Shown here: positions 1 through 51,426 of the stretch, in pieces
Numbering within the stretch: position 1 is the stretch's first letter
Layout of the letters: each line of letters begins with the position of its first letter
NCBI GenBank assembly: GCA_016869975.1
Contig: VGCZ01000038.1
Coordinates: forward strand, 1 to 51,426
Length of the DNA: 51,426 bases
Direction: 5' to 3'
DNA from: Alphaproteobacteria bacterium
GTDB taxonomy: Bacteria > Pseudomonadota > Alphaproteobacteria > Reyranellales > Reyranellaceae
Position numbers and translations under genes: made by a program
Notes under the pieces: generated by a model
Told to the model about the DNA's origin: nothing
Database searches by the model: none
What the model saw: the letters and a program-made list of their open reading frames with translations, nothing else

Positions 1-63
1 CGGAACAAACTTAAAATCCGTTGGGCTTTGCCCGTGCGGGTTCGAGTCCCGCAGCCCCGACCA
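1..63 (+). tRNA. 3' portion of tRNA-Leu(UAA), truncated or remnant
   Basis: The stretch reads as the 3' half of a class II tRNA: anticodon loop CTTAAAA (anticodon TAA), a long variable arm (GGGCTTTGCCC), a T arm with GGTTCGAGTCC, and an encoded CCA end at 61-63. The 5' half lies outside the window or is absent. The five bases before the loop (ACAAA) do not pair properly with the TCCGT that follows it; a normal gene would have ACGGA. That suggests the sequence left of the loop does not belong to an intact tRNA, as at the distal attachment site of an element integrated in tRNA-Leu. A diverged tRNA gene is the alternative. Confidence 0.7.
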
Positions 64-245
64 GATTTTTGGGCATCCGGCAAGCAGGCTGGCGCGTGCC
101 CTTGGATTGCGCTGTCAACACGCATCACGGCCTCGTGTTGTCGTCTCGCCAGACTGTTACTTCCAAGTGATCGAGTAAGGGCGCCATGCTGCGTGGCGTG
201 CCGGGAGAACCGGCACGGCATTCATCATCCTAGGGAGCTCCATCA

Positions 246-494
246 ATGACCATCAAGACCGCTACCGTGATCGCCGCCGCCGCCGCCGCTATGTTCGCCG
301 CCGGCACGATCGCGAGCGTCTCGCACGCCCAGGCGGGTGTGAAGTGCACCGGCATCAACTCGTGCAAGGGCACCAGCGCCTGCAAGACCGCGACGTCGGC
401 CTGCAAGGGCATGAACGCCTGCAAGGGCCAGGGCTGGGTTTCGGCCAAGGACCAGGCCGAGTGCACCAGCAAGGGCGGCAAGATCGCCGGCTGA
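246..494 (+). CDS. bufA2: BufA2-type bufferin precursor peptide
   Basis: An 82-residue secreted small protein. Residues 1-29 form an Ala-rich signal peptide ending near SHAQA. The mature part has six cysteines (34, 40, 46, 53, 59, 73), most in Cys-Lys-Gly or Ala-Cys-Lys contexts at near-regular spacing, and ends in a Lys/Gly-rich tail. This matches the BufA precursors of bufferins, copper-binding RiPPs whose cysteines are converted to thiooxazole-type heterocycles by an MNIO enzyme; the enzyme and its partner are the next two genes. Start ATG 246 follows the SD-like GGGAGCTCC. Family assignment is from cysteine pattern plus context; copper binding is inferred from the family. Confidence 0.8.
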
Positions 495-521
495 TCGCCG
501 GCGCATCGCGCCATATGTGGA

Positions 522-550
522 CGGGCGCCCCGGGAGACCGGCGGCGCCCG
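522..550 (+). promoter_or_regulatory. GNRA-capped hairpin between bufA and bufB
   Basis: CGGGCGCC at 522-529 pairs with GGCGCCCG at 543-550. Inside, CCGG (530-533) pairs with CCGG (538-541) around a GAGA tetraloop, leaving one bulged C at 542. There is no T-run after it, so it is unlikely to be a complete terminator. It may stabilise the abundant precursor mRNA or reduce read-through into the enzyme genes. The structure is seen; the role is inferred. Confidence 0.5.
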
Positions 551-576
551 CTCCGTCTTCGCGCTACACTCGACCG

Positions 577-1419
577 ATGACGAAGGTCGCCGACATGCAA
601 TTCGGTCTCGGGCTGCGCCACCAGCACTACCAGGAGATCGCCGATCAGCCCGGCCAGGTCGACTGGTTCGAGGCGCTCAGCGAGAACTATATGGTCGCCG
701 GCGGCCGGCCGCTGGTCTGGCTCGACCGTATCCGGCGCGACTATCCGATGGTTCTGCACGGCGTCTCGTTATCGATCGGCGCCAGCGATCCGCTCGATCT
801 CGACTATCTGGCCCAGCTCAAGGCGCTGGCCGCGCGCGTCGAGCCGCGCGTCGTCTCCGACCATCTCTGCTTCACCGGCCACGCCGGCATCAACCTGCAC
901 GACCTGCTGCCGCTGCCCTACACCGAGGAGGCGTTGGCCCATGTGGCGACCAGGGTCGCGCGCGTGCAGGACTTTCTGGGCCGTCGCATCCTGCTGGAGA
1001 ACGTCTCGAGCTACGTCCGCTACGCCGAGTCGCAGCTCAGCGAGTGGGAGTTCCTCGCCGCGCTCAGTGAACGCGCCGATTGCGACATCCTGCTCGACGT
1101 CAACAACATCTACGTCTCGGCCTTCAACCACGAGTTCGATCCGCGCGCCTATATCGCCGCGATCCCGCCGGCGCGGGTAAAACAGATCCATCTCGCCGGC
1201 CACAGCCACATGGGCACACACATCATCGACACCCACGACCATCCGGTGATCGACGACGTGTGGACGCTCTACGCCGAGGCGCTACGCCGCTTCGGCCCCG
1301 TGCCGACCATGATCGAGCGCGACGACGATATCCCGCCCTACGCCGATCTGGTGGCCGAGCTGGAGCGGGCGCGCCGGATCGCGGCGGCCACGCTGATGAC
1401 GCCGGAGAAGGCTGCGTGA
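577..1419 (+). CDS. bufB: MNIO-family (DUF692) bufferin maturase
   Basis: A 280-residue multinuclear non-heme iron-dependent oxidase with a TIM-barrel fold. Family signatures run in order: GLGLRHQHY at the start, [62 protein letters not shown] and the C-terminal MIERDDDIP, which supply the His, Glu, Asp and Asn iron ligands. In bufferin systems this enzyme modifies precursor cysteines. ATG 577 was chosen because the in-frame start at 517 would run through the hairpin; ATG 595 (MQFGLG) is also possible. Its stop overlaps the next start by 4 bp, so it is translationally coupled to the DUF2063 partner. Confidence 0.9.
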
Positions 1420-2210
1420 ACGCGCTTGTCACCCTGCAGGCCGAATTCTCGGCATGGATGCGCGGCTCGGCGGACACGCTGCGCGCGCGCGTGCTCGACA
1501 CCGAAAAGGCCGACCGCGACACGCTGCTGCGGGTCTATCGCGACGCCTATGCGCTGCGCCTGATCGAGGCGTTGACCACGGATTATCCCGGCCTGCTGGC
1601 GATGGCGGGGCCGGCGGAATTCGACATGATGGCGCGCGCCTATATCGCCGCGCACCCCTCCCGGCATCCCTCGGTGCGCTGGTTCGGCCGCGACCTTGCC
1701 GATTTCCTTGCCGTCACGCCACCCTTCGCCGGGACCCCGGACGCCGCCGATATGGCGCGCTTCGAATGGGCGCTGGGCGAGGCGTTCGACGCGGCCGACA
1801 CCGAGCCGCTGACCTTCGAGCAGCTCGCCGGCGCCCCGCCCGAGGCGTGGGCGACGTTACGCCTGTCCTTCGTGCCCGCGCTGCGCCGCCTGTCCTTGTC
1901 GTACCAGGCGCCGCAGGCCTGGCAACGACGCGACACGGTTCCGCCGGGCGAGCTCGACGTGTCGGCCGAGGATGGCGCCGTCGACTGGCTGATCTGGCGA
2001 CCGGCCGCCGATGGCGACGCGCAATTCCGCTCGATGGCGCCCGACGAGGCCGCCGCGCTCGACGCGGCGCTGGGCGGCGCGCCGTTCCCCGAGATCTGCG
2101 CCGTGCTGTCGGCCTACGCCGATTCGGCAGAAGCGGCCGCCGAGCGCGCCGCCGGGCTGCTACGCGCCTGGCTCGACGCGGGCGTGGTCGACGACGCGGC
2201 GTGGGGCTGA
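1416..2210 (+). CDS. bufC: DUF2063-family bufferin maturation partner
   Basis: A 264-residue protein starting at GTG 1416, which overlaps the MNIO stop (GTGA). The N-terminal helical part ([11 protein letters not shown], then [27 protein letters not shown] and the [19 protein letters not shown] block) is the DUF2063 signature. In MNIO systems DUF2063 proteins act as the partner that presents the precursor leader to the oxidase; older annotations call the domain DNA-binding. The gene ends 8 bp before a convergent transporter gene, so the operon closes here without the DoxX-like bufD membrane protein found in some bufferin loci. Confidence 0.85.
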
Positions 2211-2218
2211 GGCCGGCG

Positions 2219-3235
2219 CTATCTGCGCAGTGGGTCGAGGTGATCCTTGACGAAGCCAAGGTCGAGCATCTTGGCCATATCGGCGTCGCGCCCGACCATG
2301 CCCTGCGCCTGATACCAGGCGAGCTGGTCGTGCAGGTTCTTGACCAGCAGCCGGCCCTTGGGATCGATGTACGAGGCGCTCGCCCGGACCTGGTCGGCCG
2401 TCGGCTTGGGCTCGACGTATTTCTGGATGATCGGGATCAACGCATCGGCCTTGCCGTCAAACACGCGCTTGCCCTGGGCGTCGCGTTGCAGGAAGGCCTC
2501 GGCGTAGTCGTTGCAGGCTTTCACGTAGGCGGCGACGAACTTCTCGACCACGGCGCGGCGCTTCTCGATCACCGGCGTGCCGGCGAACAGCGCACCTAGC
2601 TGCCAGGGCGTCTCCTGGTGGACCCAGCCGACGATCTTGGCGAAGCCTTCCTTCTCGGCGGCGTAGGCGTTGTTGGCCGGTAGCAGCGCACCGTCGACCT
2701 GCTCGCCCTTCAGGGCCGCGGTGATGTTGGGAATCGACTGCAACGGCCGCAGCGTCACGTCGGTAAGCTTGAAGCCGCGCTTTTCCGCCAGCATGCCCAG
2801 CATGTAGTGGAAGGTCGAACCCGTTGTCGTGATGGCGATCGACTTGCCGGGGAACTTGCCGGCGTCGGTGAAGCCGGCCGCGTGCGCCTTGTTGGTGGCG
2901 AGATAGGCGACGAAGTCGTAACCCGGCTCCTCGCGCGATTGCGCTGCGATGATCTTCATCGCGCCCTTGCCGGCGAGATTGAAGAAGCCGCCGGTCAGCC
3001 CGGTGATGCCGAGATCGGCGTCGCCGCCGGCCACCGCGACGGCGATCGGCTGCGCCGCCTGGAAGAACTTGAACTCGACCTCGAGCCCGGCCTCCTTGAA
3101 GTAGCCTTTCTCCTGGGCGATGAAGATCGGCGCCGACGACACGAAGCGCAGCGCTGCGATCGATATCTTCTCCTGCGCCGAGGCGGCGGCTGATAGCACG
3201 AGCATCGCCAGCGCGGCGAGAATCGTCTTTATCAT
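2219..3235 (-). CDS. ABC transporter substrate-binding protein, NMT1/SsuA type
   Basis: A 338-residue periplasmic receptor. It has a signal peptide (MIKTILAALAMLVLSAAASA), a mature start EKISIAALRF, and the class motif IFIAQEKGYFKEAGLEVEF followed by GDADLGITGL, typical of NMT1/THI5, nitrate, taurine and sulfonate receptors. GSTFHYMLGMLAEKRG fits the ligand-binding helix. No permease or ATPase gene is adjacent, so the ligand cannot be assigned; it either works with a distant transporter or is an orphan receptor. It lies 40 bp downstream of the hydrolase gene on the same strand, with a 14-bp palindrome in the gap, so it may have its own promoter. Confidence 0.85.
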   Translation of the reverse strand: MIKTILAALAMLVLSAAASAQEKISIAALRFVSSAPIFIAQEKGYFKEAGLEVEFKFFQAAQPIAVAVAGGDADLGITGLTGGFFNLAGKGAMKIIAAQSREEPGYDFVAYLATNKAHAAGFTDAGKFPGKSIAITTTGSTFHYMLGMLAEKRGFKLTDVTLRPLQSIPNITAALKGEQVDGALLPANNAYAAEKEGFAKIVGWVHQETPWQLGALFAGTPVIEKRRAVVEKFVAAYVKACNDYAEAFLQRDAQGKRVFDGKADALIPIIQKYVEPKPTADQVRASASYIDPKGRLLVKNLHDQLAWYQAQGMVGRDADMAKMLDLGFVKDHLDPLRR

Positions 3236-3249
3236 GATGGCGTGTCCCC

Positions 3250-3263
3250 AACGATCGATCGTT
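3250..3263. promoter_or_regulatory. 14-bp perfect palindrome upstream of the ABC receptor gene
   Basis: AACGATCGATCGTT is self-complementary over all 14 bases and lies 15 bp before the receptor ATG (3235), in the 40-bp gap after the hydrolase stop. Position and symmetry suit an operator. No regulator is encoded next to it. Confidence 0.35.
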
Positions 3264-3275
3264 ACCCTGACGCTA

Positions 3276-4319
3276 TCACTGCCGGCAGGTTCTTACACCC
3301 GGCTTCGTGGCGTCCTCGGCACGCACGAAGTCGCGCACGCAGGCGCCGTAGTCGCGCGCCATCTTGATGGTGGTGCCCGCCGAATGGCCTTTGTGGGCTT
3401 GCGGCCGGTCGATCAGCAGCAGCGGCATGCCAGGCCGCCCGGCGGCCGCGCGCAGCAGGCGCACGCGGGCCTCGGGATCGGGGTCGTAGTCGTCGTCGGC
3501 GAACAGGGCGACCACCACCCGCGTCGCCGGATCGCGCCGCGCCTGGAGCAGTGCTTCGAACTCGGTGAGCGCCAGGTCGCGCCGGCTGGTGCGCACGGTG
3601 CGATTGCCGTGCGAGGCCGGCGCCAGCGCGATCACCGCGTGCAGGCCTTCGACCTTGCCCATGGCGGTGAGCGCCAGCCAGCCGCCCGCCGACTGGCCGG
3701 CCAGCACGACGCGCCCATAGCCCATGGCGCGCAGGCGTTCGATGCCCTCGAGGGTCAGCGCCAGGCCGTCGGTGTTGTTGTCCTTTTCCGGCGCACGCTC
3801 GGCGCGGAACAGATCCCAGCCGGCGAAGGCCAGCGCGCGCATCAGCGGCGCAGTGGGCGCCGTGCGTCTATCCTCGCGCACGCCGTTGACCAGGGCCGCC
3901 CGGCCATGACCCCAGATGATCGCGCCCGTCGCCTCCTTGGGCCCGCGGAAGGGGAAGCTGGGATCGCGCAGCAGCGGTGCCGCCTCTGGAGGGGTCGCCG
4001 TGCGCTTGTCGGGTGTGACCTGGTTGACGGCGATGACGGTGCACGAGGCCGGTGCCGATTGGGAGCAGAAGGATCGCGCACTCTCGCGGGCCTCGGCCGA
4101 CGTGCGCGCGCCCGTCGAGTAGCCGCAACCACCGCTCGGGCCGACCGCGAAGGCCCGGTTGTAGCCACCCAGCAGATAGGTCTCGTAAAGCGTCAGGCAG
4201 CGTGGCCCGAGTCGGCCGCTGGCGCGCATCTCGTCGAGTGTGGGCTCTACGGCGCGGGCGCCCGGCGCGAATAGAAGCAAGGCGGCGACGAGGCTGAGGA
4301 GGCGCCGCGCTCGCGCCAT
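3276..4319 (-). CDS. Secreted alpha/beta hydrolase with DUF4189-like N-terminal part
   Basis: A 347-residue protein with signal peptide MARARRLLSLVAALLLFAPGARA. Residues about 50-100 (AFAVGPSGGCGYSTG, SAEARESARSFC) resemble the small DUF4189 module. The hydrolase core follows: IIWGHGRA for the oxyanion region, nucleophile elbow GQSAGG, a probable acid in FADDDYDPD, and HKGHSAG for the catalytic His. Its ATG directly abuts the stop of the upstream biotin-carboxylase gene (TGAATG), so it is the last gene of the terpene-type operon. An export signal is odd in an operon of CoA-thioester enzymes. It could hydrolyse an extracellular ester; the substrate is unknown. Confidence 0.75.
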   Translation of the reverse strand: MARARRLLSLVAALLLFAPGARAVEPTLDEMRASGRLGPRCLTLYETYLLGGYNRAFAVGPSGGCGYSTGARTSAEARESARSFCSQSAPASCTVIAVNQVTPDKRTATPPEAAPLLRDPSFPFRGPKEATGAIIWGHGRAALVNGVREDRRTAPTAPLMRALAFAGWDLFRAERAPEKDNNTDGLALTLEGIERLRAMGYGRVVLAGQSAGGWLALTAMGKVEGLHAVIALAPASHGNRTVRTSRRDLALTEFEALLQARRDPATRVVVALFADDDYDPDPEARVRLLRAAAGRPGMPLLLIDRPQAHKGHSAGTTIKMARDYGACVRDFVRAEDATKPGVRTCRQ

Positions 4320-6287
4320 TCAGCCACCCGCCGCCGGCGCCAGCGTCACAAGGATGGCGCGACCTGAAACCTGCTCGCCCTCGCGCACCGAGACCGTCGC
4401 GACGGTGCCGGCCGAGGCGGCTCGGATCTGGTGCTGCATCTTCATGGCTTCGAGGACGACCAGCGTCTGCCCCTTTTCGACGGCGTCTCCCGCGCCCACT
4501 CGAATGGACACGATGCGGCCATCCATCGGCGCGCGCAACACGCCATCCGCCGCACCATCGCGCGCCTGCGCCGGTTCGTGGGTGACGTCGGCAAAGGCCA
4601 AGGACAGGCCATCAAGGTCGAGCAGCAGGCGGTCGCCCGACCACAGCGCCTGTACGCGTCGCTGCGCGCCATCGACGCCCACGCGCACCCAGGCGCCATC
4701 CTCGGCGCCGATCTCGATCGTCGGGGCGTATTCGTCGATCCGGACCGTGACGCGGTGGCCGTCGCCCTCGACCAGGGCCTCCTGCCGCGCCTCGCCGGCC
4801 GACAGCCGCACCGTCGTCGACACCGGATTGGAGTTGCGCCAGCCCGCCAGTAGAGGCGTTACGCCAGCGGCGCTGCGGCGGAAGACCAGGGCGGCCGCCA
4901 ACGCCCAATGAAGGTCGCTCGGTACCGGCGGCGCGAGCGCGTCGCCATCGAAGTGTTGACCGATGAACGCGGTGGTCGCCTCGCCGGCGGCAAAGACCGG
5001 ATGGCGCAGCATGCGCAGCAGGAAATGACGGTTGGTGGTCGGCCCGAGCACCACGGTCTGCTCCAACGCCCGGGCCAGCTTGCGCACGGCCTCGGCGCGC
5101 GTGGCGCCGTGGGCGATCACCTTGGCGATCATCGGGTCGTAGAAGGCCGAGATCGCCTGGCCGTCGCGCATGCCGTGATCGGTACGCAGGCCCGGCCCCT
5201 CGGCCGGCCGCCAGGCCGCCACTGTGCCGGTCTGCGGCAGGAACCCGGCATAGGGATCCTCGGCGTAGAGCCTGACCTCGATGGCGTGGCCGTCGAGCGT
5301 CACGTCTTGCTGCGCCAGCGGCAGCGGCTCGCCCGCCGCGACGCGCAGCTGCCAGGCGACGAGGTCCTGCGCCGTGATCATCTCGGTCACCGGATGCTCG
5401 ACCTGCAGGCGAGTGTTCATCTCCAGGAAGTAGAACGCGCCATCGGCGCCGAGCAGAAATTCGACCGTGCCGGCGCCGCGGTAACCGATGGCGCGCGCCG
5501 CGGCGACGGCGGCCGCGCCCATGCGCTGGCGCAGCGCGCCATAGACGGCGGGCGAGGGGGCTTCCTCGATCACCTTCTGGTGGCGGCGCTGCACCGAGCA
5601 GTCCCGCTCGCCGAGATGGATCACGTTGCCGTGCGAATCGGCGAAGACCTGGATCTCGACATGGCGCGCGTCGACGACCGCTTTCTCGAGAATCAGTTCC
5701 CCTGATGCGAAAGCGTTCTGCGCCTCATTGCGCGCGCCGACGATCGCCTCGGCGAGCTCCGCCGAGTCGGTAACCAGCCGCATGCCACGTCCACCGCCGC
5801 CGGCCGCGGCCTTCACCATCACCGGCAGGCCGATCTTCGTGGCTTCGGCGATCAGGGTGGCGTCGCTCTGGTCCGCGCCCTGATAGCCCGGCACGCAGGG
5901 CACGCCAGCGTCGATCATGCGCCGCTTGGCCGCCGCCTTGTTGCCCATGGCGTCGATCGCCTGGGGCGGCGGCCCGATGAAGACCAGCCCGGCATCGGCG
6001 CAAGCCTGCGCGAAACCCGCGTTCTCGGACAGGAAGCCGTAGCCGGGATGCACCGCGTCGGCCCCTGACACGCGCGCGGCGGCCAACAGCTTCTCGACGT
6101 TGAGATAGCTCTCGCCGACCAAGGTGCCGCCCAGCGCCGCCGCCTCGTCGCAGGCCAGCACATGCGGTGCACCGGCATCGGCGTCGGAGAACACCGCGAC
6201 GGTTCGATAGCCCAGGGCATGCGCGGTGCGCGCGACGCGGCAGGCGATCTCGCCGCGATTGGCGATCAGGATCTTGGTGAAGCTCAT
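4320..6287 (-). CDS. atuF: Biotin-dependent acyl-CoA carboxylase alpha subunit (geranyl-CoA carboxylase type)
   Basis: A 655-residue protein combining biotin carboxylase and biotin carrier. The N-terminal IANRGEIACRV motif, KAAAGGGGRGMR ATP-grasp loop, ERDCSVQRRHQKVIEEAPSP and LEMNTRLQVEHPVTE (active-site Arg/Glu) mark the carboxylase. A BT-type linker follows, and the carrier ends in EAMKM, with biotinylated Lys near residue 616. ATG 6287 was chosen because it overlaps the hydratase stop (ATGA); the ATG three codons upstream is less likely. It pairs with the beta subunit at 9459 and probably carboxylates a 3-methylated unsaturated acyl-CoA. Methylcrotonyl-CoA carboxylase is the alternative; this subunit alone does not decide. 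Confidence 0.85.
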   Translation of the reverse strand: MSFTKILIANRGEIACRVARTAHALGYRTVAVFSDADAGAPHVLACDEAAALGGTLVGESYLNVEKLLAAARVSGADAVHPGYGFLSENAGFAQACADAGLVFIGPPPQAIDAMGNKAAAKRRMIDAGVPCVPGYQGADQSDATLIAEATKIGLPVMVKAAAGGGGRGMRLVTDSAELAEAIVGARNEAQNAFASGELILEKAVVDARHVEIQVFADSHGNVIHLGERDCSVQRRHQKVIEEAPSPAVYGALRQRMGAAAVAAARAIGYRGAGTVEFLLGADGAFYFLEMNTRLQVEHPVTEMITAQDLVAWQLRVAAGEPLPLAQQDVTLDGHAIEVRLYAEDPYAGFLPQTGTVAAWRPAEGPGLRTDHGMRDGQAISAFYDPMIAKVIAHGATRAEAVRKLARALEQTVVLGPTTNRHFLLRMLRHPVFAAGEATTAFIGQHFDGDALAPPVPSDLHWALAAALVFRRSAAGVTPLLAGWRNSNPVSTTVRLSAGEARQEALVEGDGHRVTVRIDEYAPTIEIGAEDGAWVRVGVDGAQRRVQALWSGDRLLLDLDGLSLAFADVTHEPAQARDGAADGVLRAPMDGRIVSIRVGAGDAVEKGQTLVVLEAMKMQHQIRAASAGTVATVSVREGEQVSGRAILVTLAPAAGG

Positions 6288-7099
6288 TGCGCCCACTTCG
6301 CCGGACGCTTCTCGGCGAAAGCGCGCAGGCCTTCGGCCGCCTCCGGGCTACGGCGCGCCTTGGCGAAGCAGTCCGAGGCGAAGTCCAGCGTCTTCGACAG
6401 CGGCTCGGAGCCGACGCGCATCACGATCTGCTTGGTGAGCGCGTTGGCCAGCGGCGCGCAACGGTCGATCTGCTTCAGTACCTCCTCGAGCTTGGCGTCG
6501 AGCGCGGCGCTGTCCTTCACCAGGTAGTGGCCGATGCCCAGCCGCACGGCCTCCGGTCCCTTGAAGCGCGCGGCTGTGAGCGTGAGATGGCGGGTCTGCG
6601 AGATGCCGATGCGGGCGGCGACGAAGGGTGCGATCTGCGCCGGCACGATGCCGATCGCAGTCTCGCTCATGGCGAAGCCGGCGTCCTCGGTGACGATGGC
6701 GATGTCCGACGTGCAGACGATGCCGAAGCCACCGGCGATGGCGTAGCCCTCGACCGCGGCGACCACAGCCTGCGGCAGGTTACCGAGCGCCTCGAGGAAG
6801 GTGCCGTACTGCCGGTTACCCGTGGCGATGGGATCCTTCTCGCCAGCCTTGGGCGCGTCGCCCATGGCCGATTCCATGTTCTTCAGGTCGGCCCCGGCGC
6901 AAAACGTGCCGCCGGCCCCGCGCAGAATCACGGCCTTGATGTCGTCGCGTCCCTTGAGGATGTCGACGACCTCGCGCAGCTCCGCCAGCAGGGTCGGGTT
7001 GAGCGCGTTCTTCACCTCCGGCCGGTTGAGCGTCACGTAGAGGCGCATGCGCTCGCGGCGCAGGATCAGTGTCTCATAGGATGCGCGAAAATCGGCCAT
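6284..7099 (-). CDS. atuE: Enoyl-CoA hydratase, isohexenylglutaconyl-CoA hydratase-like
   Basis: A 271-residue crotonase-fold enzyme. The oxyanion-hole segments are RGAGGTFCAGADLKNM and GYAIAGGFGIVCTSDIAI. The segment GIVPAQIAPFVAARIG resembles 3-methylglutaconyl/isohexenylglutaconyl-CoA hydratases more than short-chain crotonases, which usually have GxxPGxGG. In the atu pathway it hydrates the carboxylated product of geranyl-CoA carboxylase. It overlaps the alpha-subunit start by 4 bp and follows the second acyl-CoA dehydrogenase by 18 bp. Assignment to AtuE rather than LiuC rests on operon content. Confidence 0.75.
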   Translation of the reverse strand: MADFRASYETLILRRERMRLYVTLNRPEVKNALNPTLLAELREVVDILKGRDDIKAVILRGAGGTFCAGADLKNMESAMGDAPKAGEKDPIATGNRQYGTFLEALGNLPQAVVAAVEGYAIAGGFGIVCTSDIAIVTEDAGFAMSETAIGIVPAQIAPFVAARIGISQTRHLTLTAARFKGPEAVRLGIGHYLVKDSAALDAKLEEVLKQIDRCAPLANALTKQIVMRVGSEPLSKTLDFASDCFAKARRSPEAAEGLRAFAEKRPAKWAQ

Positions 7100-7117
7100 C
7101 GGCGTCGGGCTCCAGGA

Positions 7118-8278
7118 CTAACGATTGGCCAGCCGGGGCAGGGTGCCCATCAGCTTGGCGATGATCTGCAGCATGACCTCGTCAGCGCCGCCGCCGATCG
7201 AGGCCAGGCGCGTGTCGCGGAAAGCGCGCGCGGTCGGACTCTCCCAGAGGTAACCGGCGCCGCCCCAGTATTGCAGGCAGCCATCGGCCACCAGGCGCAC
7301 CATGCGGCCGGCCTTGAGCTTGGCCATCGAAGCCAGCATCACCACGTCCTTGCCGTCGATATACTCCTCGCAGGCGCGGTAGCACAGCGAGCGCACCAGC
7401 TCGACCTCGGTCTGCAATTCGGCGAGCTTGAAGTGGATCACCTGGTTATCGAGCAGCGGCTTGCCGAAGACCTTGCGATTGCGCGTGTACTCGATGGTCT
7501 GCTGGATCAGGCGTTCCATCCCCACCACGGCGCTGATCGCCCCCCACATGCGTTCCTCCTGGAACTGCTGCATCTGGTAGGTGAAGCCCATGCCTTCGCC
7601 GCCGATCAGGTAGCGCGCCGGCACCTTCACATTGTCGAAGAAGATCTGCGCTGTGTCCGAGCTGCGCATGCCCATCTTGTCGAGCTTCTTCACCACTTGC
7701 ACGCCGGGCGTCTTCATCGGCACGCAGATCAGCGACTTGTTGCGGTGGACCTGCTCGCCGCCGGTATTGGCCAGCAGGCAGATCCAGTCCGCCTGCGTGC
7801 CGTTGGTGGTCCACATCTTGCCGCCGTCGATGACGTAGTCGCCGCCGACCCGCCGCGCCGTGGTCTTGATTGAGGCGACATCGGAGCCGGCGCCGACCTC
7901 CGACACGCCGAGGCAGGCGACGTAGTCGCCGGCGACCGAAGGCGCGAGGAATTCCTTGCGCAGCTCGTCGCTGCCGTAGCGCGCCAGCGCCGGTGTCGCC
8001 ATGTCGGTCTGTACGCCGATCGCCATCGGCACCGAGCCGCAATTGATGTGGCCCAGCTCCTCGGCCATCACCAGGGCGTAGGAGTAGTCGAGGCCCATGC
8101 CGCCGTACTCGATCGGCTTGTGGATACCCAGCAGACCGGCGTCGCCCAGCTTCTTGAACACCTCGTGCGCCGGGAAGATGCCGTCCTCTTCCCACTTGTC
8201 GACATGAGGGTTGATGTCGCGATCGATGATCGTGCGCAGGGTGCGGCGGATCTGCTCGTGCTCTGCCGTGAACTGCAT
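7118..8278 (-). CDS. Acyl-CoA dehydrogenase, citronellyl-CoA dehydrogenase-like, copy 2
   Basis: A 386-residue FAD flavoprotein. Recognisable parts are YVACLGVSEVGAGSDVASIKTTA, the GGKMWTTNG block, DTAQIFFDNVKVP and the C-terminal LQYWGGAGYLWES and IGGGADEVML. The usual medium-chain catalytic Glu position (YEGT) is Gly here (IGGG, residues 361-364). The candidate base is Glu242 in FQEERMWGA, matching the isovaleryl-CoA dehydrogenase arrangement that tolerates a methyl branch at C3. SD AGGAGG precedes ATG 8278. It is clearly paralogous to the gene just upstream and may differ from it in chain-length preference. Confidence 0.85.
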   Translation of the reverse strand: MQFTAEHEQIRRTLRTIIDRDINPHVDKWEEDGIFPAHEVFKKLGDAGLLGIHKPIEYGGMGLDYSYALVMAEELGHINCGSVPMAIGVQTDMATPALARYGSDELRKEFLAPSVAGDYVACLGVSEVGAGSDVASIKTTARRVGGDYVIDGGKMWTTNGTQADWICLLANTGGEQVHRNKSLICVPMKTPGVQVVKKLDKMGMRSSDTAQIFFDNVKVPARYLIGGEGMGFTYQMQQFQEERMWGAISAVVGMERLIQQTIEYTRNRKVFGKPLLDNQVIHFKLAELQTEVELVRSLCYRACEEYIDGKDVVMLASMAKLKAGRMVRLVADGCLQYWGGAGYLWESPTARAFRDTRLASIGGGADEVMLQIIAKLMGTLPRLANR

Positions 8279-8287
8279 CGCCGCCTC

Positions 8288-9448
<1,161 letters not shown>

Positions 9449-9458
9449 CTCGATACCC

Positions 9459-11075
9459 TTACATCCGTGCCACGCCAAAGGTCGTGGCCCTGAGCTTACG
9501 CACCATGGATTCGCGCGCGATGGACAAGGCGTAGGCGAGCACCCGGCGCGTGTCGCGCGGATCGATCAGGCCGTCGTCCCACAGATGCGCCGTTGAGAAC
9601 AGCGCTGTCGACTCGCGATCGAACTGATCGACGATGCCCTTGAACATCTTGTCGATCTGCGCGGTGGGCACCTCGGTGCCCTCGCGGATGTGTTTCTGCT
9701 CGGTGACGATCTTCATCACGGTGGCGGCCTGCTCGCCGCCCATCACGGCCGTGCGGCTGTTGGGCCAGCCGAAAATAAAGCGCGGATCGTAGGCGCGGCC
9801 GCACATGCCGTAATTGCCGGCGCCGAAGCTGCCGCCGATGACGATGGTGATTTGCGGCACCGAGGCGTTGGCGACGGCCTGGATCATCTTCGAGCCGTGC
9901 TTGACGATGCCGCCCTTCTCCGACTCGGTGCCCACCATGTAGCCGGTGGTGTTCTGCAGGTAGACGATCGGCGTGCCCGACTGGCAGCAGAGCTGGATGA
10001 ACTGCGCCGCCTTGGTTGCGCCCTTCACGGTGATTGGCCCGTTGTTGCCGATGAAGGCGACCGGCTCGCCCTCGATCTCGGCCCAGCCGCAGATCGTTTG
10101 CTGGTCGTAGAGCGCCTTGAACTCGAGGAAGTCAGAGCCATCGACGATGCGGGCGATGACTTCGCGCACGTCATAGGGCTGGCGATAGTCCGGCGGCACG
10201 ACACCGCAGAGTTCCTCGATATCGTAGAGCGGCTCGCGGAAGGTGCGCGCGCGCGGCGCCGGGATGTTGTCGTTCCAGTGCCACTTGCGCACAACCTCGC
10301 GCGCCAGGCGGATGCCGTCGGCGTCGTTCTCGGCCATCCATTCCGACACGCCGGAGATCGTGCTGTGCATCTCAGCGCCGCCGAGATCCTCGTCGGTGGC
10401 GATCTCGCCGGTGGCGGCCTTCAGGAGCGGCGGGCCGGCGAGGAAGACCTTGGCCTGGTTGCGCACCATGATGACGTAGTCGGAAAGGCCGGGCAGGTAG
10501 GCGCCGCCGGCGGTCGAGCTGCCGTGCACCACGGTGACCTGCGGGATGCCCATCGCCGACATGCGCGCCTGGTTGGCGAAGCCGCGGCCGCCGGGCACGA
10601 AGATCTCGGACTGATAGAGCAGGTTGGCGCCACCGGACTCCACGAGATTGATCACCGGCAGCTTGTTTTCCATGATGATCTGCTGCGTGCGCTGGCCCTT
10701 GCGCTGCCCGGCCGGGGCGATAGTGCCGCCCTTGACCGCGCTGTTGGTGGCCGAGATCACGCAGCGCACGCCTTCGACGTAGCCTATGCCGACGATGTTG
10801 CCGCCACCCGCGCCGGCGCCGTCCTTGTCGTCGTGCATGCGATAGCCAGCGAGGCTCATCAGCTCAAGATAGGGCGCACCGCGATCGAGCAACAACGCCA
10901 CGCGCTCGCGCGGCATCAGCTGCTTGCGTTGTTTGAAGCGCCCTCGTGCTTTCTCGGCCACGGCCTGCACGACCTTCTCGGCGGCGCGGAATTCCTCGAT
11001 GGCCGCGAGCATGCCCGCGCGATTGCGCTTGAACTCGTCGGAGCGGGGATCGATCTGGGACTCGATGACGGGCAT
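9459..11075 (-). CDS. atuC: Acyl-CoA carboxylase beta subunit, probable geranyl-CoA carboxylase
   Basis: A 538-residue carboxyltransferase. Features include the long N-terminal helix region, GIGYVEGVRCVISATNSAVKGGT, LVESGGANLLYQ, the GSSTAGGAYLPG oxyanion loop, FLAGPPLLKAATGE, and in the C domain QNTTGYMVG, GGSFGAGNYGMCGRAYDPRF and MGGEQAATVM. Methylcrotonyl-CoA carboxylase beta has Phe in an HFGRIF segment; the aligned segment here is PGGRGF, with Gly at residue 162. From memory, this Phe-to-Gly change opens the acyl pocket in geranyl-CoA carboxylase. The start region has a weak SD and lies just after a large inverted repeat. Confidence 0.85.
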   Translation of the reverse strand: MPVIESQIDPRSDEFKRNRAGMLAAIEEFRAAEKVVQAVAEKARGRFKQRKQLMPRERVALLLDRGAPYLELMSLAGYRMHDDKDGAGAGGGNIVGIGYVEGVRCVISATNSAVKGGTIAPAGQRKGQRTQQIIMENKLPVINLVESGGANLLYQSEIFVPGGRGFANQARMSAMGIPQVTVVHGSSTAGGAYLPGLSDYVIMVRNQAKVFLAGPPLLKAATGEIATDEDLGGAEMHSTISGVSEWMAENDADGIRLAREVVRKWHWNDNIPAPRARTFREPLYDIEELCGVVPPDYRQPYDVREVIARIVDGSDFLEFKALYDQQTICGWAEIEGEPVAFIGNNGPITVKGATKAAQFIQLCCQSGTPIVYLQNTTGYMVGTESEKGGIVKHGSKMIQAVANASVPQITIVIGGSFGAGNYGMCGRAYDPRFIFGWPNSRTAVMGGEQAATVMKIVTEQKHIREGTEVPTAQIDKMFKGIVDQFDRESTALFSTAHLWDDGLIDPRDTRRVLAYALSIARESMVRKLRATTFGVARM

Positions 11076-11096
11076 GGCTCAGCGACCGGTGCGTTG

Positions 11097-11170
11097 TGGG
11101 ACCGCCGGCGTCCCGCCGGCTTCTTGGGCCTTTGTTGGAGCGATGAGCCGGCGGGACACCGGCGGTCCCA
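11097..11170. repeat. 25-bp inverted repeat with 24-nt loop, REP-like
   Basis: The arm at 11097-11121 (starting TGGGACCGCCGG, ending CCCGCCGGCT) and the reverse complement of 11146-11170 agree at 24 of 25 positions; the single difference is C/T at the twelfth base. The loop is 11122-11145. It fills most of the 101-bp gap between atuB and atuC and starts 22 bp before the atuC ATG. The arms contain internal GCCGGC repeats. No T-run follows on either strand. The element looks like a dispersed palindromic repeat and should form a very stable RNA hairpin within the operon mRNA. Confidence 0.75.
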
Positions 11171-11176
11171 GGAGTC

Positions 11177-12040
11177 TCATCCGCCCAACACCTTCGGTAC
11201 CACGGTGCGATGGAAGCCGTTGAACGCCGTCGTGCCGCGGCCATCGGGCAGGGGGATGTTGCGCGTGCCCAACGGCACCCCGCCGTCGATACGGACGTTC
11301 AGGCCGGTGATGAAAGCCGCCGCCTCGCTCAGCAGGAAGCACACCGCGGCCGAGACCTCGCTCTCGGTGCCCAGCCGACGCACCGGCACATGGTTTTTCA
11401 GCAGTGGAATGTTGGCCTTGAATTCGCCCTCGTAGGTGTCCATGCCACTGGACGCGATCCAGCCCGGCGATACCGTGTTCACGCGCACGCCGGCGTAGCC
11501 CCATTCGAAGGCGAGCGTCATGGCCAGATTCTCGGTGCCGGAGCGCGCGGCGCCGGAATGCGCCATGGTCGGCATGCCGTTACGCATATCCGCCGCCATG
11601 AACACGATCGCGCCGCCATGGTCCTTCATCGACTGATTGAAGGCCTCGCGCGACACCAGGAAACCGCCAGTGAGGTTGTTGCGTACCACGGCGTCGAAGC
11701 CGCGTTGGCTGATCGCCGCGGCGTCGGCCGGGAACTGGCCGCCGGCGTTGTTGAACAGGCCGTCGATCCGGCCATTCTTCGCGACGATGGCGGCGATCGC
11801 GTCCTTGACCGGTTGTTCCTCGCGGATGTCAAAGGCGTACGTCTCGCACGAGCCGCCATCCTCTTCGATCTCCGCTTTCACCGCGGCGAGTTTCTCGGTC
11901 TTGCGCCCGGTGATCACGACATGGGCGCCCAGGGCGGCGATCTCGTGTGCCGCGCACCGGCCCAGTCCGCTGCCACCGCCGGTCACGACGATGGTCTGGC
12001 CCTCGAACAATCCCGGGCGCAGCACGGACCGATAGCGCAT
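11177..12040 (-). CDS. atuB: PECR-type short-chain dehydrogenase/enoyl-CoA reductase, AtuB-like
   Basis: A 287-residue Rossmann-fold enzyme with the NAD(P) motif VVTGGGSGLG and structural motif NNAGG. The usual YxxxK catalytic pair is replaced: the segment reads AHSGAARSG, as in the peroxisomal trans-2-enoyl-CoA reductase group. The C-terminal part (VSPGWIASSGM, VCFLLSEAAAFITGLNVRIDGG) also fits that group. It may reduce an enoyl- or dienoyl-CoA rather than oxidise an alcohol. ATG 12040 (MRYRSVLRPGLFEGQ) was chosen: SD GAGGAG precedes it, and the longer frame adds a low-complexity extension into the promoter. It is the first gene of the operon, under the 12124-12145 palindrome. Confidence 0.75.
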   Translation of the reverse strand: MRYRSVLRPGLFEGQTIVVTGGGSGLGRCAAHEIAALGAHVVITGRKTEKLAAVKAEIEEDGGSCETYAFDIREEQPVKDAIAAIVAKNGRIDGLFNNAGGQFPADAAAISQRGFDAVVRNNLTGGFLVSREAFNQSMKDHGGAIVFMAADMRNGMPTMAHSGAARSGTENLAMTLAFEWGYAGVRVNTVSPGWIASSGMDTYEGEFKANIPLLKNHVPVRRLGTESEVSAAVCFLLSEAAAFITGLNVRIDGGVPLGTRNIPLPDGRGTTAFNGFHRTVVPKVLGG

Positions 12041-12081
12041 GGCGTCTCCTCGCGATGGCGCCGACGTTACGGCGCGGCTTC

Positions 12082-12091
12082 TTACGCGTAA
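12082..12091. promoter_or_regulatory. 10-bp palindrome, possible second operator of the atu-type operon
   Basis: TTACGCGTAA is self-complementary and lies 41 bp before the SDR ATG. It resembles the core TTTACGTAAA of the larger palindrome, with centres 48 bp apart. Possibly an auxiliary site. Confidence 0.35.
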
Positions 12092-12123
12092 ATCGGCGTT
12101 CACGCGCGGCGGCGTCTTGGTAT

Positions 12124-12145
12124 TTGACGTTTACGTAAAGGTCAA
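12124..12145. promoter_or_regulatory. 22-bp near-perfect palindrome between divergent atu-type operon and SCP2 gene
   Basis: The outer half-sites are TTGAC and GTCAA and the core is TTTACGTAAA; 10 of 11 base pairs match (only 12129/12140 fails). It sits in the 177-bp divergent intergenic region, 83 bp from the SDR ATG and 72 bp from the SCP2 ATG. TTGAC occurs as a possible -35 on both strands, so a bound regulator could affect both genes. AtuR of Pseudomonas is a TetR-type repressor; no TetR gene is adjacent here. Confidence 0.6.
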
Positions 12146-12217
12146 TCACTCTGCGCGCCACCATTGCCGGCCCGCGAAACCTCGGGCACGGTCGAGACAG
12201 GGAACCGGGAGATCGCG

Positions 12218-12514
12218 ATGACGCTTCAGGAACTGACCGAGAAGATGAAGGCCGGCGCCGGCAGCAAGAGCGCTTTCGGCAACACGGTGAAGTTCGCCAC
12301 GCCGGAAGGCGCGATCTTCATCGACGGCAAGAGCACGCCGGTGGCCGTCAGCAACGACGACAATGCCGCCGACTGCACCATCAAGATGGCGTTGTCCGAC
12401 CTGGTCGACCTGGTCGGCGGCAAGCTCGACGGCATGTCCGCGTTCATGACCGGCAAGCTGAAGATCGAGGGCGACATGGGCGTCGCCATGAAGCTGCAGA
12501 GCATCCTGCGCTAG
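12218..12514 (+). CDS. SCP2 sterol-carrier domain protein
   Basis: A 98-residue single-domain protein. It begins MTLQELTEKMKAG and contains DNAADCTIKMALSDLVDLVGGKLDGMSAFMTGKLKIEGDM, the SCP2 signature. It binds lipids or acyl-CoAs in a hydrophobic tunnel and probably serves as a cytosolic carrier. ATG 12218 is preceded by CGGGAG; an in-frame start at 12164 would add an unrelated extension into the promoter region. It is divergent from the terpene-type operon with a shared palindrome between, consistent with co-regulated acyl-CoA or terpenoid handling. A strong terminator follows. Confidence 0.85.
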   Translation: MTLQELTEKMKAGAGSKSAFGNTVKFATPEGAIFIDGKSTPVAVSNDDNAADCTIKMALSDLVDLVGGKLDGMSAFMTGKLKIEGDMGVAMKLQSILR

Positions 12515-12535
12515 TCGACGGCGCATACGGACACG

Positions 12536-12565
12536 AAAGGCCGGCTCGCATGCCGGCCTTTTTTT
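12536..12565 (+). terminator. Rho-independent terminator after the SCP2 gene
   Basis: AAGGCCGGC (12537-12545) pairs with GCCGGCCTT (12552-12560) around a 6-nt loop and runs into seven T (12559-12565). On the other strand it lies 3 bp beyond the CGNR gene stop, and the A-run before the stem makes it potentially bidirectional. Confidence 0.85.
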
Positions 12566-12568
12566 CGG

Positions 12569-13183
12569 CTAGACCCCGGCGCTCTTCTTTCGTGCGTAGT
12601 GGCGGTGCGCCTTGGCGCGGTTGCCGCAGCTGCTCATGGTGCACCAGCGGCGCGTGCCGCCGCGGCTGTCGTCGAGGAACAGCCACTGGCACTTGTCGTT
12701 GGCGCAGCGGCGCACACGATCGAGCTTCCCGCTCATCATCAGGTCGCCAGCCGACCATAGCACTGAAGCGAGTAGCGCCGGCACGCTGGCCTGCATGCGC
12801 GGCAGGGTCCACGCCATACCGCGGTCGCTCGGTCGCAGCGACGTGCGGCCCGGCGCCTGCGCCAGCGCCTGATTGAGCGGCGCGAGCACCGTCGCGTCGG
12901 GCTGGCGCCCGCTCGCCACCTGGGCGAAGGCGTCGTGGATCGCCTCGCGAATCGCCACCGATTGACGCAGCGCCTGCTCGGCCTGCTTGGGGTGGGCGCG
13001 CCAATGCGCCGCCACTTCGGCCACCGCATCGGGCAGATGCGCCCTATTGGCCTCGCACCACGCGAGCAGATCCTCGGGCGCGTTGAGCGTTTCGGTCGAA
13101 GGATGGCTGCCGCGCCAGTACCGCGTGTTCACGAACTCCAGGCAGAGATCGGGTTTTGCCGCCGGGACCAGGGCTTCGCTCAT
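12569..13183 (-). CDS. ABATE/CGNR zinc-finger regulator
   Basis: A 204-residue protein. The N-terminal ABATE-type domain starts with LCLEFVNTRYWRG and DLLAWCEANR. The C-terminal zinc finger is RRCANDKCQWLFLDDS then RRWCTMSSCGNRAKAHRHYARK: two Cys pairs and the name-giving CGNR followed by a basic helix. Proteins of this family are proposed stress-responsive transcription regulators with largely unknown operators. ATG 13183 was used; a GTG at 13192 is also in frame. The gene is divergent from a VOC-domain gene; two copies of an inverted repeat in the shared promoter are the obvious candidate binding sites. Confidence 0.85.
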   Translation of the reverse strand: MSEALVPAAKPDLCLEFVNTRYWRGSHPSTETLNAPEDLLAWCEANRAHLPDAVAEVAAHWRAHPKQAEQALRQSVAIREAIHDAFAQVASGRQPDATVLAPLNQALAQAPGRTSLRPSDRGMAWTLPRMQASVPALLASVLWSAGDLMMSGKLDRVRRCANDKCQWLFLDDSRGGTRRWCTMSSCGNRAKAHRHYARKKSAGV

Positions 13184-13195
13184 GCCATCCACATA

Positions 13196-13215
13196 CTAAC
13201 CATCTATATGGTTGA
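13196..13215. promoter_or_regulatory. Operator-like inverted repeat 1 (CTAAC-N9-GGTT)
   Basis: CTAAC (13196-13200) and GGTT (13210-13213) are separated by 9 bases; the inner AACCAT/ATGGTT arms (13198-13203 and 13208-13213) are a perfect 6-bp inverted repeat. The site touches the first bases of the TTGACA -35 hexamer at 13212 and lies 13 bp from the CGNR ATG. Confidence 0.6.
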
Positions 13216-13240
13216 CAAGGAGGGCGCCGTAAAATACAAA
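13212..13240 (+). promoter_or_regulatory. Sigma70-type promoter of the VOC gene
   Basis: -35 TTGACA at 13212-13217 is a perfect consensus; after a 17-bp spacer comes TACAAA at 13235-13240 (4 of 6). Transcription would start near 13247, inside operator-like repeat 2, and 25 bp before the VOC ATG at 13272. Confidence 0.6.
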
Positions 13241-13241
13241 C

Positions 13242-13261
13242 CTAACTGTCAAGACGGTTAG
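13242..13261. promoter_or_regulatory. Operator-like inverted repeat 2 (CTAAC-N9-GGTT)
   Basis: CTAAC (13242-13246), 9 bases, GGTT (13256-13259); CCTAAC (13241-13246) also pairs with GTTAGG (13257-13262). It has the same layout and spacing as repeat 1, start to start 46 bp, and would cover the predicted transcription start. Confidence 0.6.
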
Positions 13262-13271
13262 GAGAGAACCG

Positions 13272-13649
13272 ATGCTGGACCACGTATCGATCGGGGTGAA
13301 GGACATCGCCCGCACCAAGAAGTTCTACGATTCGGTGATGAAGCCGCTGGGCTACAAGTGCCTGAGCGCCGGCGAGGGTTCGTTGGGCTACGGCAAGGAC
13401 AGCGTGGTGTTCTGGATCAGCGCCAGCGAGGCGCCGGTGCCAGCGGACATGCGCTCCGGCCTGCATTTCTGCTTCACGGCGCCAGACCGCAAGGCGGTCG
13501 ACGCCTTCCACGCCGCCGGCCTGAAGAATGGCGGTAAGGACAACGGCAAGCCGGGTGTGCGCGCCGATTACAGCCCGACCTACTACGCGAGCTTCGTCAT
13601 CGACCCTGATGGCTATCGGGTCGAGGCGTACTACGGCTCGGCGGTGTAG
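13272..13649 (+). CDS. VOC-superfamily (glyoxalase-like) protein
   Basis: A 125-residue single-domain protein. It starts MLDHVSIGVKDIARTKKFYDSVMKPLGYK, the classic first beta-alpha motif, with GLHFCFTAPDRKAVDAFH in the second half and IDPDGYRVEAYY at the end. His4 and the C-terminal Glu are at the usual metal-ligand positions. The family includes glyoxalase I, fosfomycin/bleomycin resistance proteins and extradiol dioxygenases; this short form cannot be assigned a substrate. SD GGAGAG at 13261 precedes ATG 13272. It is followed after 10 bp by an unknown gene, and likely controlled by the divergent CGNR protein. Confidence 0.85.
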   Translation: MLDHVSIGVKDIARTKKFYDSVMKPLGYKCLSAGEGSLGYGKDSVVFWISASEAPVPADMRSGLHFCFTAPDRKAVDAFHAAGLKNGGKDNGKPGVRADYSPTYYASFVIDPDGYRVEAYYGSAV

Positions 13650-13659
13650 CGAGGGCGCG

Positions 13660-14196
13660 ATGTCGGCGGCGATCAACCCGTTCCTCGACGCGCTCTCGGC
13701 GAGCGGGCCCGCGGCCGACCGCGCCGACAAGATGGCTTTGTACGGCTGGCTGGTCGGCTCGTGGGATCTCGAGGTCACGGAGTTCCCCGAGAACGGCCGG
13801 CCGTTCGCCCGTCCGGGCGAGTGGCATTTCGGCTGGGCGCTGGAGGGACGCGCGATCCAGGACGTCTGGATGGTGCCGTCGCGTCGCGCCGGCCGGCACG
13901 AGGACGCGGCCGCGCACAGTGAGCGCTATGGCTCGACGCTCAGGGTCTACGACCCGTCAATCGACGCTTGGCACATCCAGTGGACCGAGCCGGTTGGCCA
14001 AGTCTATCTCAGGCAGATCGGCCGCAAGGAAGGCGCGCGTATCGTGCAGACCGGCACGTCGTCCGACGGCCGCGGGATGCGTTGGAGCTTCAACGACATC
14101 ACGCCGGACTCCTTCGTCTGGCGCAGCGAGGTGTCAAACGATCGCGGCGAGACGTGGCGTGTGAACGTCGAGTTCAGCGCCCGTCGCGTCGCGTAG
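13660..14196 (+). CDS. Conserved protein of unknown function, possible lipocalin-like fold
   Basis: A 178-residue protein beginning MSAAINPFLDALSA. The central block (LYGWLVGSWDLEVTEFPENGRPF, GEWHFGWALEGRAIQDVWMVPSR, YGSTLRVYDPSIDAWHIQWTEP) looks like a beta-barrel of the type found in DUF1579-like or heme-binding lipocalin proteins: repeated strands with Trp-Asp motifs. There is no signal peptide. ATG 13660 lies 10 bp after the VOC gene, so the two are probably co-transcribed. Function is not recognised. Confidence 0.7.
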   Translation: MSAAINPFLDALSASGPAADRADKMALYGWLVGSWDLEVTEFPENGRPFARPGEWHFGWALEGRAIQDVWMVPSRRAGRHEDAAAHSERYGSTLRVYDPSIDAWHIQWTEPVGQVYLRQIGRKEGARIVQTGTSSDGRGMRWSFNDITPDSFVWRSEVSNDRGETWRVNVEFSARRVA

Positions 14197-14200
14197 GCGA

Positions 14201-15796
14201 TCAGAACCCGACGGCGGCGCCGTCGCGGCGGCTCTCGGAGGCGCCGAGATATGGACCGCCATCGGGGAAGCGCCAGATCATCTGGCTCGAGCCGAAATCG
14301 TTGCTCGGCCACTGGGTGCGCGTGACCTTGTGGCCGCGCGCCTCCAGTCCTTGCAGCGTCGCGTCGGGCATGTGCTCCTCGGTCCAGACGTTGCCGTCTT
14401 CGTGGATGCGCCAGCGCGGCGCGTCGATCGCGGCTTGCGGGTTCTGGCCGAAATCGACAATGCGCGAGAAGACCTGCATGTGGCCCTGAGGCTGCATACC
14501 GCCGCCCATCAGGCCGAAGGCCGCCACCGGCTTGCCGTCCTTGGTGATGAAGGCGGGGATGATGGTGTGGAAAGGCCGCTTGCCCGGCCCGACCATGTTG
14601 GGGTGTCCCTTCTCGAGCACGAAGCCCGAGGCGCGGTTCTGCAGCGCGATGCCGGTGCCCGGCACGACCACGCCCGAGCCGAAGCCCGAGTAGTTCGACT
14701 GGATCAGCGACACCATCATGCCGTTCTCGTCGGCGGCGCTGAGGTAGATCGTGCCACTGAGCTTGGGCACGCCGGGACCAAATTGCTGCGCTTTGCGCGG
14801 ATCGATCAGCTTGGCGCGCGACTTCAGATAACCTTTGTCGAGCAGTTGCGCCGGCGTGACCGTCATGTGCGCCGGATCGGACACGTATTTAAACAGATCG
14901 GCATGGGCGAGCTTCATCGCCTCGATACGCAGATGCGCGACGTCGGGCCCGTCAGCGTCGTGGCCGGCGAGATCGAAGTTTTCGAGGATGCCCAGCGCCA
15001 TGCAGGCGGCGATGCCCTGACCGTTGGGCGGGATTTCGTGCAAGGTCGTGCCATGATAGGTGAGACCGATGGGCTCGACCCAGTCGGCTTTGTGCGCGGC
15101 GAGGTCCGAGGCGCGCAAGGTGCCGCCGCACTCGACGGCCCACTTCTCCATCCTCTCGGCGAGCTCGCCGCGGTAGTACGCTTCGCCCCTGGTTTCCGCG
15201 ATCAGCTTCAAGGTCCGCGCCTGATCAGGGAACTTCCACAGCTCGCCTGGTTTGGGCGCACGGCCATTGGGCAGGAAGGCAGGCGCCCAGCCCGGTTGGT
15301 CCTTGAGGCGGGCGATCTGCCGGTCCCACTGGCGCGCCACCATGTAGGACACGCGATAACCGTCATGGGCGTAGCGGATCGCCGGCTCGAACAGATCGGC
15401 GAAGGGCAGCTTGCCGTACTTGGCGTGCAGGCCGGTCCACAGCGACACGCAGCCGGGCACGCTCACCGAATCCCAGCCGACATCGGGCATCTCGTCCCTG
15501 CCCTTGAAGCGGTCCGGCGTCATCAGCGCCGGCGCGCGGCCCGAAGCGTTCATGCCAACCAGCTTCTGGCCGTCCCACAGGATGCAGAAGGCGTCGGAGC
15601 CGATGCCGTTCATCGTCGGCTCGGTGATGGTCAGCGTGATCGCCGTGGCGATCGCGGCGTCGACAGCGTTGCCGCCCTTGGCCAGCATGCGCAGGCCCGC
15701 GGTGGCCGCGAGGTGCTGCGAGGTCGCCACGACATTGCCGGCGAAGACCGGGAGCTTCTTGGAGCTATAGGGAAAATCGTAGGAGAAAGACGGCAC
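14201..15796 (-). CDS. Gamma-glutamyltransferase-family Ntn hydrolase
   Basis: A 531-residue protein. The N-terminal part (VVATSQHLAATAGLRMLAKGGNAVDAAIATAITLTITEP, GIGSDAFCILWDG) is typical of the gamma-glutamyltranspeptidase family. The autocatalytic Thr is expected at residue 349 in LSGTIYLSAADENG, where the small subunit would begin; GLMGGGMQPQGHMQV matches the downstream glycine loop. No signal peptide is seen, which fits the cytosolic YwrD-like branch better than periplasmic GGT. It could act on glutathione, gamma-glutamyl compounds or, as in cephalosporin acylases, other amides. It is convergent with the preceding gene and ends 4 bp from it. Confidence 0.85.
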   Translation of the reverse strand: MPSFSYDFPYSSKKLPVFAGNVVATSQHLAATAGLRMLAKGGNAVDAAIATAITLTITEPTMNGIGSDAFCILWDGQKLVGMNASGRAPALMTPDRFKGRDEMPDVGWDSVSVPGCVSLWTGLHAKYGKLPFADLFEPAIRYAHDGYRVSYMVARQWDRQIARLKDQPGWAPAFLPNGRAPKPGELWKFPDQARTLKLIAETRGEAYYRGELAERMEKWAVECGGTLRASDLAAHKADWVEPIGLTYHGTTLHEIPPNGQGIAACMALGILENFDLAGHDADGPDVAHLRIEAMKLAHADLFKYVSDPAHMTVTPAQLLDKGYLKSRAKLIDPRKAQQFGPGVPKLSGTIYLSAADENGMMVSLIQSNYSGFGSGVVVPGTGIALQNRASGFVLEKGHPNMVGPGKRPFHTIIPAFITKDGKPVAAFGLMGGGMQPQGHMQVFSRIVDFGQNPQAAIDAPRWRIHEDGNVWTEEHMPDATLQGLEARGHKVTRTQWPSNDFGSSQMIWRFPDGGPYLGASESRRDGAAVGF

Positions 15797-15915
15797 GGAG
15801 CGACCTCTGGGAAACTAGGCGGGCGCACCCTAGCGCCCGTTTTCGCACGGTGAAAGAGCCGTGCTCGCATCGCAGCCCGTCTATACTGTCGCTGCTGCGG
15901 ACGCGGGAGGTGTCG

Positions 15916-16617
15916 GTGTCGGCTGAGATCATGTGGATCGTGGGTTGCGCCGTGGTCGGCGCGATCGGCCTGTGGCTGGTGCTGCGCGGCCGCCGCGCCG
16001 AGGTGGTCGGCGGCGACCAGAAACCTACGGTGCCGCGTCCGGCGACGGCGCCACGACCGACGACCACGACGCTCTCGCCGCTCGATCACCACGTGCGCAA
16101 GCTGGCTGCCGAAGGCAACAAGATCGAAGCGATCAAGGCGGTGCGTGATCACACCGGACTTGGCCTGAAGGAGGCCAAGGACTATGTCGAGGCGATCCCC
16201 CATGTCGCGCCGCTGGCGAATTTCGGCCACGGCGCGTCGGCCGCCCAGGACCTGAAGGACGAGGCGACAATGCGTGAGGCGGCCTGGCAGCTCGTGGCGC
16301 AGGGCCAGAAGATCGAGGCGATCAAGCTGATCCGCGAGAACACCGGCTGGGACCTCAAGCGCTCCAAGGAATACGCCGATGCGCTGGAGGGCACGCCGAC
16401 GCCGCAACCTACCGGCACGCAGGGGCTGTTCGTCGGCACCGATCTCAGTGAACTGGCCGATTCGCCGACGGTACGCCGTGCGATCGAGCACGCTTATCAG
16501 AAAGGCATGTCGACGCAGGACATCACGGCGATGATCGTGAAGCTCACCGGCAAAGGCGAGGCCGAGGTCTCGGCGTTTGTCCATCATATGAAGCCTAGCC
16601 AATCGCCGATTGTGTGA
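15916..16617 (+). CDS. Membrane-anchored protein with two L7/L12 C-terminal-like modules
   Basis: A 233-residue protein starting at GTG 15916, with SD GGGAGG at 15905-15910. Residues 6-23 form one membrane helix, then a Pro/Thr-rich linker. Residues about 56-93 (AAEGNKIEAIKAVRDHTGLGLKEAKDYVEA) closely resemble the C-terminal domain of ribosomal protein L7/L12, which contacts translation factors. Residues about 117-158 (QGQKIEAIKLIRENTGWDLKRSKEYADAL) are a second, diverged copy. A third helical region at 185-225 is unassigned. No ribosomal or translation gene is nearby. Function unknown; a membrane protein-protein adaptor is one possibility. Confidence 0.75.
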   Translation: MSAEIMWIVGCAVVGAIGLWLVLRGRRAEVVGGDQKPTVPRPATAPRPTTTTLSPLDHHVRKLAAEGNKIEAIKAVRDHTGLGLKEAKDYVEAIPHVAPLANFGHGASAAQDLKDEATMREAAWQLVAQGQKIEAIKLIRENTGWDLKRSKEYADALEGTPTPQPTGTQGLFVGTDLSELADSPTVRRAIEHAYQKGMSTQDITAMIVKLTGKGEAEVSAFVHHMKPSQSPIV

Positions 16618-16634
16618 GAGCAGGGGAGGGACGT

Positions 16635-17432
16635 ATGTCGGACTGGCTTGGTCTCAAGGATAAGGTTGTGGCGATCACCGGCGCCGGCGGCGGGCTGGGC
16701 GCCGAGATGGCGCGCGCCTTCGCGGGCGAAGGCGCGCGCACCGTGTTGCTCGAACGCGATCTGCCGCGCGCCGAGGCGGTGGCGAGTGAATTGCGCAAGG
16801 GCGGCGGCACGTCGTTGGCCATCGGCTGCGACACGGCGGACGCTGGCAGTGTCGCGGCGGCGGCGGAGCGCGCGACCAAGGAGATCGGCCCGGCCGACGC
16901 GCTGATCAACACCGCGGCGATCTTGCGTCCGGGTGCGCTCGACACGCTCTCGACGAACGACTGGAGTGCGCAGATCGCGATCAACCTCACCGGCTATTTG
17001 CTGTGCGCCCAGGCGTTCGGCCGCGCGATGCTGGCGCGCGGCAGCGGCGCGCTGGTGCATGTCACCTCGATCGCCGGCAGCGAGCCGCAGCCTTTCAGCG
17101 GCGCTTACAGCGTCACCAAGGCCGGCGTCACCATGCTGTCGCGCCAGCTCGCCTACGAGTGGGGTCCCAGAGGGGTGCGCAGCAACGCGCTGGCGCCGGG
17201 CCTGGTGCGCACGCCGCTGTCGGAGGCCTTCTACCAGGCTCCGGGCGTCGCCGAGCGCCGCGCCGCCATGGTGCCGCTACGCCGCATCGCGGCGCCCAAG
17301 GACATGGCTGACGTCGCGCTGTGGCTGTGCAGCGCGCGCAGTTCCTATGTCACCGGCCAGGAGATCGTGGTCGATGGCGGCCTCGCCCAGACCATTATGG
17401 GCTCGGTGCCACGGCCAGGCTTCGGCTCCTAG
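16635..17432 (+). CDS. Short-chain dehydrogenase/reductase
   Basis: A 265-residue classical SDR: cofactor motif AITGAGGGLG (residues about 12-21), LINTAA in place of NNAG, catalytic Ser in VTSIAGS and YSVTK as YxxxK, then APGLVRTPL and the C-terminal VTGQEIVVDGG. The acidic residue after beta-2 (LLERDL) suggests NAD preference. SD GGGAGGG precedes ATG 16635, 17 bp after the L7/L12-like gene. It converges on the indolepyruvate oxidoreductase gene, with 29 bp between stops. The substrate is not predictable. Confidence 0.85.
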   Translation: MSDWLGLKDKVVAITGAGGGLGAEMARAFAGEGARTVLLERDLPRAEAVASELRKGGGTSLAIGCDTADAGSVAAAAERATKEIGPADALINTAAILRPGALDTLSTNDWSAQIAINLTGYLLCAQAFGRAMLARGSGALVHVTSIAGSEPQPFSGAYSVTKAGVTMLSRQLAYEWGPRGVRSNALAPGLVRTPLSEAFYQAPGVAERRAAMVPLRRIAAPKDMADVALWLCSARSSYVTGQEIVVDGGLAQTIMGSVPRPGFGS

Positions 17433-17461
17433 TCAACTACGACCGCCCGCGGTTCCAGACC

Positions 17462-20400
17462 TCACTCCGCCGCCATCGCCGGCGGCTGCGCCGGGCTGCG
17501 GAAGAGGGCGAGCAGGTTGGCCTCGCGCTCCTTCGCCTTCTTCAGGTTCTTGTCCTTCACATGGCCGAAGCCGCGGATCGTCTCGGGCAGGCCTGCGATC
17601 TGCGCCGCCAGCGCATGGTTGGACTGGTCGAGCTTGCCGATAATCTCGGACAGGGTCTCCATGTACTCGTCGATCAGGCGCCGCTCGGTGCGCCGCTCCT
17701 CGGTGTAGCCGAAGATGTCGAAGGCGGTACCGCGCAGGCTCTTGAGCTTGGCCAGCACGCGGAACACCGAGAACACCCAGGGCCCGTACTCGCCCTTCTT
17801 CAATTCGCCGGTGACCGGATCGCGGTCGGCCAGCAGCGGCGGCGCGAGATTGAACTTCAGCTTGAAGTCGCCTTCGAACTGCGTGCGCAGCTTCTTCTCG
17901 AAGTCGCCATCGGTGTAGAGGCGGGCGACCTCGTACTCGTCCTTGTAGGCCATCAGCTTGTACAACGAGCGCGCAACCGCCTCGGCCAGTCCCGTGCGAC
18001 CCTTGGCGCGCGCCTTCTCGGCCGACGCGACCTTCTCGACGAAGGCGCGGTAACGCTCGGCGTAGGTGGCGTTCTGGTAGGCCGTCAGCAGCGACACGCG
18101 CTTGCTCACCAGCTCATCGAGCGACTGCGGCGGTAGTTTTTCCTCGCGGATCTGCGGGCGTGCCACGGCCTCGACGGCGGCCGGATCGTGCGCCGCCAGT
18201 CGGCCCCAGTCGAAGGTGCGCAGGCTGGTGTCGACGGCGACGCCGTTGAGCTCGATGGCGCGGCGCAGCGCCTGCAGCGACAGCGGGATCAGGCCCTTCT
18301 GCCAGGCGTAGCCGACCATGAATAGGTTGGTGGCGATCGAGTCGCCGAGGATCGCCGTGGCGATACCGGTGGCGTCGACGAATTCGGCGCCAGCCCCGCC
18401 CGTCGCCTCGCGGATCGAGCGCATCATCGCCTGCTGCTCGAAGTTGATGTCGTTGTCGATGACGAACGAGGCCGTCGGCGCGACGTAGCCGTTGATCACC
18501 GCGCGGGTCACGCCCTGCTCGATGCGCGACAGCGCCGCCGGCGCCGCGGCCACGACCATGTCGCAACCCAGCACCAGGTTCGCGCCACCGGCGGCGATGC
18601 GCACGGCGTGCAGATCGCCGGGCGTCGGCGCCAAACGCACGTGGCTCATCACCGCGCCGTTCTTCTGCGCCAGGCCGGTGAAGTCGAGCGACGTGCAGCC
18701 GCGGCCTTCGAGATGGGCGGCCATGGCAATCAACTGGCCGACGGTGATCACGCCGGTGCCGCCGATACCGGTGACGAGGATGCCGTAGGCCTCGTTGAGC
18801 GGCCGCACGGTGGGCATCGGCAGGTTGGCGAAAGGATCGTCCTGCACCGCGTCGGCCGCGGCCTTGCGGTTACGCTTCAGGCGGCCGCCATGGACGGTGA
18901 CGAAGCTCGGGCAGAAGCCGTTGACGCAGGAGAAGTCCTTGTTGCAGTTGCTCTGGTCGATCTGGCGCTTGCGGCCGAGCTCGGTTTCCAGCGGCCGCAC
19001 CGAGACGCAATTGCTCTTCTCCGAGCAGTCGCCGCAACCCTCGCACACCGAATCGTTGATGAAGGCGCGCTTCTGCGGATCGGGGAAGGTACCGCGCTTG
19101 CGCCGGCGTCGCTTTTCCGCCGCGCAAGTCTGGTCGTAGACCAGCACGGTGAGACCTGGAGTCTCGCGCAGCTCCTTCTGCACCGCATCGAGCTCGTCAC
19201 GGTGGTGAATGGTGACGCCGGGCGCGAAGTCGCTGCCCATCGGATACTTGTCGGGCTCGTCGGTGACGACGACAACGCGCTGCGCGCCCTCGGCCGAGAC
19301 CTGCCGCGTGATCTGCGGCACGGTCAGCGGGCCATCATGCGGCTGGCCGCCAGTCATGGCGACGGCGTCATTGAACAGAATCTTATAGGTAATGTTGACG
19401 CCGGCGGCACCGGCGGCGCGGATCGCCATCAGACCGGAGTGGTGATAGGTGCCATCGCCCAGGTTCTGGAAGATGTGCTTTTCCGATGTGAACGGCGCCG
19501 AGCCGATCCACGGCACGCCCTCGCCACCCATATGCGTGATCAGCGATGTGCGGCGATGCGGCATCAGCATCGCCATGCCATGGCAGCCAATACCAGCCAT
19601 GGCGCGGCTGCCGTCGGGAACGCGGGTCGAGGTGTTGTGCGGGCAGCCCGAGCAGAAGAACGGCGTGCGCACGGTCTTGGGCGGCGGCGCCTGCAGCAGC
19701 TTCTCCTTGGCCTCCACACGCGCGAGGCGCTGGATGATCTCCGGCCCACCCTCGCCACGCTGCTTCAGCCGCTCGGCGATCACTCGGGCCACGCCGGTCG
19801 GCGACAGCTCGCCCTCGGTCGGCTGGATGCGCCGGCCGGTGTCGTCGTACTTGCCGATGATCTTGGGCCGGCGCTCGGCCGGCGTGTTGTAGAGCAGCTT
19901 GGTGAGCTGGTCCTCGAGGATCTCGCGCTTCTCCTCGACGACGATGACCTCCTCGAGACCCTCGGCGAAGGCGCGCGCGCGCACCGGCTCGAGCGGCCAG
20001 GTCATGCCGACCTTGTAGAGCCGGATGCCGAGTTGCAGCGCCTTGTCCTCGGTGATGCCGAGATCCTCGAGCGCCTGGCGCGTATCGAGATAGGCCTTGC
20101 CCGTGGTCATGATGCCGATGCGCGCCTTGGGCGGATCGAACACCAGCTTGTCGATGGCGTTGGCGCGCGCGAAGGCCTTCACCGCCTCGAGCTTGAAGAG
20201 ATGCAGGCGCTTTTCCTGCTCCATCGGCGGGTCGGGATTGCGGATGTTCAAGCCACCCGGCGGAATCTCGAAATCGGCGGGGATCACGACCTTGAGATTG
20301 TCGGGATCGATGTTGACCGAGGCGCCGCTCTCGACCGTCTCGGAGATCGCCTTGAAGCCGATCCAGCAGCCGGAATAGCGCGACATCGCGAAACCGAGCA

Positions 20401-20977
20401 GGCCGAAATCGATATACTCCTGCACCGTCGCCGGGTTGAGCACCGGCACCAGCGCTGCCTGGAAGACCTGCTCGGACTGATGCGGCAGGGTCGAGGACTG
20501 GCAGCCATGGTCGTCGCCGGCCAGCACCAGCACACCGCCGTTGGGTGAGGAGCCGGCGGCGTTGCCGTGCTTGATCGGGTCCATCGAGCGGTCGACGCCG
20601 GGTCCCTTGCCGTACCAGATCGCGAAGACGCCATCGACCGTCGCGCCCTGGAAGAGATTGACCTGCTGCGTACCCCAGACGGCTGTGGCGGCGAGATCCT
20701 CGTTGAGGCCGGGCTTGAAGTGGATGTTGTTGGTGGCGAGGAACTTCTTCGCGCTCCACAACGCGTTATCATACATGCCCAATGGCGAGCCGCGGTAGCC
20801 CGAGATGAAGCCGCCAGTGTTCAGGCCGGCCGCCTGGTCGCGCTGGCGCTGCATCATCGGCAGACGCACCAGCGCCTGGATGCCGGTGAGGTACACGCGC
20901 CCGCGCTCGCGGACATAGCGGTCCTCCAGCGTGTAGTTGTCGAGCGTCAGGTCGGCGATCTTCGCTGGCGCGTTCAT
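17462..20977 (-). CDS. Indolepyruvate:ferredoxin oxidoreductase, fused alpha-beta
   Basis: A 1171-residue fusion of the IorA-like and IorB-like parts. In order: pyrimidine-binding region (SGYRGSPLGMYD), the transketolase-like middle, the ThDP-binding block GIGCHGMAMLMPHR through GDGTYHHSG to NDAVAMTGGQ, a Cys cluster CEGCGDCSEKSNC near residue 645, further cysteines (CNKDFSCVNGFCPSF), and the gamma-type domain ILVTGIGGTGVITVGQLI. It decarboxylates aryl or branched 2-oxoacids to acyl-CoA and passes electrons to ferredoxin. This long oxygen-tolerant form is common in aerobic proteobacteria. A TATAAA -10-like box (21024-21019, minus strand) precedes the gene. Confidence 0.9.
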   Translation of the reverse strand: MNAPAKIADLTLDNYTLEDRYVRERGRVYLTGIQALVRLPMMQRQRDQAAGLNTGGFISGYRGSPLGMYDNALWSAKKFLATNNIHFKPGLNEDLAATAVWGTQQVNLFQGATVDGVFAIWYGKGPGVDRSMDPIKHGNAAGSSPNGGVLVLAGDDHGCQSSTLPHQSEQVFQAALVPVLNPATVQEYIDFGLLGFAMSRYSGCWIGFKAISETVESGASVNIDPDNLKVVIPADFEIPPGGLNIRNPDPPMEQEKRLHLFKLEAVKAFARANAIDKLVFDPPKARIGIMTTGKAYLDTRQALEDLGITEDKALQLGIRLYKVGMTWPLEPVRARAFAEGLEEVIVVEEKREILEDQLTKLLYNTPAERRPKIIGKYDDTGRRIQPTEGELSPTGVARVIAERLKQRGEGGPEIIQRLARVEAKEKLLQAPPPKTVRTPFFCSGCPHNTSTRVPDGSRAMAGIGCHGMAMLMPHRRTSLITHMGGEGVPWIGSAPFTSEKHIFQNLGDGTYHHSGLMAIRAAGAAGVNITYKILFNDAVAMTGGQPHDGPLTVPQITRQVSAEGAQRVVVVTDEPDKYPMGSDFAPGVTIHHRDELDAVQKELRETPGLTVLVYDQTCAAEKRRRRKRGTFPDPQKRAFINDSVCEGCGDCSEKSNCVSVRPLETELGRKRQIDQSNCNKDFSCVNGFCPSFVTVHGGRLKRNRKAAADAVQDDPFANLPMPTVRPLNEAYGILVTGIGGTGVITVGQLIAMAAHLEGRGCTSLDFTGLAQKNGAVMSHVRLAPTPGDLHAVRIAAGGANLVLGCDMVVAAAPAALSRIEQGVTRAVINGYVAPTASFVIDNDINFEQQAMMRSIREATGGAGAEFVDATGIATAILGDSIATNLFMVGYAWQKGLIPLSLQALRRAIELNGVAVDTSLRTFDWGRLAAHDPAAVEAVARPQIREEKLPPQSLDELVSKRVSLLTAYQNATYAERYRAFVEKVASAEKARAKGRTGLAEAVARSLYKLMAYKDEYEVARLYTDGDFEKKLRTQFEGDFKLKFNLAPPLLADRDPVTGELKKGEYGPWVFSVFRVLAKLKSLRGTAFDIFGYTEERRTERRLIDEYMETLSEIIGKLDQSNHALAAQIAGLPETIRGFGHVKDKNLKKAKEREANLLALFRSPAQPPAMAAE

Positions 20978-21041
20978 GCGAGCGTTTCCTTACGCGGGTG
21001 TTCTTTGCTGAACGGCAGTTTATAGTAACGAGAACCCGCCG

Positions 21042-21836
21042 CTAGGGTGATCCGAACGCCTTCACCAGGCCTGCCAACAGGTCGTCGACCACGGCGTCGA
21101 TCACGCGCTCGCCCTTGTAGGCGGTGGCGCGACTGGCGTCGCCGGTCGCGCCGCTGGGCGCGAACTCGTCGGCGTCGCCGACCGAGGCGTCGGGCGACAG
21201 CCGCACCGGCCGCGCGAAGCCCGCCGGCAGGGCGCCGCCGGCCATGCCGCGTTCGCCGTTCGCCGTCGCGTCGGGCAGCTTGTCCATGCGCACGTTGCGG
21301 CCGTCGATCGCCAGCATGACCGAGGTCTCGCGTTCGTCAGCATGGCCGCCCTCGCGCACCTCGATCCATTTGTCGGCGTCGCGCCCGAGGAAGCGCAGAT
21401 GCGCGGCGATCACTCGCACCGACGAGGTCTGGTGCATCTCGCCCAGCAGCGTGTTGATCGGCGCCTCGGTGGAGACGCCGGTATTGAGCAACAGCAGGCG
21501 GTTCGCGCCCTGGTCGACGAAGCCCTCCAGCAGCTCGCGCAACAGCGCCATGAACGTCGCGGCCGAAAGGTGTTGGCTACCGGCGTAGCGGGTAAAGGCC
21601 GGGTAGTAGCCGAAGGGCACGAGCGGCGCGATCAGGGTCGGCATGCCGGCCTGTCGGGCGCGGCGGGCGAGGCGTTCGGCGTAGGCCCGGGCGGTCGTCG
21701 CGTCCGTGCGCAGAGGCAGGTGAGGGCCGTGCTCCTTGGCAGCGGCGCCGATCGGCAGGATCAGCACATCGCCGGCGTCGAACCGGTTACGCGCTTCGAT
21801 CCAGGTCAGGTCTTCAAGCCACAAAGGCAGGTCCAT
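21042..21836 (-). CDS. Creatininase-family protein with altered metal site
   Basis: A 264-residue protein. ILPIGAAAKEHGPHLPLRTD provides the family motif with Glu35, His36 and Asp45. The second conserved motif, NGHYEN or NGHGGN in active members and carrying His and Glu ligands, reads NTGVSTE here (118-124): Gly120 and Ser122 replace them. A third motif, EGGHADERETSVMLAID, is kept. Family members hydrolyse creatinine or cyclic amides, or process mycofactocin. With two ligands missing, this one may bind one metal, use other residues, or be non-catalytic. It lies about 65 bp upstream of the oxidoreductase gene on the same strand. Confidence 0.75.
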   Translation of the reverse strand: MDLPLWLEDLTWIEARNRFDAGDVLILPIGAAAKEHGPHLPLRTDATTARAYAERLARRARQAGMPTLIAPLVPFGYYPAFTRYAGSQHLSAATFMALLRELLEGFVDQGANRLLLLNTGVSTEAPINTLLGEMHQTSSVRVIAAHLRFLGRDADKWIEVREGGHADERETSVMLAIDGRNVRMDKLPDATANGERGMAGGALPAGFARPVRLSPDASVGDADEFAPSGATGDASRATAYKGERVIDAVVDDLLAGLVKAFGSP

Positions 21837-22165
21837 ATCCCCAGCCTAGCATGTTGGCCGACGCGTATCGCGCTGACTTCACACGGAGGAATGCTCGATA
21901 GGGCGCGTTTCGAAGAGCGGGCAATCCGCTCGGCGCTTGTTTCGGACGCTTCAAGATGGCCATTGCACGGAGTCCTCGGCATGTGGCGTGGGTTTGCTGA
22001 GGTTGGATGCGATTCCCCATTTCTGGCACGCGGGCCATTGCGCTGGTTCGTCCCCTGTGAGATCACGGCACTCATCATGGGGCCGGGGGCGCGATCCAGA
22101 ATGCTGCTGGTGTGGTTCATACCATCGCGAACGCGGCCGCTGCCGAGCCGCCTCTGACGCCGCGC
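21837..22165. other. 329-bp divergent intergenic region, no gene recognised
   Basis: It separates the creatininase-family gene (minus) from the GT39-like gene (plus) and must hold both promoters. A reading frame from ATG 21892 to 22157 (about 88 codons) is open and preceded by GGAGGA, but the SD is too close to the ATG and the peptide has no recognisable character. No strong inverted repeat was found. Confidence 0.5.
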
Positions 22166-23728
22166 ATGGCCCAGTCCGAACGGTCTTCCCTGGCGCGCGG
22201 ACTGATTCGCGTGTCGCTTGTCATCAGCGCCCTGATATTCCTGGCGTGGCTGCCTGCCAACCTCGCTATGCCACTGGCGCGCGACCAGGGAATCTTTGCC
22301 TTCGTTGGCCAGGCGATCCTCGATGGCGGGCTGCCGTACATCGATGCTTGGGAGCACAAGGGACCGGCGACGCACGCTCTCTATGCGATCGGCATGGGCC
22401 TGTTTGGATCGACCGCGCTGGGCATCCGGCTGTTTGATGTCGCGCTGACGATCGCCATGGCCACCGGTACTTGGGCGCTGGGCCGGGCAAGCGGCCGGCC
22501 GCTCTGGGGTTTGCTCACCGGGTTCTTCGTGTGGATCGCCGTCGGCGGCAAATTCTGGCACACCGCACAGGTCGAGAACTGGCTGGCATATGCCTATCTG
22601 CTGTCGATGCTGGCGCTCTGGCTCGAGCCGACCCGAACTTCGCGCGTCGCGCTGGCCGCTGTCGGTGCCGTGCTTGCCATCGGCACACTGATCAAACCGA
22701 ATTTCGTGCTAATGGCGCCGATGGTACTGGTCGCCTGCGGCTGGCGATGGCGGGATCTGGCGTGGGTCGCCGGCGGCGGGGCGGCGGTGATCGGTGCCAC
22801 ATTCGCGGTGTTCGCGGCGGCCGGCGGCCTTGGCGCGCTCTGGGATGCTGTCGTCGTGTTCAACCTCGGGAGCCACGTGACGCGCGGCACGTGGAGCGTC
22901 TCGCGGGTGCTGAATCTGCTGATCGAGCCTTTTGCTTGGCCGGACGAGAACGTGCCGGCGATCTGGGTGCTGGAAGCGCTGGCGCTGATCGGCGCGAGTC
23001 TCATGTGGCGCAGCGATCGGCGCGGCTTCTGGATCCTGACCAGTGGGGCAATCTGCGGCTGGCTGACCGGTATCTCGCAGGTCAAGGGCTTTTACTATCA
23101 CTCCATGACGATGTACGCGGTGTTCGCCGCATTCGCCGCCGAGGCGGTAAGCCGGGCGCTGCGCGACGACGGGCGAGACTTGCGGACGCTTCTGCGCGAG
23201 GGCTTTGTTGCCTTCGTGCTAGTGGTCTTGCTCGTCGTAATGCAGCCGCTCTACAGCGCCGTCAATTGGTGGCAGCACACCCTGGGCCGGAAGTCCGCGG
23301 CCGAGTACGAACGACCGTTCTGTGAGGAGCAGCGCGAACTCGGCTTCTGTCATCGCGAACTGGCGGCGGCGGCGCGGTTCGTGCGTGACAGCACGGCGCC
23401 GCACGAGCTGATGTACCTGTGGGGCATGGATGCGCTGATGCATCTCGAGGCCAGGCGACGTTCGCCTACGCGGTTCGGCTTTCACTACGCCATCGTCGGT
23501 AGCTCCGGGTCCTACGCCGCGAGCAAGAAGGCGGAGGTCATGGCGGCTCTGGCGGCGCGGCCGCCGGCGGCGATCGTCGTGCAAGAGCTCGACCGCTCCA
23601 ATATCACACCACTCACGGCACGCGAGGCGCTGGCCGATTTTCCCGCGCTGCAAGGCTTGATCGAGCGCGACTACCGCCAGGCGTTCGCCAACTCCAACTT
23701 CACTGTTTATCTGCGGCGCGGCCCATAA
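22166..23728 (+). CDS. GT39/ArnT-like polytopic membrane glycosyltransferase
   Basis: A 520-residue protein with about 10-12 predicted membrane helices. The first periplasmic loop, MPLARDQGIFAFVGQAILDGGLPYIDAWEHKGP, carries the acidic motif and substrate loop of GT-C enzymes (dolichyl/undecaprenyl-phosphate sugar-dependent transferases). The soluble C-terminal part follows the last helix near LLVVMQPLYSA. It could add a sugar to a lipid or surface polymer; donor and acceptor are unknown. ATG 22166 (MAQSERSSL) was preferred to GTG 22112. The last 29 bp overlap the 3' end of the convergent peptidase gene. Confidence 0.75.
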   Translation: MAQSERSSLARGLIRVSLVISALIFLAWLPANLAMPLARDQGIFAFVGQAILDGGLPYIDAWEHKGPATHALYAIGMGLFGSTALGIRLFDVALTIAMATGTWALGRASGRPLWGLLTGFFVWIAVGGKFWHTAQVENWLAYAYLLSMLALWLEPTRTSRVALAAVGAVLAIGTLIKPNFVLMAPMVLVACGWRWRDLAWVAGGGAAVIGATFAVFAAAGGLGALWDAVVVFNLGSHVTRGTWSVSRVLNLLIEPFAWPDENVPAIWVLEALALIGASLMWRSDRRGFWILTSGAICGWLTGISQVKGFYYHSMTMYAVFAAFAAEAVSRALRDDGRDLRTLLREGFVAFVLVVLLVVMQPLYSAVNWWQHTLGRKSAAEYERPFCEEQRELGFCHRELAAAARFVRDSTAPHELMYLWGMDALMHLEARRRSPTRFGFHYAIVGSSGSYAASKKAEVMAALAARPPAAIVVQELDRSNITPLTAREALADFPALQGLIERDYRQAFANSNFTVYLRRGP

Positions 23729-25127
23729 CCAGGAGCTTGCGGATCCATGCCGACGGCGCGCTGTCGTCGACTTCGACACCGTCGGCCGCCGGCCGAACGC
23801 CGAGATCGCGCCATAGCGCCGGCAGATCGACCTCGACCGACCTGCCGAGGTGGCGCTCCACCATCATGGCCATGACAGGCGTGCCCAACGCGGTGTCGCA
23901 ACGTTGCACGAATGTCGCGAGCGGCCAGCGTTCGGCCGGCGCCATGTCGCCGCCTGCGCGCAGCGCGCCGCGCAGGCAGTGCTCCAGCCTCTTGGCCCCC
24001 GATGTGGCGCGGCGGATCTCGATGTCGCTCAGCAGCATGAACAACCCGCCGCCCCAATAGGGTGAGCCGCCCGACAGGCCGATCCGCAGCGCGCTCAGGC
24101 CCCGTGGCATCTGCTCGATCCACTCGCGCCAGACCTCGGCCTCGCGCTTGAAGCCGGCGCGGGCGCGGATCACCGGCTCGACGTAGGTTGCGGCGCCCTC
24201 CATGAACCAGTTGGCGCGGCCGATAATCATCGGCATGCCGGTATGTACGAACTCGTGCGGCAGGATCCAGTCGTCCCATAGCTCCGGCAGCGTGGCGCGC
24301 GCGCCGACCTGCACCATGACCGAGACGCCGCCGCCGGGCACGACGCGGCCGAACACCACACGCGGCCTGCCAGGCGTCGGCACGACGGCGAGCAACACGC
24401 GGCTGGTGGTGAAGCCCTGCCAGTATTCGACCTGCGCCAGGGCGGTCTTGCGGATCCAGTCCATCAACTCGGCGCGTGACACCGCGAGCTCGCCATCGAG
24501 CCGCGCGACATCGAGCGTGGCCACGCCACCGCCGGCGGCCGGCAGCCGCATCCGCTCGCGGTCGAAGCGGCCGATCACGCTGTAGCCCGCGAAGCGCACC
24601 GTGGTGCCCTGCAATCGCCAGCCGCCATCGACTGGCGGCAGCGCGATCGCGGCCTGGAGACCCGGCGGCGCGGTGACGCGGATGTCGATCACCGGCACGG
24701 TACCCGAGGGCAGGCGCGGCTCGACGAGCCAGGTGGAGAGGATGGCCATTGCCGCGCCGCCGCGCTCGACCGCGGCGGTGACGCGATCGACGTCGCGAGC
24801 GTAGGCGCCGAGGTCGAAGCTGTATCGCAGCGTGGCGTTGCCGCTGCGGGACGGCACGCTCCAGGTTCCATCGCCACCCTCGACCGCCGCGTCGCTGCCA
24901 TCGCGCGCATCGCGCAGATGCGCCGCTGTGGCGGCGGTGCCGGCGGCGAACAGAACCGTACCGTCAGTTCGACACATGAAGGCGACGGACAACGAAGGCG
25001 TGCGCCCAGGACCGCGATCCTCGAGGCGAACGTCGGCGATGCAATCAGCTTTCGTGGCGGCCGATGCGGTAGCTGCCGGAACAAGCCACAACGCCCCGAT
25101 CAAGAAACATCGCCGTATCACTCGCAT
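23700..25127 (-). CDS. Secreted HExxH metallopeptidase, M61-like
   Basis: A 475-residue protein with an N-terminal signal peptide (MRVIRRCFLIGALWLVPAATASA). The first half is a beta-rich region with two Cys (29, 52). The catalytic part carries ILPHEFVHTGMP, an HExxH at residues 291-295, then WFMEGAATYVEP with Glu310 as the likely third zinc ligand; the WFxEG context is that of M61 glycyl aminopeptidase-like gluzincins, though the spacer is shorter than usual. It is predicted to act in the periplasm. Its stop overlaps the end of the convergent GT39-like gene. Confidence 0.75.
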   Translation of the reverse strand: MRVIRRCFLIGALWLVPAATASAATKADCIADVRLEDRGPGRTPSLSVAFMCRTDGTVLFAAGTAATAAHLRDARDGSDAAVEGGDGTWSVPSRSGNATLRYSFDLGAYARDVDRVTAAVERGGAAMAILSTWLVEPRLPSGTVPVIDIRVTAPPGLQAAIALPPVDGGWRLQGTTVRFAGYSVIGRFDRERMRLPAAGGGVATLDVARLDGELAVSRAELMDWIRKTALAQVEYWQGFTTSRVLLAVVPTPGRPRVVFGRVVPGGGVSVMVQVGARATLPELWDDWILPHEFVHTGMPMIIGRANWFMEGAATYVEPVIRARAGFKREAEVWREWIEQMPRGLSALRIGLSGGSPYWGGGLFMLLSDIEIRRATSGAKRLEHCLRGALRAGGDMAPAERWPLATFVQRCDTALGTPVMAMMVERHLGRSVEVDLPALWRDLGVRPAADGVEVDDSAPSAWIRKLLVMGRAADKQ

Positions 25128-25206
25128 CCACCGACGCTACCGGCTCGACAGGATACATGCGACTCACGACGTTGTGACGCGCCCGCAGCCTGCTATCGTC
25201 GCGCCC

Positions 25207-26154
25207 GTGCTGCGTCCGCTCGTCCGTCTACTCACCCTGCTCGCTGAGCGGGCCACGGTGTTCCTGCCGATGGCGTTGCTGCTGGGCCTGCTCCTGCAGG
25301 ACCTCGCCGCGACGCTCAAGCCGCTGGTGACGCCGCTGGCTATCGTGCTGCTAGGCATTGCCATGGCGCGCACCGACTGGCCGGCCTTCGCCGCCGTGCT
25401 GCGCCGGCCCTGGCTGGGCCTGGCGACTATCGTGGCGGCGATGATCGCTGTGCCGTTGCTCGCGGCGCCGCTGCTGCGTCTCATGCCGATCGCCGAAGGG
25501 CTCGCGCTGGCGCTGGCGCTGATGGCCTGCCTGCCGCCCTTGACCTCGATGGCGGCGATGGCCGGTTTCCTAGGCCTCGATCGCGCCCACGCGCTGTTCG
25601 CGGTGCTGGTCGGTACGGCGCTGGCGCCGCTGACCATCCCGCCGCTGGCGCTGGCGCTGTTCGGGCTCGATCTGAAGATGGGTTTCTGGGCCTTCATGGG
25701 CCGGCTGGCAGGGATCGTCGCGGCGGGCTTCGTGCTCGCGCTGGCACTGCGCTGGCTCAGTCGGGGACGCGAGGCGAAGGCGGCGCCGCTGATCGATGGC
25801 GCGCTGATCGTCAGCCTGTTGGTCTTCGCCATCCCGATCATGGACGGCGTGACCGCGCGGATCCTTGCCGAGCCGTGGCGCACCGGCGGCTTCGTGCTGT
25901 GGTCCTTCATCGCCACCTTCGCCTACATGGCCGTGGTGACGCTGGTCTTCTGGCCGTTGGTGGGGAAGCAACTGGCCTGTACGGCGGGCTACGCCGCCGG
26001 CAGCCGTAACAACGCGCTGCTTCTGGCAGCGTTGCCCGCGTCGGTCGATCCCGACTACTTCCTGTTCATCGCCGCCGTGCAGTTCCCGATCTACCTGATC
26101 CCGACGATCATGCAGCCGATCTATCGGCGGCTGCTGCGCCCGGCACCGGGCTGA
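25207..26154 (+). CDS. Bile acid:sodium symporter (BASS)-like transporter
   Basis: A 315-residue polytopic membrane protein with about 9-10 helices. The pattern LACLPPLTSMAAMAGFLGLDRAHALFAVL corresponds to the crossover region of the BASS fold, and CTAGYAAGSRNNALLLAALP to the second conserved stretch with SRNN. Family members carry bile acids, pantoate, keto acids or other organic anions with Na+. GTG 25207 was chosen because upstream codons would overlap the divergent peptidase gene; ATG 25270 is possible. Substrate unknown. Confidence 0.7.
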   Translation: MLRPLVRLLTLLAERATVFLPMALLLGLLLQDLAATLKPLVTPLAIVLLGIAMARTDWPAFAAVLRRPWLGLATIVAAMIAVPLLAAPLLRLMPIAEGLALALALMACLPPLTSMAAMAGFLGLDRAHALFAVLVGTALAPLTIPPLALALFGLDLKMGFWAFMGRLAGIVAAGFVLALALRWLSRGREAKAAPLIDGALIVSLLVFAIPIMDGVTARILAEPWRTGGFVLWSFIATFAYMAVVTLVFWPLVGKQLACTAGYAAGSRNNALLLAALPASVDPDYFLFIAAVQFPIYLIPTIMQPIYRRLLRPAPG

Positions 26155-26216
26155 ACCTTGCGGTCGTGCCGCGCGGCGTGCCACGATCAATCAGGCTTTC
26201 TCATGGGAGACAGACA

Positions 26217-27191
26217 ATGGGAATCGGATTGAAGCTGGCGCTGGCCGGCGCCTTCGCCGTGCTGGCGTCGACGGCTGCCGCGCAGACGAAATGGGACCTG
26301 CCGGCGGCCTATCCGGCGACCAACTTCCACACCGTGAACATGCAGAAGTTCGCCGACGCGGTGAAGGAACGCACCGGCGGGAAGCTCTTGATCACCATCC
26401 ATCCCGGCGGTGCGCTGTTCAAGGCGCCCGACATCAAGCGCGCAGTGCAGACCGGCCAGGCGCAGATCGGCGAGATCCTGATCTCCAATTTCGAGAACGA
26501 GGATCCGGTCTACGGCCTCGATGTCGTGCCCTTCCTCGCCACCAGCTTTGCCGATGCCAGGAAGCTGTGGGCGGCGCAGAAACCGGTGCTCGAGAAGAAG
26601 GTGGCGGCGCAGGGCATGATCGCCTTGTTCTCGGTGCCGTGGCCACCGCAGGGCCTTTACGCCAAGAAGGAGATCACCCAGCTCTCCGACATGAAGGGCC
26701 TGAAGTTCCGCGCCTACAATCGCGGCACCTCGCGCATCGCCGAGCTGACCGGCGCGCAGCCCATCACCATCCAGGCCGCCGAGCTCAGCCAGGCGCTGGC
26801 CACCGGCAAGGCTGACTCCTTCATTTCCTCGGGCGCGACCGGCGTCGACGCCAAGGTGTGGGAGCAGCTGACGCATTTCTACGACACGCAGGCCTGGCTG
26901 CCGAAGGATCTGGTGCTGGTCAACAAGGCGGCGTTCGACAAGCTCGACGAGGCCACGCGCAAGATCGTGCTGGAGGAGGCCGTCAAGGCCGAGGCTTTGG
27001 GGTGGGCCGAGAGCGAACGGCTGGCCAAGGGCTTCCTCGAGACGCTGGCGAAGAACGGCATGAAGGTCGCGCCGCCGTCGGCCAAGCTCGCCGCCGAGTA
27101 CAAGGAACTCGGCCAGAAGCTGACCCAGGAGTGGCTGGAGAAGGCCGGCGCCGAGGGCAAGGCGCTGGTCGAGGCCTATCGCAAGATGTGA
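26217..27191 (+). CDS. dctP: TRAP transporter solute receptor, DctP type
   Basis: A 324-residue periplasmic receptor. Signal peptide MGIGLKLALAGAFAVLASTAAAQ, then TKWDLPAAYPATNFHTVNMQKFADAVKERTGG. LKFRAYNRGTSRIAELTGAQP contains the Arg conserved for carboxylate binding, followed by QAAELSQALATGKADSFISSG. It captures an organic acid for the DctQM permease encoded next. ATG 26217 follows GGGAGACAGACA. The following gene starts 113 bp downstream after a strong hairpin, which probably sets the receptor in excess. Confidence 0.9.
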   Translation: MGIGLKLALAGAFAVLASTAAAQTKWDLPAAYPATNFHTVNMQKFADAVKERTGGKLLITIHPGGALFKAPDIKRAVQTGQAQIGEILISNFENEDPVYGLDVVPFLATSFADARKLWAAQKPVLEKKVAAQGMIALFSVPWPPQGLYAKKEITQLSDMKGLKFRAYNRGTSRIAELTGAQPITIQAAELSQALATGKADSFISSGATGVDAKVWEQLTHFYDTQAWLPKDLVLVNKAAFDKLDEATRKIVLEEAVKAEALGWAESERLAKGFLETLAKNGMKVAPPSAKLAAEYKELGQKLTQEWLEKAGAEGKALVEAYRKM

Positions 27192-27218
27192 TCCGACGCC
27201 GCGCCGACGGCGCGACGC

Positions 27219-27245
27219 AGGGCCGGCCCGCGTGGCCGGCCCTTT
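27219..27245 (+). terminator. Intra-operon hairpin after the TRAP receptor gene
   Basis: AGGGCCGGCC (27219-27228) pairs with GGCCGGCCCT (27234-27243) around CGCGT, followed by only three T. It is either a leaky terminator or a 3'-end stabiliser that lets the receptor be made in excess over the permease. Confidence 0.6.
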
Positions 27246-27304
27246 GCGTTGTGGACATGGCGCACGCGGCGCGCGACACAGGGGCCGACAATAGGGGGAA
27301 GACG

Positions 27305-27859
27305 ATGCGCGATATCCTGCGCAGGCTCTACGACATCACCGGCGTTCTGGGCGGGCTCTTCATGATCCTGCTGCTGGTCTTCGTGCTGTATTCGGTCTGG
27401 CCGGGCGTCGGGCTGTGGATGCAGCAGAGCCTCGGCCTGCCCAATCCGTTCAACTACGTCGCGCGCTCGGCCGACGAGCTGGCCGGTTACGCGATGTGCG
27501 CCTCGGCCTTCCTCGCCTTCGCCGCTACCTTCGGCCGCGGCGAGCACATCCGCGTCACCCTGATCCTGCAGCGCTTCGAGGGCCGCGCACGACGCCTGCT
27601 CGAGCTCTGGTGCCTGGGCGTCGGCGCGCTGCTCGCGGGCTACCTTGCCTGGTACTCGGTGAAGCTCTGCTACGTCAGTTGGCAGATCAACGACCTGTCG
27701 ACCGGCCTGATCGCCATCCCTTTGTGGATCCCGCAGCTTGGCATGGCGATCGGCGCGGTGGTCTTCGCTATCGCGATCGTCGAGCAGCTGGTCGTCGTCG
27801 CGCTGGGCGGCCCGATCATGCGGGAGGTGTCCGTCGAGGACGCCCGGATCGAGCGCTGA
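27305..27859 (+). CDS. dctQ: TRAP transporter small permease, DctQ type
   Basis: A 184-residue membrane protein with four predicted helices: LGGLFMILLLVFVLYSVWPGV, ELAGYAMCASAFLAFAATFG, LLELWCLGVGALLAGYLAWY and LGMAIGAVVFAIAIVEQLVVV. The motif ADELAGYAMCASAFLAFAATFGRGEHIRVTLI is the DctQ signature. SD GGGGGAAG precedes ATG 27305. The large permease starts 7 bp after its stop. Confidence 0.88.
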   Translation: MRDILRRLYDITGVLGGLFMILLLVFVLYSVWPGVGLWMQQSLGLPNPFNYVARSADELAGYAMCASAFLAFAATFGRGEHIRVTLILQRFEGRARRLLELWCLGVGALLAGYLAWYSVKLCYVSWQINDLSTGLIAIPLWIPQLGMAIGAVVFAIAIVEQLVVVALGGPIMREVSVEDARIER

Positions 27860-27866
27860 GGCGGAC

Positions 27867-29186
27867 ATGACAGGCCTCGACGCCCAGATCGCGCTGCTCG
27901 CCGTCGCCGCGCTGTTCTTCCTCTTCGGCTCCGGCATCTGGATCGGCCTGTCGATGATCGGCGTATCGATCGCCGTGATGTGGATCTTCGCCCCCAACCG
28001 GCTGGCCGGCGACGCGATGGCGACGACGATCTTCTCCGACAGCTCGTCGTGGACGCTGACGGCGCTGCCGCTGTTCATCTGGATGGGCGAGATCCTGTTC
28101 CGCACGGCCATCTCCGAGGACATGTTCCGCGGCCTGGCGCCGTGGATGCAGCGCCTGCCGGGCCGGCTGGTGCACACCAACATCATCGGCTGCTCGATCT
28201 TCGCCGCCGTCAGCGGCTCCTCGGCGGCGACCTGCGCCACCATCGGCAAGATGACCGTGCCGGAGCTGCGCAAGCGCGGCTATCCCGACGAGATCGCCAT
28301 CGGCTCGCTGTCGGGCGCCGGGACGCTGGGCCTGTTGATCCCGCCATCGCTGATCATGATCGTCTACGGCGTGCAGGCCGAAGTCTCGGTGGCCAAGCTG
28401 TTCGCCGCCGGCATCGTGCCCGGCATCATGCTGGCGTTACTGTTCATGGGCTATGTCGCCGTGTGGGCCGCGCTCAACCCCGCGCGGGTACCGCCGCGCG
28501 ATCCCTCGACGTCGCTCGGCACGAAGTTGCGCGCCTCGGGTTCGCTGATCCCTGTGGTGCTGCTCATTCTGGTGGTGCTGGGATCGATCTACGCCGGCAT
28601 CGCCACCGCCACCGAGTCGGCGGCCTTCGGCGTGCTCGGTTCTTTCGTCATCGCCGCCGCGCAGCGTCGGCTCAATCTCGACACGTTCTGGCAGAGCGCG
28701 ATGGGCGCCACGCGGCTCACCGCGATGATCCTGCTGATCCTCGCCGGCGCCTCGTTCCTCAAGCTGGCCATGGGCTTCACCGGGCTGCCGCGCCATCTCG
28801 CCGAGACGATCGCGGCGTGGCAGCTGACGCCGGCGATGCTGATCCTGGTGTTGGCGATCCTCTACATCATCCTGGGTTGCTTCCTCGACGGCATCTCCAT
28901 GGTCGTGCTGACCATCGCCATCGTCATGCCCATGGTCGAGCAGGCGGGCATCGACAAGATCTGGTTCGGCATCTTCGTCACCCTGGTGGTGGAGATGGCG
29001 CAGATCACGCCGCCCGTCGGCTTCAACCTGTTCGTGCTACAGGGCATGACCGGCAAGTCGATCTTCTGGATCGGCAAGGTCTCGTTTCCGTTCTTCGTGC
29101 TGATGTGCGTCGCCGTGGTCATCACCTACGTCTTCCCCGACCTGGTGATGTGGCTGCCCAACCAGATGACGCAGGCGGCGCGCTAG
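27867..29186 (+). CDS. dctM: TRAP transporter large permease, DctM type
   Basis: A 439-residue protein with about 12 helices. Typical DctM blocks are SGSSAATCATIGKMTVPELRKRGYP, SGAGTLGLLIPPSLIMIVYG and, in the second repeat, LDGISMVVLTIAIVMPMV with EMAQITPPVGFNLFVLQG. It drives Na+-coupled uptake with DctQ and the receptor. Its TAG stop lies in the palindrome CTAG, which also gives the stop of the convergent oxidase gene. Confidence 0.9.
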   Translation: MTGLDAQIALLAVAALFFLFGSGIWIGLSMIGVSIAVMWIFAPNRLAGDAMATTIFSDSSSWTLTALPLFIWMGEILFRTAISEDMFRGLAPWMQRLPGRLVHTNIIGCSIFAAVSGSSAATCATIGKMTVPELRKRGYPDEIAIGSLSGAGTLGLLIPPSLIMIVYGVQAEVSVAKLFAAGIVPGIMLALLFMGYVAVWAALNPARVPPRDPSTSLGTKLRASGSLIPVVLLILVVLGSIYAGIATATESAAFGVLGSFVIAAAQRRLNLDTFWQSAMGATRLTAMILLILAGASFLKLAMGFTGLPRHLAETIAAWQLTPAMLILVLAILYIILGCFLDGISMVVLTIAIVMPMVEQAGIDKIWFGIFVTLVVEMAQITPPVGFNLFVLQGMTGKSIFWIGKVSFPFFVLMCVAVVITYVFPDLVMWLPNQMTQAAR

Positions 29187-30307
29187 CGCAGCCGCGCGGG
29201 ACTGAGCGTTGCTTCGCCCACACCGAGCGCCTTGATGTCCTCGGGCATCGCCTCGCCCAGCGCCAGCGCCGCCGACAGCCGGCCCATCGCCGGCGCGCTT
29301 TGGATGCCGTAACCGCCCTGGCCGGCGAGCCAGAAGAAGCCCTCGGCGTCGCGGTCGAAGCCGACGACGAAGTCCTTGTCCTTCACGAAACTGCGCAGCC
29401 CGGCCCATTTGTTGCGGATGCGCGGCACCGTGAGCGTCGTGTGCGTCTCGATGCGATCGACGGCGATGGCGATGTCGAGCTCCTCGGGCTGCGCGTCGCA
29501 CGGTTCGCTCGGCGTCTCGTCGGCCGGCGAGCCCAGGAACTGGCCGACCTCGGGTTTGAAGTAGAAGCTCTCCGCCAGATCGATGACGATCGGCAGACGG
29601 GCGATGTCCATGCCCTTGGGCGCGTCGAAGGTGAAGGCGGTACGGCGCTTGGGGACGAGGCCGATCGGCTTGGCGCCGGCCTTCGCGCCCAGCACGTCGG
29701 CCCAGGCGCCCGAAGCGTTGATGATCGTGTCGGCGACGACCGTCTCGCTATTCGCCAACCTGACGTACCATTTGCCCGACCTGCGCTCCAAAGCCGCGAC
29801 CTCGGCCTTCAGATGCAGGGTGGCGCCTGACGCACGGGCGCCCTTCAGGAAGCCGCCATGGATCGCGGCGACGTCCATGTCCTCGGCGTCCGGTTCCCAC
29901 ACCGCGCCCTCGACGACCTCGGGTCGCAGCAGGGGATGGCGCTTCAGCGTCTCGGCGCGATCGGTGCGGCGGACCGTATCGACCAGCGCGTGGAACTCGC
30001 GGTAGGCGGCGTCGATCTTGTCGGCCTCGCCCGGCCGGCCGAAGAGCAACGCGCCGCGTGGCGACAGCAACGGCACGTCGGCGAAACCCGCCGGCGGGTC
30101 GCGGTAGAACACGCCGCTACGTACCGTGATAGCCCGTACGGCCGGGCTGCCATAGGTCTCGGTATAGAGCGCCGCCGAGCGGCCGGTGGTGTGATAGGCC
30201 GGCACGTGCTCGCGCTCGAGAATGGCCACCCGGGCCCGCGGCGCGAGATGGTAGGCGCAGGATACACCGGCTATGCCGGCCCCGATGATGGCGAAATCGA
30301 CGTCCAT
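29183..30307 (-). CDS. FAD-dependent amino-acid/amine oxidase (DAO family)
   Basis: A 374-residue flavoprotein: FAD motif DFAIIGAGIAGVSCAYHLA (residues about 3-21), ILEREHVPAYHTTGRSAA, ASGAWADVLGAKAG, and the C-terminal FWLAGQGGYGIQSAPAMGRL. It resembles glycine/D-amino-acid oxidases and sarcosine dehydrogenases. ATG 30307 was chosen; codons farther upstream enter the divergent promoter and the next gene. It is convergent with the TRAP operon, whose cargo might be related, and divergent from the acyl-CoA ligase across a perfect inverted repeat. Confidence 0.85.
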   Translation of the reverse strand: MDVDFAIIGAGIAGVSCAYHLAPRARVAILEREHVPAYHTTGRSAALYTETYGSPAVRAITVRSGVFYRDPPAGFADVPLLSPRGALLFGRPGEADKIDAAYREFHALVDTVRRTDRAETLKRHPLLRPEVVEGAVWEPDAEDMDVAAIHGGFLKGARASGATLHLKAEVAALERRSGKWYVRLANSETVVADTIINASGAWADVLGAKAGAKPIGLVPKRRTAFTFDAPKGMDIARLPIVIDLAESFYFKPEVGQFLGSPADETPSEPCDAQPEELDIAIAVDRIETHTTLTVPRIRNKWAGLRSFVKDKDFVVGFDRDAEGFFWLAGQGGYGIQSAPAMGRLSAALALGEAMPEDIKALGVGEATLSPARLR

Positions 30308-30315
30308 GGTGGTTG

Positions 30316-30348
30316 GACTATCGCAAGTCGCGCGCCATTGCGATAGTC
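30316..30348. promoter_or_regulatory. Perfect 11-bp inverted repeat in divergent promoter
   Basis: GACTATCGCAA (30316-30326) and TTGCGATAGTC (30338-30348) are exact reverse complements separated by 11 bases. The element fills half of the 61-bp gap between the oxidase ATG (30307) and the ligase ATG (30369). It could be a shared operator; as RNA it would form a hairpin in either leader. Confidence 0.6.
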
Positions 30349-30368
30349 GGCGCCGCGAGGAGGACGGC

Positions 30369-31889
30369 ATGAACATCGCGTCGCTGCTGGTCAAGACGGC
30401 ACAGGCGTTTCCCGACGGGATCGCGTTGGCGAAAGGGGAGGCTCCGCACGCGACCTGGCGGGCCGTGCTGCGCAAGGTCTCGGTCATGGCCACCCATCTG
30501 CGCCACCGCATGGGGCTGCAGCCAGGCGAGCGCGTGGCGCTGGCGATGACCAACGGCGTGGAGTCGCTGGAGGCGATGTACGCGATCTGGCACGCCGGGC
30601 TGTGCGCCGTGCCAATGAACGCCAAGCTGCACCCCAAGGAGTTCGCCTTCATCCTCGGGAATTCCGGCGCGCGCGCCTGTTTCGTGACGCCAGATCTGGC
30701 CGAGGCCATCGCCTCGGTGAAGGGCGAGTGCCCATCGCTGGAGCGGATCATCGATACGACGACGCGCGACTACAGCTTCATGGCGGTGGGCGATCCGATC
30801 GCGTTGCATCGGGCGCTGCCCACCGATCCGGCGTGGTTCTTCTACACGTCAGGGACGACCGGTCGACCCAAGGGCGCGGTGCTGACCAACCGCAATCTGC
30901 TGGCCATGAGCCAGAACTACTACGCCGACGTCGACCGACCCGAGCCTGGCGGCTCGATCATCCATGTTGCGCCGATCAGCCACGGCTCGGGCCTGTGGAA
31001 CTTCCCGATGCTGGCGCGCGGCGTCACCCAGGTTTTCCCCGAGAGCGGCCGCTACGAGGTACCGGAGATGGTCGAGCTGCTGCACCGCTGGCCGGACGCC
31101 ACCATCTTCCTCGCCCCCACCATGGTGAAGCGGCTGATCGAGAGCCCGGCCGTTGGCGAGATCCGGCCGGGCGAGATCCGTACCATCTCCTACGGTGGCG
31201 CGCCGATGTATGTTAGCGACCTGAAGAGGTCGCTCGAGCTGCTCGGCAATGTGATGGTGCAGCTCTACGGCCAGGGCGAAAGCCCGATGACCATCAGCCA
31301 TCTCAGTCGCGCGGTGCACGCCGACAAGAACCATCCCCGCTGGGAGCAGCGCCTGGCCTCGGCCGGCCTGCCGGACACCTGCGTCGAGGTGCGCGTGGTC
31401 GACGAAGCGGGCCAGTCGATGCCCACGGGCGAGGTGGGCGAGATCGTCGTGCGCGGCGATACCGTCATGGACGGCTACTGGCAGAACCCCGAGGCGACCG
31501 CGAAGTCGCTGCGCGAGGGCTGGCTGTGGACCGGCGATGTCGGCTGCTTCGACGAGGAGGGCTTCCTCACCTTGAAAGACCGATCCAAGGACATGATCAT
31601 ATCCGGCGGCAGTAACATCTACCCGCGCGAGATCGAGGACGTGTTGAACACGCATCCCGCGGTGCTCGAATGCTCGGTGGTCGGCCGCCCGCACCCGGAA
31701 TGGGGCGAGGAGACGGTGGCCTTCGTCGTGCCGCGCGAGGGCCGTGCCGTGACGCCGGCCGAGCTCGACCAGCTCTGCCTCGACAACATCGCGCGCTACA
31801 AACGACCCAAGGAGTACCGCTTCATCGACGCTCTGCCGAAGAACAACTACGGCAAGATCCTCAAGACGGACCTCAGAACGAAGCTGTGA
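30369..31889 (+). CDS. AMP-forming acyl-CoA ligase
   Basis: A 506-residue ANL-superfamily enzyme: P-loop FYTSGTTGRPKGAVLT, IHVAPISHGSGL, the A5 motif YGQGESPM, TGDVGCFDEEGFL (A7), DRSKDMIISGGSNIYPREIE (A8) and PKNNYGKILKTDLR with the catalytic Lys (A10). It activates a carboxylic acid through an acyl-AMP to an acyl-CoA. The A5 motif has Gln-Gly-Glu-Ser where many have TET, a common variant. SD CGAGGAGGA precedes ATG 30369. Its stop overlaps the next start (TGATG). Aryl, fatty or terpenoid acids are possible substrates. Confidence 0.88.
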   Translation: MNIASLLVKTAQAFPDGIALAKGEAPHATWRAVLRKVSVMATHLRHRMGLQPGERVALAMTNGVESLEAMYAIWHAGLCAVPMNAKLHPKEFAFILGNSGARACFVTPDLAEAIASVKGECPSLERIIDTTTRDYSFMAVGDPIALHRALPTDPAWFFYTSGTTGRPKGAVLTNRNLLAMSQNYYADVDRPEPGGSIIHVAPISHGSGLWNFPMLARGVTQVFPESGRYEVPEMVELLHRWPDATIFLAPTMVKRLIESPAVGEIRPGEIRTISYGGAPMYVSDLKRSLELLGNVMVQLYGQGESPMTISHLSRAVHADKNHPRWEQRLASAGLPDTCVEVRVVDEAGQSMPTGEVGEIVVRGDTVMDGYWQNPEATAKSLREGWLWTGDVGCFDEEGFLTLKDRSKDMIISGGSNIYPREIEDVLNTHPAVLECSVVGRPHPEWGEETVAFVVPREGRAVTPAELDQLCLDNIARYKRPKEYRFIDALPKNNYGKILKTDLRTKL

Positions 31890-32227
31890 TGCGCGCCGCG
31901 GCCGCCTTGTTCCTATCGATCCTGCTGGCTGAGCCGGCGACGGCGCAGGACGGGCGGCATGGCCATGGACACGCCGAGCAGCACGATTGGTATCGCACGC
32001 TGATCCATCCCTTCACTGGTCGGCCATGCTGCGACGAGCGCGACTGCCGGCCAACGCGAGCCTATGTCGATGACGAGGGTCTGTGGCGCGCGATGCTTGA
32101 CGGCCGCTGGGTGGTGGTGCCGAACGACGTGGTGCTTAGGAACGCCTCGCCCGATGGGCGTAGCCACATCTGCGCCAACGAGCGCGGCGTCATTTTTTGC
32201 TTCGTCGGCGGTGTGCCGAAGGGATGA
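31889..32227 (+). CDS. Small secreted Cys-rich protein of unknown function
   Basis: A 112-residue protein with signal peptide MRAAAALFLSILLAEPATA. The mature part begins QDGRHGHGHAEQHDWY, a His-rich segment, then HPFTGRPCCDERDCRPTRAY with a CC-x3-DC cluster, WRAMLDGRWVVVPNDVVL, and SHICANERGVIFCF with two more Cys. His and Cys clusters suggest metal binding or disulfides in the periplasm. Similar small proteins occur widely in Bradyrhizobium-like bacteria without known function. Its ATG overlaps the ligase stop, so it is translationally coupled to that gene. Confidence 0.75.
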   Translation: MRAAAALFLSILLAEPATAQDGRHGHGHAEQHDWYRTLIHPFTGRPCCDERDCRPTRAYVDDEGLWRAMLDGRWVVVPNDVVLRNASPDGRSHICANERGVIFCFVGGVPKG

Positions 32228-32239
32228 GCCCTACGACCG

Positions 32240-32851
32240 CTACGTCGCCGCCTCGCTAATGTCGGGATGCTCGTTCGGCGGCGGCGCGCCTAGCGCCGGG
32301 CGCGTATCGTACTTGCATCCAGCGAATGGGCCATCCTGGCGGACGTAGAAAAACATCGCCTGCAGACGCCACTCACCGTCGAGCGGTTCGCGCCAATGGC
32401 GCCGTTCGCGACCGGCGTAGACCAGCATGTAACCAGGCGCGAGGTCGATGGATTCGATTTTGCCATCGGCTGTCTCGAGCAGGATCGGCCACGGCGTCAC
32501 ATCACTGCCGTCGACCGCGGCGGTGATCGCCACCTCGCAGGAATCGCGATCGGTGTGCGGCGTCAGCTTCGTGCCACGCGGATAGAGGCGGAGGTAGGAA
32601 AAGGTCGGCCACAGCGCCGCGCCGCCGGTCGCGTGTGCGATCATCGACGCGAGGAACTCCATGACCGTATCCACCGGCTTGTAGCCGTACCAGCCGCTGC
32701 TGCCGGTGGATTCGCCGTCGGGTTCGCGCCAGTCGCCGGTGCGGACGCGATCGAGCAGGGGCGCGGCGACCTGCTTGAGGCTCTCGCGCAGCGGGGCGAT
32801 CAGCCCGCCGCGCAGGACGCGAAAGCCATGTCGCTGGTAGTCGCCGGCCAA
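32240..32851 (-). CDS. 2-oxoglutarate/Fe(II) oxygenase, prolyl-4-hydroxylase-like
   Basis: A double-stranded beta-helix protein of about 203 residues. FSYLRLYPRGTKLTPHTDRDSCEVAITAAVDG supplies the HxD iron ligands, and the third His is probably in AGRERRHWREPL; the 2OG-binding basic residue is likely Arg in GEWRLQAMFFY. TTG 32851 was chosen as start because the ATG at 32920 would overlap the upstream hydratase gene by 62 bp; this start is uncertain. It may hydroxylate a peptide or small molecule. It lies immediately after the enoyl-CoA hydratase gene on the same strand. Confidence 0.7.
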   Translation of the reverse strand: MAGDYQRHGFRVLRGGLIAPLRESLKQVAAPLLDRVRTGDWREPDGESTGSSGWYGYKPVDTVMEFLASMIAHATGGAALWPTFSYLRLYPRGTKLTPHTDRDSCEVAITAAVDGSDVTPWPILLETADGKIESIDLAPGYMLVYAGRERRHWREPLDGEWRLQAMFFYVRQDGPFAGCKYDTRPALGAPPPNEHPDISEAAT

Positions 32852-32858
32852 CCTGGCC

Positions 32859-33602
32859 TCAGCGGCCCTTGAACACGGGCGTGCGCTTCTCGCGGAAGGC
32901 GCGCCCGCCCTCCTGGCCATCCTCGCTCAGCCGCACCCGCTCCAGATCGACCATGGCATGGCCCATTAGTTCCGACGGCCCCTTGGGCAGCACGGTCTGG
33001 GTCACGAAGCGCTTGATGGTGCTCAGCACGAGCGGCGCGAAGGTCGCCAGCTCCTGGCCCCAGGCGACCGCCTCCTCGACCTGCTTGCCGACCGGCACCA
33101 GCTTGTTGACCAGGCCGACCTCGTAGGCGCGTTTCGCCTCCATCGGCTTGCACATCATGATGATCTCCATGGCGATCTTGTGCGGGATGCGCCCGGCGAG
33201 GCCGGAGATGATTCCGCCGGTGAAGCCCAGCTTGGCTTCGGGGTAGTAGAACTTGGTGCTCTCGCTGGAGATGCAGAGGTCGGCCATCATGGTCATCACC
33301 ATGGCGCCGCCAACCACCCAGCCCGAGGTTGCCGCGATGACAGGCTTCTCGGTCTGGATGCCGACGGTAGGGATACAGCGCCACAGCTCGGGCAGGTCGG
33401 TGACGTCGGCGCCGGCCGAGAAGTTGCGGTCGCCGGCGCCGGTGATCACCGCGACGCGCTGGGCCGCGTCGGCGTCGAACTCGACGAAGGCGGCCTGCAT
33501 GTCGGCCGCTACCGCGCGGCTGATGGCGTTGCCCTTGTCAGGACGGTTGATGGTGAAGACGGTGACCGCGCCGTGCCGGTCGACCTTGACGACGTCACTC
33601 AT
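32859..33602 (-). CDS. Enoyl-CoA hydratase/isomerase family protein
   Basis: A 247-residue crotonase-fold protein. INRPDKGNAIS starts the fold; the oxyanion-hole segments are TGAGDRNFSAGADVTDL and GWVVGGAMVMTMMADLCI. FTGGIISGLAGRIP corresponds to the GxxPGxGG loop but lacks the usual second Glu, so hydratase activity is uncertain and isomerase or another crotonase reaction is possible. It lies 9 bp after the Bug receptor gene in the same direction, suggesting that the receptor brings in a substrate degraded through a CoA ester. Confidence 0.8.
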   Translation of the reverse strand: MSDVVKVDRHGAVTVFTINRPDKGNAISRAVAADMQAAFVEFDADAAQRVAVITGAGDRNFSAGADVTDLPELWRCIPTVGIQTEKPVIAATSGWVVGGAMVMTMMADLCISSESTKFYYPEAKLGFTGGIISGLAGRIPHKIAMEIIMMCKPMEAKRAYEVGLVNKLVPVGKQVEEAVAWGQELATFAPLVLSTIKRFVTQTVLPKGPSELMGHAMVDLERVRLSEDGQEGGRAFREKRTPVFKGR

Positions 33603-33611
33603 GAGACTCCT

Positions 33612-34595
33612 CTACGAGATCTTGATGTTGGCCCGGCGGATGATATCGCCGAACGTCTTGCTCTCGGCGGCGATGCGCTCGCGCATCTCCTCCGAATTCA
33701 GGTAGGTCGACTGCAATCCAGCATTGTGCAGCTTGGCGACGACCGCCGGATCCTTCACCGCCTCGCCGATCGCTTTCGCCAGCTTGTCGACGATCGGCTT
33801 GGGCGTTCCCGTCGGCGCCAGGATGCCGTACCAGCTGTCGGCCATGTCCTTGCCGTAGCCGTCTTCGCGCATGGTCGGCAGGTTGGGATGATCGGGATGG
33901 CGCGCCTCGCCCAGCATGGCGATGCCCTTGAGCTTGCCCGCCTTGATCTGCGCCAGGGTCAGCTGGTCGAACTGCAGCTGGACCTCGCCCGACATCACCG
34001 CCTGCAGCGCCTGGGCGCTGCCCTTATAGGGCACATGCACGAGGTCGATGCCGGCCTCGAATTTCAGCATCTCGCCGAACAGCTGAGTGATGGTGGCCAT
34101 GCCCGAGGAGCCCCAGTGCAGCTTTCCCGGATTGGCCTTGGCGTGGGCCACCAGCTCCTTGATGTTGCTCACCGGTACCGAGGGGTGAGCCGCCAGCGCG
34201 CCCCACGAGGTCGCCATGCGCGCCACCGGCACGAAGTCGTTCACCGGGTGGTAGGGGATCGGCTGCAGGTGCGGCGTGATGCAGACCATCGCCACCGTCA
34301 TGCCGAGAACGGTGTAGCCGTCGTTGGGCGCGTTCTTGACGATCTCCGCGCCGATCGCGCCGGAGGCGCCGCCGCGATTGTCGAAGATGAAGGGCTGGCC
34401 GAGCATCGACTGCACTCTGTCGAGCACGATGCGTGTCGACATGTCTGTCGGTCCGCCCGGCGGATAGGCGATCACCACCCGCACTGGCTTGTTGGGCCAT
34501 TCGCCCTGTTGCGCAATCGCCGGTGTGGCGAGCGAGGCCGCGGCCGCGCCGCCCAGCACCGTGCGGCGGCCGAGCTTGATCGGTTTATCCGTCAT
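33612..34595 (-). CDS. Bug-family (TctC-like) solute receptor
   Basis: A 327-residue periplasmic protein. The N-terminus LGRRTVLGGAAAASLATPAIA carries a twin-Arg signal. WPNKPVRVVIAYPPGGPTDMSTR and FDNRGGASGAIGAEIVKNAPNDGYT are the diagnostic Bug motifs, and VPYKGSAQALQAVMSGEVQ follows. These proteins bind carboxylates for TctAB-type permeases, often encoded elsewhere, as here. It is followed 9 bp later by the enoyl-CoA hydratase gene, so the two probably form a small catabolic operon. Confidence 0.9.
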   Translation of the reverse strand: MTDKPIKLGRRTVLGGAAAASLATPAIAQQGEWPNKPVRVVIAYPPGGPTDMSTRIVLDRVQSMLGQPFIFDNRGGASGAIGAEIVKNAPNDGYTVLGMTVAMVCITPHLQPIPYHPVNDFVPVARMATSWGALAAHPSVPVSNIKELVAHAKANPGKLHWGSSGMATITQLFGEMLKFEAGIDLVHVPYKGSAQALQAVMSGEVQLQFDQLTLAQIKAGKLKGIAMLGEARHPDHPNLPTMREDGYGKDMADSWYGILAPTGTPKPIVDKLAKAIGEAVKDPAVVAKLHNAGLQSTYLNSEEMRERIAAESKTFGDIIRRANIKIS

Positions 34596-34633
34596 GAATT
34601 CCTCCCGCTGCTATCCGTCGTTTCCCACATGCG

Positions 34634-35146
34634 TCAGGGCGGGCCGAACCGAGCCCGGACCGCTACCGCCAGCGCGCCCTGGCCGACCTCCATCACCGCC
34701 AGACGATCGACGTCCAGTGTCGCGACGAAGGGCGCCTCGTGAGCGAACCAGCTCAGATTGCTCACGGTATGGGCCAGCGCCGCTAGATCACGCCCCTCCA
34801 GGATCGCTCGGCAGCGCAGGCCGACCACCATGGCGCGAGCCCGATCCATGCCGAATGGCGCCCATACGGCGATCTTGTCGGCCGGATCATCGATCGCGCC
34901 GACGATGACCGCGGCGGCGCCGTTGGGCAGGCGATGGATCGCCATGCGGATCGACGGCGCGTCGCCGGCTTGCTCCGGCTGGGCGGTGGCGATGCCAAAC
35001 ATGCCCATGAATTGCTTGACGTCGCTATCACCAAGCTCGCCGACGAAGCTCGAGGCCAGTTTCATCGGCGGCAGGAATCCAGGGCGCTGCGGCAACGGAC
35101 CGTCGGCGCGCGCTGCCAATCCAGCGACAAGGTCACGATCATCCAC
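34634..35146 (-). CDS. Conserved protein of unknown function
   Basis: A 170-residue protein starting at GTG 35146 with SD GGAGGA about 8 bases upstream. It has no signal peptide or membrane helix. Segments GDAPSIRMAIHRLPNGAAAVIVGAIDDPADKIAVWAPFGMDRARAMVVGL and NLSWFAHEAPFVATLDVDRLAVMEV suggest an alpha/beta fold. Codon use matches the neighbours and the ORF is well spaced, so it is probably real. No family is recognised. It lies 38 bp before the Bug receptor gene on the same strand and is divergent from the following SDR. Confidence 0.55.
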   Translation of the reverse strand: MDDRDLVAGLAARADGPLPQRPGFLPPMKLASSFVGELGDSDVKQFMGMFGIATAQPEQAGDAPSIRMAIHRLPNGAAAVIVGAIDDPADKIAVWAPFGMDRARAMVVGLRCRAILEGRDLAALAHTVSNLSWFAHEAPFVATLDVDRLAVMEVGQGALAVAVRARFGPP

Positions 35147-35242
35147 GCGCTGCGTCCTCCTGATCGTCGCGGGCTGAGAAGCTTCACATAGGACGTGCCG
35201 GAGCGCTAGGCTTCACGCTTGTGGTGACGGGAGTGGTTTCGC

Positions 35243-36040
35243 ATGGGGATGCGACTCAAGGACAAGGTGGCAATGGTGGTGGGCGCCGGCTCGAGCGGTC
35301 CGGGCTGGGGTAACGGCAAGGCAACCGCCGTGACCTTCGCCCGCGAGGGGGCGCGGGTATTCTGTGTCGATCGCAATCTCGCCGCCGCCGAGGAGACCGT
35401 CGGCATCATCAAGGGCGAGGGCGGCGAGGCGATGGCCTTCGCCGGCGACGCCAGCAATTCCGGCGACGTGAAGGGCATGGTCCAGGCCTGCTTGGGCAAA
35501 TGGGGCCGTATCGACGTGCTCGACAACAATGTCGGCATCAGCCGCGACGGCGGGCCAGTAGAGCTCGAGGAGAAGGACTGGGACCTGGTCTTCGATGTCA
35601 ACGTCAAGAGCTTCTTCCTGACCTGCAAGCACGTGCTGCCGGTCATGGAGGCGCAGCGCAAGGGCGCGGTCATCAACGTCTCGTCGATCGCCTCGCTGCG
35701 CGCCCCCAAAGGCATCCGCTACATCGCCTACAACGCCAGCAAGGGCGCGGTGAACAGCTTCACCCAGGCGGTGGCGCTGATGTACGCGGAGAAGGGAATC
35801 CGCTGCAACGCCATCCTGCCCGGCCTGATGCACACGCCGATGATCGACATCCTGAAGAACCAGTATGCCGCGGGCGACTATGACAAGATGATCGCCATCC
35901 GCGACCGCGCCTCGCCCACCGGCAAGATGGGCACGGCCTGGGACACCGCCAATGCCGCGCTGTTCCTTGCCTCCGACGAGTCCGCCTACGTCAACGGCCA
36001 CCTGCTGATCGTCGACGGCGGTATCACGATCAGGGCGTAG
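35243..36040 (+). CDS. Short-chain dehydrogenase/reductase
   Basis: A 265-residue classical SDR with an extended cofactor loop, VVGAGSSGPGWGNGKA, longer than the normal TGxxxGxG. DNNVGI replaces NNAG, the catalytic Ser is in NVSSIAS, YNASK is YxxxK, and LPGLMHTPM plus NGHLLIVDGG complete the fold. Asp in FCVDRN suggests NAD. ATG 35249 is an alternative start. It converges on the AbrB-type gene with an 11-bp overlap at the 3' ends. Substrate unknown. Confidence 0.85.
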   Translation: MGMRLKDKVAMVVGAGSSGPGWGNGKATAVTFAREGARVFCVDRNLAAAEETVGIIKGEGGEAMAFAGDASNSGDVKGMVQACLGKWGRIDVLDNNVGISRDGGPVELEEKDWDLVFDVNVKSFFLTCKHVLPVMEAQRKGAVINVSSIASLRAPKGIRYIAYNASKGAVNSFTQAVALMYAEKGIRCNAILPGLMHTPMIDILKNQYAAGDYDKMIAIRDRASPTGKMGTAWDTANAALFLASDESAYVNGHLLIVDGGITIRA

Positions 36041-37154
36041 GCGGCGCGCGCAGCTTGGGCTCGACGAAGCGGCGATAGAACCAGGTGCCGACGAAGACGA
36101 TGGCGAAGATGCGGAAGAGATGGTGGGTCGCCACCATGGCGATGTCGGCGTGCAGCGCCAGGCCGACCAGGCTCATCTCGGCGAAGCCGCCCGGCGCGTA
36201 GGAGAGCGCGATGTCGTCGGTCGGCAGGCCGCTCAGCCAGTGGCCGAGCTGGGCAAAGGCCACGGCGATCAGGATCAGCAGGATGGCGGCGAGGAAGCCG
36301 TAGAGCAGGTCGCGCGCCACCTCGCGGAAGACGGCGCCGACGAAGCGGCAGCCGATCGCCGAGCCGATGACCACCTGGGCGCAGGCCACCAGCTCGCCCG
36401 GCGGCTTCGACGCCGTCCAGCCCAGCAGATGTACGACGCCGCTGGCCAGCATCGGGCCGAACATCATGCCGGCGGGCATCTTGATGCGGGTGGCGATCAG
36501 CGCGCCGGCGACGCCGCAGGCGACCAGGATCGCGATGTCGCGCACGGTGAGCGACGGCGCCGCGGCGGCGTCGAAAACCGAGGACACCGTGCCGTACATC
36601 AGGCGATAGAAGAACGGGATCGTCGTGACCACAGTGAGGATGCGCACGGCGTGCATCATCGCCACGCTGCGCTCGTTGGCGCCGAAGACCGAGGCCAGCA
36701 TCACCATCTCGTTCAACCCGCCCGGCATGGCGGCGAAATACGACGTACGCGCGTCATAGCCGCCGCGCTTGCGCAGCAGCCACCAGACGCCGCCGGCGCT
36801 GGCGACGCTCATCGCCACCAGCACGACCATGGTCAGCAGCCATTTCGGCATATGGTCGATCATGTCGGGCGAGAAGCCGCTGCCCAGCAGCACGCCGAGG
36901 ATCACCATCATGATTTGGCGTATGCGGTTGTTGACGCCCACCGGAGCGCCGGACATCGCCGCGATGGTGCAGAACACGGCGGCGCCCATCATCCAGGCCA
37001 GCGGCATGCGCAGCAGGTGGAAACAGAAGCCGCCGACGCCGCCGATCACCATGGCGAGCGCGAAATAGCGCCAGCCGGTATGGCCGACGAAACCCTTCAG
37101 CCGCCTGGCGCGTTCCTCCGCGACGCGCTTCCTGTCGTCGTCCGCCTGACTCAC
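36030..37154 (-). CDS. AbrB-family (COG3180) membrane protein
   Basis: A 374-residue polytopic protein starting at GTG 37154, which overlaps the NAD kinase stop (GTGA). It shows the internal duplication typical of this family: [20 protein letters not shown] with [16 protein letters not shown] in repeat 1, and [20 protein letters not shown] with [21 protein letters not shown] in repeat 2. Family members are often mislabelled ammonia monooxygenase; the E. coli AbrB member has a reported role in regulating aidB, and a transporter function is plausible. Coupling to NAD kinase may be incidental. Confidence 0.8.
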
Positions 37155-37915
37155 GACAAGAACTGTTCCTTCAGGATGCGCTCCTCGAGATGATGCTCGG
37201 GGTCGAACAGCAGGGTGAGCGCGTGCGTCGTGTCCTCGGTCACGGTCACCGACGTGACGTTGCGCACCTCGGTCGAATCGGCCACCGCGCTGACCGGCCG
37301 CTTGGCCGCCTCGAGAACGTCGAGCGTCACCCGCGCCGTGCGCGGCAACACCGCGCCGCGCCAGCGTCGTGGCCGGAATGGGCTGATCGGCGTCAGCGCC
37401 AGCAGCCCGGCGCCCAGCGGCAGGATCGGGCCGTGGACCGACAGATTGTAGGCCGTCGAACCGGCCGGGGTGGCGATCATCACGCCGTCGCAAACCAGCT
37501 CGTCCAGGCGCTTCTGGCCGTCGATGGAGATCGAGATCTTGGCGGTCTGTCGTGTCTGGCGCAGCAACGAGACTTCGTTGATGGCGTGCGCCTGGACCAT
37601 GTCGCCGCCGACCGAGCGCGCCTCCATCAACAGGGGGTTGAGCACGACGCGCTGCGCGCGCTCGAGACGCTGGTGCAGGCCGTTCTCGCGCCAGGCGTTC
37701 ATCAGGAAGCCGACCGTACCGCGGTTCATGCCATAGATCGGCACATGCCGGCCCATGAATCGGTGCAGCATCTGCAGCATGAATCCGTCGCCGCCCAGCG
37801 CCACGACAACGTCGGCCTTCGCTGGCGACACTTCGTCGTAGCGTTGGCGAAGACGCTTGGCGGCGTCGCGCGCCTCGGCGCTGCGCGCGGCGACGAAAGC
37901 GATCTTGTGATTCAT
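37151..37915 (-). CDS. nadK: NAD kinase
   Basis: A 254-residue enzyme phosphorylating NAD to NADP. Key motifs are [17 protein letters not shown] (GGDG), [12 protein letters not shown] and the conserved C-terminal [40 protein letters not shown] contributes the NE motif. ATG 37915 ([12 protein letters not shown]) was chosen; longer frames run into the MFS gene upstream. The stop overlaps the AbrB-type start by 4 bp. Confidence 0.93.
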
Positions 37916-37983
37916 GCTGGGGCGGGCGTTAGAAACATCATGCTGCGGCGCAGTATAGCGAGGGACGCCCGTCGCACCAGCGC

Positions 37984-39219
37984 TCAGGCCCGCCCGGGAC
38001 GGCGCAGGCGGAAGCCGCCGATCACCGCCAGCGCCACCAGCACCAGCGCCAATGCGATGTAGTTCAGCACCGCCCAGCCCTCCAGCTCCAGCACGACGCT
38101 CGCCATGATGCTGGCCAAGGTCGTGGTGCCGAACACCATGAAGTCGTTGAACGCCTGCGCCTTGCCGCGCTCGGCCGGGCGGTAGGTCGTGGTCAGCAAG
38201 GTGGTGGCGCCGACGAACAGGAAGTTCCAGCCGACGCCGTTCAGCCCCAGCGCGCCTCGGAAGTGCCACTCGCTGATGCCCAGTAGCGCCACCGCGACGC
38301 CGCCCACCAGCAGCGCGCTGCCGGCGATCATGACGTTGAAGATGCCGAACCGGTTGATCAGGTGGCCGGTGAAGAACGAGGGCACGAACATACCCATGAC
38401 ATGGACGAAGATCGTGATCGGCGCCTCGGTGCGCGACAGGCCGCATTGCACGATGGCCAGCGGCGAGGCGGCCATGACGAAGGACATCACGCCGAAGGCG
38501 ATCATGCCGCCGGATGCGGCGACCATGTAGGTCGGCTGGGTGATGATCTGCAGCAGCGGCCGCTGCGGACCTTCGGTGTCGATCGCCTTGACCTCGGGAT
38601 AGTCGATGAAGCCGTGGATCACGAAGACGATCGCGTGCAGGACGATGACACAGGCGAAGCTGGCCTGGAAGGTCGGCAGCCACAGATCGGGCGTAAAGCG
38701 CGCCATCGCCGGGCCGATGATGCCCGCCAGCACGCCACCGGCCGTAACGTAGGAGATCGTCTGGGCGCGGAAGATCGGCGGCGCCAGCTCGACGGCGGCG
38801 AATCGGTAGAGCTGCATGTTGGCGATGGCGTTGCCGAGGAACAGGCCGCCCACGCACATCAGGGGAAAGCTGCCGAGGCCCAGCCCGATCACCGCCAGCA
38901 GCGCGCCGGTCATGCCCATGGTCGAGCCGACGCGAAAGCCGAAGCGCCGCCCGCGGCGCATCATCAGCATCGAGGCGGGGAACACCGAGAGCATGACGCC
39001 GAGATGCTGCATGGTGACGGGCAAATTCGCCCACATGCGCGTATCGGGGGAGACGATCGTCAGCACCGCCAGCGCCGAGGAGGCGAACATCAGCGTGTTG
39101 CTGCTCTGGGTCAGCGCCTGACACATCGCCAGCAGGGCGATGTTGCGCATCGAGCGGCCAGGCATGCGGGGGGACGCCGGAGTCGCGGGGCGCTCGGCAG
39201 TCGTGTCGGAGCCGTCCAT
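37984..39219 (-). CDS. Major facilitator superfamily transporter
   Basis: A 411-residue protein with about 12 helices. The loop 2-3 motif of the MFS appears as [22 protein letters not shown], and the N- and C-terminal halves are joined by a loop around [22 protein letters not shown]. The second half includes [19 protein letters not shown]. The first residues ([23 protein letters not shown]) form a Pro-rich cytoplasmic tail; an internal ATG could also serve. It resembles the UMF/YfkF-like drug or metabolite exporters, but the substrate is unknown. It lies about 70 bp before the NAD kinase gene. Confidence 0.82.
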
Positions 39220-39297
39220 TGGGCGCGGACCATAGTGGGCCGTCCCCGTCGTCCCAACAGGCGATTGCGCGACCTCTCCCCTGCGTCAGGTGAGGGT

Positions 39298-39507
39298 CTA
39301 TAGCTCGCGCAGCAGCTCGCTGATCGCGTTGGTGCTGGTCGGCTTGACCTCGGACCACTCCGAGCCGCCCAACGGGCGCGCCCAGGAGCGGCCCGACACG
39401 ACGCTGTCGATGATCTCGAACTGCGCCGTCGAGCGGCAGGCGACGTCCTCGCCATGGCCGCCGGCCAGATGCGCGGCCCAGACCCTGTTCAATTCCTGCT
39501 GTGTCAT
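39298..39507 (-). CDS. Small conserved-looking protein of unknown function
   Basis: A 69-residue frame: [19 protein letters not shown] at the start and LLREL at the end. SD GGAGG lies 6 bases before ATG 39507; the frame stays open further upstream to 39534 (MERLLVEAS). No domain is recognised. Good codon use and SD support it, but its length leaves doubt. It follows the MetE-like gene on the same strand after 112 bp. Confidence 0.5.
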
Positions 39508-39619
39508 GGACGCCTCCACCAGGAGACGCTCCATATCGATCCCCGATTGTGGCCGATTGAGGACTTCGGGGGCGCCGAAGCGGCCGCCTCTTTCTCGCTG
39601 GGGATCGCGCGCTTCTACA

Positions 39620-40645
39620 TCAGGCAGAAGCCTGCCGACGGGCCAACCTTGCGCCCTCGACAAGCGCCACCATCTTGCGCCGCGCCAGCCCACGCGGCAG
39701 GGCGGAGAAGCCGCAATCGGCGGTGATGCGCAGGCGTTCGGCCGGCGCGTGCTCGAGGCACTGCGCGACGCGCTCGGCGACCTTCTGTGGCGACTCGATG
39801 TGGAAGTTTTTCACGTCGAGCACGCCGACGCCGACGTCGAAGCGTTTCGCCAACGCGCCCACCGTTTCGAGCTGGGCCATCTCGCGGTTGGCATACTCCA
39901 GCGACACCTCCTCGGCGTCGAGCGTCAGCAGCGCCGGCACGAGTCGGGCGATGTCGCGGTCGGCCATCGGCCGGCCGGCGTTGTTGCCGAAGCAGACGTG
40001 CACGGTACGGCGTACGGCGAAGCCCGAGGTGGCGCGGTTGATCACGGCGACGCTGTCCTCCAGCGACAGGCCGAAGGGCCGTTCCGGCAGGCCGGGCTCG
40101 TCGAGCTGGATGTAGTCGGCGCCGGCGGCGACCAGCCCCGCGAGCTCGGTGCGCACGATGCCTACCAGCTCGTCGATGATGGCGCCGGTGTCGCGGCCGC
40201 CGGCCTCCATGAAGCCGCCAAAGGTCAGCGGACCGGGCAGAGCCACCTTGAGATGGCGGCCGGGCGCCAAGCGCTTGAGTGCCTTGTACTCCTCGACCAC
40301 GCCCAGGCCGTCGGGGGCGCTGACCACGCCGTCGGGTGTGAAGTGCGGGGCCATGTCGTAGCCGGGCACGCCGAGCTTGCGCAGCGGCGGCACGCGCTTG
40401 AGGCCGCGCAGCTTCGAGAAGACCTCGAAGACGAAGCGCTGCCGGCGCAGCTCGCCGTCGCTGATGATGTCCAGGCCGGCCTCGATCTGGTCGGCGATGG
40501 CGATGCGGGTGGCGTCCTCGTAGAGCTCGTCGAGGTCGCCCGGCCCGAAATCGCCCTCACGCGCGCGGCGTTGGCCCGAAATGAACCAGCCCGGCGAGGC
40601 ATAGCTGCCGACGCCCATGGTCGGCAGGATCGGCAGTGGGTTCAT
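39620..40645 (-). CDS. MetE C-terminal-domain-only methyltransferase
   Basis: A 341-residue protein corresponding to the catalytic half of cobalamin-independent methionine synthase. The zinc ligands are visible: His and Cys in VHVCFGNN, Glu in VSLEYANREM and Cys in ITADCGFSAL. The substrate region includes YIQLDEPGLPERPF. MetE proper is about 750 residues with an N-terminal duplicate, so this is a core-MetE, a group that uses folate or other methyl donors. It has no MetH-like partner nearby. ATG 40645 was chosen. It is divergent from the operon starting at 40723, with 77 bp between. Confidence 0.82.
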   Translation of the reverse strand: MNPLPILPTMGVGSYASPGWFISGQRRAREGDFGPGDLDELYEDATRIAIADQIEAGLDIISDGELRRQRFVFEVFSKLRGLKRVPPLRKLGVPGYDMAPHFTPDGVVSAPDGLGVVEEYKALKRLAPGRHLKVALPGPLTFGGFMEAGGRDTGAIIDELVGIVRTELAGLVAAGADYIQLDEPGLPERPFGLSLEDSVAVINRATSGFAVRRTVHVCFGNNAGRPMADRDIARLVPALLTLDAEEVSLEYANREMAQLETVGALAKRFDVGVGVLDVKNFHIESPQKVAERVAQCLEHAPAERLRITADCGFSALPRGLARRKMVALVEGARLARRQASA

Positions 40646-40722
40646 CGGTGTCCTTCCGTGCTTTCGCGTCGCGATGATGCCATGGATGCTACAGTGGCGG
40701 GCAAGGGCGAGGAGACGTGGAT

Positions 40723-41730
40723 ATGCGGGTGGTGATCGTCGGCGCGGGTGCGATCGGCGGCTGGCTGGGCGGCGGGCTGGCACGCGCGGGCCATGACGTG
40801 GCCTTCGTGGCGCGTGGTCGCACGCTCGCGGCGTTGCGGCGCGACGGGTTGATCGTACGCGAGGGTGACAGATCGGCGGAGTTCGAGGTCGAAGCGTCCG
40901 ACGATCCGGCCAAGCTCGGCGCCTGCGACTATGTCGTGCTGGCGTTGAAAGGGCAGGACGTCGCCGGCGTCGCGCCGACGCTGCGGCCGCTGTTCGACGC
41001 CGATACCGCCGTGGTCAGCACCATGAATGGCCTGCCGTGGTGGTTCCTCGACGGCTTCGGCGGCCCACTGGCCGGCCAAACGCTGGCCTCGGTCGATCCC
41101 AAGGGCGCCACCCTAGCCTCCATCGAGGGCCGCCGCGTGATCGGCGGCGTGGTCCACGGATCGACTCGGCTTGACGCGCCCGGTGTCGTGCGCATCGTCA
41201 AGATCGATCGCCTGTTGTTGGGCGAGCCGGATGGCGAGGGCAGTCCTCGGCTGGCGGCACTCGCCGAGGCCTTCGCCAAGGGCGATGTCCCGGTCGTGCA
41301 GACCGGCAATATCCGTATGGAGATCTGGGCCAAGCTATGGGGCAACATGAACCTCAATCCGCTAAGCGCGCTGGCCCGCGCCACCATGGCGCGGATGCTG
41401 GGCGATAGGATGCTGTTCGGCCTGGCGGCCGGCATGATGCGCGAGATGGATGAGGTTGGCGCGAAGATCGGGCTGAAGATGACCATGGCGGCAGAGGATC
41501 GGCTGGCGCTTGCAGCCAAGCTGGGCGATTTCAAGACCTCGATGCTGCAGGATCTTGAGGCCGACCGGCCGCTGGAGATCGAGCCGCTGCTCGGCGTCGT
41601 CGTCGAGCTGGCGGACGCGTTGAAGCTGGAATTGCCGCTGTGTCGCGGCGTGTTGGGTACGGTCCGGCAGCTCGAAGTGAGCCGAACCATGGCGAGGCAG
41701 GCCAAGGCGAGTGAGGGAGGCGCGTCGTGA
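40723..41730 (+). CDS. Ketopantoate reductase-like 2-dehydropantoate reductase
   Basis: A 335-residue NAD(P)-dependent enzyme: N-terminal Rossmann motif MRVVIVGAGAIGGWLGGGLARAGHDV, then VVLALKGQDV, AVVSTMNGLPWW, and the C-domain helix KLWGNMNLNPLSALARAT with the catalytic Lys and Asn. Pantothenate biosynthesis is one possibility, but the following genes suggest that a related 2-oxo acid is reduced. SD GGAG 8 bases before ATG 40723 supports that start over GTG 40717. It overlaps the IlvD/Edd gene by 4 bp (GTGA). Confidence 0.8.
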   Translation: MRVVIVGAGAIGGWLGGGLARAGHDVAFVARGRTLAALRRDGLIVREGDRSAEFEVEASDDPAKLGACDYVVLALKGQDVAGVAPTLRPLFDADTAVVSTMNGLPWWFLDGFGGPLAGQTLASVDPKGATLASIEGRRVIGGVVHGSTRLDAPGVVRIVKIDRLLLGEPDGEGSPRLAALAEAFAKGDVPVVQTGNIRMEIWAKLWGNMNLNPLSALARATMARMLGDRMLFGLAAGMMREMDEVGAKIGLKMTMAAEDRLALAAKLGDFKTSMLQDLEADRPLEIEPLLGVVVELADALKLELPLCRGVLGTVRQLEVSRTMARQAKASEGGAS

Positions 41731-43451
41731 GCAAGGGTATGCGCAAGGGGTTGGCGACCTACGGCGATCCCGGTTTCTCGCTCTTCCTGCGCAAGGCCTT
41801 CATCAAGGCCATGGGCTTCAGCGACGATGCGCTCGACCGGCCGATCATCGGCATTACCAACACATTCTCCGATTTCAACCCGTGCCACGGCAACGTGCCA
41901 AGACTGATCGAGGCGGTGAAGCGTGGCGTAATGCTGGCCGGCGGCCTGCCGATGGAATTCCCGACCGTGTCGATCCACGAGTCGTTCTCCAATCCTACCA
42001 GCATGTTTCTGCGTAACCTGATGGCCATGGACACGGAGGAGATGATCCGCGCTCAGCCGATGGACGCGGTGGTGCTGATCGGCGGCTGCGACAAGACCGT
42101 GCCGGCGCAGCTCATGGCCGCCGCCAGCGCCAACGTGCCGGCGATCATGCTGGTCACCGGCCCCATGCTGGTCGGCCACTACAAGGGCGAGATCCTCGGC
42201 GCCTGCACCGATTGCCGCCGCCTGTGGGGCCAGCATCGCGCTGGCGAGTTCTCCGAAGCGGAGATCGAGGAGGTCAGCGGAAGGCTCGCGCCGACGCAAG
42301 GCACCTGCATGGTGATGGGCACCGCCAGCACCATGGCCTGCGTCACCGAGGCGCTGGGCATGTCGCTGCCTGGCACTGGCTCGATCCCGGCGACGCACGC
42401 CGATCGCTTCCGCGCCGCCGAAGCCACCGGCGCGCGCGCGACGGCGATGGCCAAGGCCGGAGGCCCGACGCCGCGCCAGATCATGACCAAGGCTGCTTTC
42501 CGCAACGCGCTGGTGACCCTGCAGGCGCTGGGCGGCTCGACCAACGGCCTGGTGCATCTCACGGCGGTGGCCGGCCGCTGCGGCATCAGGATCGACCTCG
42601 ACGAGGTCGACGATCTCGGCCGCAAGGTGCCGGTGCTGGCCGATCTCAAGCCGTCGGGCCAGCACTATCTCGAGCACTTCCACTGGTCCGGCGGCACCAT
42701 GCGCATGCTGCGCGAGCTCAAGGAGCTGCTGGCGTTGGATGCGCCAACCATCGACGGCAGCACGCTCGGCCAGTCGATCGACGCGGCGGCGGAAATTCCC
42801 GGCCAGACCATCATCCGCAGTCGTGAAACCGCGCTTAGCGCCACCGGCGCCATGGCGGTGCTGCGAGGCAACCTCGCGCCCGGCGGCGCGATCATCAAGC
42901 AGTCGGCCGCCTCGCCCAAGCTGATGAGCCACGAGGGTCGGGCGGTGGTCTTCGAGTCGGTCGAGGATTTGACCAACCGCATCGATGATCCCAACCTCGA
43001 CGTGACGGCCAACGACGTGCTGGTGATGCGCAATGGCGGCCCGCGCGGCGCGCCGGGCATGCCCGAGGCGGGCTACCTGCCGATCCCGCGCAAGCTGGCG
43101 CGGCAGGGCGTGAAGGACATGGTGCGCATCTCCGACGCGCGCATGTCGGGCACCGCCTTCGGCACCATCGTGCTGCACATCACGCCGGAGTCGGCGATTG
43201 GTGGACCGCTCGGCTTGGTGCGCAGCGGCGATCGCATCAAGCTCGACGTGCCCAATCGGCGTATCGACATGCTGGTCGACGACGCGACCCTGGCGCAGCG
43301 GCGCAAGGAGTGGCAGCCGCCCAAGGAGATCGACGACACCGTGCGCGGCTATGCCGGGTTGTTCCAGCGCAGCGTGCTGCAGGCCGACGAGGGTTGCGAC
43401 TTCGACTTCCTTGTCGACGGCCCGCGCGCATCCCATGTGAAGCCGCGATGA
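41727..43451 (+). CDS. IlvD/Edd-family dehydratase, sugar-acid type
   Basis: A 574-residue Fe-S dehydratase. Cys53 (FNPCHGN), Cys121 (GGCDKT) and Cys194 (QGTCMVMGTAST) are the cluster ligands, and LGGSTNGLVHL and SDARMSGTAFGTIVLHITPE complete the active site. The residues around ILGACTDCRRLWGQHRAGEF and the length fit the arabinonate/xylonate dehydratase branch more than dihydroxy-acid dehydratase, though this is by eye. It would convert a sugar acid or a dihydroxy acid to a 2-keto-3-deoxy acid. GTG 41727 overlaps the reductase stop, and its own stop overlaps the next start (ATGA). Confidence 0.85.
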   Translation: MSKGMRKGLATYGDPGFSLFLRKAFIKAMGFSDDALDRPIIGITNTFSDFNPCHGNVPRLIEAVKRGVMLAGGLPMEFPTVSIHESFSNPTSMFLRNLMAMDTEEMIRAQPMDAVVLIGGCDKTVPAQLMAAASANVPAIMLVTGPMLVGHYKGEILGACTDCRRLWGQHRAGEFSEAEIEEVSGRLAPTQGTCMVMGTASTMACVTEALGMSLPGTGSIPATHADRFRAAEATGARATAMAKAGGPTPRQIMTKAAFRNALVTLQALGGSTNGLVHLTAVAGRCGIRIDLDEVDDLGRKVPVLADLKPSGQHYLEHFHWSGGTMRMLRELKELLALDAPTIDGSTLGQSIDAAAEIPGQTIIRSRETALSATGAMAVLRGNLAPGGAIIKQSAASPKLMSHEGRAVVFESVEDLTNRIDDPNLDVTANDVLVMRNGGPRGAPGMPEAGYLPIPRKLARQGVKDMVRISDARMSGTAFGTIVLHITPESAIGGPLGLVRSGDRIKLDVPNRRIDMLVDDATLAQRRKEWQPPKEIDDTVRGYAGLFQRSVLQADEGCDFDFLVDGPRASHVKPR

Positions 43452-44206
43452 GTGCGCTTCCTTCGATCTTCATATCGCACGGCTCGCCGATGATGGCGGT
43501 GACCGAATCACCGGCGCGTGCCTTTCTTGTCGCCCTGGGCAAGACCTTGCCGCGGCCGAAAGCGATCGTCGTCGCCTCGGCTCATTGGGAGGAGCGCGGT
43601 GCGGTTGTCGGCGGTGCCGCGCAGCCCGGCACGATCCACGATTTCTATGGCTTCCCCGAACCGCTCTACCGCATCCGCTATCCCGCGCCGGGCGACACCG
43701 CGCTGTCGCGCCGCGTGGCGGACATGCTGGAGACGACCATCGACGCCAAGCGCGGCTTCGATCACGGCGTCTGGAGCCCGCTGATCCTGATGTACCCCGA
43801 TGCCGACATCCCGGTGATCCCGGTAGCGCTGGACGAGTCCGGCGACGCGGCGAGCCATCTCGAGATCGGCCGCAAGCTCGCGCCGTTGCGCGGGGAGGGC
43901 ATGCTGGTGCTGGGCAGCGGCTCCTTTACCCACAATCTCGGCGCGCTGCGCTCGACCCAGCCGGGCCAGCCGACGCCGGCCTGGACGACCGACTTCATCG
44001 ACTGGACGGTGAAGGCGCTCGAATCAGGTGACATCGCGTCGCTGGAGGACTGGGAAGAGACGGCACCGCACGCGCTTCAAAACCATCCGACGCCCGAACA
44101 CTTCATGCCGCTCTTCGTCGCCGCTGGCGCCGGCGGCAAGGCGGAACTGCTGCACGACAGCGTGCACCACGGCATCCTCGCCATGCACGCCTTCGCGTTT
44201 CACTGA
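43448..44206 (+). CDS. DODA-type extradiol ring-cleavage dioxygenase
   Basis: A 252-residue class III extradiol dioxygenase. The metal ligands lie in FISHGSPMM (His14-region), FDHGVWSPL (second His) and the C-terminal SVHHGILAMHAF; SAHWEERG adds a further His. Members cleave catechols such as DOPA, or act on similar diols, with Zn or Fe. Its ATG overlaps the dehydratase stop, so it is translationally coupled to a sugar-acid-type dehydratase, an unusual combination. The gene is convergent with the intradiol dioxygenase gene, 9 bp away. Confidence 0.85.
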   Translation: MSALPSIFISHGSPMMAVTESPARAFLVALGKTLPRPKAIVVASAHWEERGAVVGGAAQPGTIHDFYGFPEPLYRIRYPAPGDTALSRRVADMLETTIDAKRGFDHGVWSPLILMYPDADIPVIPVALDESGDAASHLEIGRKLAPLRGEGMLVLGSGSFTHNLGALRSTQPGQPTPAWTTDFIDWTVKALESGDIASLEDWEETAPHALQNHPTPEHFMPLFVAAGAGGKAELLHDSVHHGILAMHAFAFH

Positions 44207-44215
44207 TGAACGTCG

Positions 44216-44773
44216 TCAAGCCTCGACGATGAAATCGAAGCGCGCGGTGACGACGGCCGCCGCTTTGACCGCTCGCATCTGCAGCGACGGTTTGTAGAGC
44301 CCGTCGCGCGCATTGTCGGGATCGCCGGGGAAGTAGAGCTGGGTCGTCAGCGTGCGGCCACCCGGCGGCGTGACTTTCACGTGGTAGTGCGGCGTGCGAC
44401 CGGGGTAGCGCCCCGGCGCGATGGTCTCGAAGCGCCAGGCGCCGCGCTCGTCGGTGATCTGATGGCCGCGCAGCTCGTAGCCGCGGTTGTCGTAGTCACC
44501 GGCGGAGTCGGCATGCCAGATGTCGACGATCGCGCCGCGCACCGGCTGGCAGGCTCGCGCCATCACGACACCATCGAGGTTGACGCGTTCGCCGCGGAGT
44601 TGCCCCGCGAGGTTCACGCGCAGGGGCGAGCCGCCACGGAAGAACGGACCTTCGGTCTGGCGTTCGGTGGCCGCGATACCCGGCGTGCAGGCGAGGGGCT
44701 GCGCCAGCGTTGGTCCGGTGACAGCGATCAGGCCGCCGGTGCCGAGGAGAAGGACATGCCGGCGCGACGGCAT
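44216..44773 (-). CDS. Exported intradiol ring-cleavage dioxygenase-like protein
   Basis: A 185-residue protein with a probable twin-Arg-like signal (MPSRRHVLLLGTGGLIAVTG). The catalytic core reads GAIVDIWHADSAGDYDNRGYELRGHQ, ITDERGAWRFETIAPGRYPGRTPHYHVKV, providing the Tyr, Tyr, His, His iron ligands of protocatechuate/catechol dioxygenases. Exported members have been seen in actinobacteria and fungi, acting on extracellular catechols. It starts 1 bp after the moaA stop on the same strand, so it is probably co-transcribed with moaA. Confidence 0.8.
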   Translation of the reverse strand: MPSRRHVLLLGTGGLIAVTGPTLAQPLACTPGIAATERQTEGPFFRGGSPLRVNLAGQLRGERVNLDGVVMARACQPVRGAIVDIWHADSAGDYDNRGYELRGHQITDERGAWRFETIAPGRYPGRTPHYHVKVTPPGGRTLTTQLYFPGDPDNARDGLYKPSLQMRAVKAAAVVTARFDFIVEA

Positions 44774-44774
44774 G

Positions 44775-45761
44775 TCAGCCGCCGGTGACGCTCATATGCC
44801 GCGCCACGGCGGGGGCGCGCCGGCGGCGGTCGATGACGAAGTCGTGGCCCTTGGGCTTGCGCGCGATCGCCTTGTGGATCGCCTCGATCAGTTGCTCGTC
44901 GCTCTCGCTGGCGCGCAGCGGCGCGCGCAGATCGGCGGCGTCCTCCTGGCCCAGGCACATGTAGAGCGTGCCGGTGCAGGTCAGCCGCACGCGATTGCAG
45001 GCTTCACAAAAATTGTGGGTCAAGGGCGTGATGAAGCCCAGCCGACCGCCGGTCTCGGCGATCTTTACATAGCGCGCAGGGCCGCCTGTCGTGAAATCGA
45101 GGTCGGTCAGAGTGAAACGCCGCGCCAGGTCGGCGCGCACCATCGACAGCGGCAGGTACTGGTCGACGCGCTGCTCGCCGATCTCGCCCATCGGCATGAC
45201 CTCGATGAACACCAGGTCCATGCCGCGGCCATGACTCCAGCGGATCAGCTCGTCGAACTCCATGTCGTTGACGCCCTTGAGCGCCACGGCGTTGATCTTG
45301 ATGTGCAGCCCGGCCTTCTGCGCCGCGTCGATGCCGCGCATCACCTGGTCGAGGTCGCCCCAACGGGTCAAGGTGCGGAACTTGTCGCGGTCGAGCGAAT
45401 CCATGGAGACGTTCAGCCGCTTCACGCCGCAATCGGCCAGCTCCTGAGCGTACTTCGCCAGCTGGCTGCCATTGGTGGTCAAGGTCAGCTCTTCGAGCCC
45501 GTCGCCGAGACGCTTCGACAGGCCGCGCACCAGCGACATCACGTTCTTGCGCACCAGCGGCTCGCCACCGGTCAGCCGGAGCTTCTTCACGCCCAGCGTG
45601 ATGAAGGCGCCGCACAGACGCTCCAGCTCCTCGAGCGACAGTAGGTCGGCCTTGGGCAGGAAGGTCATGTCCTCGGCCATGCAATAGACGCAGCGGAAAT
45701 CGCAGCGATCCGTCACCGAGACGCGCAGATAGGAAATGTGCCGGCCGAAGGGGTCGATCAT
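44775..45761 (-). CDS. moaA: GTP 3',8-cyclase
   Basis: A 328-residue radical SAM enzyme of molybdenum cofactor synthesis. It has the CxxxCxxC motif in [15 protein letters not shown]-binding LRLTGGEPL, and C-terminal cluster ligands [21 protein letters not shown]. The C-terminal GG dipeptide needed for activity is present (SVTGG). ATG 45761 ([20 protein letters not shown]) was chosen over an upstream extension. No other moa genes are adjacent. No molybdenum-cofactor riboswitch was recognised in the 67-bp upstream gap. Confidence 0.93.
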
Positions 45762-45828
45762 GGAAACAATATAGGCACGTCGAGGGCGCGGGGCGACCCC
45801 CAAACCGTCACGAATGTGTCGTGCCGCC

Positions 45829-47451
45829 TTAATTCACCGGCAGTAGCCGGGTCAGGGCGTCCAGCCTGTCGGCCTCGGCATGAGGCTTGTCCCAGCGGAT
45901 GCGGTGGACCCGGGGAAAGCGCATGGCGACGCCGGACTTGTGGCGGGTCGAGCGCTGGACGGCGTCGAAGGCGATCTCCAGCACCAGGCCGGGCTCGACC
46001 TCACGCACCGGGCCGAAGCGGTTGGTGGTGTGGTCGCGCACCCATTTGTCGAGCCGCAGCAGTTCCTCGTCGGTGAAGCCGGAATAGGCCTTGCCCACCG
46101 GCACCAGCTCCTCGCCGCGCCAACAGCCGAATGTGTAGTCCGAGTAGTAGGACGAGCGCTTGCCGTGGCCGCGCTGGGCGTACATCAGCACGCAGTCGGC
46201 GGTGAGCGCCGCGCGCTTCCACTTGAACCACGGACCCTTGGGCCGGCCGGCGACATAGGCGCTGTCGGCGCGCTTGAGCATCAGGCCTTCGATCTCGGCC
46301 GCCCGCGCGCCGGCGCGCAGCGCGGTGAGCTCGTCCCAGGTGGCGAAGCCGATCAGCGGCGAGAGGTCGAAGGGGCCGCGTGGCCTTTCGCCAAACCAGG
46401 ACTCCAGCCGGGCGCGGCGTTCATCGAAATTGAGCGCGCGCAGATCCTCGCCGCCGAGGAACAGCGCGTCGTAGAGCCGGACATGCGCCGGGAAGTCGCG
46501 CAGGATCTTGGGCGTGATGGTCTTGCGGTTGAGCCGCTGCTGCAGATCGTTGAACGGGGCGATGGCCAAAGTGCCGCTAGACGGATGCGCCACGAGCAGC
46601 TCACCGTCGAGGACCGCGTCGAACTCCATGGCCTCGACGATATCGGGAAAGGCCGCGGTGGCATCATCGCCGCCGCGCGTGAAGATGCGGCGCTGTTCGC
46701 CGCCGGCGGCGAGCTGGACGCGGATACCGTCCCATTTCCACTCCGCGCGATAGGCAAGCGGATCGAAGGTCGGCAGCTCCGCTTCGTCCAGTGGGTTGGC
46801 TAGCATCAAGGGCCGGAATACCGCCGTCGTGCCGGACACCGCGGGACGCGGCGCGCCCTTGGTCAGCCAGTCGAACAGCGACTTGTAGGGCGGTTTCAGC
46901 CCGTGCCAGACCTCCTCGACGTCATCTATGCTGACGCTGCCCAGGTCAGCCGCCGCCTGCTTGGCCAACCTTGCCGAGACGCCAACCCTCAACGCCCCCG
47001 TCACCAGCTTGATCAGCGCCCAGCGGCCGGTGGCGTCTAATTCGTCGAGCCATCGCTCGATCAGCTGAGGCGTTTCGCGCTTGGACGTCAGGCGCAGGCG
47101 GTCCACGACCTCGCCCAGCGAGGGCGGCGGGCGGTTGTGACCGGCCCGCGATCCCGCTGCCTCGCCGTCGGGGTCAACGTAGGCGTCCCAGATCAGCGAC
47201 AGCGTCTCGGCGAGGTCGCCGACATAGTCGTAGGACAGCGTGAACAACGTCTCGCCCAGGCGCTGGACGCCAAATTCGCGCAGCAACGCCGGCTTGGCAT
47301 TGGGCAGGTCGAGCGTGCCGGTGAGCGCCGCGAGCGCATAGCCACGATCGGGATCGGGCGTCGCGGCGAGGTACGTCGTGATCAGCCGCAGCTTGGCGTT
47401 GCGTGCGGGCTGGAAGGCCAGCGAATCGAGCAGCTCGGCAAAACGCTGCAT
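45829..47451 (-). CDS. ATP-dependent DNA ligase of the ligase-associated repair cluster
   Basis: A 540-residue ligase. The N-terminal DNA-binding domain spans residues about 1-200; the adenylation domain has motif [12 protein letters not shown] (KxDG), motif [13 protein letters not shown], motif [14 protein letters not shown] and motif V WFKWKR; the OB domain ends with the Arg-rich [13 protein letters not shown]. It is encoded 5 bp after an MBL-fold exonuclease, with an Lhr-type helicase divergent from them, the known composition of this DNA damage response cluster. Its role is nick sealing after processing by the partners. Confidence 0.92.
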
Positions 47452-47456
47452 GGCGA

Positions 47457-48506
47457 CTACGCGCCTTCCTCTTCGCGGCCGGCGACGTGCAGCGCCTCGG
47501 CCTCGACGCCCATGCTGCGCGCCTGGTGCACCAGCGCGTCCTCGCGGCCATGCGTCACCCAGAGCTTCGGTGCCTGCACGTCGCGGACGGTGCGGCGGAG
47601 CTCGTCCCAGTCGGCGTGATCGGAGATCACCAACGGCAACTCCGCGCCGCGCTGCCGTGCGCGTGCCCGTACACGCATCCAGCCCGACGCCGCCACCGGC
47701 AGCGGATCGGGAAAGCGCCGCGACCAGCGATCAGCCAGCGCGCCAGGCGGGCAGAGCACGATCGCGCCCTTGAAAACGTCGCGGCCGAACAGGTCGTCTT
47801 TGGGATTACGGCCCATCTCGCCGACCGGCGCGATGTCGCCTAGGTCGATGCCTTCGCGCTTGTAGAGATCGCACAACGAGACCAGCGCGCCGTGCAGCCA
47901 GATGCGCCCGTCGTAGCCGGCCTCACGCAGCAGGCGGATCACGCGCTGGCACTTGCCCAGCGCGTAAACGCCGACGAGATGACAGCGTTCGGGAAAGGTC
48001 TTTATCGACTGCAACAGCCGGCCGATCTCATAGCTATCGGGCGGGTGACGAAACACCGGCAACGCGAACGTCGCCTCCGTGATGAACACGTCGCACGTCA
48101 CCGGCTCGAAGGCCGGGCAGGTGGGATCGCGCCGTCGCTTGAAGTCGCCTGACACGACAATGCGCGCGCCGCGCCAGTCGAGCACTATTTGCGCGCTGCC
48201 CAGAATGTGCCCGGCCGGTACCAATCGTACGTCGACGTCGCCAATCCCGACCGTCTCGCCGTATCGCACGCCCTGGGTGACGCCCAATTCCTCACCGAAG
48301 CGCACCTTCATGATCTCGATGGTCTCGCGCGTCGCCAACGTCGCGCCGTGGCCCGCGCGCGCGTGGTCGCCATGACCGTGCGTCACCACCGCGCGCTTCA
48401 CCGCCCAGGCCGGGTCAATGTGGAAGTCACCGGGCGCGCAATAGAGTCCCTGCGGCGTTGTGAACAGCCACGAACGCGGGTCGGAAGGTGTGGGATCGAA
48501 GGGCAT
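47457..48506 (-). CDS. Ligase-associated MBL-fold exonuclease
   Basis: A 349-residue metallo-beta-lactamase-fold nuclease of the CPSF/SNM1-like group. Metal ligands are in VTHGHGDHARAGH (HxHxDH, residues 43-48), VPAGHILGSAQ and VVSGDFKRRRDP, followed by the TEATFALP motif and the C-terminal ISDHADWDEL and WVTHG. ATG 48506 (MPFDPTPSD) was used; an upstream TTG is in frame. It is co-transcribed with the ligase and begins only 23 bp from the divergent helicase start. Confidence 0.9.
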   Translation of the reverse strand: MPFDPTPSDPRSWLFTTPQGLYCAPGDFHIDPAWAVKRAVVTHGHGDHARAGHGATLATRETIEIMKVRFGEELGVTQGVRYGETVGIGDVDVRLVPAGHILGSAQIVLDWRGARIVVSGDFKRRRDPTCPAFEPVTCDVFITEATFALPVFRHPPDSYEIGRLLQSIKTFPERCHLVGVYALGKCQRVIRLLREAGYDGRIWLHGALVSLCDLYKREGIDLGDIAPVGEMGRNPKDDLFGRDVFKGAIVLCPPGALADRWSRRFPDPLPVAASGWMRVRARARQRGAELPLVISDHADWDELRRTVRDVQAPKLWVTHGREDALVHQARSMGVEAEALHVAGREEEGA

Positions 48507-48513
48507 CAATGCC

Positions 48514-48521
48514 AATATAGG
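48514..48521. promoter_or_regulatory. Overlapping divergent -10-like boxes between exonuclease and lhr
   Basis: On the plus strand TATAGG (48516-48521) ends 8 bases before GTG 48530; on the minus strand TATATT (48519-48514) ends 7 bases before ATG 48506. If both are used, both mRNAs would be nearly leaderless. Neither gene has a good SD at the chosen start. No convincing -35 was checked further. Confidence 0.35.
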
Positions 48522-48529
48522 GTTAGAGG

Positions 48530-51034
48530 GTGCGAAGGGGAGTGGCGAGTCGCGTGGCCAAGGCCAAGGTCCACAAGATTGGCGATGACCTGCCGCTGTT
48601 TGAGGCGGCGGAGCGGGCTGTGCTGCCGGCGACCTTCGCCGACTGGTTCGCGCGCCGCGGCTGGGAGGCGCGGCCGTACCAGATGGAGATGGTGCGGCTG
48701 GCGCAGGCCGGGAAGTCGGCGCTGCTGATCGCGCCCACAGGTGCGGGCAAGACCCTGGCGGGTTTTCTGCCTAGCCTGATCGAGCTGACGGCGCGCAAGG
48801 TGGCGACTGGCAAGCTGCACTCGCTCTACATCTCGCCGCTCAAGGCGCTGGCGACCGATGTCACGCGCAATCTGCAGGCGCCGATCGAGGAGATGGACCT
48901 GGCGGTGCGCGCGGAGACGCGCACCGGCGACACGCCGCAGAATCGCCGGCAGCGTCAGCGACTCAATCCACCGGACATCCTGCTGACTACGCCGGAATCG
49001 CTGGCGCTGCTGCTGTCCTATCCCGACGCGGCCGAGTACTTCAGTGGCCTGTCGACCGTGATCATCGACGAGCTGCACGCACTGGCGACGACCAAGCGCG
49101 GCCATCTGCTGGCGTTGGGCCTGTCGCGGCTGGCGACCATGTCGCCCGGGACGCGCTTCGTCGGGCTGTCGGCCACGGTGCACGATCCGGCGGCGCTCGC
49201 GGATTGGTTGGCGCTGGGTGGCCGGCCGGTCGAGACGGTGCGCGTCGCGGGCGGCGCGCAGCCGGCCTTGTCGATCCTCTCGCCGGAGGCGCGCGTGCCG
49301 TGGGGCGGGCACATGGCGCGCCACACCATCCCCGATGTCTACAACGCGATCCGCCAGCACCGCATGACCATCGTCTTCGTCAACACGCGCGCAACGGCGG
49401 AGATCGTGTTCGATGATCTGTGGCGTTTGAACGACGAGAACCTGCCGATCGGCCTGCATCACGGCAGCCTCGAGGTCGAGCAGCGCCGCAAGATCGAGGC
49501 GGCAATGGCGGCCGGCCGGCTGCGCGCGGTGGTCGCGACCTCCTCGCTCGATCTCGGCATCGACTGGGGCGATATCGACCTGGTGGTCCAGGTCGGCGCG
49601 CCCAAGGGGGTGAGCCGCCTGCTGCAGCGTGTCGGCCGCGCCAATCATCGCATGGACGAGCCGAGCAAGGCGATCCTCGCGCCCGGCAATCGTTTCGAAG
49701 TGCTGGAGTGCATCGCGGCCCTGGAGGCGGTTAACGCGCATGAGCTCGATGGCGATCCGCCGCGGCCGCCCAGCCTCGACGCGCTGGCGCAGCACATCCT
49801 CGGGTCGGCCTGCTCGCAGCCGATCGACCGCGACCAGATGTTCGAGGAGGCGCGGCGCACCGGCCCGTATCGCGCGCTCACGCGCAAGGATTTCGACGAC
49901 ACCTTCGATTTCATCGCCACCGGCGGCTACGCGCTGGGCGCCTATGAGAAATGGCGCCGGCTGTTCCGCCGCTCCGACGGGCGCTGGCAGGTGGCGCGAC
50001 CGGATGCGATCCGGCAATACCGGCTCAATGTCGGCACCATCGTCGAGCTGCCGCTCTTGAAGGTGAAGCTCAGAGGCGGGCCCGTGCTGGGCGAGGTCGA
50101 GGAGGCGTTCGTCCAGGGTCTCGTTACCGGCGACACCTTTATCTTCGCCGGTCGCCTGCTGCGCTATGAAGGCATCCGCCAGCTGCACGCCGAGGTCACG
50201 GTCGCCAAGAGCGGTGAGGATCCCAAAGTGCCGGCCTATGGCGGCGGGCGCCTGCCGCTCAGCACGTATCTGGCCGAGCGCGTGCGCGGCATCATCGCCG
50301 ATCCGACACGCCATCATCTGCTGCCGTCTGACGTGCGGGAATGGCTTCGCATCCAGACGCTGCGCTCGACTCTGCCGCACCCCCGCCGGCTGCTGATCGA
50401 AGGCTTCCCGCGCGGCAACAAGCAGTTCCTGGTCGCCTATTGCTTCGAGGGCCGCAACGCGCATCAAACGTTGGGCATGCTGCTGACGCGGCGCATGGAG
50501 CGCATGGGGTTGCGGCCGCTGGGTTTCGTCGCCACCGACTATGTGCTGGGCATCTGGGGGCTGCGGCCGGCGACGCCGAAGCAGATCGAGGCGCTGTTCG
50601 ACGAGGACATGCTGGGCGATGATCTCGAGGCGTGGATGGACGAGTCCTCGATGCTCAGGCGCTCGTTCCGCAATGTCGCGGTGATCGCCGGCCTGATCGA
50701 GCGGCGCCATCCCGGCCAGGAGAAGACGCGGCGCCAGGTGACGTTCAGCGCCGACCTGATTTACGACGCGCTGCGCAAGCACGAGCCCGACCACATCCTC
50801 TTGCGCGCCACGCGCCAGGACGCCGCCTGGCAACTCGCCGATATCCGCCGCCTGGGCGAGCTGCTGCGCCGTGCGAAGGGAAAGATCGATTACCACAGGC
50901 TCGACCGCGTCTCGCCGCTCGCCGTGCCGGTGCTGCTGGAAATCGGTCGCGAGCGCGTGATGGGCGACGACACGGTCGACGAACTGCTCGACGAGGCGGC
51001 GCAGGACCTGATCGCGGAGGCGACGCGGCGCTGA
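48530..51034 (+). CDS. lhr: Lhr-type ligase-associated DNA helicase
   Basis: An 834-residue superfamily 2 helicase of Lhr-core type. Walker A is APTGAGKT (residues 68-75), Walker B DELH at 180-183, then GLSATVHDP (motif III) and, in RecA2, TSSLDLGIDWGDIDLVVQVG and LQRVGRANHR (motif VI). The winged-helix and C-terminal Lhr regions follow. It unwinds or remodels DNA in concert with the exonuclease and ligase. GTG 48530 is the longest start; GTGs at 48542 and 48554 are alternatives and the SD does not decide. The PdeM phosphodiesterase often found with this cluster is not present in the window. Confidence 0.9.
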   Translation: MRRGVASRVAKAKVHKIGDDLPLFEAAERAVLPATFADWFARRGWEARPYQMEMVRLAQAGKSALLIAPTGAGKTLAGFLPSLIELTARKVATGKLHSLYISPLKALATDVTRNLQAPIEEMDLAVRAETRTGDTPQNRRQRQRLNPPDILLTTPESLALLLSYPDAAEYFSGLSTVIIDELHALATTKRGHLLALGLSRLATMSPGTRFVGLSATVHDPAALADWLALGGRPVETVRVAGGAQPALSILSPEARVPWGGHMARHTIPDVYNAIRQHRMTIVFVNTRATAEIVFDDLWRLNDENLPIGLHHGSLEVEQRRKIEAAMAAGRLRAVVATSSLDLGIDWGDIDLVVQVGAPKGVSRLLQRVGRANHRMDEPSKAILAPGNRFEVLECIAALEAVNAHELDGDPPRPPSLDALAQHILGSACSQPIDRDQMFEEARRTGPYRALTRKDFDDTFDFIATGGYALGAYEKWRRLFRRSDGRWQVARPDAIRQYRLNVGTIVELPLLKVKLRGGPVLGEVEEAFVQGLVTGDTFIFAGRLLRYEGIRQLHAEVTVAKSGEDPKVPAYGGGRLPLSTYLAERVRGIIADPTRHHLLPSDVREWLRIQTLRSTLPHPRRLLIEGFPRGNKQFLVAYCFEGRNAHQTLGMLLTRRMERMGLRPLGFVATDYVLGIWGLRPATPKQIEALFDEDMLGDDLEAWMDESSMLRRSFRNVAVIAGLIERRHPGQEKTRRQVTFSADLIYDALRKHEPDHILLRATRQDAAWQLADIRRLGELLRRAKGKIDYHRLDRVSPLAVPVLLEIGRERVMGDDTVDELLDEAAQDLIAEATRR

Positions 51035-51044
51035 ACGTTGGGGA

Positions 51045-51426
51045 TCAATCACTGAGTCGCCAGCGCGACAGTACGATATGTCGTCCCTGGCCGATGAGGC
51101 TGTTCACCAGCACGAACTCGCGGATCGTAAAATTGACCGGCTCGATGGGTATGTCCGCGATCCGCATCGCCCTATAGGACAACGTCATGTGCGGCTCGAA
51201 GGACGAGGGGCGGACGGAGCCGAACGTCGTCGTCAGTGCGACACCGAGCGTGTCGTGTAGCGTCCGGAGGCCGAGAACACCATCGTCGCCGCACAGTACG
51301 ATCAGCGGGATGCCGCTCTTGCGGTGGAAGTTCTTCGCCATGTTCAGCGATACGGTGAAAGGGCGCATCCGGACCGTGTTCCCGCACGCCTCCACCGCGG
51401 CGACGACCGATCGAGGCACCTCGGCG
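51045..51426 (-). CDS. 2'-5' RNA ligase-like 2H phosphoesterase, partial
   Basis: At least 125 residues, with the frame open to the right edge, so the N-terminus lies outside. FEPHMTLSYRAMRI contains the second HxT/S motif (HMT) of the 2H phosphoesterase superfamily; the first HxT should lie upstream of the window edge. LVNSLIGQGRHIVLSRWRL at the end matches the family. Members cleave or form 2',5' or cyclic phosphodiesters in RNA or nucleotides. It is convergent with lhr, 10 bp away, and may be unrelated to the repair cluster. Confidence 0.75.
   Translation of the reverse strand, partial: AEVPRSVVAAVEACGNTVRMRPFTVSLNMAKNFHRKSGIPLIVLCGDDGVLGLRTLHDTLGVALTTTFGSVRPSSFEPHMTLSYRAMRIADIPIEPVNFTIREFVLVNSLIGQGRHIVLSRWRLSD

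Follow-up and report, generated by a model that had tools for sequence, protein, structure and literature searches.

We analyzed a stretch of alphaproteobacterial DNA of 51,426 nucleotides (hereafter, the window), which belongs to a genome of the family Reyranellaceae and represents contig VGCZ01000038.1. Near the beginning of the window, three genes lie in a row on the forward strand, with a short sequence block before the first gene and a stem-loop between the first two. The features are as follows:

146..162, + strand: candidate promoter/operator block TCGCCAGACTGTTACTT, 100 nt before bufA2, kept in relatives
246..494, + strand: bufA2, precursor of 82 aa (basis, NF050166.1)
518..555, + strand: stem-loop (GGGCGCC...GGCGCCC) between bufA2 and bufB, GC-rich and without a T-run
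577..1419 (alternative start, 595), + strand: bufB, MNIO (DUF692) maturase of 280 aa (basis, NF050167.1, PF05114, fold and Asp249-Asp250)
1416..2210, + strand: bufC, DUF2063 partner of PME type 1 whose second domain is RRE-like, 264 aa (basis, PF09836 and fold)

A preliminary description made from the letters of this DNA had proposed a bufA2-bufB-bufC operon at 246-2210. The coordinates were exact, and the models NF050166, NF050167, PF05114 and PF09836 were all matched over their cut-offs. It had also described a six-Cys precursor followed by an MNIO and a DUF2063 partner with a 4-bp overlap; we confirmed this order, and the overlap between bufB and bufC reads GTGA, with GTG as the start codon of bufC. 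Both 577 and 595 are possible starts of bufB, the latter being considered because the matches of many relatives start only at residue 7-9. The gene after bufC (2219-3235) lies on the opposite (-) strand.

Related loci were picked by MNIO protein similarity alone, and the best 80 of 222 were retained. A BufA2-like gene was present on the same strand and at most 1.2 kb upstream of the MNIO gene in 77 of the 81 loci (the window plus the best 80 of 222), as counted with a BufA2 profile that was seeded with the precursors of the window and of six of the counted loci. The precursor preceded the MNIO in 76/80 relatives when the window was excluded. With loci gathered by the MNIO alone, this frequency shows that the order of precursor and MNIO is not a matter of chance. 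Gaps between the BufA2-like gene and the MNIO gene ranged from 66 to 867 nt in the 77 operons. The window contains a single precursor copy, whereas at least two separate BufA2 ORFs lie upstream of the MNIO in 32 of these 77 operons. Behind the MNIO, an ORF of 230-320 aa started at exactly -4 in 58/80 relatives (best 80 of 222); in a separate scan, 5/81 loci showed no partner ORF and 3/81 were cut off. Four loci fell outside the 77/81 count: L017 carries BufA2 elsewhere in the locus and on the other strand, L041 and L054 have an upstream Cys-rich ORF of a different kind, and L047 has an upstream CKG-repeat ORF that was overlooked by the BufA2 profile. The L047 precursor (Sphingopyxis, about 4380-4900) consists of repeated SSCKGASGCKGD-like units before a BufB-like MNIO and does not have the six-Cys form.

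The BufA2 precursor scored 85.2 bits against the NCBIfam model NF050166.1 (cut-off, 60; E 2.6e-24) and had no Pfam match at E 0.1. By eye, its N terminus comprises Lys and an Ala-rich stretch resembling a Sec-type signal, with a putative cleavage site near SHA/QA. The six Cys residues are at positions 34, 40, 46, 53, 59 and 73, and four Cys-Lys motifs are present (C40-K, C46-K, C53-K and C59-K). When 18 BufA2 proteins were aligned (the window plus 17 hand-chosen from the loci), neither the six Cys residues nor the three CKG units (residues 40-42, 53-55 and 59-61) varied; the CKG-rich core is therefore a signature of the family. The preliminary description had called this core distinctive, which holds as a description but not as a distinction, and we rejected the presence of a distinctive feature in the window precursor, as its conserved residues match those of the family. 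One of the frequent 5-mer motifs that PMC13097082 tested is NACKG. According to PMC12452194, Buf2 precursors have six or twelve conserved Cys and a length of 51-367; the window precursor has six Cys and 82 aa.

Of 61 genomes (37 from the family of the window, and its own genome among them), 24 had a match over the cut-off of the BufA2 model, whereas none of the 14 named controls had one. Several genomes of the family carry many BufA2 genes; G020, a draft of about 60 contigs, has nine over the cut-off, partly in tandem. The maximum number of Buf_6/12Cys genes per fully assembled genome is four in Table 3 of PMC12452194. In the genome of the window, a weak match to the BufA2 model (28.8 bits) was also observed at C32:37431-37637.

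BufB matched NF050167.1 (NCBIfam) with 395.9 bits (cut-off, 310; E 7.2e-119) and PF05114 with an E of 1.5e-115. Its closest relatives among the best 80 of 222 loci share 94% identity with it; they belong to two MAGs (L006 and L007), one of Reyranellaceae and one labelled alphaproteobacterial. The BufB of Reyranella sp. CPCC 100927 follows with 84% identity. Judged by these relatives, the bacterium falls near or in the Reyranellaceae. The residues H61, H96, E141, D174, H205, D218, H220, E247 and D249 were kept in 81/81 MNIOs (the window plus the best 80 of 222), as well as in the two further MNIOs that the same genome encodes. Residue 250, which follows the catalytic Asp249, was Asp in 78/81 of these MNIOs, including that of the window, and Ala in 3/81; the equivalent position is occupied by Phe in 3bww, Thr in the Buf1 MNIO of the same genome and Gly in its TIGR04222-linked MNIO. 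Asp after the catalytic Asp is described as the mark of Cys-Lys enzymes, and Phe as that of Lys-Cys enzymes, in PMC13097082; residue 250 was equated with FonB Asp249-Phe250 through the E-x-D motif rather than by aligning FonB or BufB2. The structure of BufB was predicted from an alignment of 19 sequences with a pLDDT of 88.9, and the first fold matches were 3bww, TglH and MbnB, followed by other TIM barrels.

BufC scored 73 bits against PF09836 (DUF2063; cut-off, 27.2; E 2.4e-20). The only NCBIfam model that it matched was HvfC, which represents another subfamily, with 25.6 bits (far under the cut-off of 142), and a sequence search found no match in the PDB. The AlphaFold2 model of BufC, based on an alignment of 27 sequences, had a mean pLDDT of 93.3. 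Three PDB entries matched this fold with E <0.001, namely TglI (8hi7_A and 8hci_A; E 3e-8, TM 0.63) and NGO1945 (3dee; E 8e-6, TM 0.60), and matches to stand-alone lasso-peptide RRE proteins were insignificant (E about 0.5). A PME type 1 partner combines DUF2063 with an RRE-fold domain and most often has 250-260 aa (PMC12452194). BufC, with its PF09836 match, length of 264 aa and whole-fold matches to 8hi7_A and 3dee, is of this kind.

We compared the operon with described systems. The Buf2/BufA2 (Buf_6/12Cys) operons (PMC12452194; NF050166 and NF050167) share with the window six conserved Cys, the order bufA-bufB-bufC and a PME-type 1 partner, and the N terminus of the window precursor, judged by eye, may be of the Sec type as theirs is; we found no essential difference. 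In the Cys-Lys captophorins (PMC13097082), the precursor likewise carries several Cys-Lys motifs and the MNIO has Asp behind its catalytic Asp; no difference was found in a comparison by genes and residues. By sequence, D250 in the window MNIO and the Cys-Lys motifs in its substrate place the operon in the Cys-Lys group. The Buf1 operon of the same genome (L002) resembles that of the window in the order of precursor, MNIO and DUF2063 partner with an overlap, but differs in its DUF2282 precursor, its DoxX gene and Thr instead of Asp at MNIO position 250. Membership of the window operon in Buf1 (DUF2282) was rejected, since the window precursor has no Pfam match at E 0.1, whereas the precursor on contig 9 matches DUF2282. 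The Lys-Cys type (oxazolin and fontiphorin; HvfABC) shares the enzyme pair and the class of chemistry, but its core is EGKCG, whereas that of the window is CKG. In addition, the HvfB model scored 281.4 bits on BufB, under its cut-off of 360, and HvfA-type membership was rejected.

The composition of a bufferin locus, as put forward in the preliminary description, was thus borne out by the curated models, the common order in 76 of the best 80 of 222 relatives, Asp250 and the agreement of the two predicted structures. We conclude, with a probability of roughly 0.9, that 246-2210 is a Buf2-type (BufA2, Buf_6/12Cys, "Cys-Lys") bufferin operon whose modified product would chelate copper. The operon is a further example of the described family of Buf2 bufferins and Cys-Lys captophorins and an ordinary member of it; it extends the lineages with a Buf2 bufferin by one, while the understanding of the family stays as it was.

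For this class, thiooxazole formation and copper binding have been published (PMC13097082 and PMC12452194), and the function proposed here follows this work on relatives. BufA2 would be synthesized with the putative Sec-type signal sequence seen by eye and, before export, the DUF2063/RRE partner BufC would hold the precursor. The iron enzyme BufB would then turn Cys residues into 5-thiooxazoles by oxidation; the likely modified sites are the central Cys at 40, 46, 53 and 59, each of which is followed by Lys. In Buf1, the central Cys are modified and the outer Cys form a disulfide (PMC12452194); by analogy, the outer Cys 34 and 73 may form a disulfide in the window precursor. Once exported, the modified peptide would chelate excess copper in the periplasm.

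Alternatively, the same operon could produce a mature peptide directed not at copper but at another metal or redox stress (e.g., mercury, gold or oxidants). MerC-bufferin fusions have been reported (PMC12452194), and PMC13097082 states that such pathways are induced by gold and by oxidative stress as well and that their metal selectivity is unclear. Furthermore, no known copper family was recognized near the operon among the Pfam matches of the 33 further window ORFs; the contig ends upstream. However, the characterized products "generally bind Cu" according to PMC13097082, and the window precursor keeps the pattern of the family in the 18-protein alignment. We regard a target other than copper as unlikely. 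That the operon has decayed or fallen silent is far less probable still. It lies beside a tRNA-Leu gene at the contig edge, and a second bufferin operon exists in the same genome; tRNA genes are landing places of mobile pieces. Nevertheless, all three frames are open, the window proteins retain the conserved alignment columns, and L006 and L007 combine a 94% identical BufB with the same upstream tRNA-Leu(UAA). A methanobactin-like copper-acquiring system deserves hardly any credence, for although the MNIO family is common to both and the MbnB model weakly matches BufB, its 69.4 bits are far under the cut-off of 325, so that membership was rejected when tested, whereas the BufB and BufA2 models pass and the partner is a DUF2063 protein.

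Within the operon, the gap between the precursor and enzyme genes contains the stem-loop. The region 490-590 folded at -50.2 kcal/mol (z -2.13), and 7 of 200 shuffled sequences folded equally well. The core stem (518-555) ends 21 nt before bufB, or 39 nt with the later start, and the best stem including outer pairs extends to 13 nt before 577. We then compared the 77 operons with an upstream BufA2 (from the window plus the best 80 of 222 loci). With 40 shuffles each, a gap stem with z < -2 was found in 71/77 operons, which are not independent as 31/77 are titled Bradyrhizobium, versus 9/77 in an equally long piece within the MNIO gene. When the comparison was repeated with 25 shuffles each, such stems were found after bufA2 in 68/77, upstream of bufA2 in 29/77 and after bufC in 7/59. 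Reyranellaceae, together with some further alphaproteobacteria, have stems of the form GGGCG(C/T)C.., and Bradyrhizobium has GGCCCGG..; the gammaproteobacterial loci L020, L022, L030 and L031 have AAAGGCTG- or AGGCTG-type stems with a T-run.

T-runs were weak in GC-rich operons. In the 8 nt past the best stem, at least four T were present in 16/77 and at least three in 36/77 operons, although the choice of the stem by energy can absorb part of a T-run and thereby affect these counts. A search of window positions 50-2300 for T-tailed terminators found none, with 0.6 expected. The pattern GGGCGCC-N4..14-GGCGCCC occurred at 10 places in the genome, and the reversed pattern at one. Weak T-runs, the absence of a flagged terminator in the window and the occurrence of the motif elsewhere in the genome weigh against a simple intrinsic terminator. 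The many stems upstream of bufA2 and the relatedness of the loci also speak against giving the stem-loop a role of its own. A separate bufBC promoter behind the stem hardly fits in the window, given the short distance from the core stem to bufB. The conserved position of the stem suggests that the precursor and enzyme genes are differentially expressed. The stem-loop probably reduces the transcription of the enzyme genes or the stability of their mRNA, with substrate then exceeding enzyme, and it is likely a device for such an excess of precursor. Whether this extends to Buf2 operons generally, with the stem-loop as a leaky terminator or RNA-stability block that sets the precursor well above the maturase and with stem letters that vary by clade while the position is kept, is a proposal to which we assign about even odds. 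It would offer a simple account of how such operons could yield much peptide and little enzyme. In the set of papers that we searched, we found no earlier description of a terminator in bufferin operons, and the word is absent from PMC12452194.

Upstream of the operon, we found no consensus sigma-70 promoter in the window. The 17-mer block is present in the window with two mismatches and exactly in L006-L009 and L093, at -98 to -103 from bufA2; its holders are the window, three more loci from the same genus and two from genus g4, which belongs to the same family. A variant lies 73-111 nt before bufA2 in loci of genus g3, also of this family. Among 12 relatives, this variant gave 12 matches with at most one mismatch, of which nine were about 70-111 nt before bufA2 and three were not, with two for the reversed control. 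When the 17-mer was sought in 104 loci (duplicates counted), 27 matched with at most five mismatches, several clearly by chance. In the genome of the window, there were one exact and two further two-mismatch matches, and the reversed control gave two; in G020, none of the nine bufA2 copies was marked by the 17-mer. These matches and the unmarked copies in G020 argue against a regulon box, which we rejected; the block probably forms part of a promoter region that belongs to a single orthologous operon.

Directly before the block, a GTGAT-N6-ATCAC-like palindrome, inexact in some cases, was observed in L087, L089, L094, L097, L100, L101, L105, L106 and L108. These loci belong to genera g3 and g5, and the palindrome possibly shares letters with the stop codon of the gene before it. 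By eye, window positions 1-63 are the 3' portion of a tRNA-Leu(UAA) gene truncated at the contig edge, and the window holds no complete tRNA. In L006 and L007, a complete tRNA-Leu(UAA) with the same sequence precedes the operon; L009 has none.

The preliminary description had further remarked that no DoxX-like gene is attached to the operon. This is correct, as the next gene is on the other strand, but it does not set the operon apart: just 3/81 loci (the window plus the best 80 of 222) had a DoxX-like ORF on the same strand between -1500 and +3000 relative to the MNIO, a count in which misses are possible because the profile was grown from the single DoxX on contig 9 and some loci are short. 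The absence of DoxX is therefore usual among the relatives. The 33 further window ORFs match ordinary metabolic, transport and DNA-repair families, except for three that have no match at E 1e-5. One of them (17462-20977) encodes a protein of 1171 aa with POR (pyruvate-ferredoxin oxidoreductase gamma-type) and DUF6537 domains according to Pfam, which is likely an indolepyruvate ferredoxin oxidoreductase.

MNIO genes were found in 75/75 genomes of the family. The genome of the window has three, on contigs 38 (the window), 9 and 21, and DUF2063 at two places, on contigs 9 and 38. Three different MNIO loci, i.e., Buf2, Buf1 and TIGR04222-linked, thus occur in one genome. L002 (G000:C9, MNIO 120738-121523) is a complete Buf1 operon with a DUF2282 precursor (84 bits; cut-off, 22.4), MNIO, DUF2063 and DoxX (40.1 bits; cut-off, 23.6). 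In the third locus, L003 (G000:C21, MNIO 83561-84343; locus ORFs 578-1489, 1477-2337 and 2297-2644), the MNIO is preceded by a membrane protein that matches TIGR04222 (57.3 bits; cut-off, 43) and has a tail rich in Gly, Ser and Cys. Behind the MNIO lies a small ORF with weak similarity to the NHLP/Os17 leader peptide (28.5 bits, under the cut-off of 40). The MNIO may here be paired with a precursor of the NHLP type, which would be unusual.
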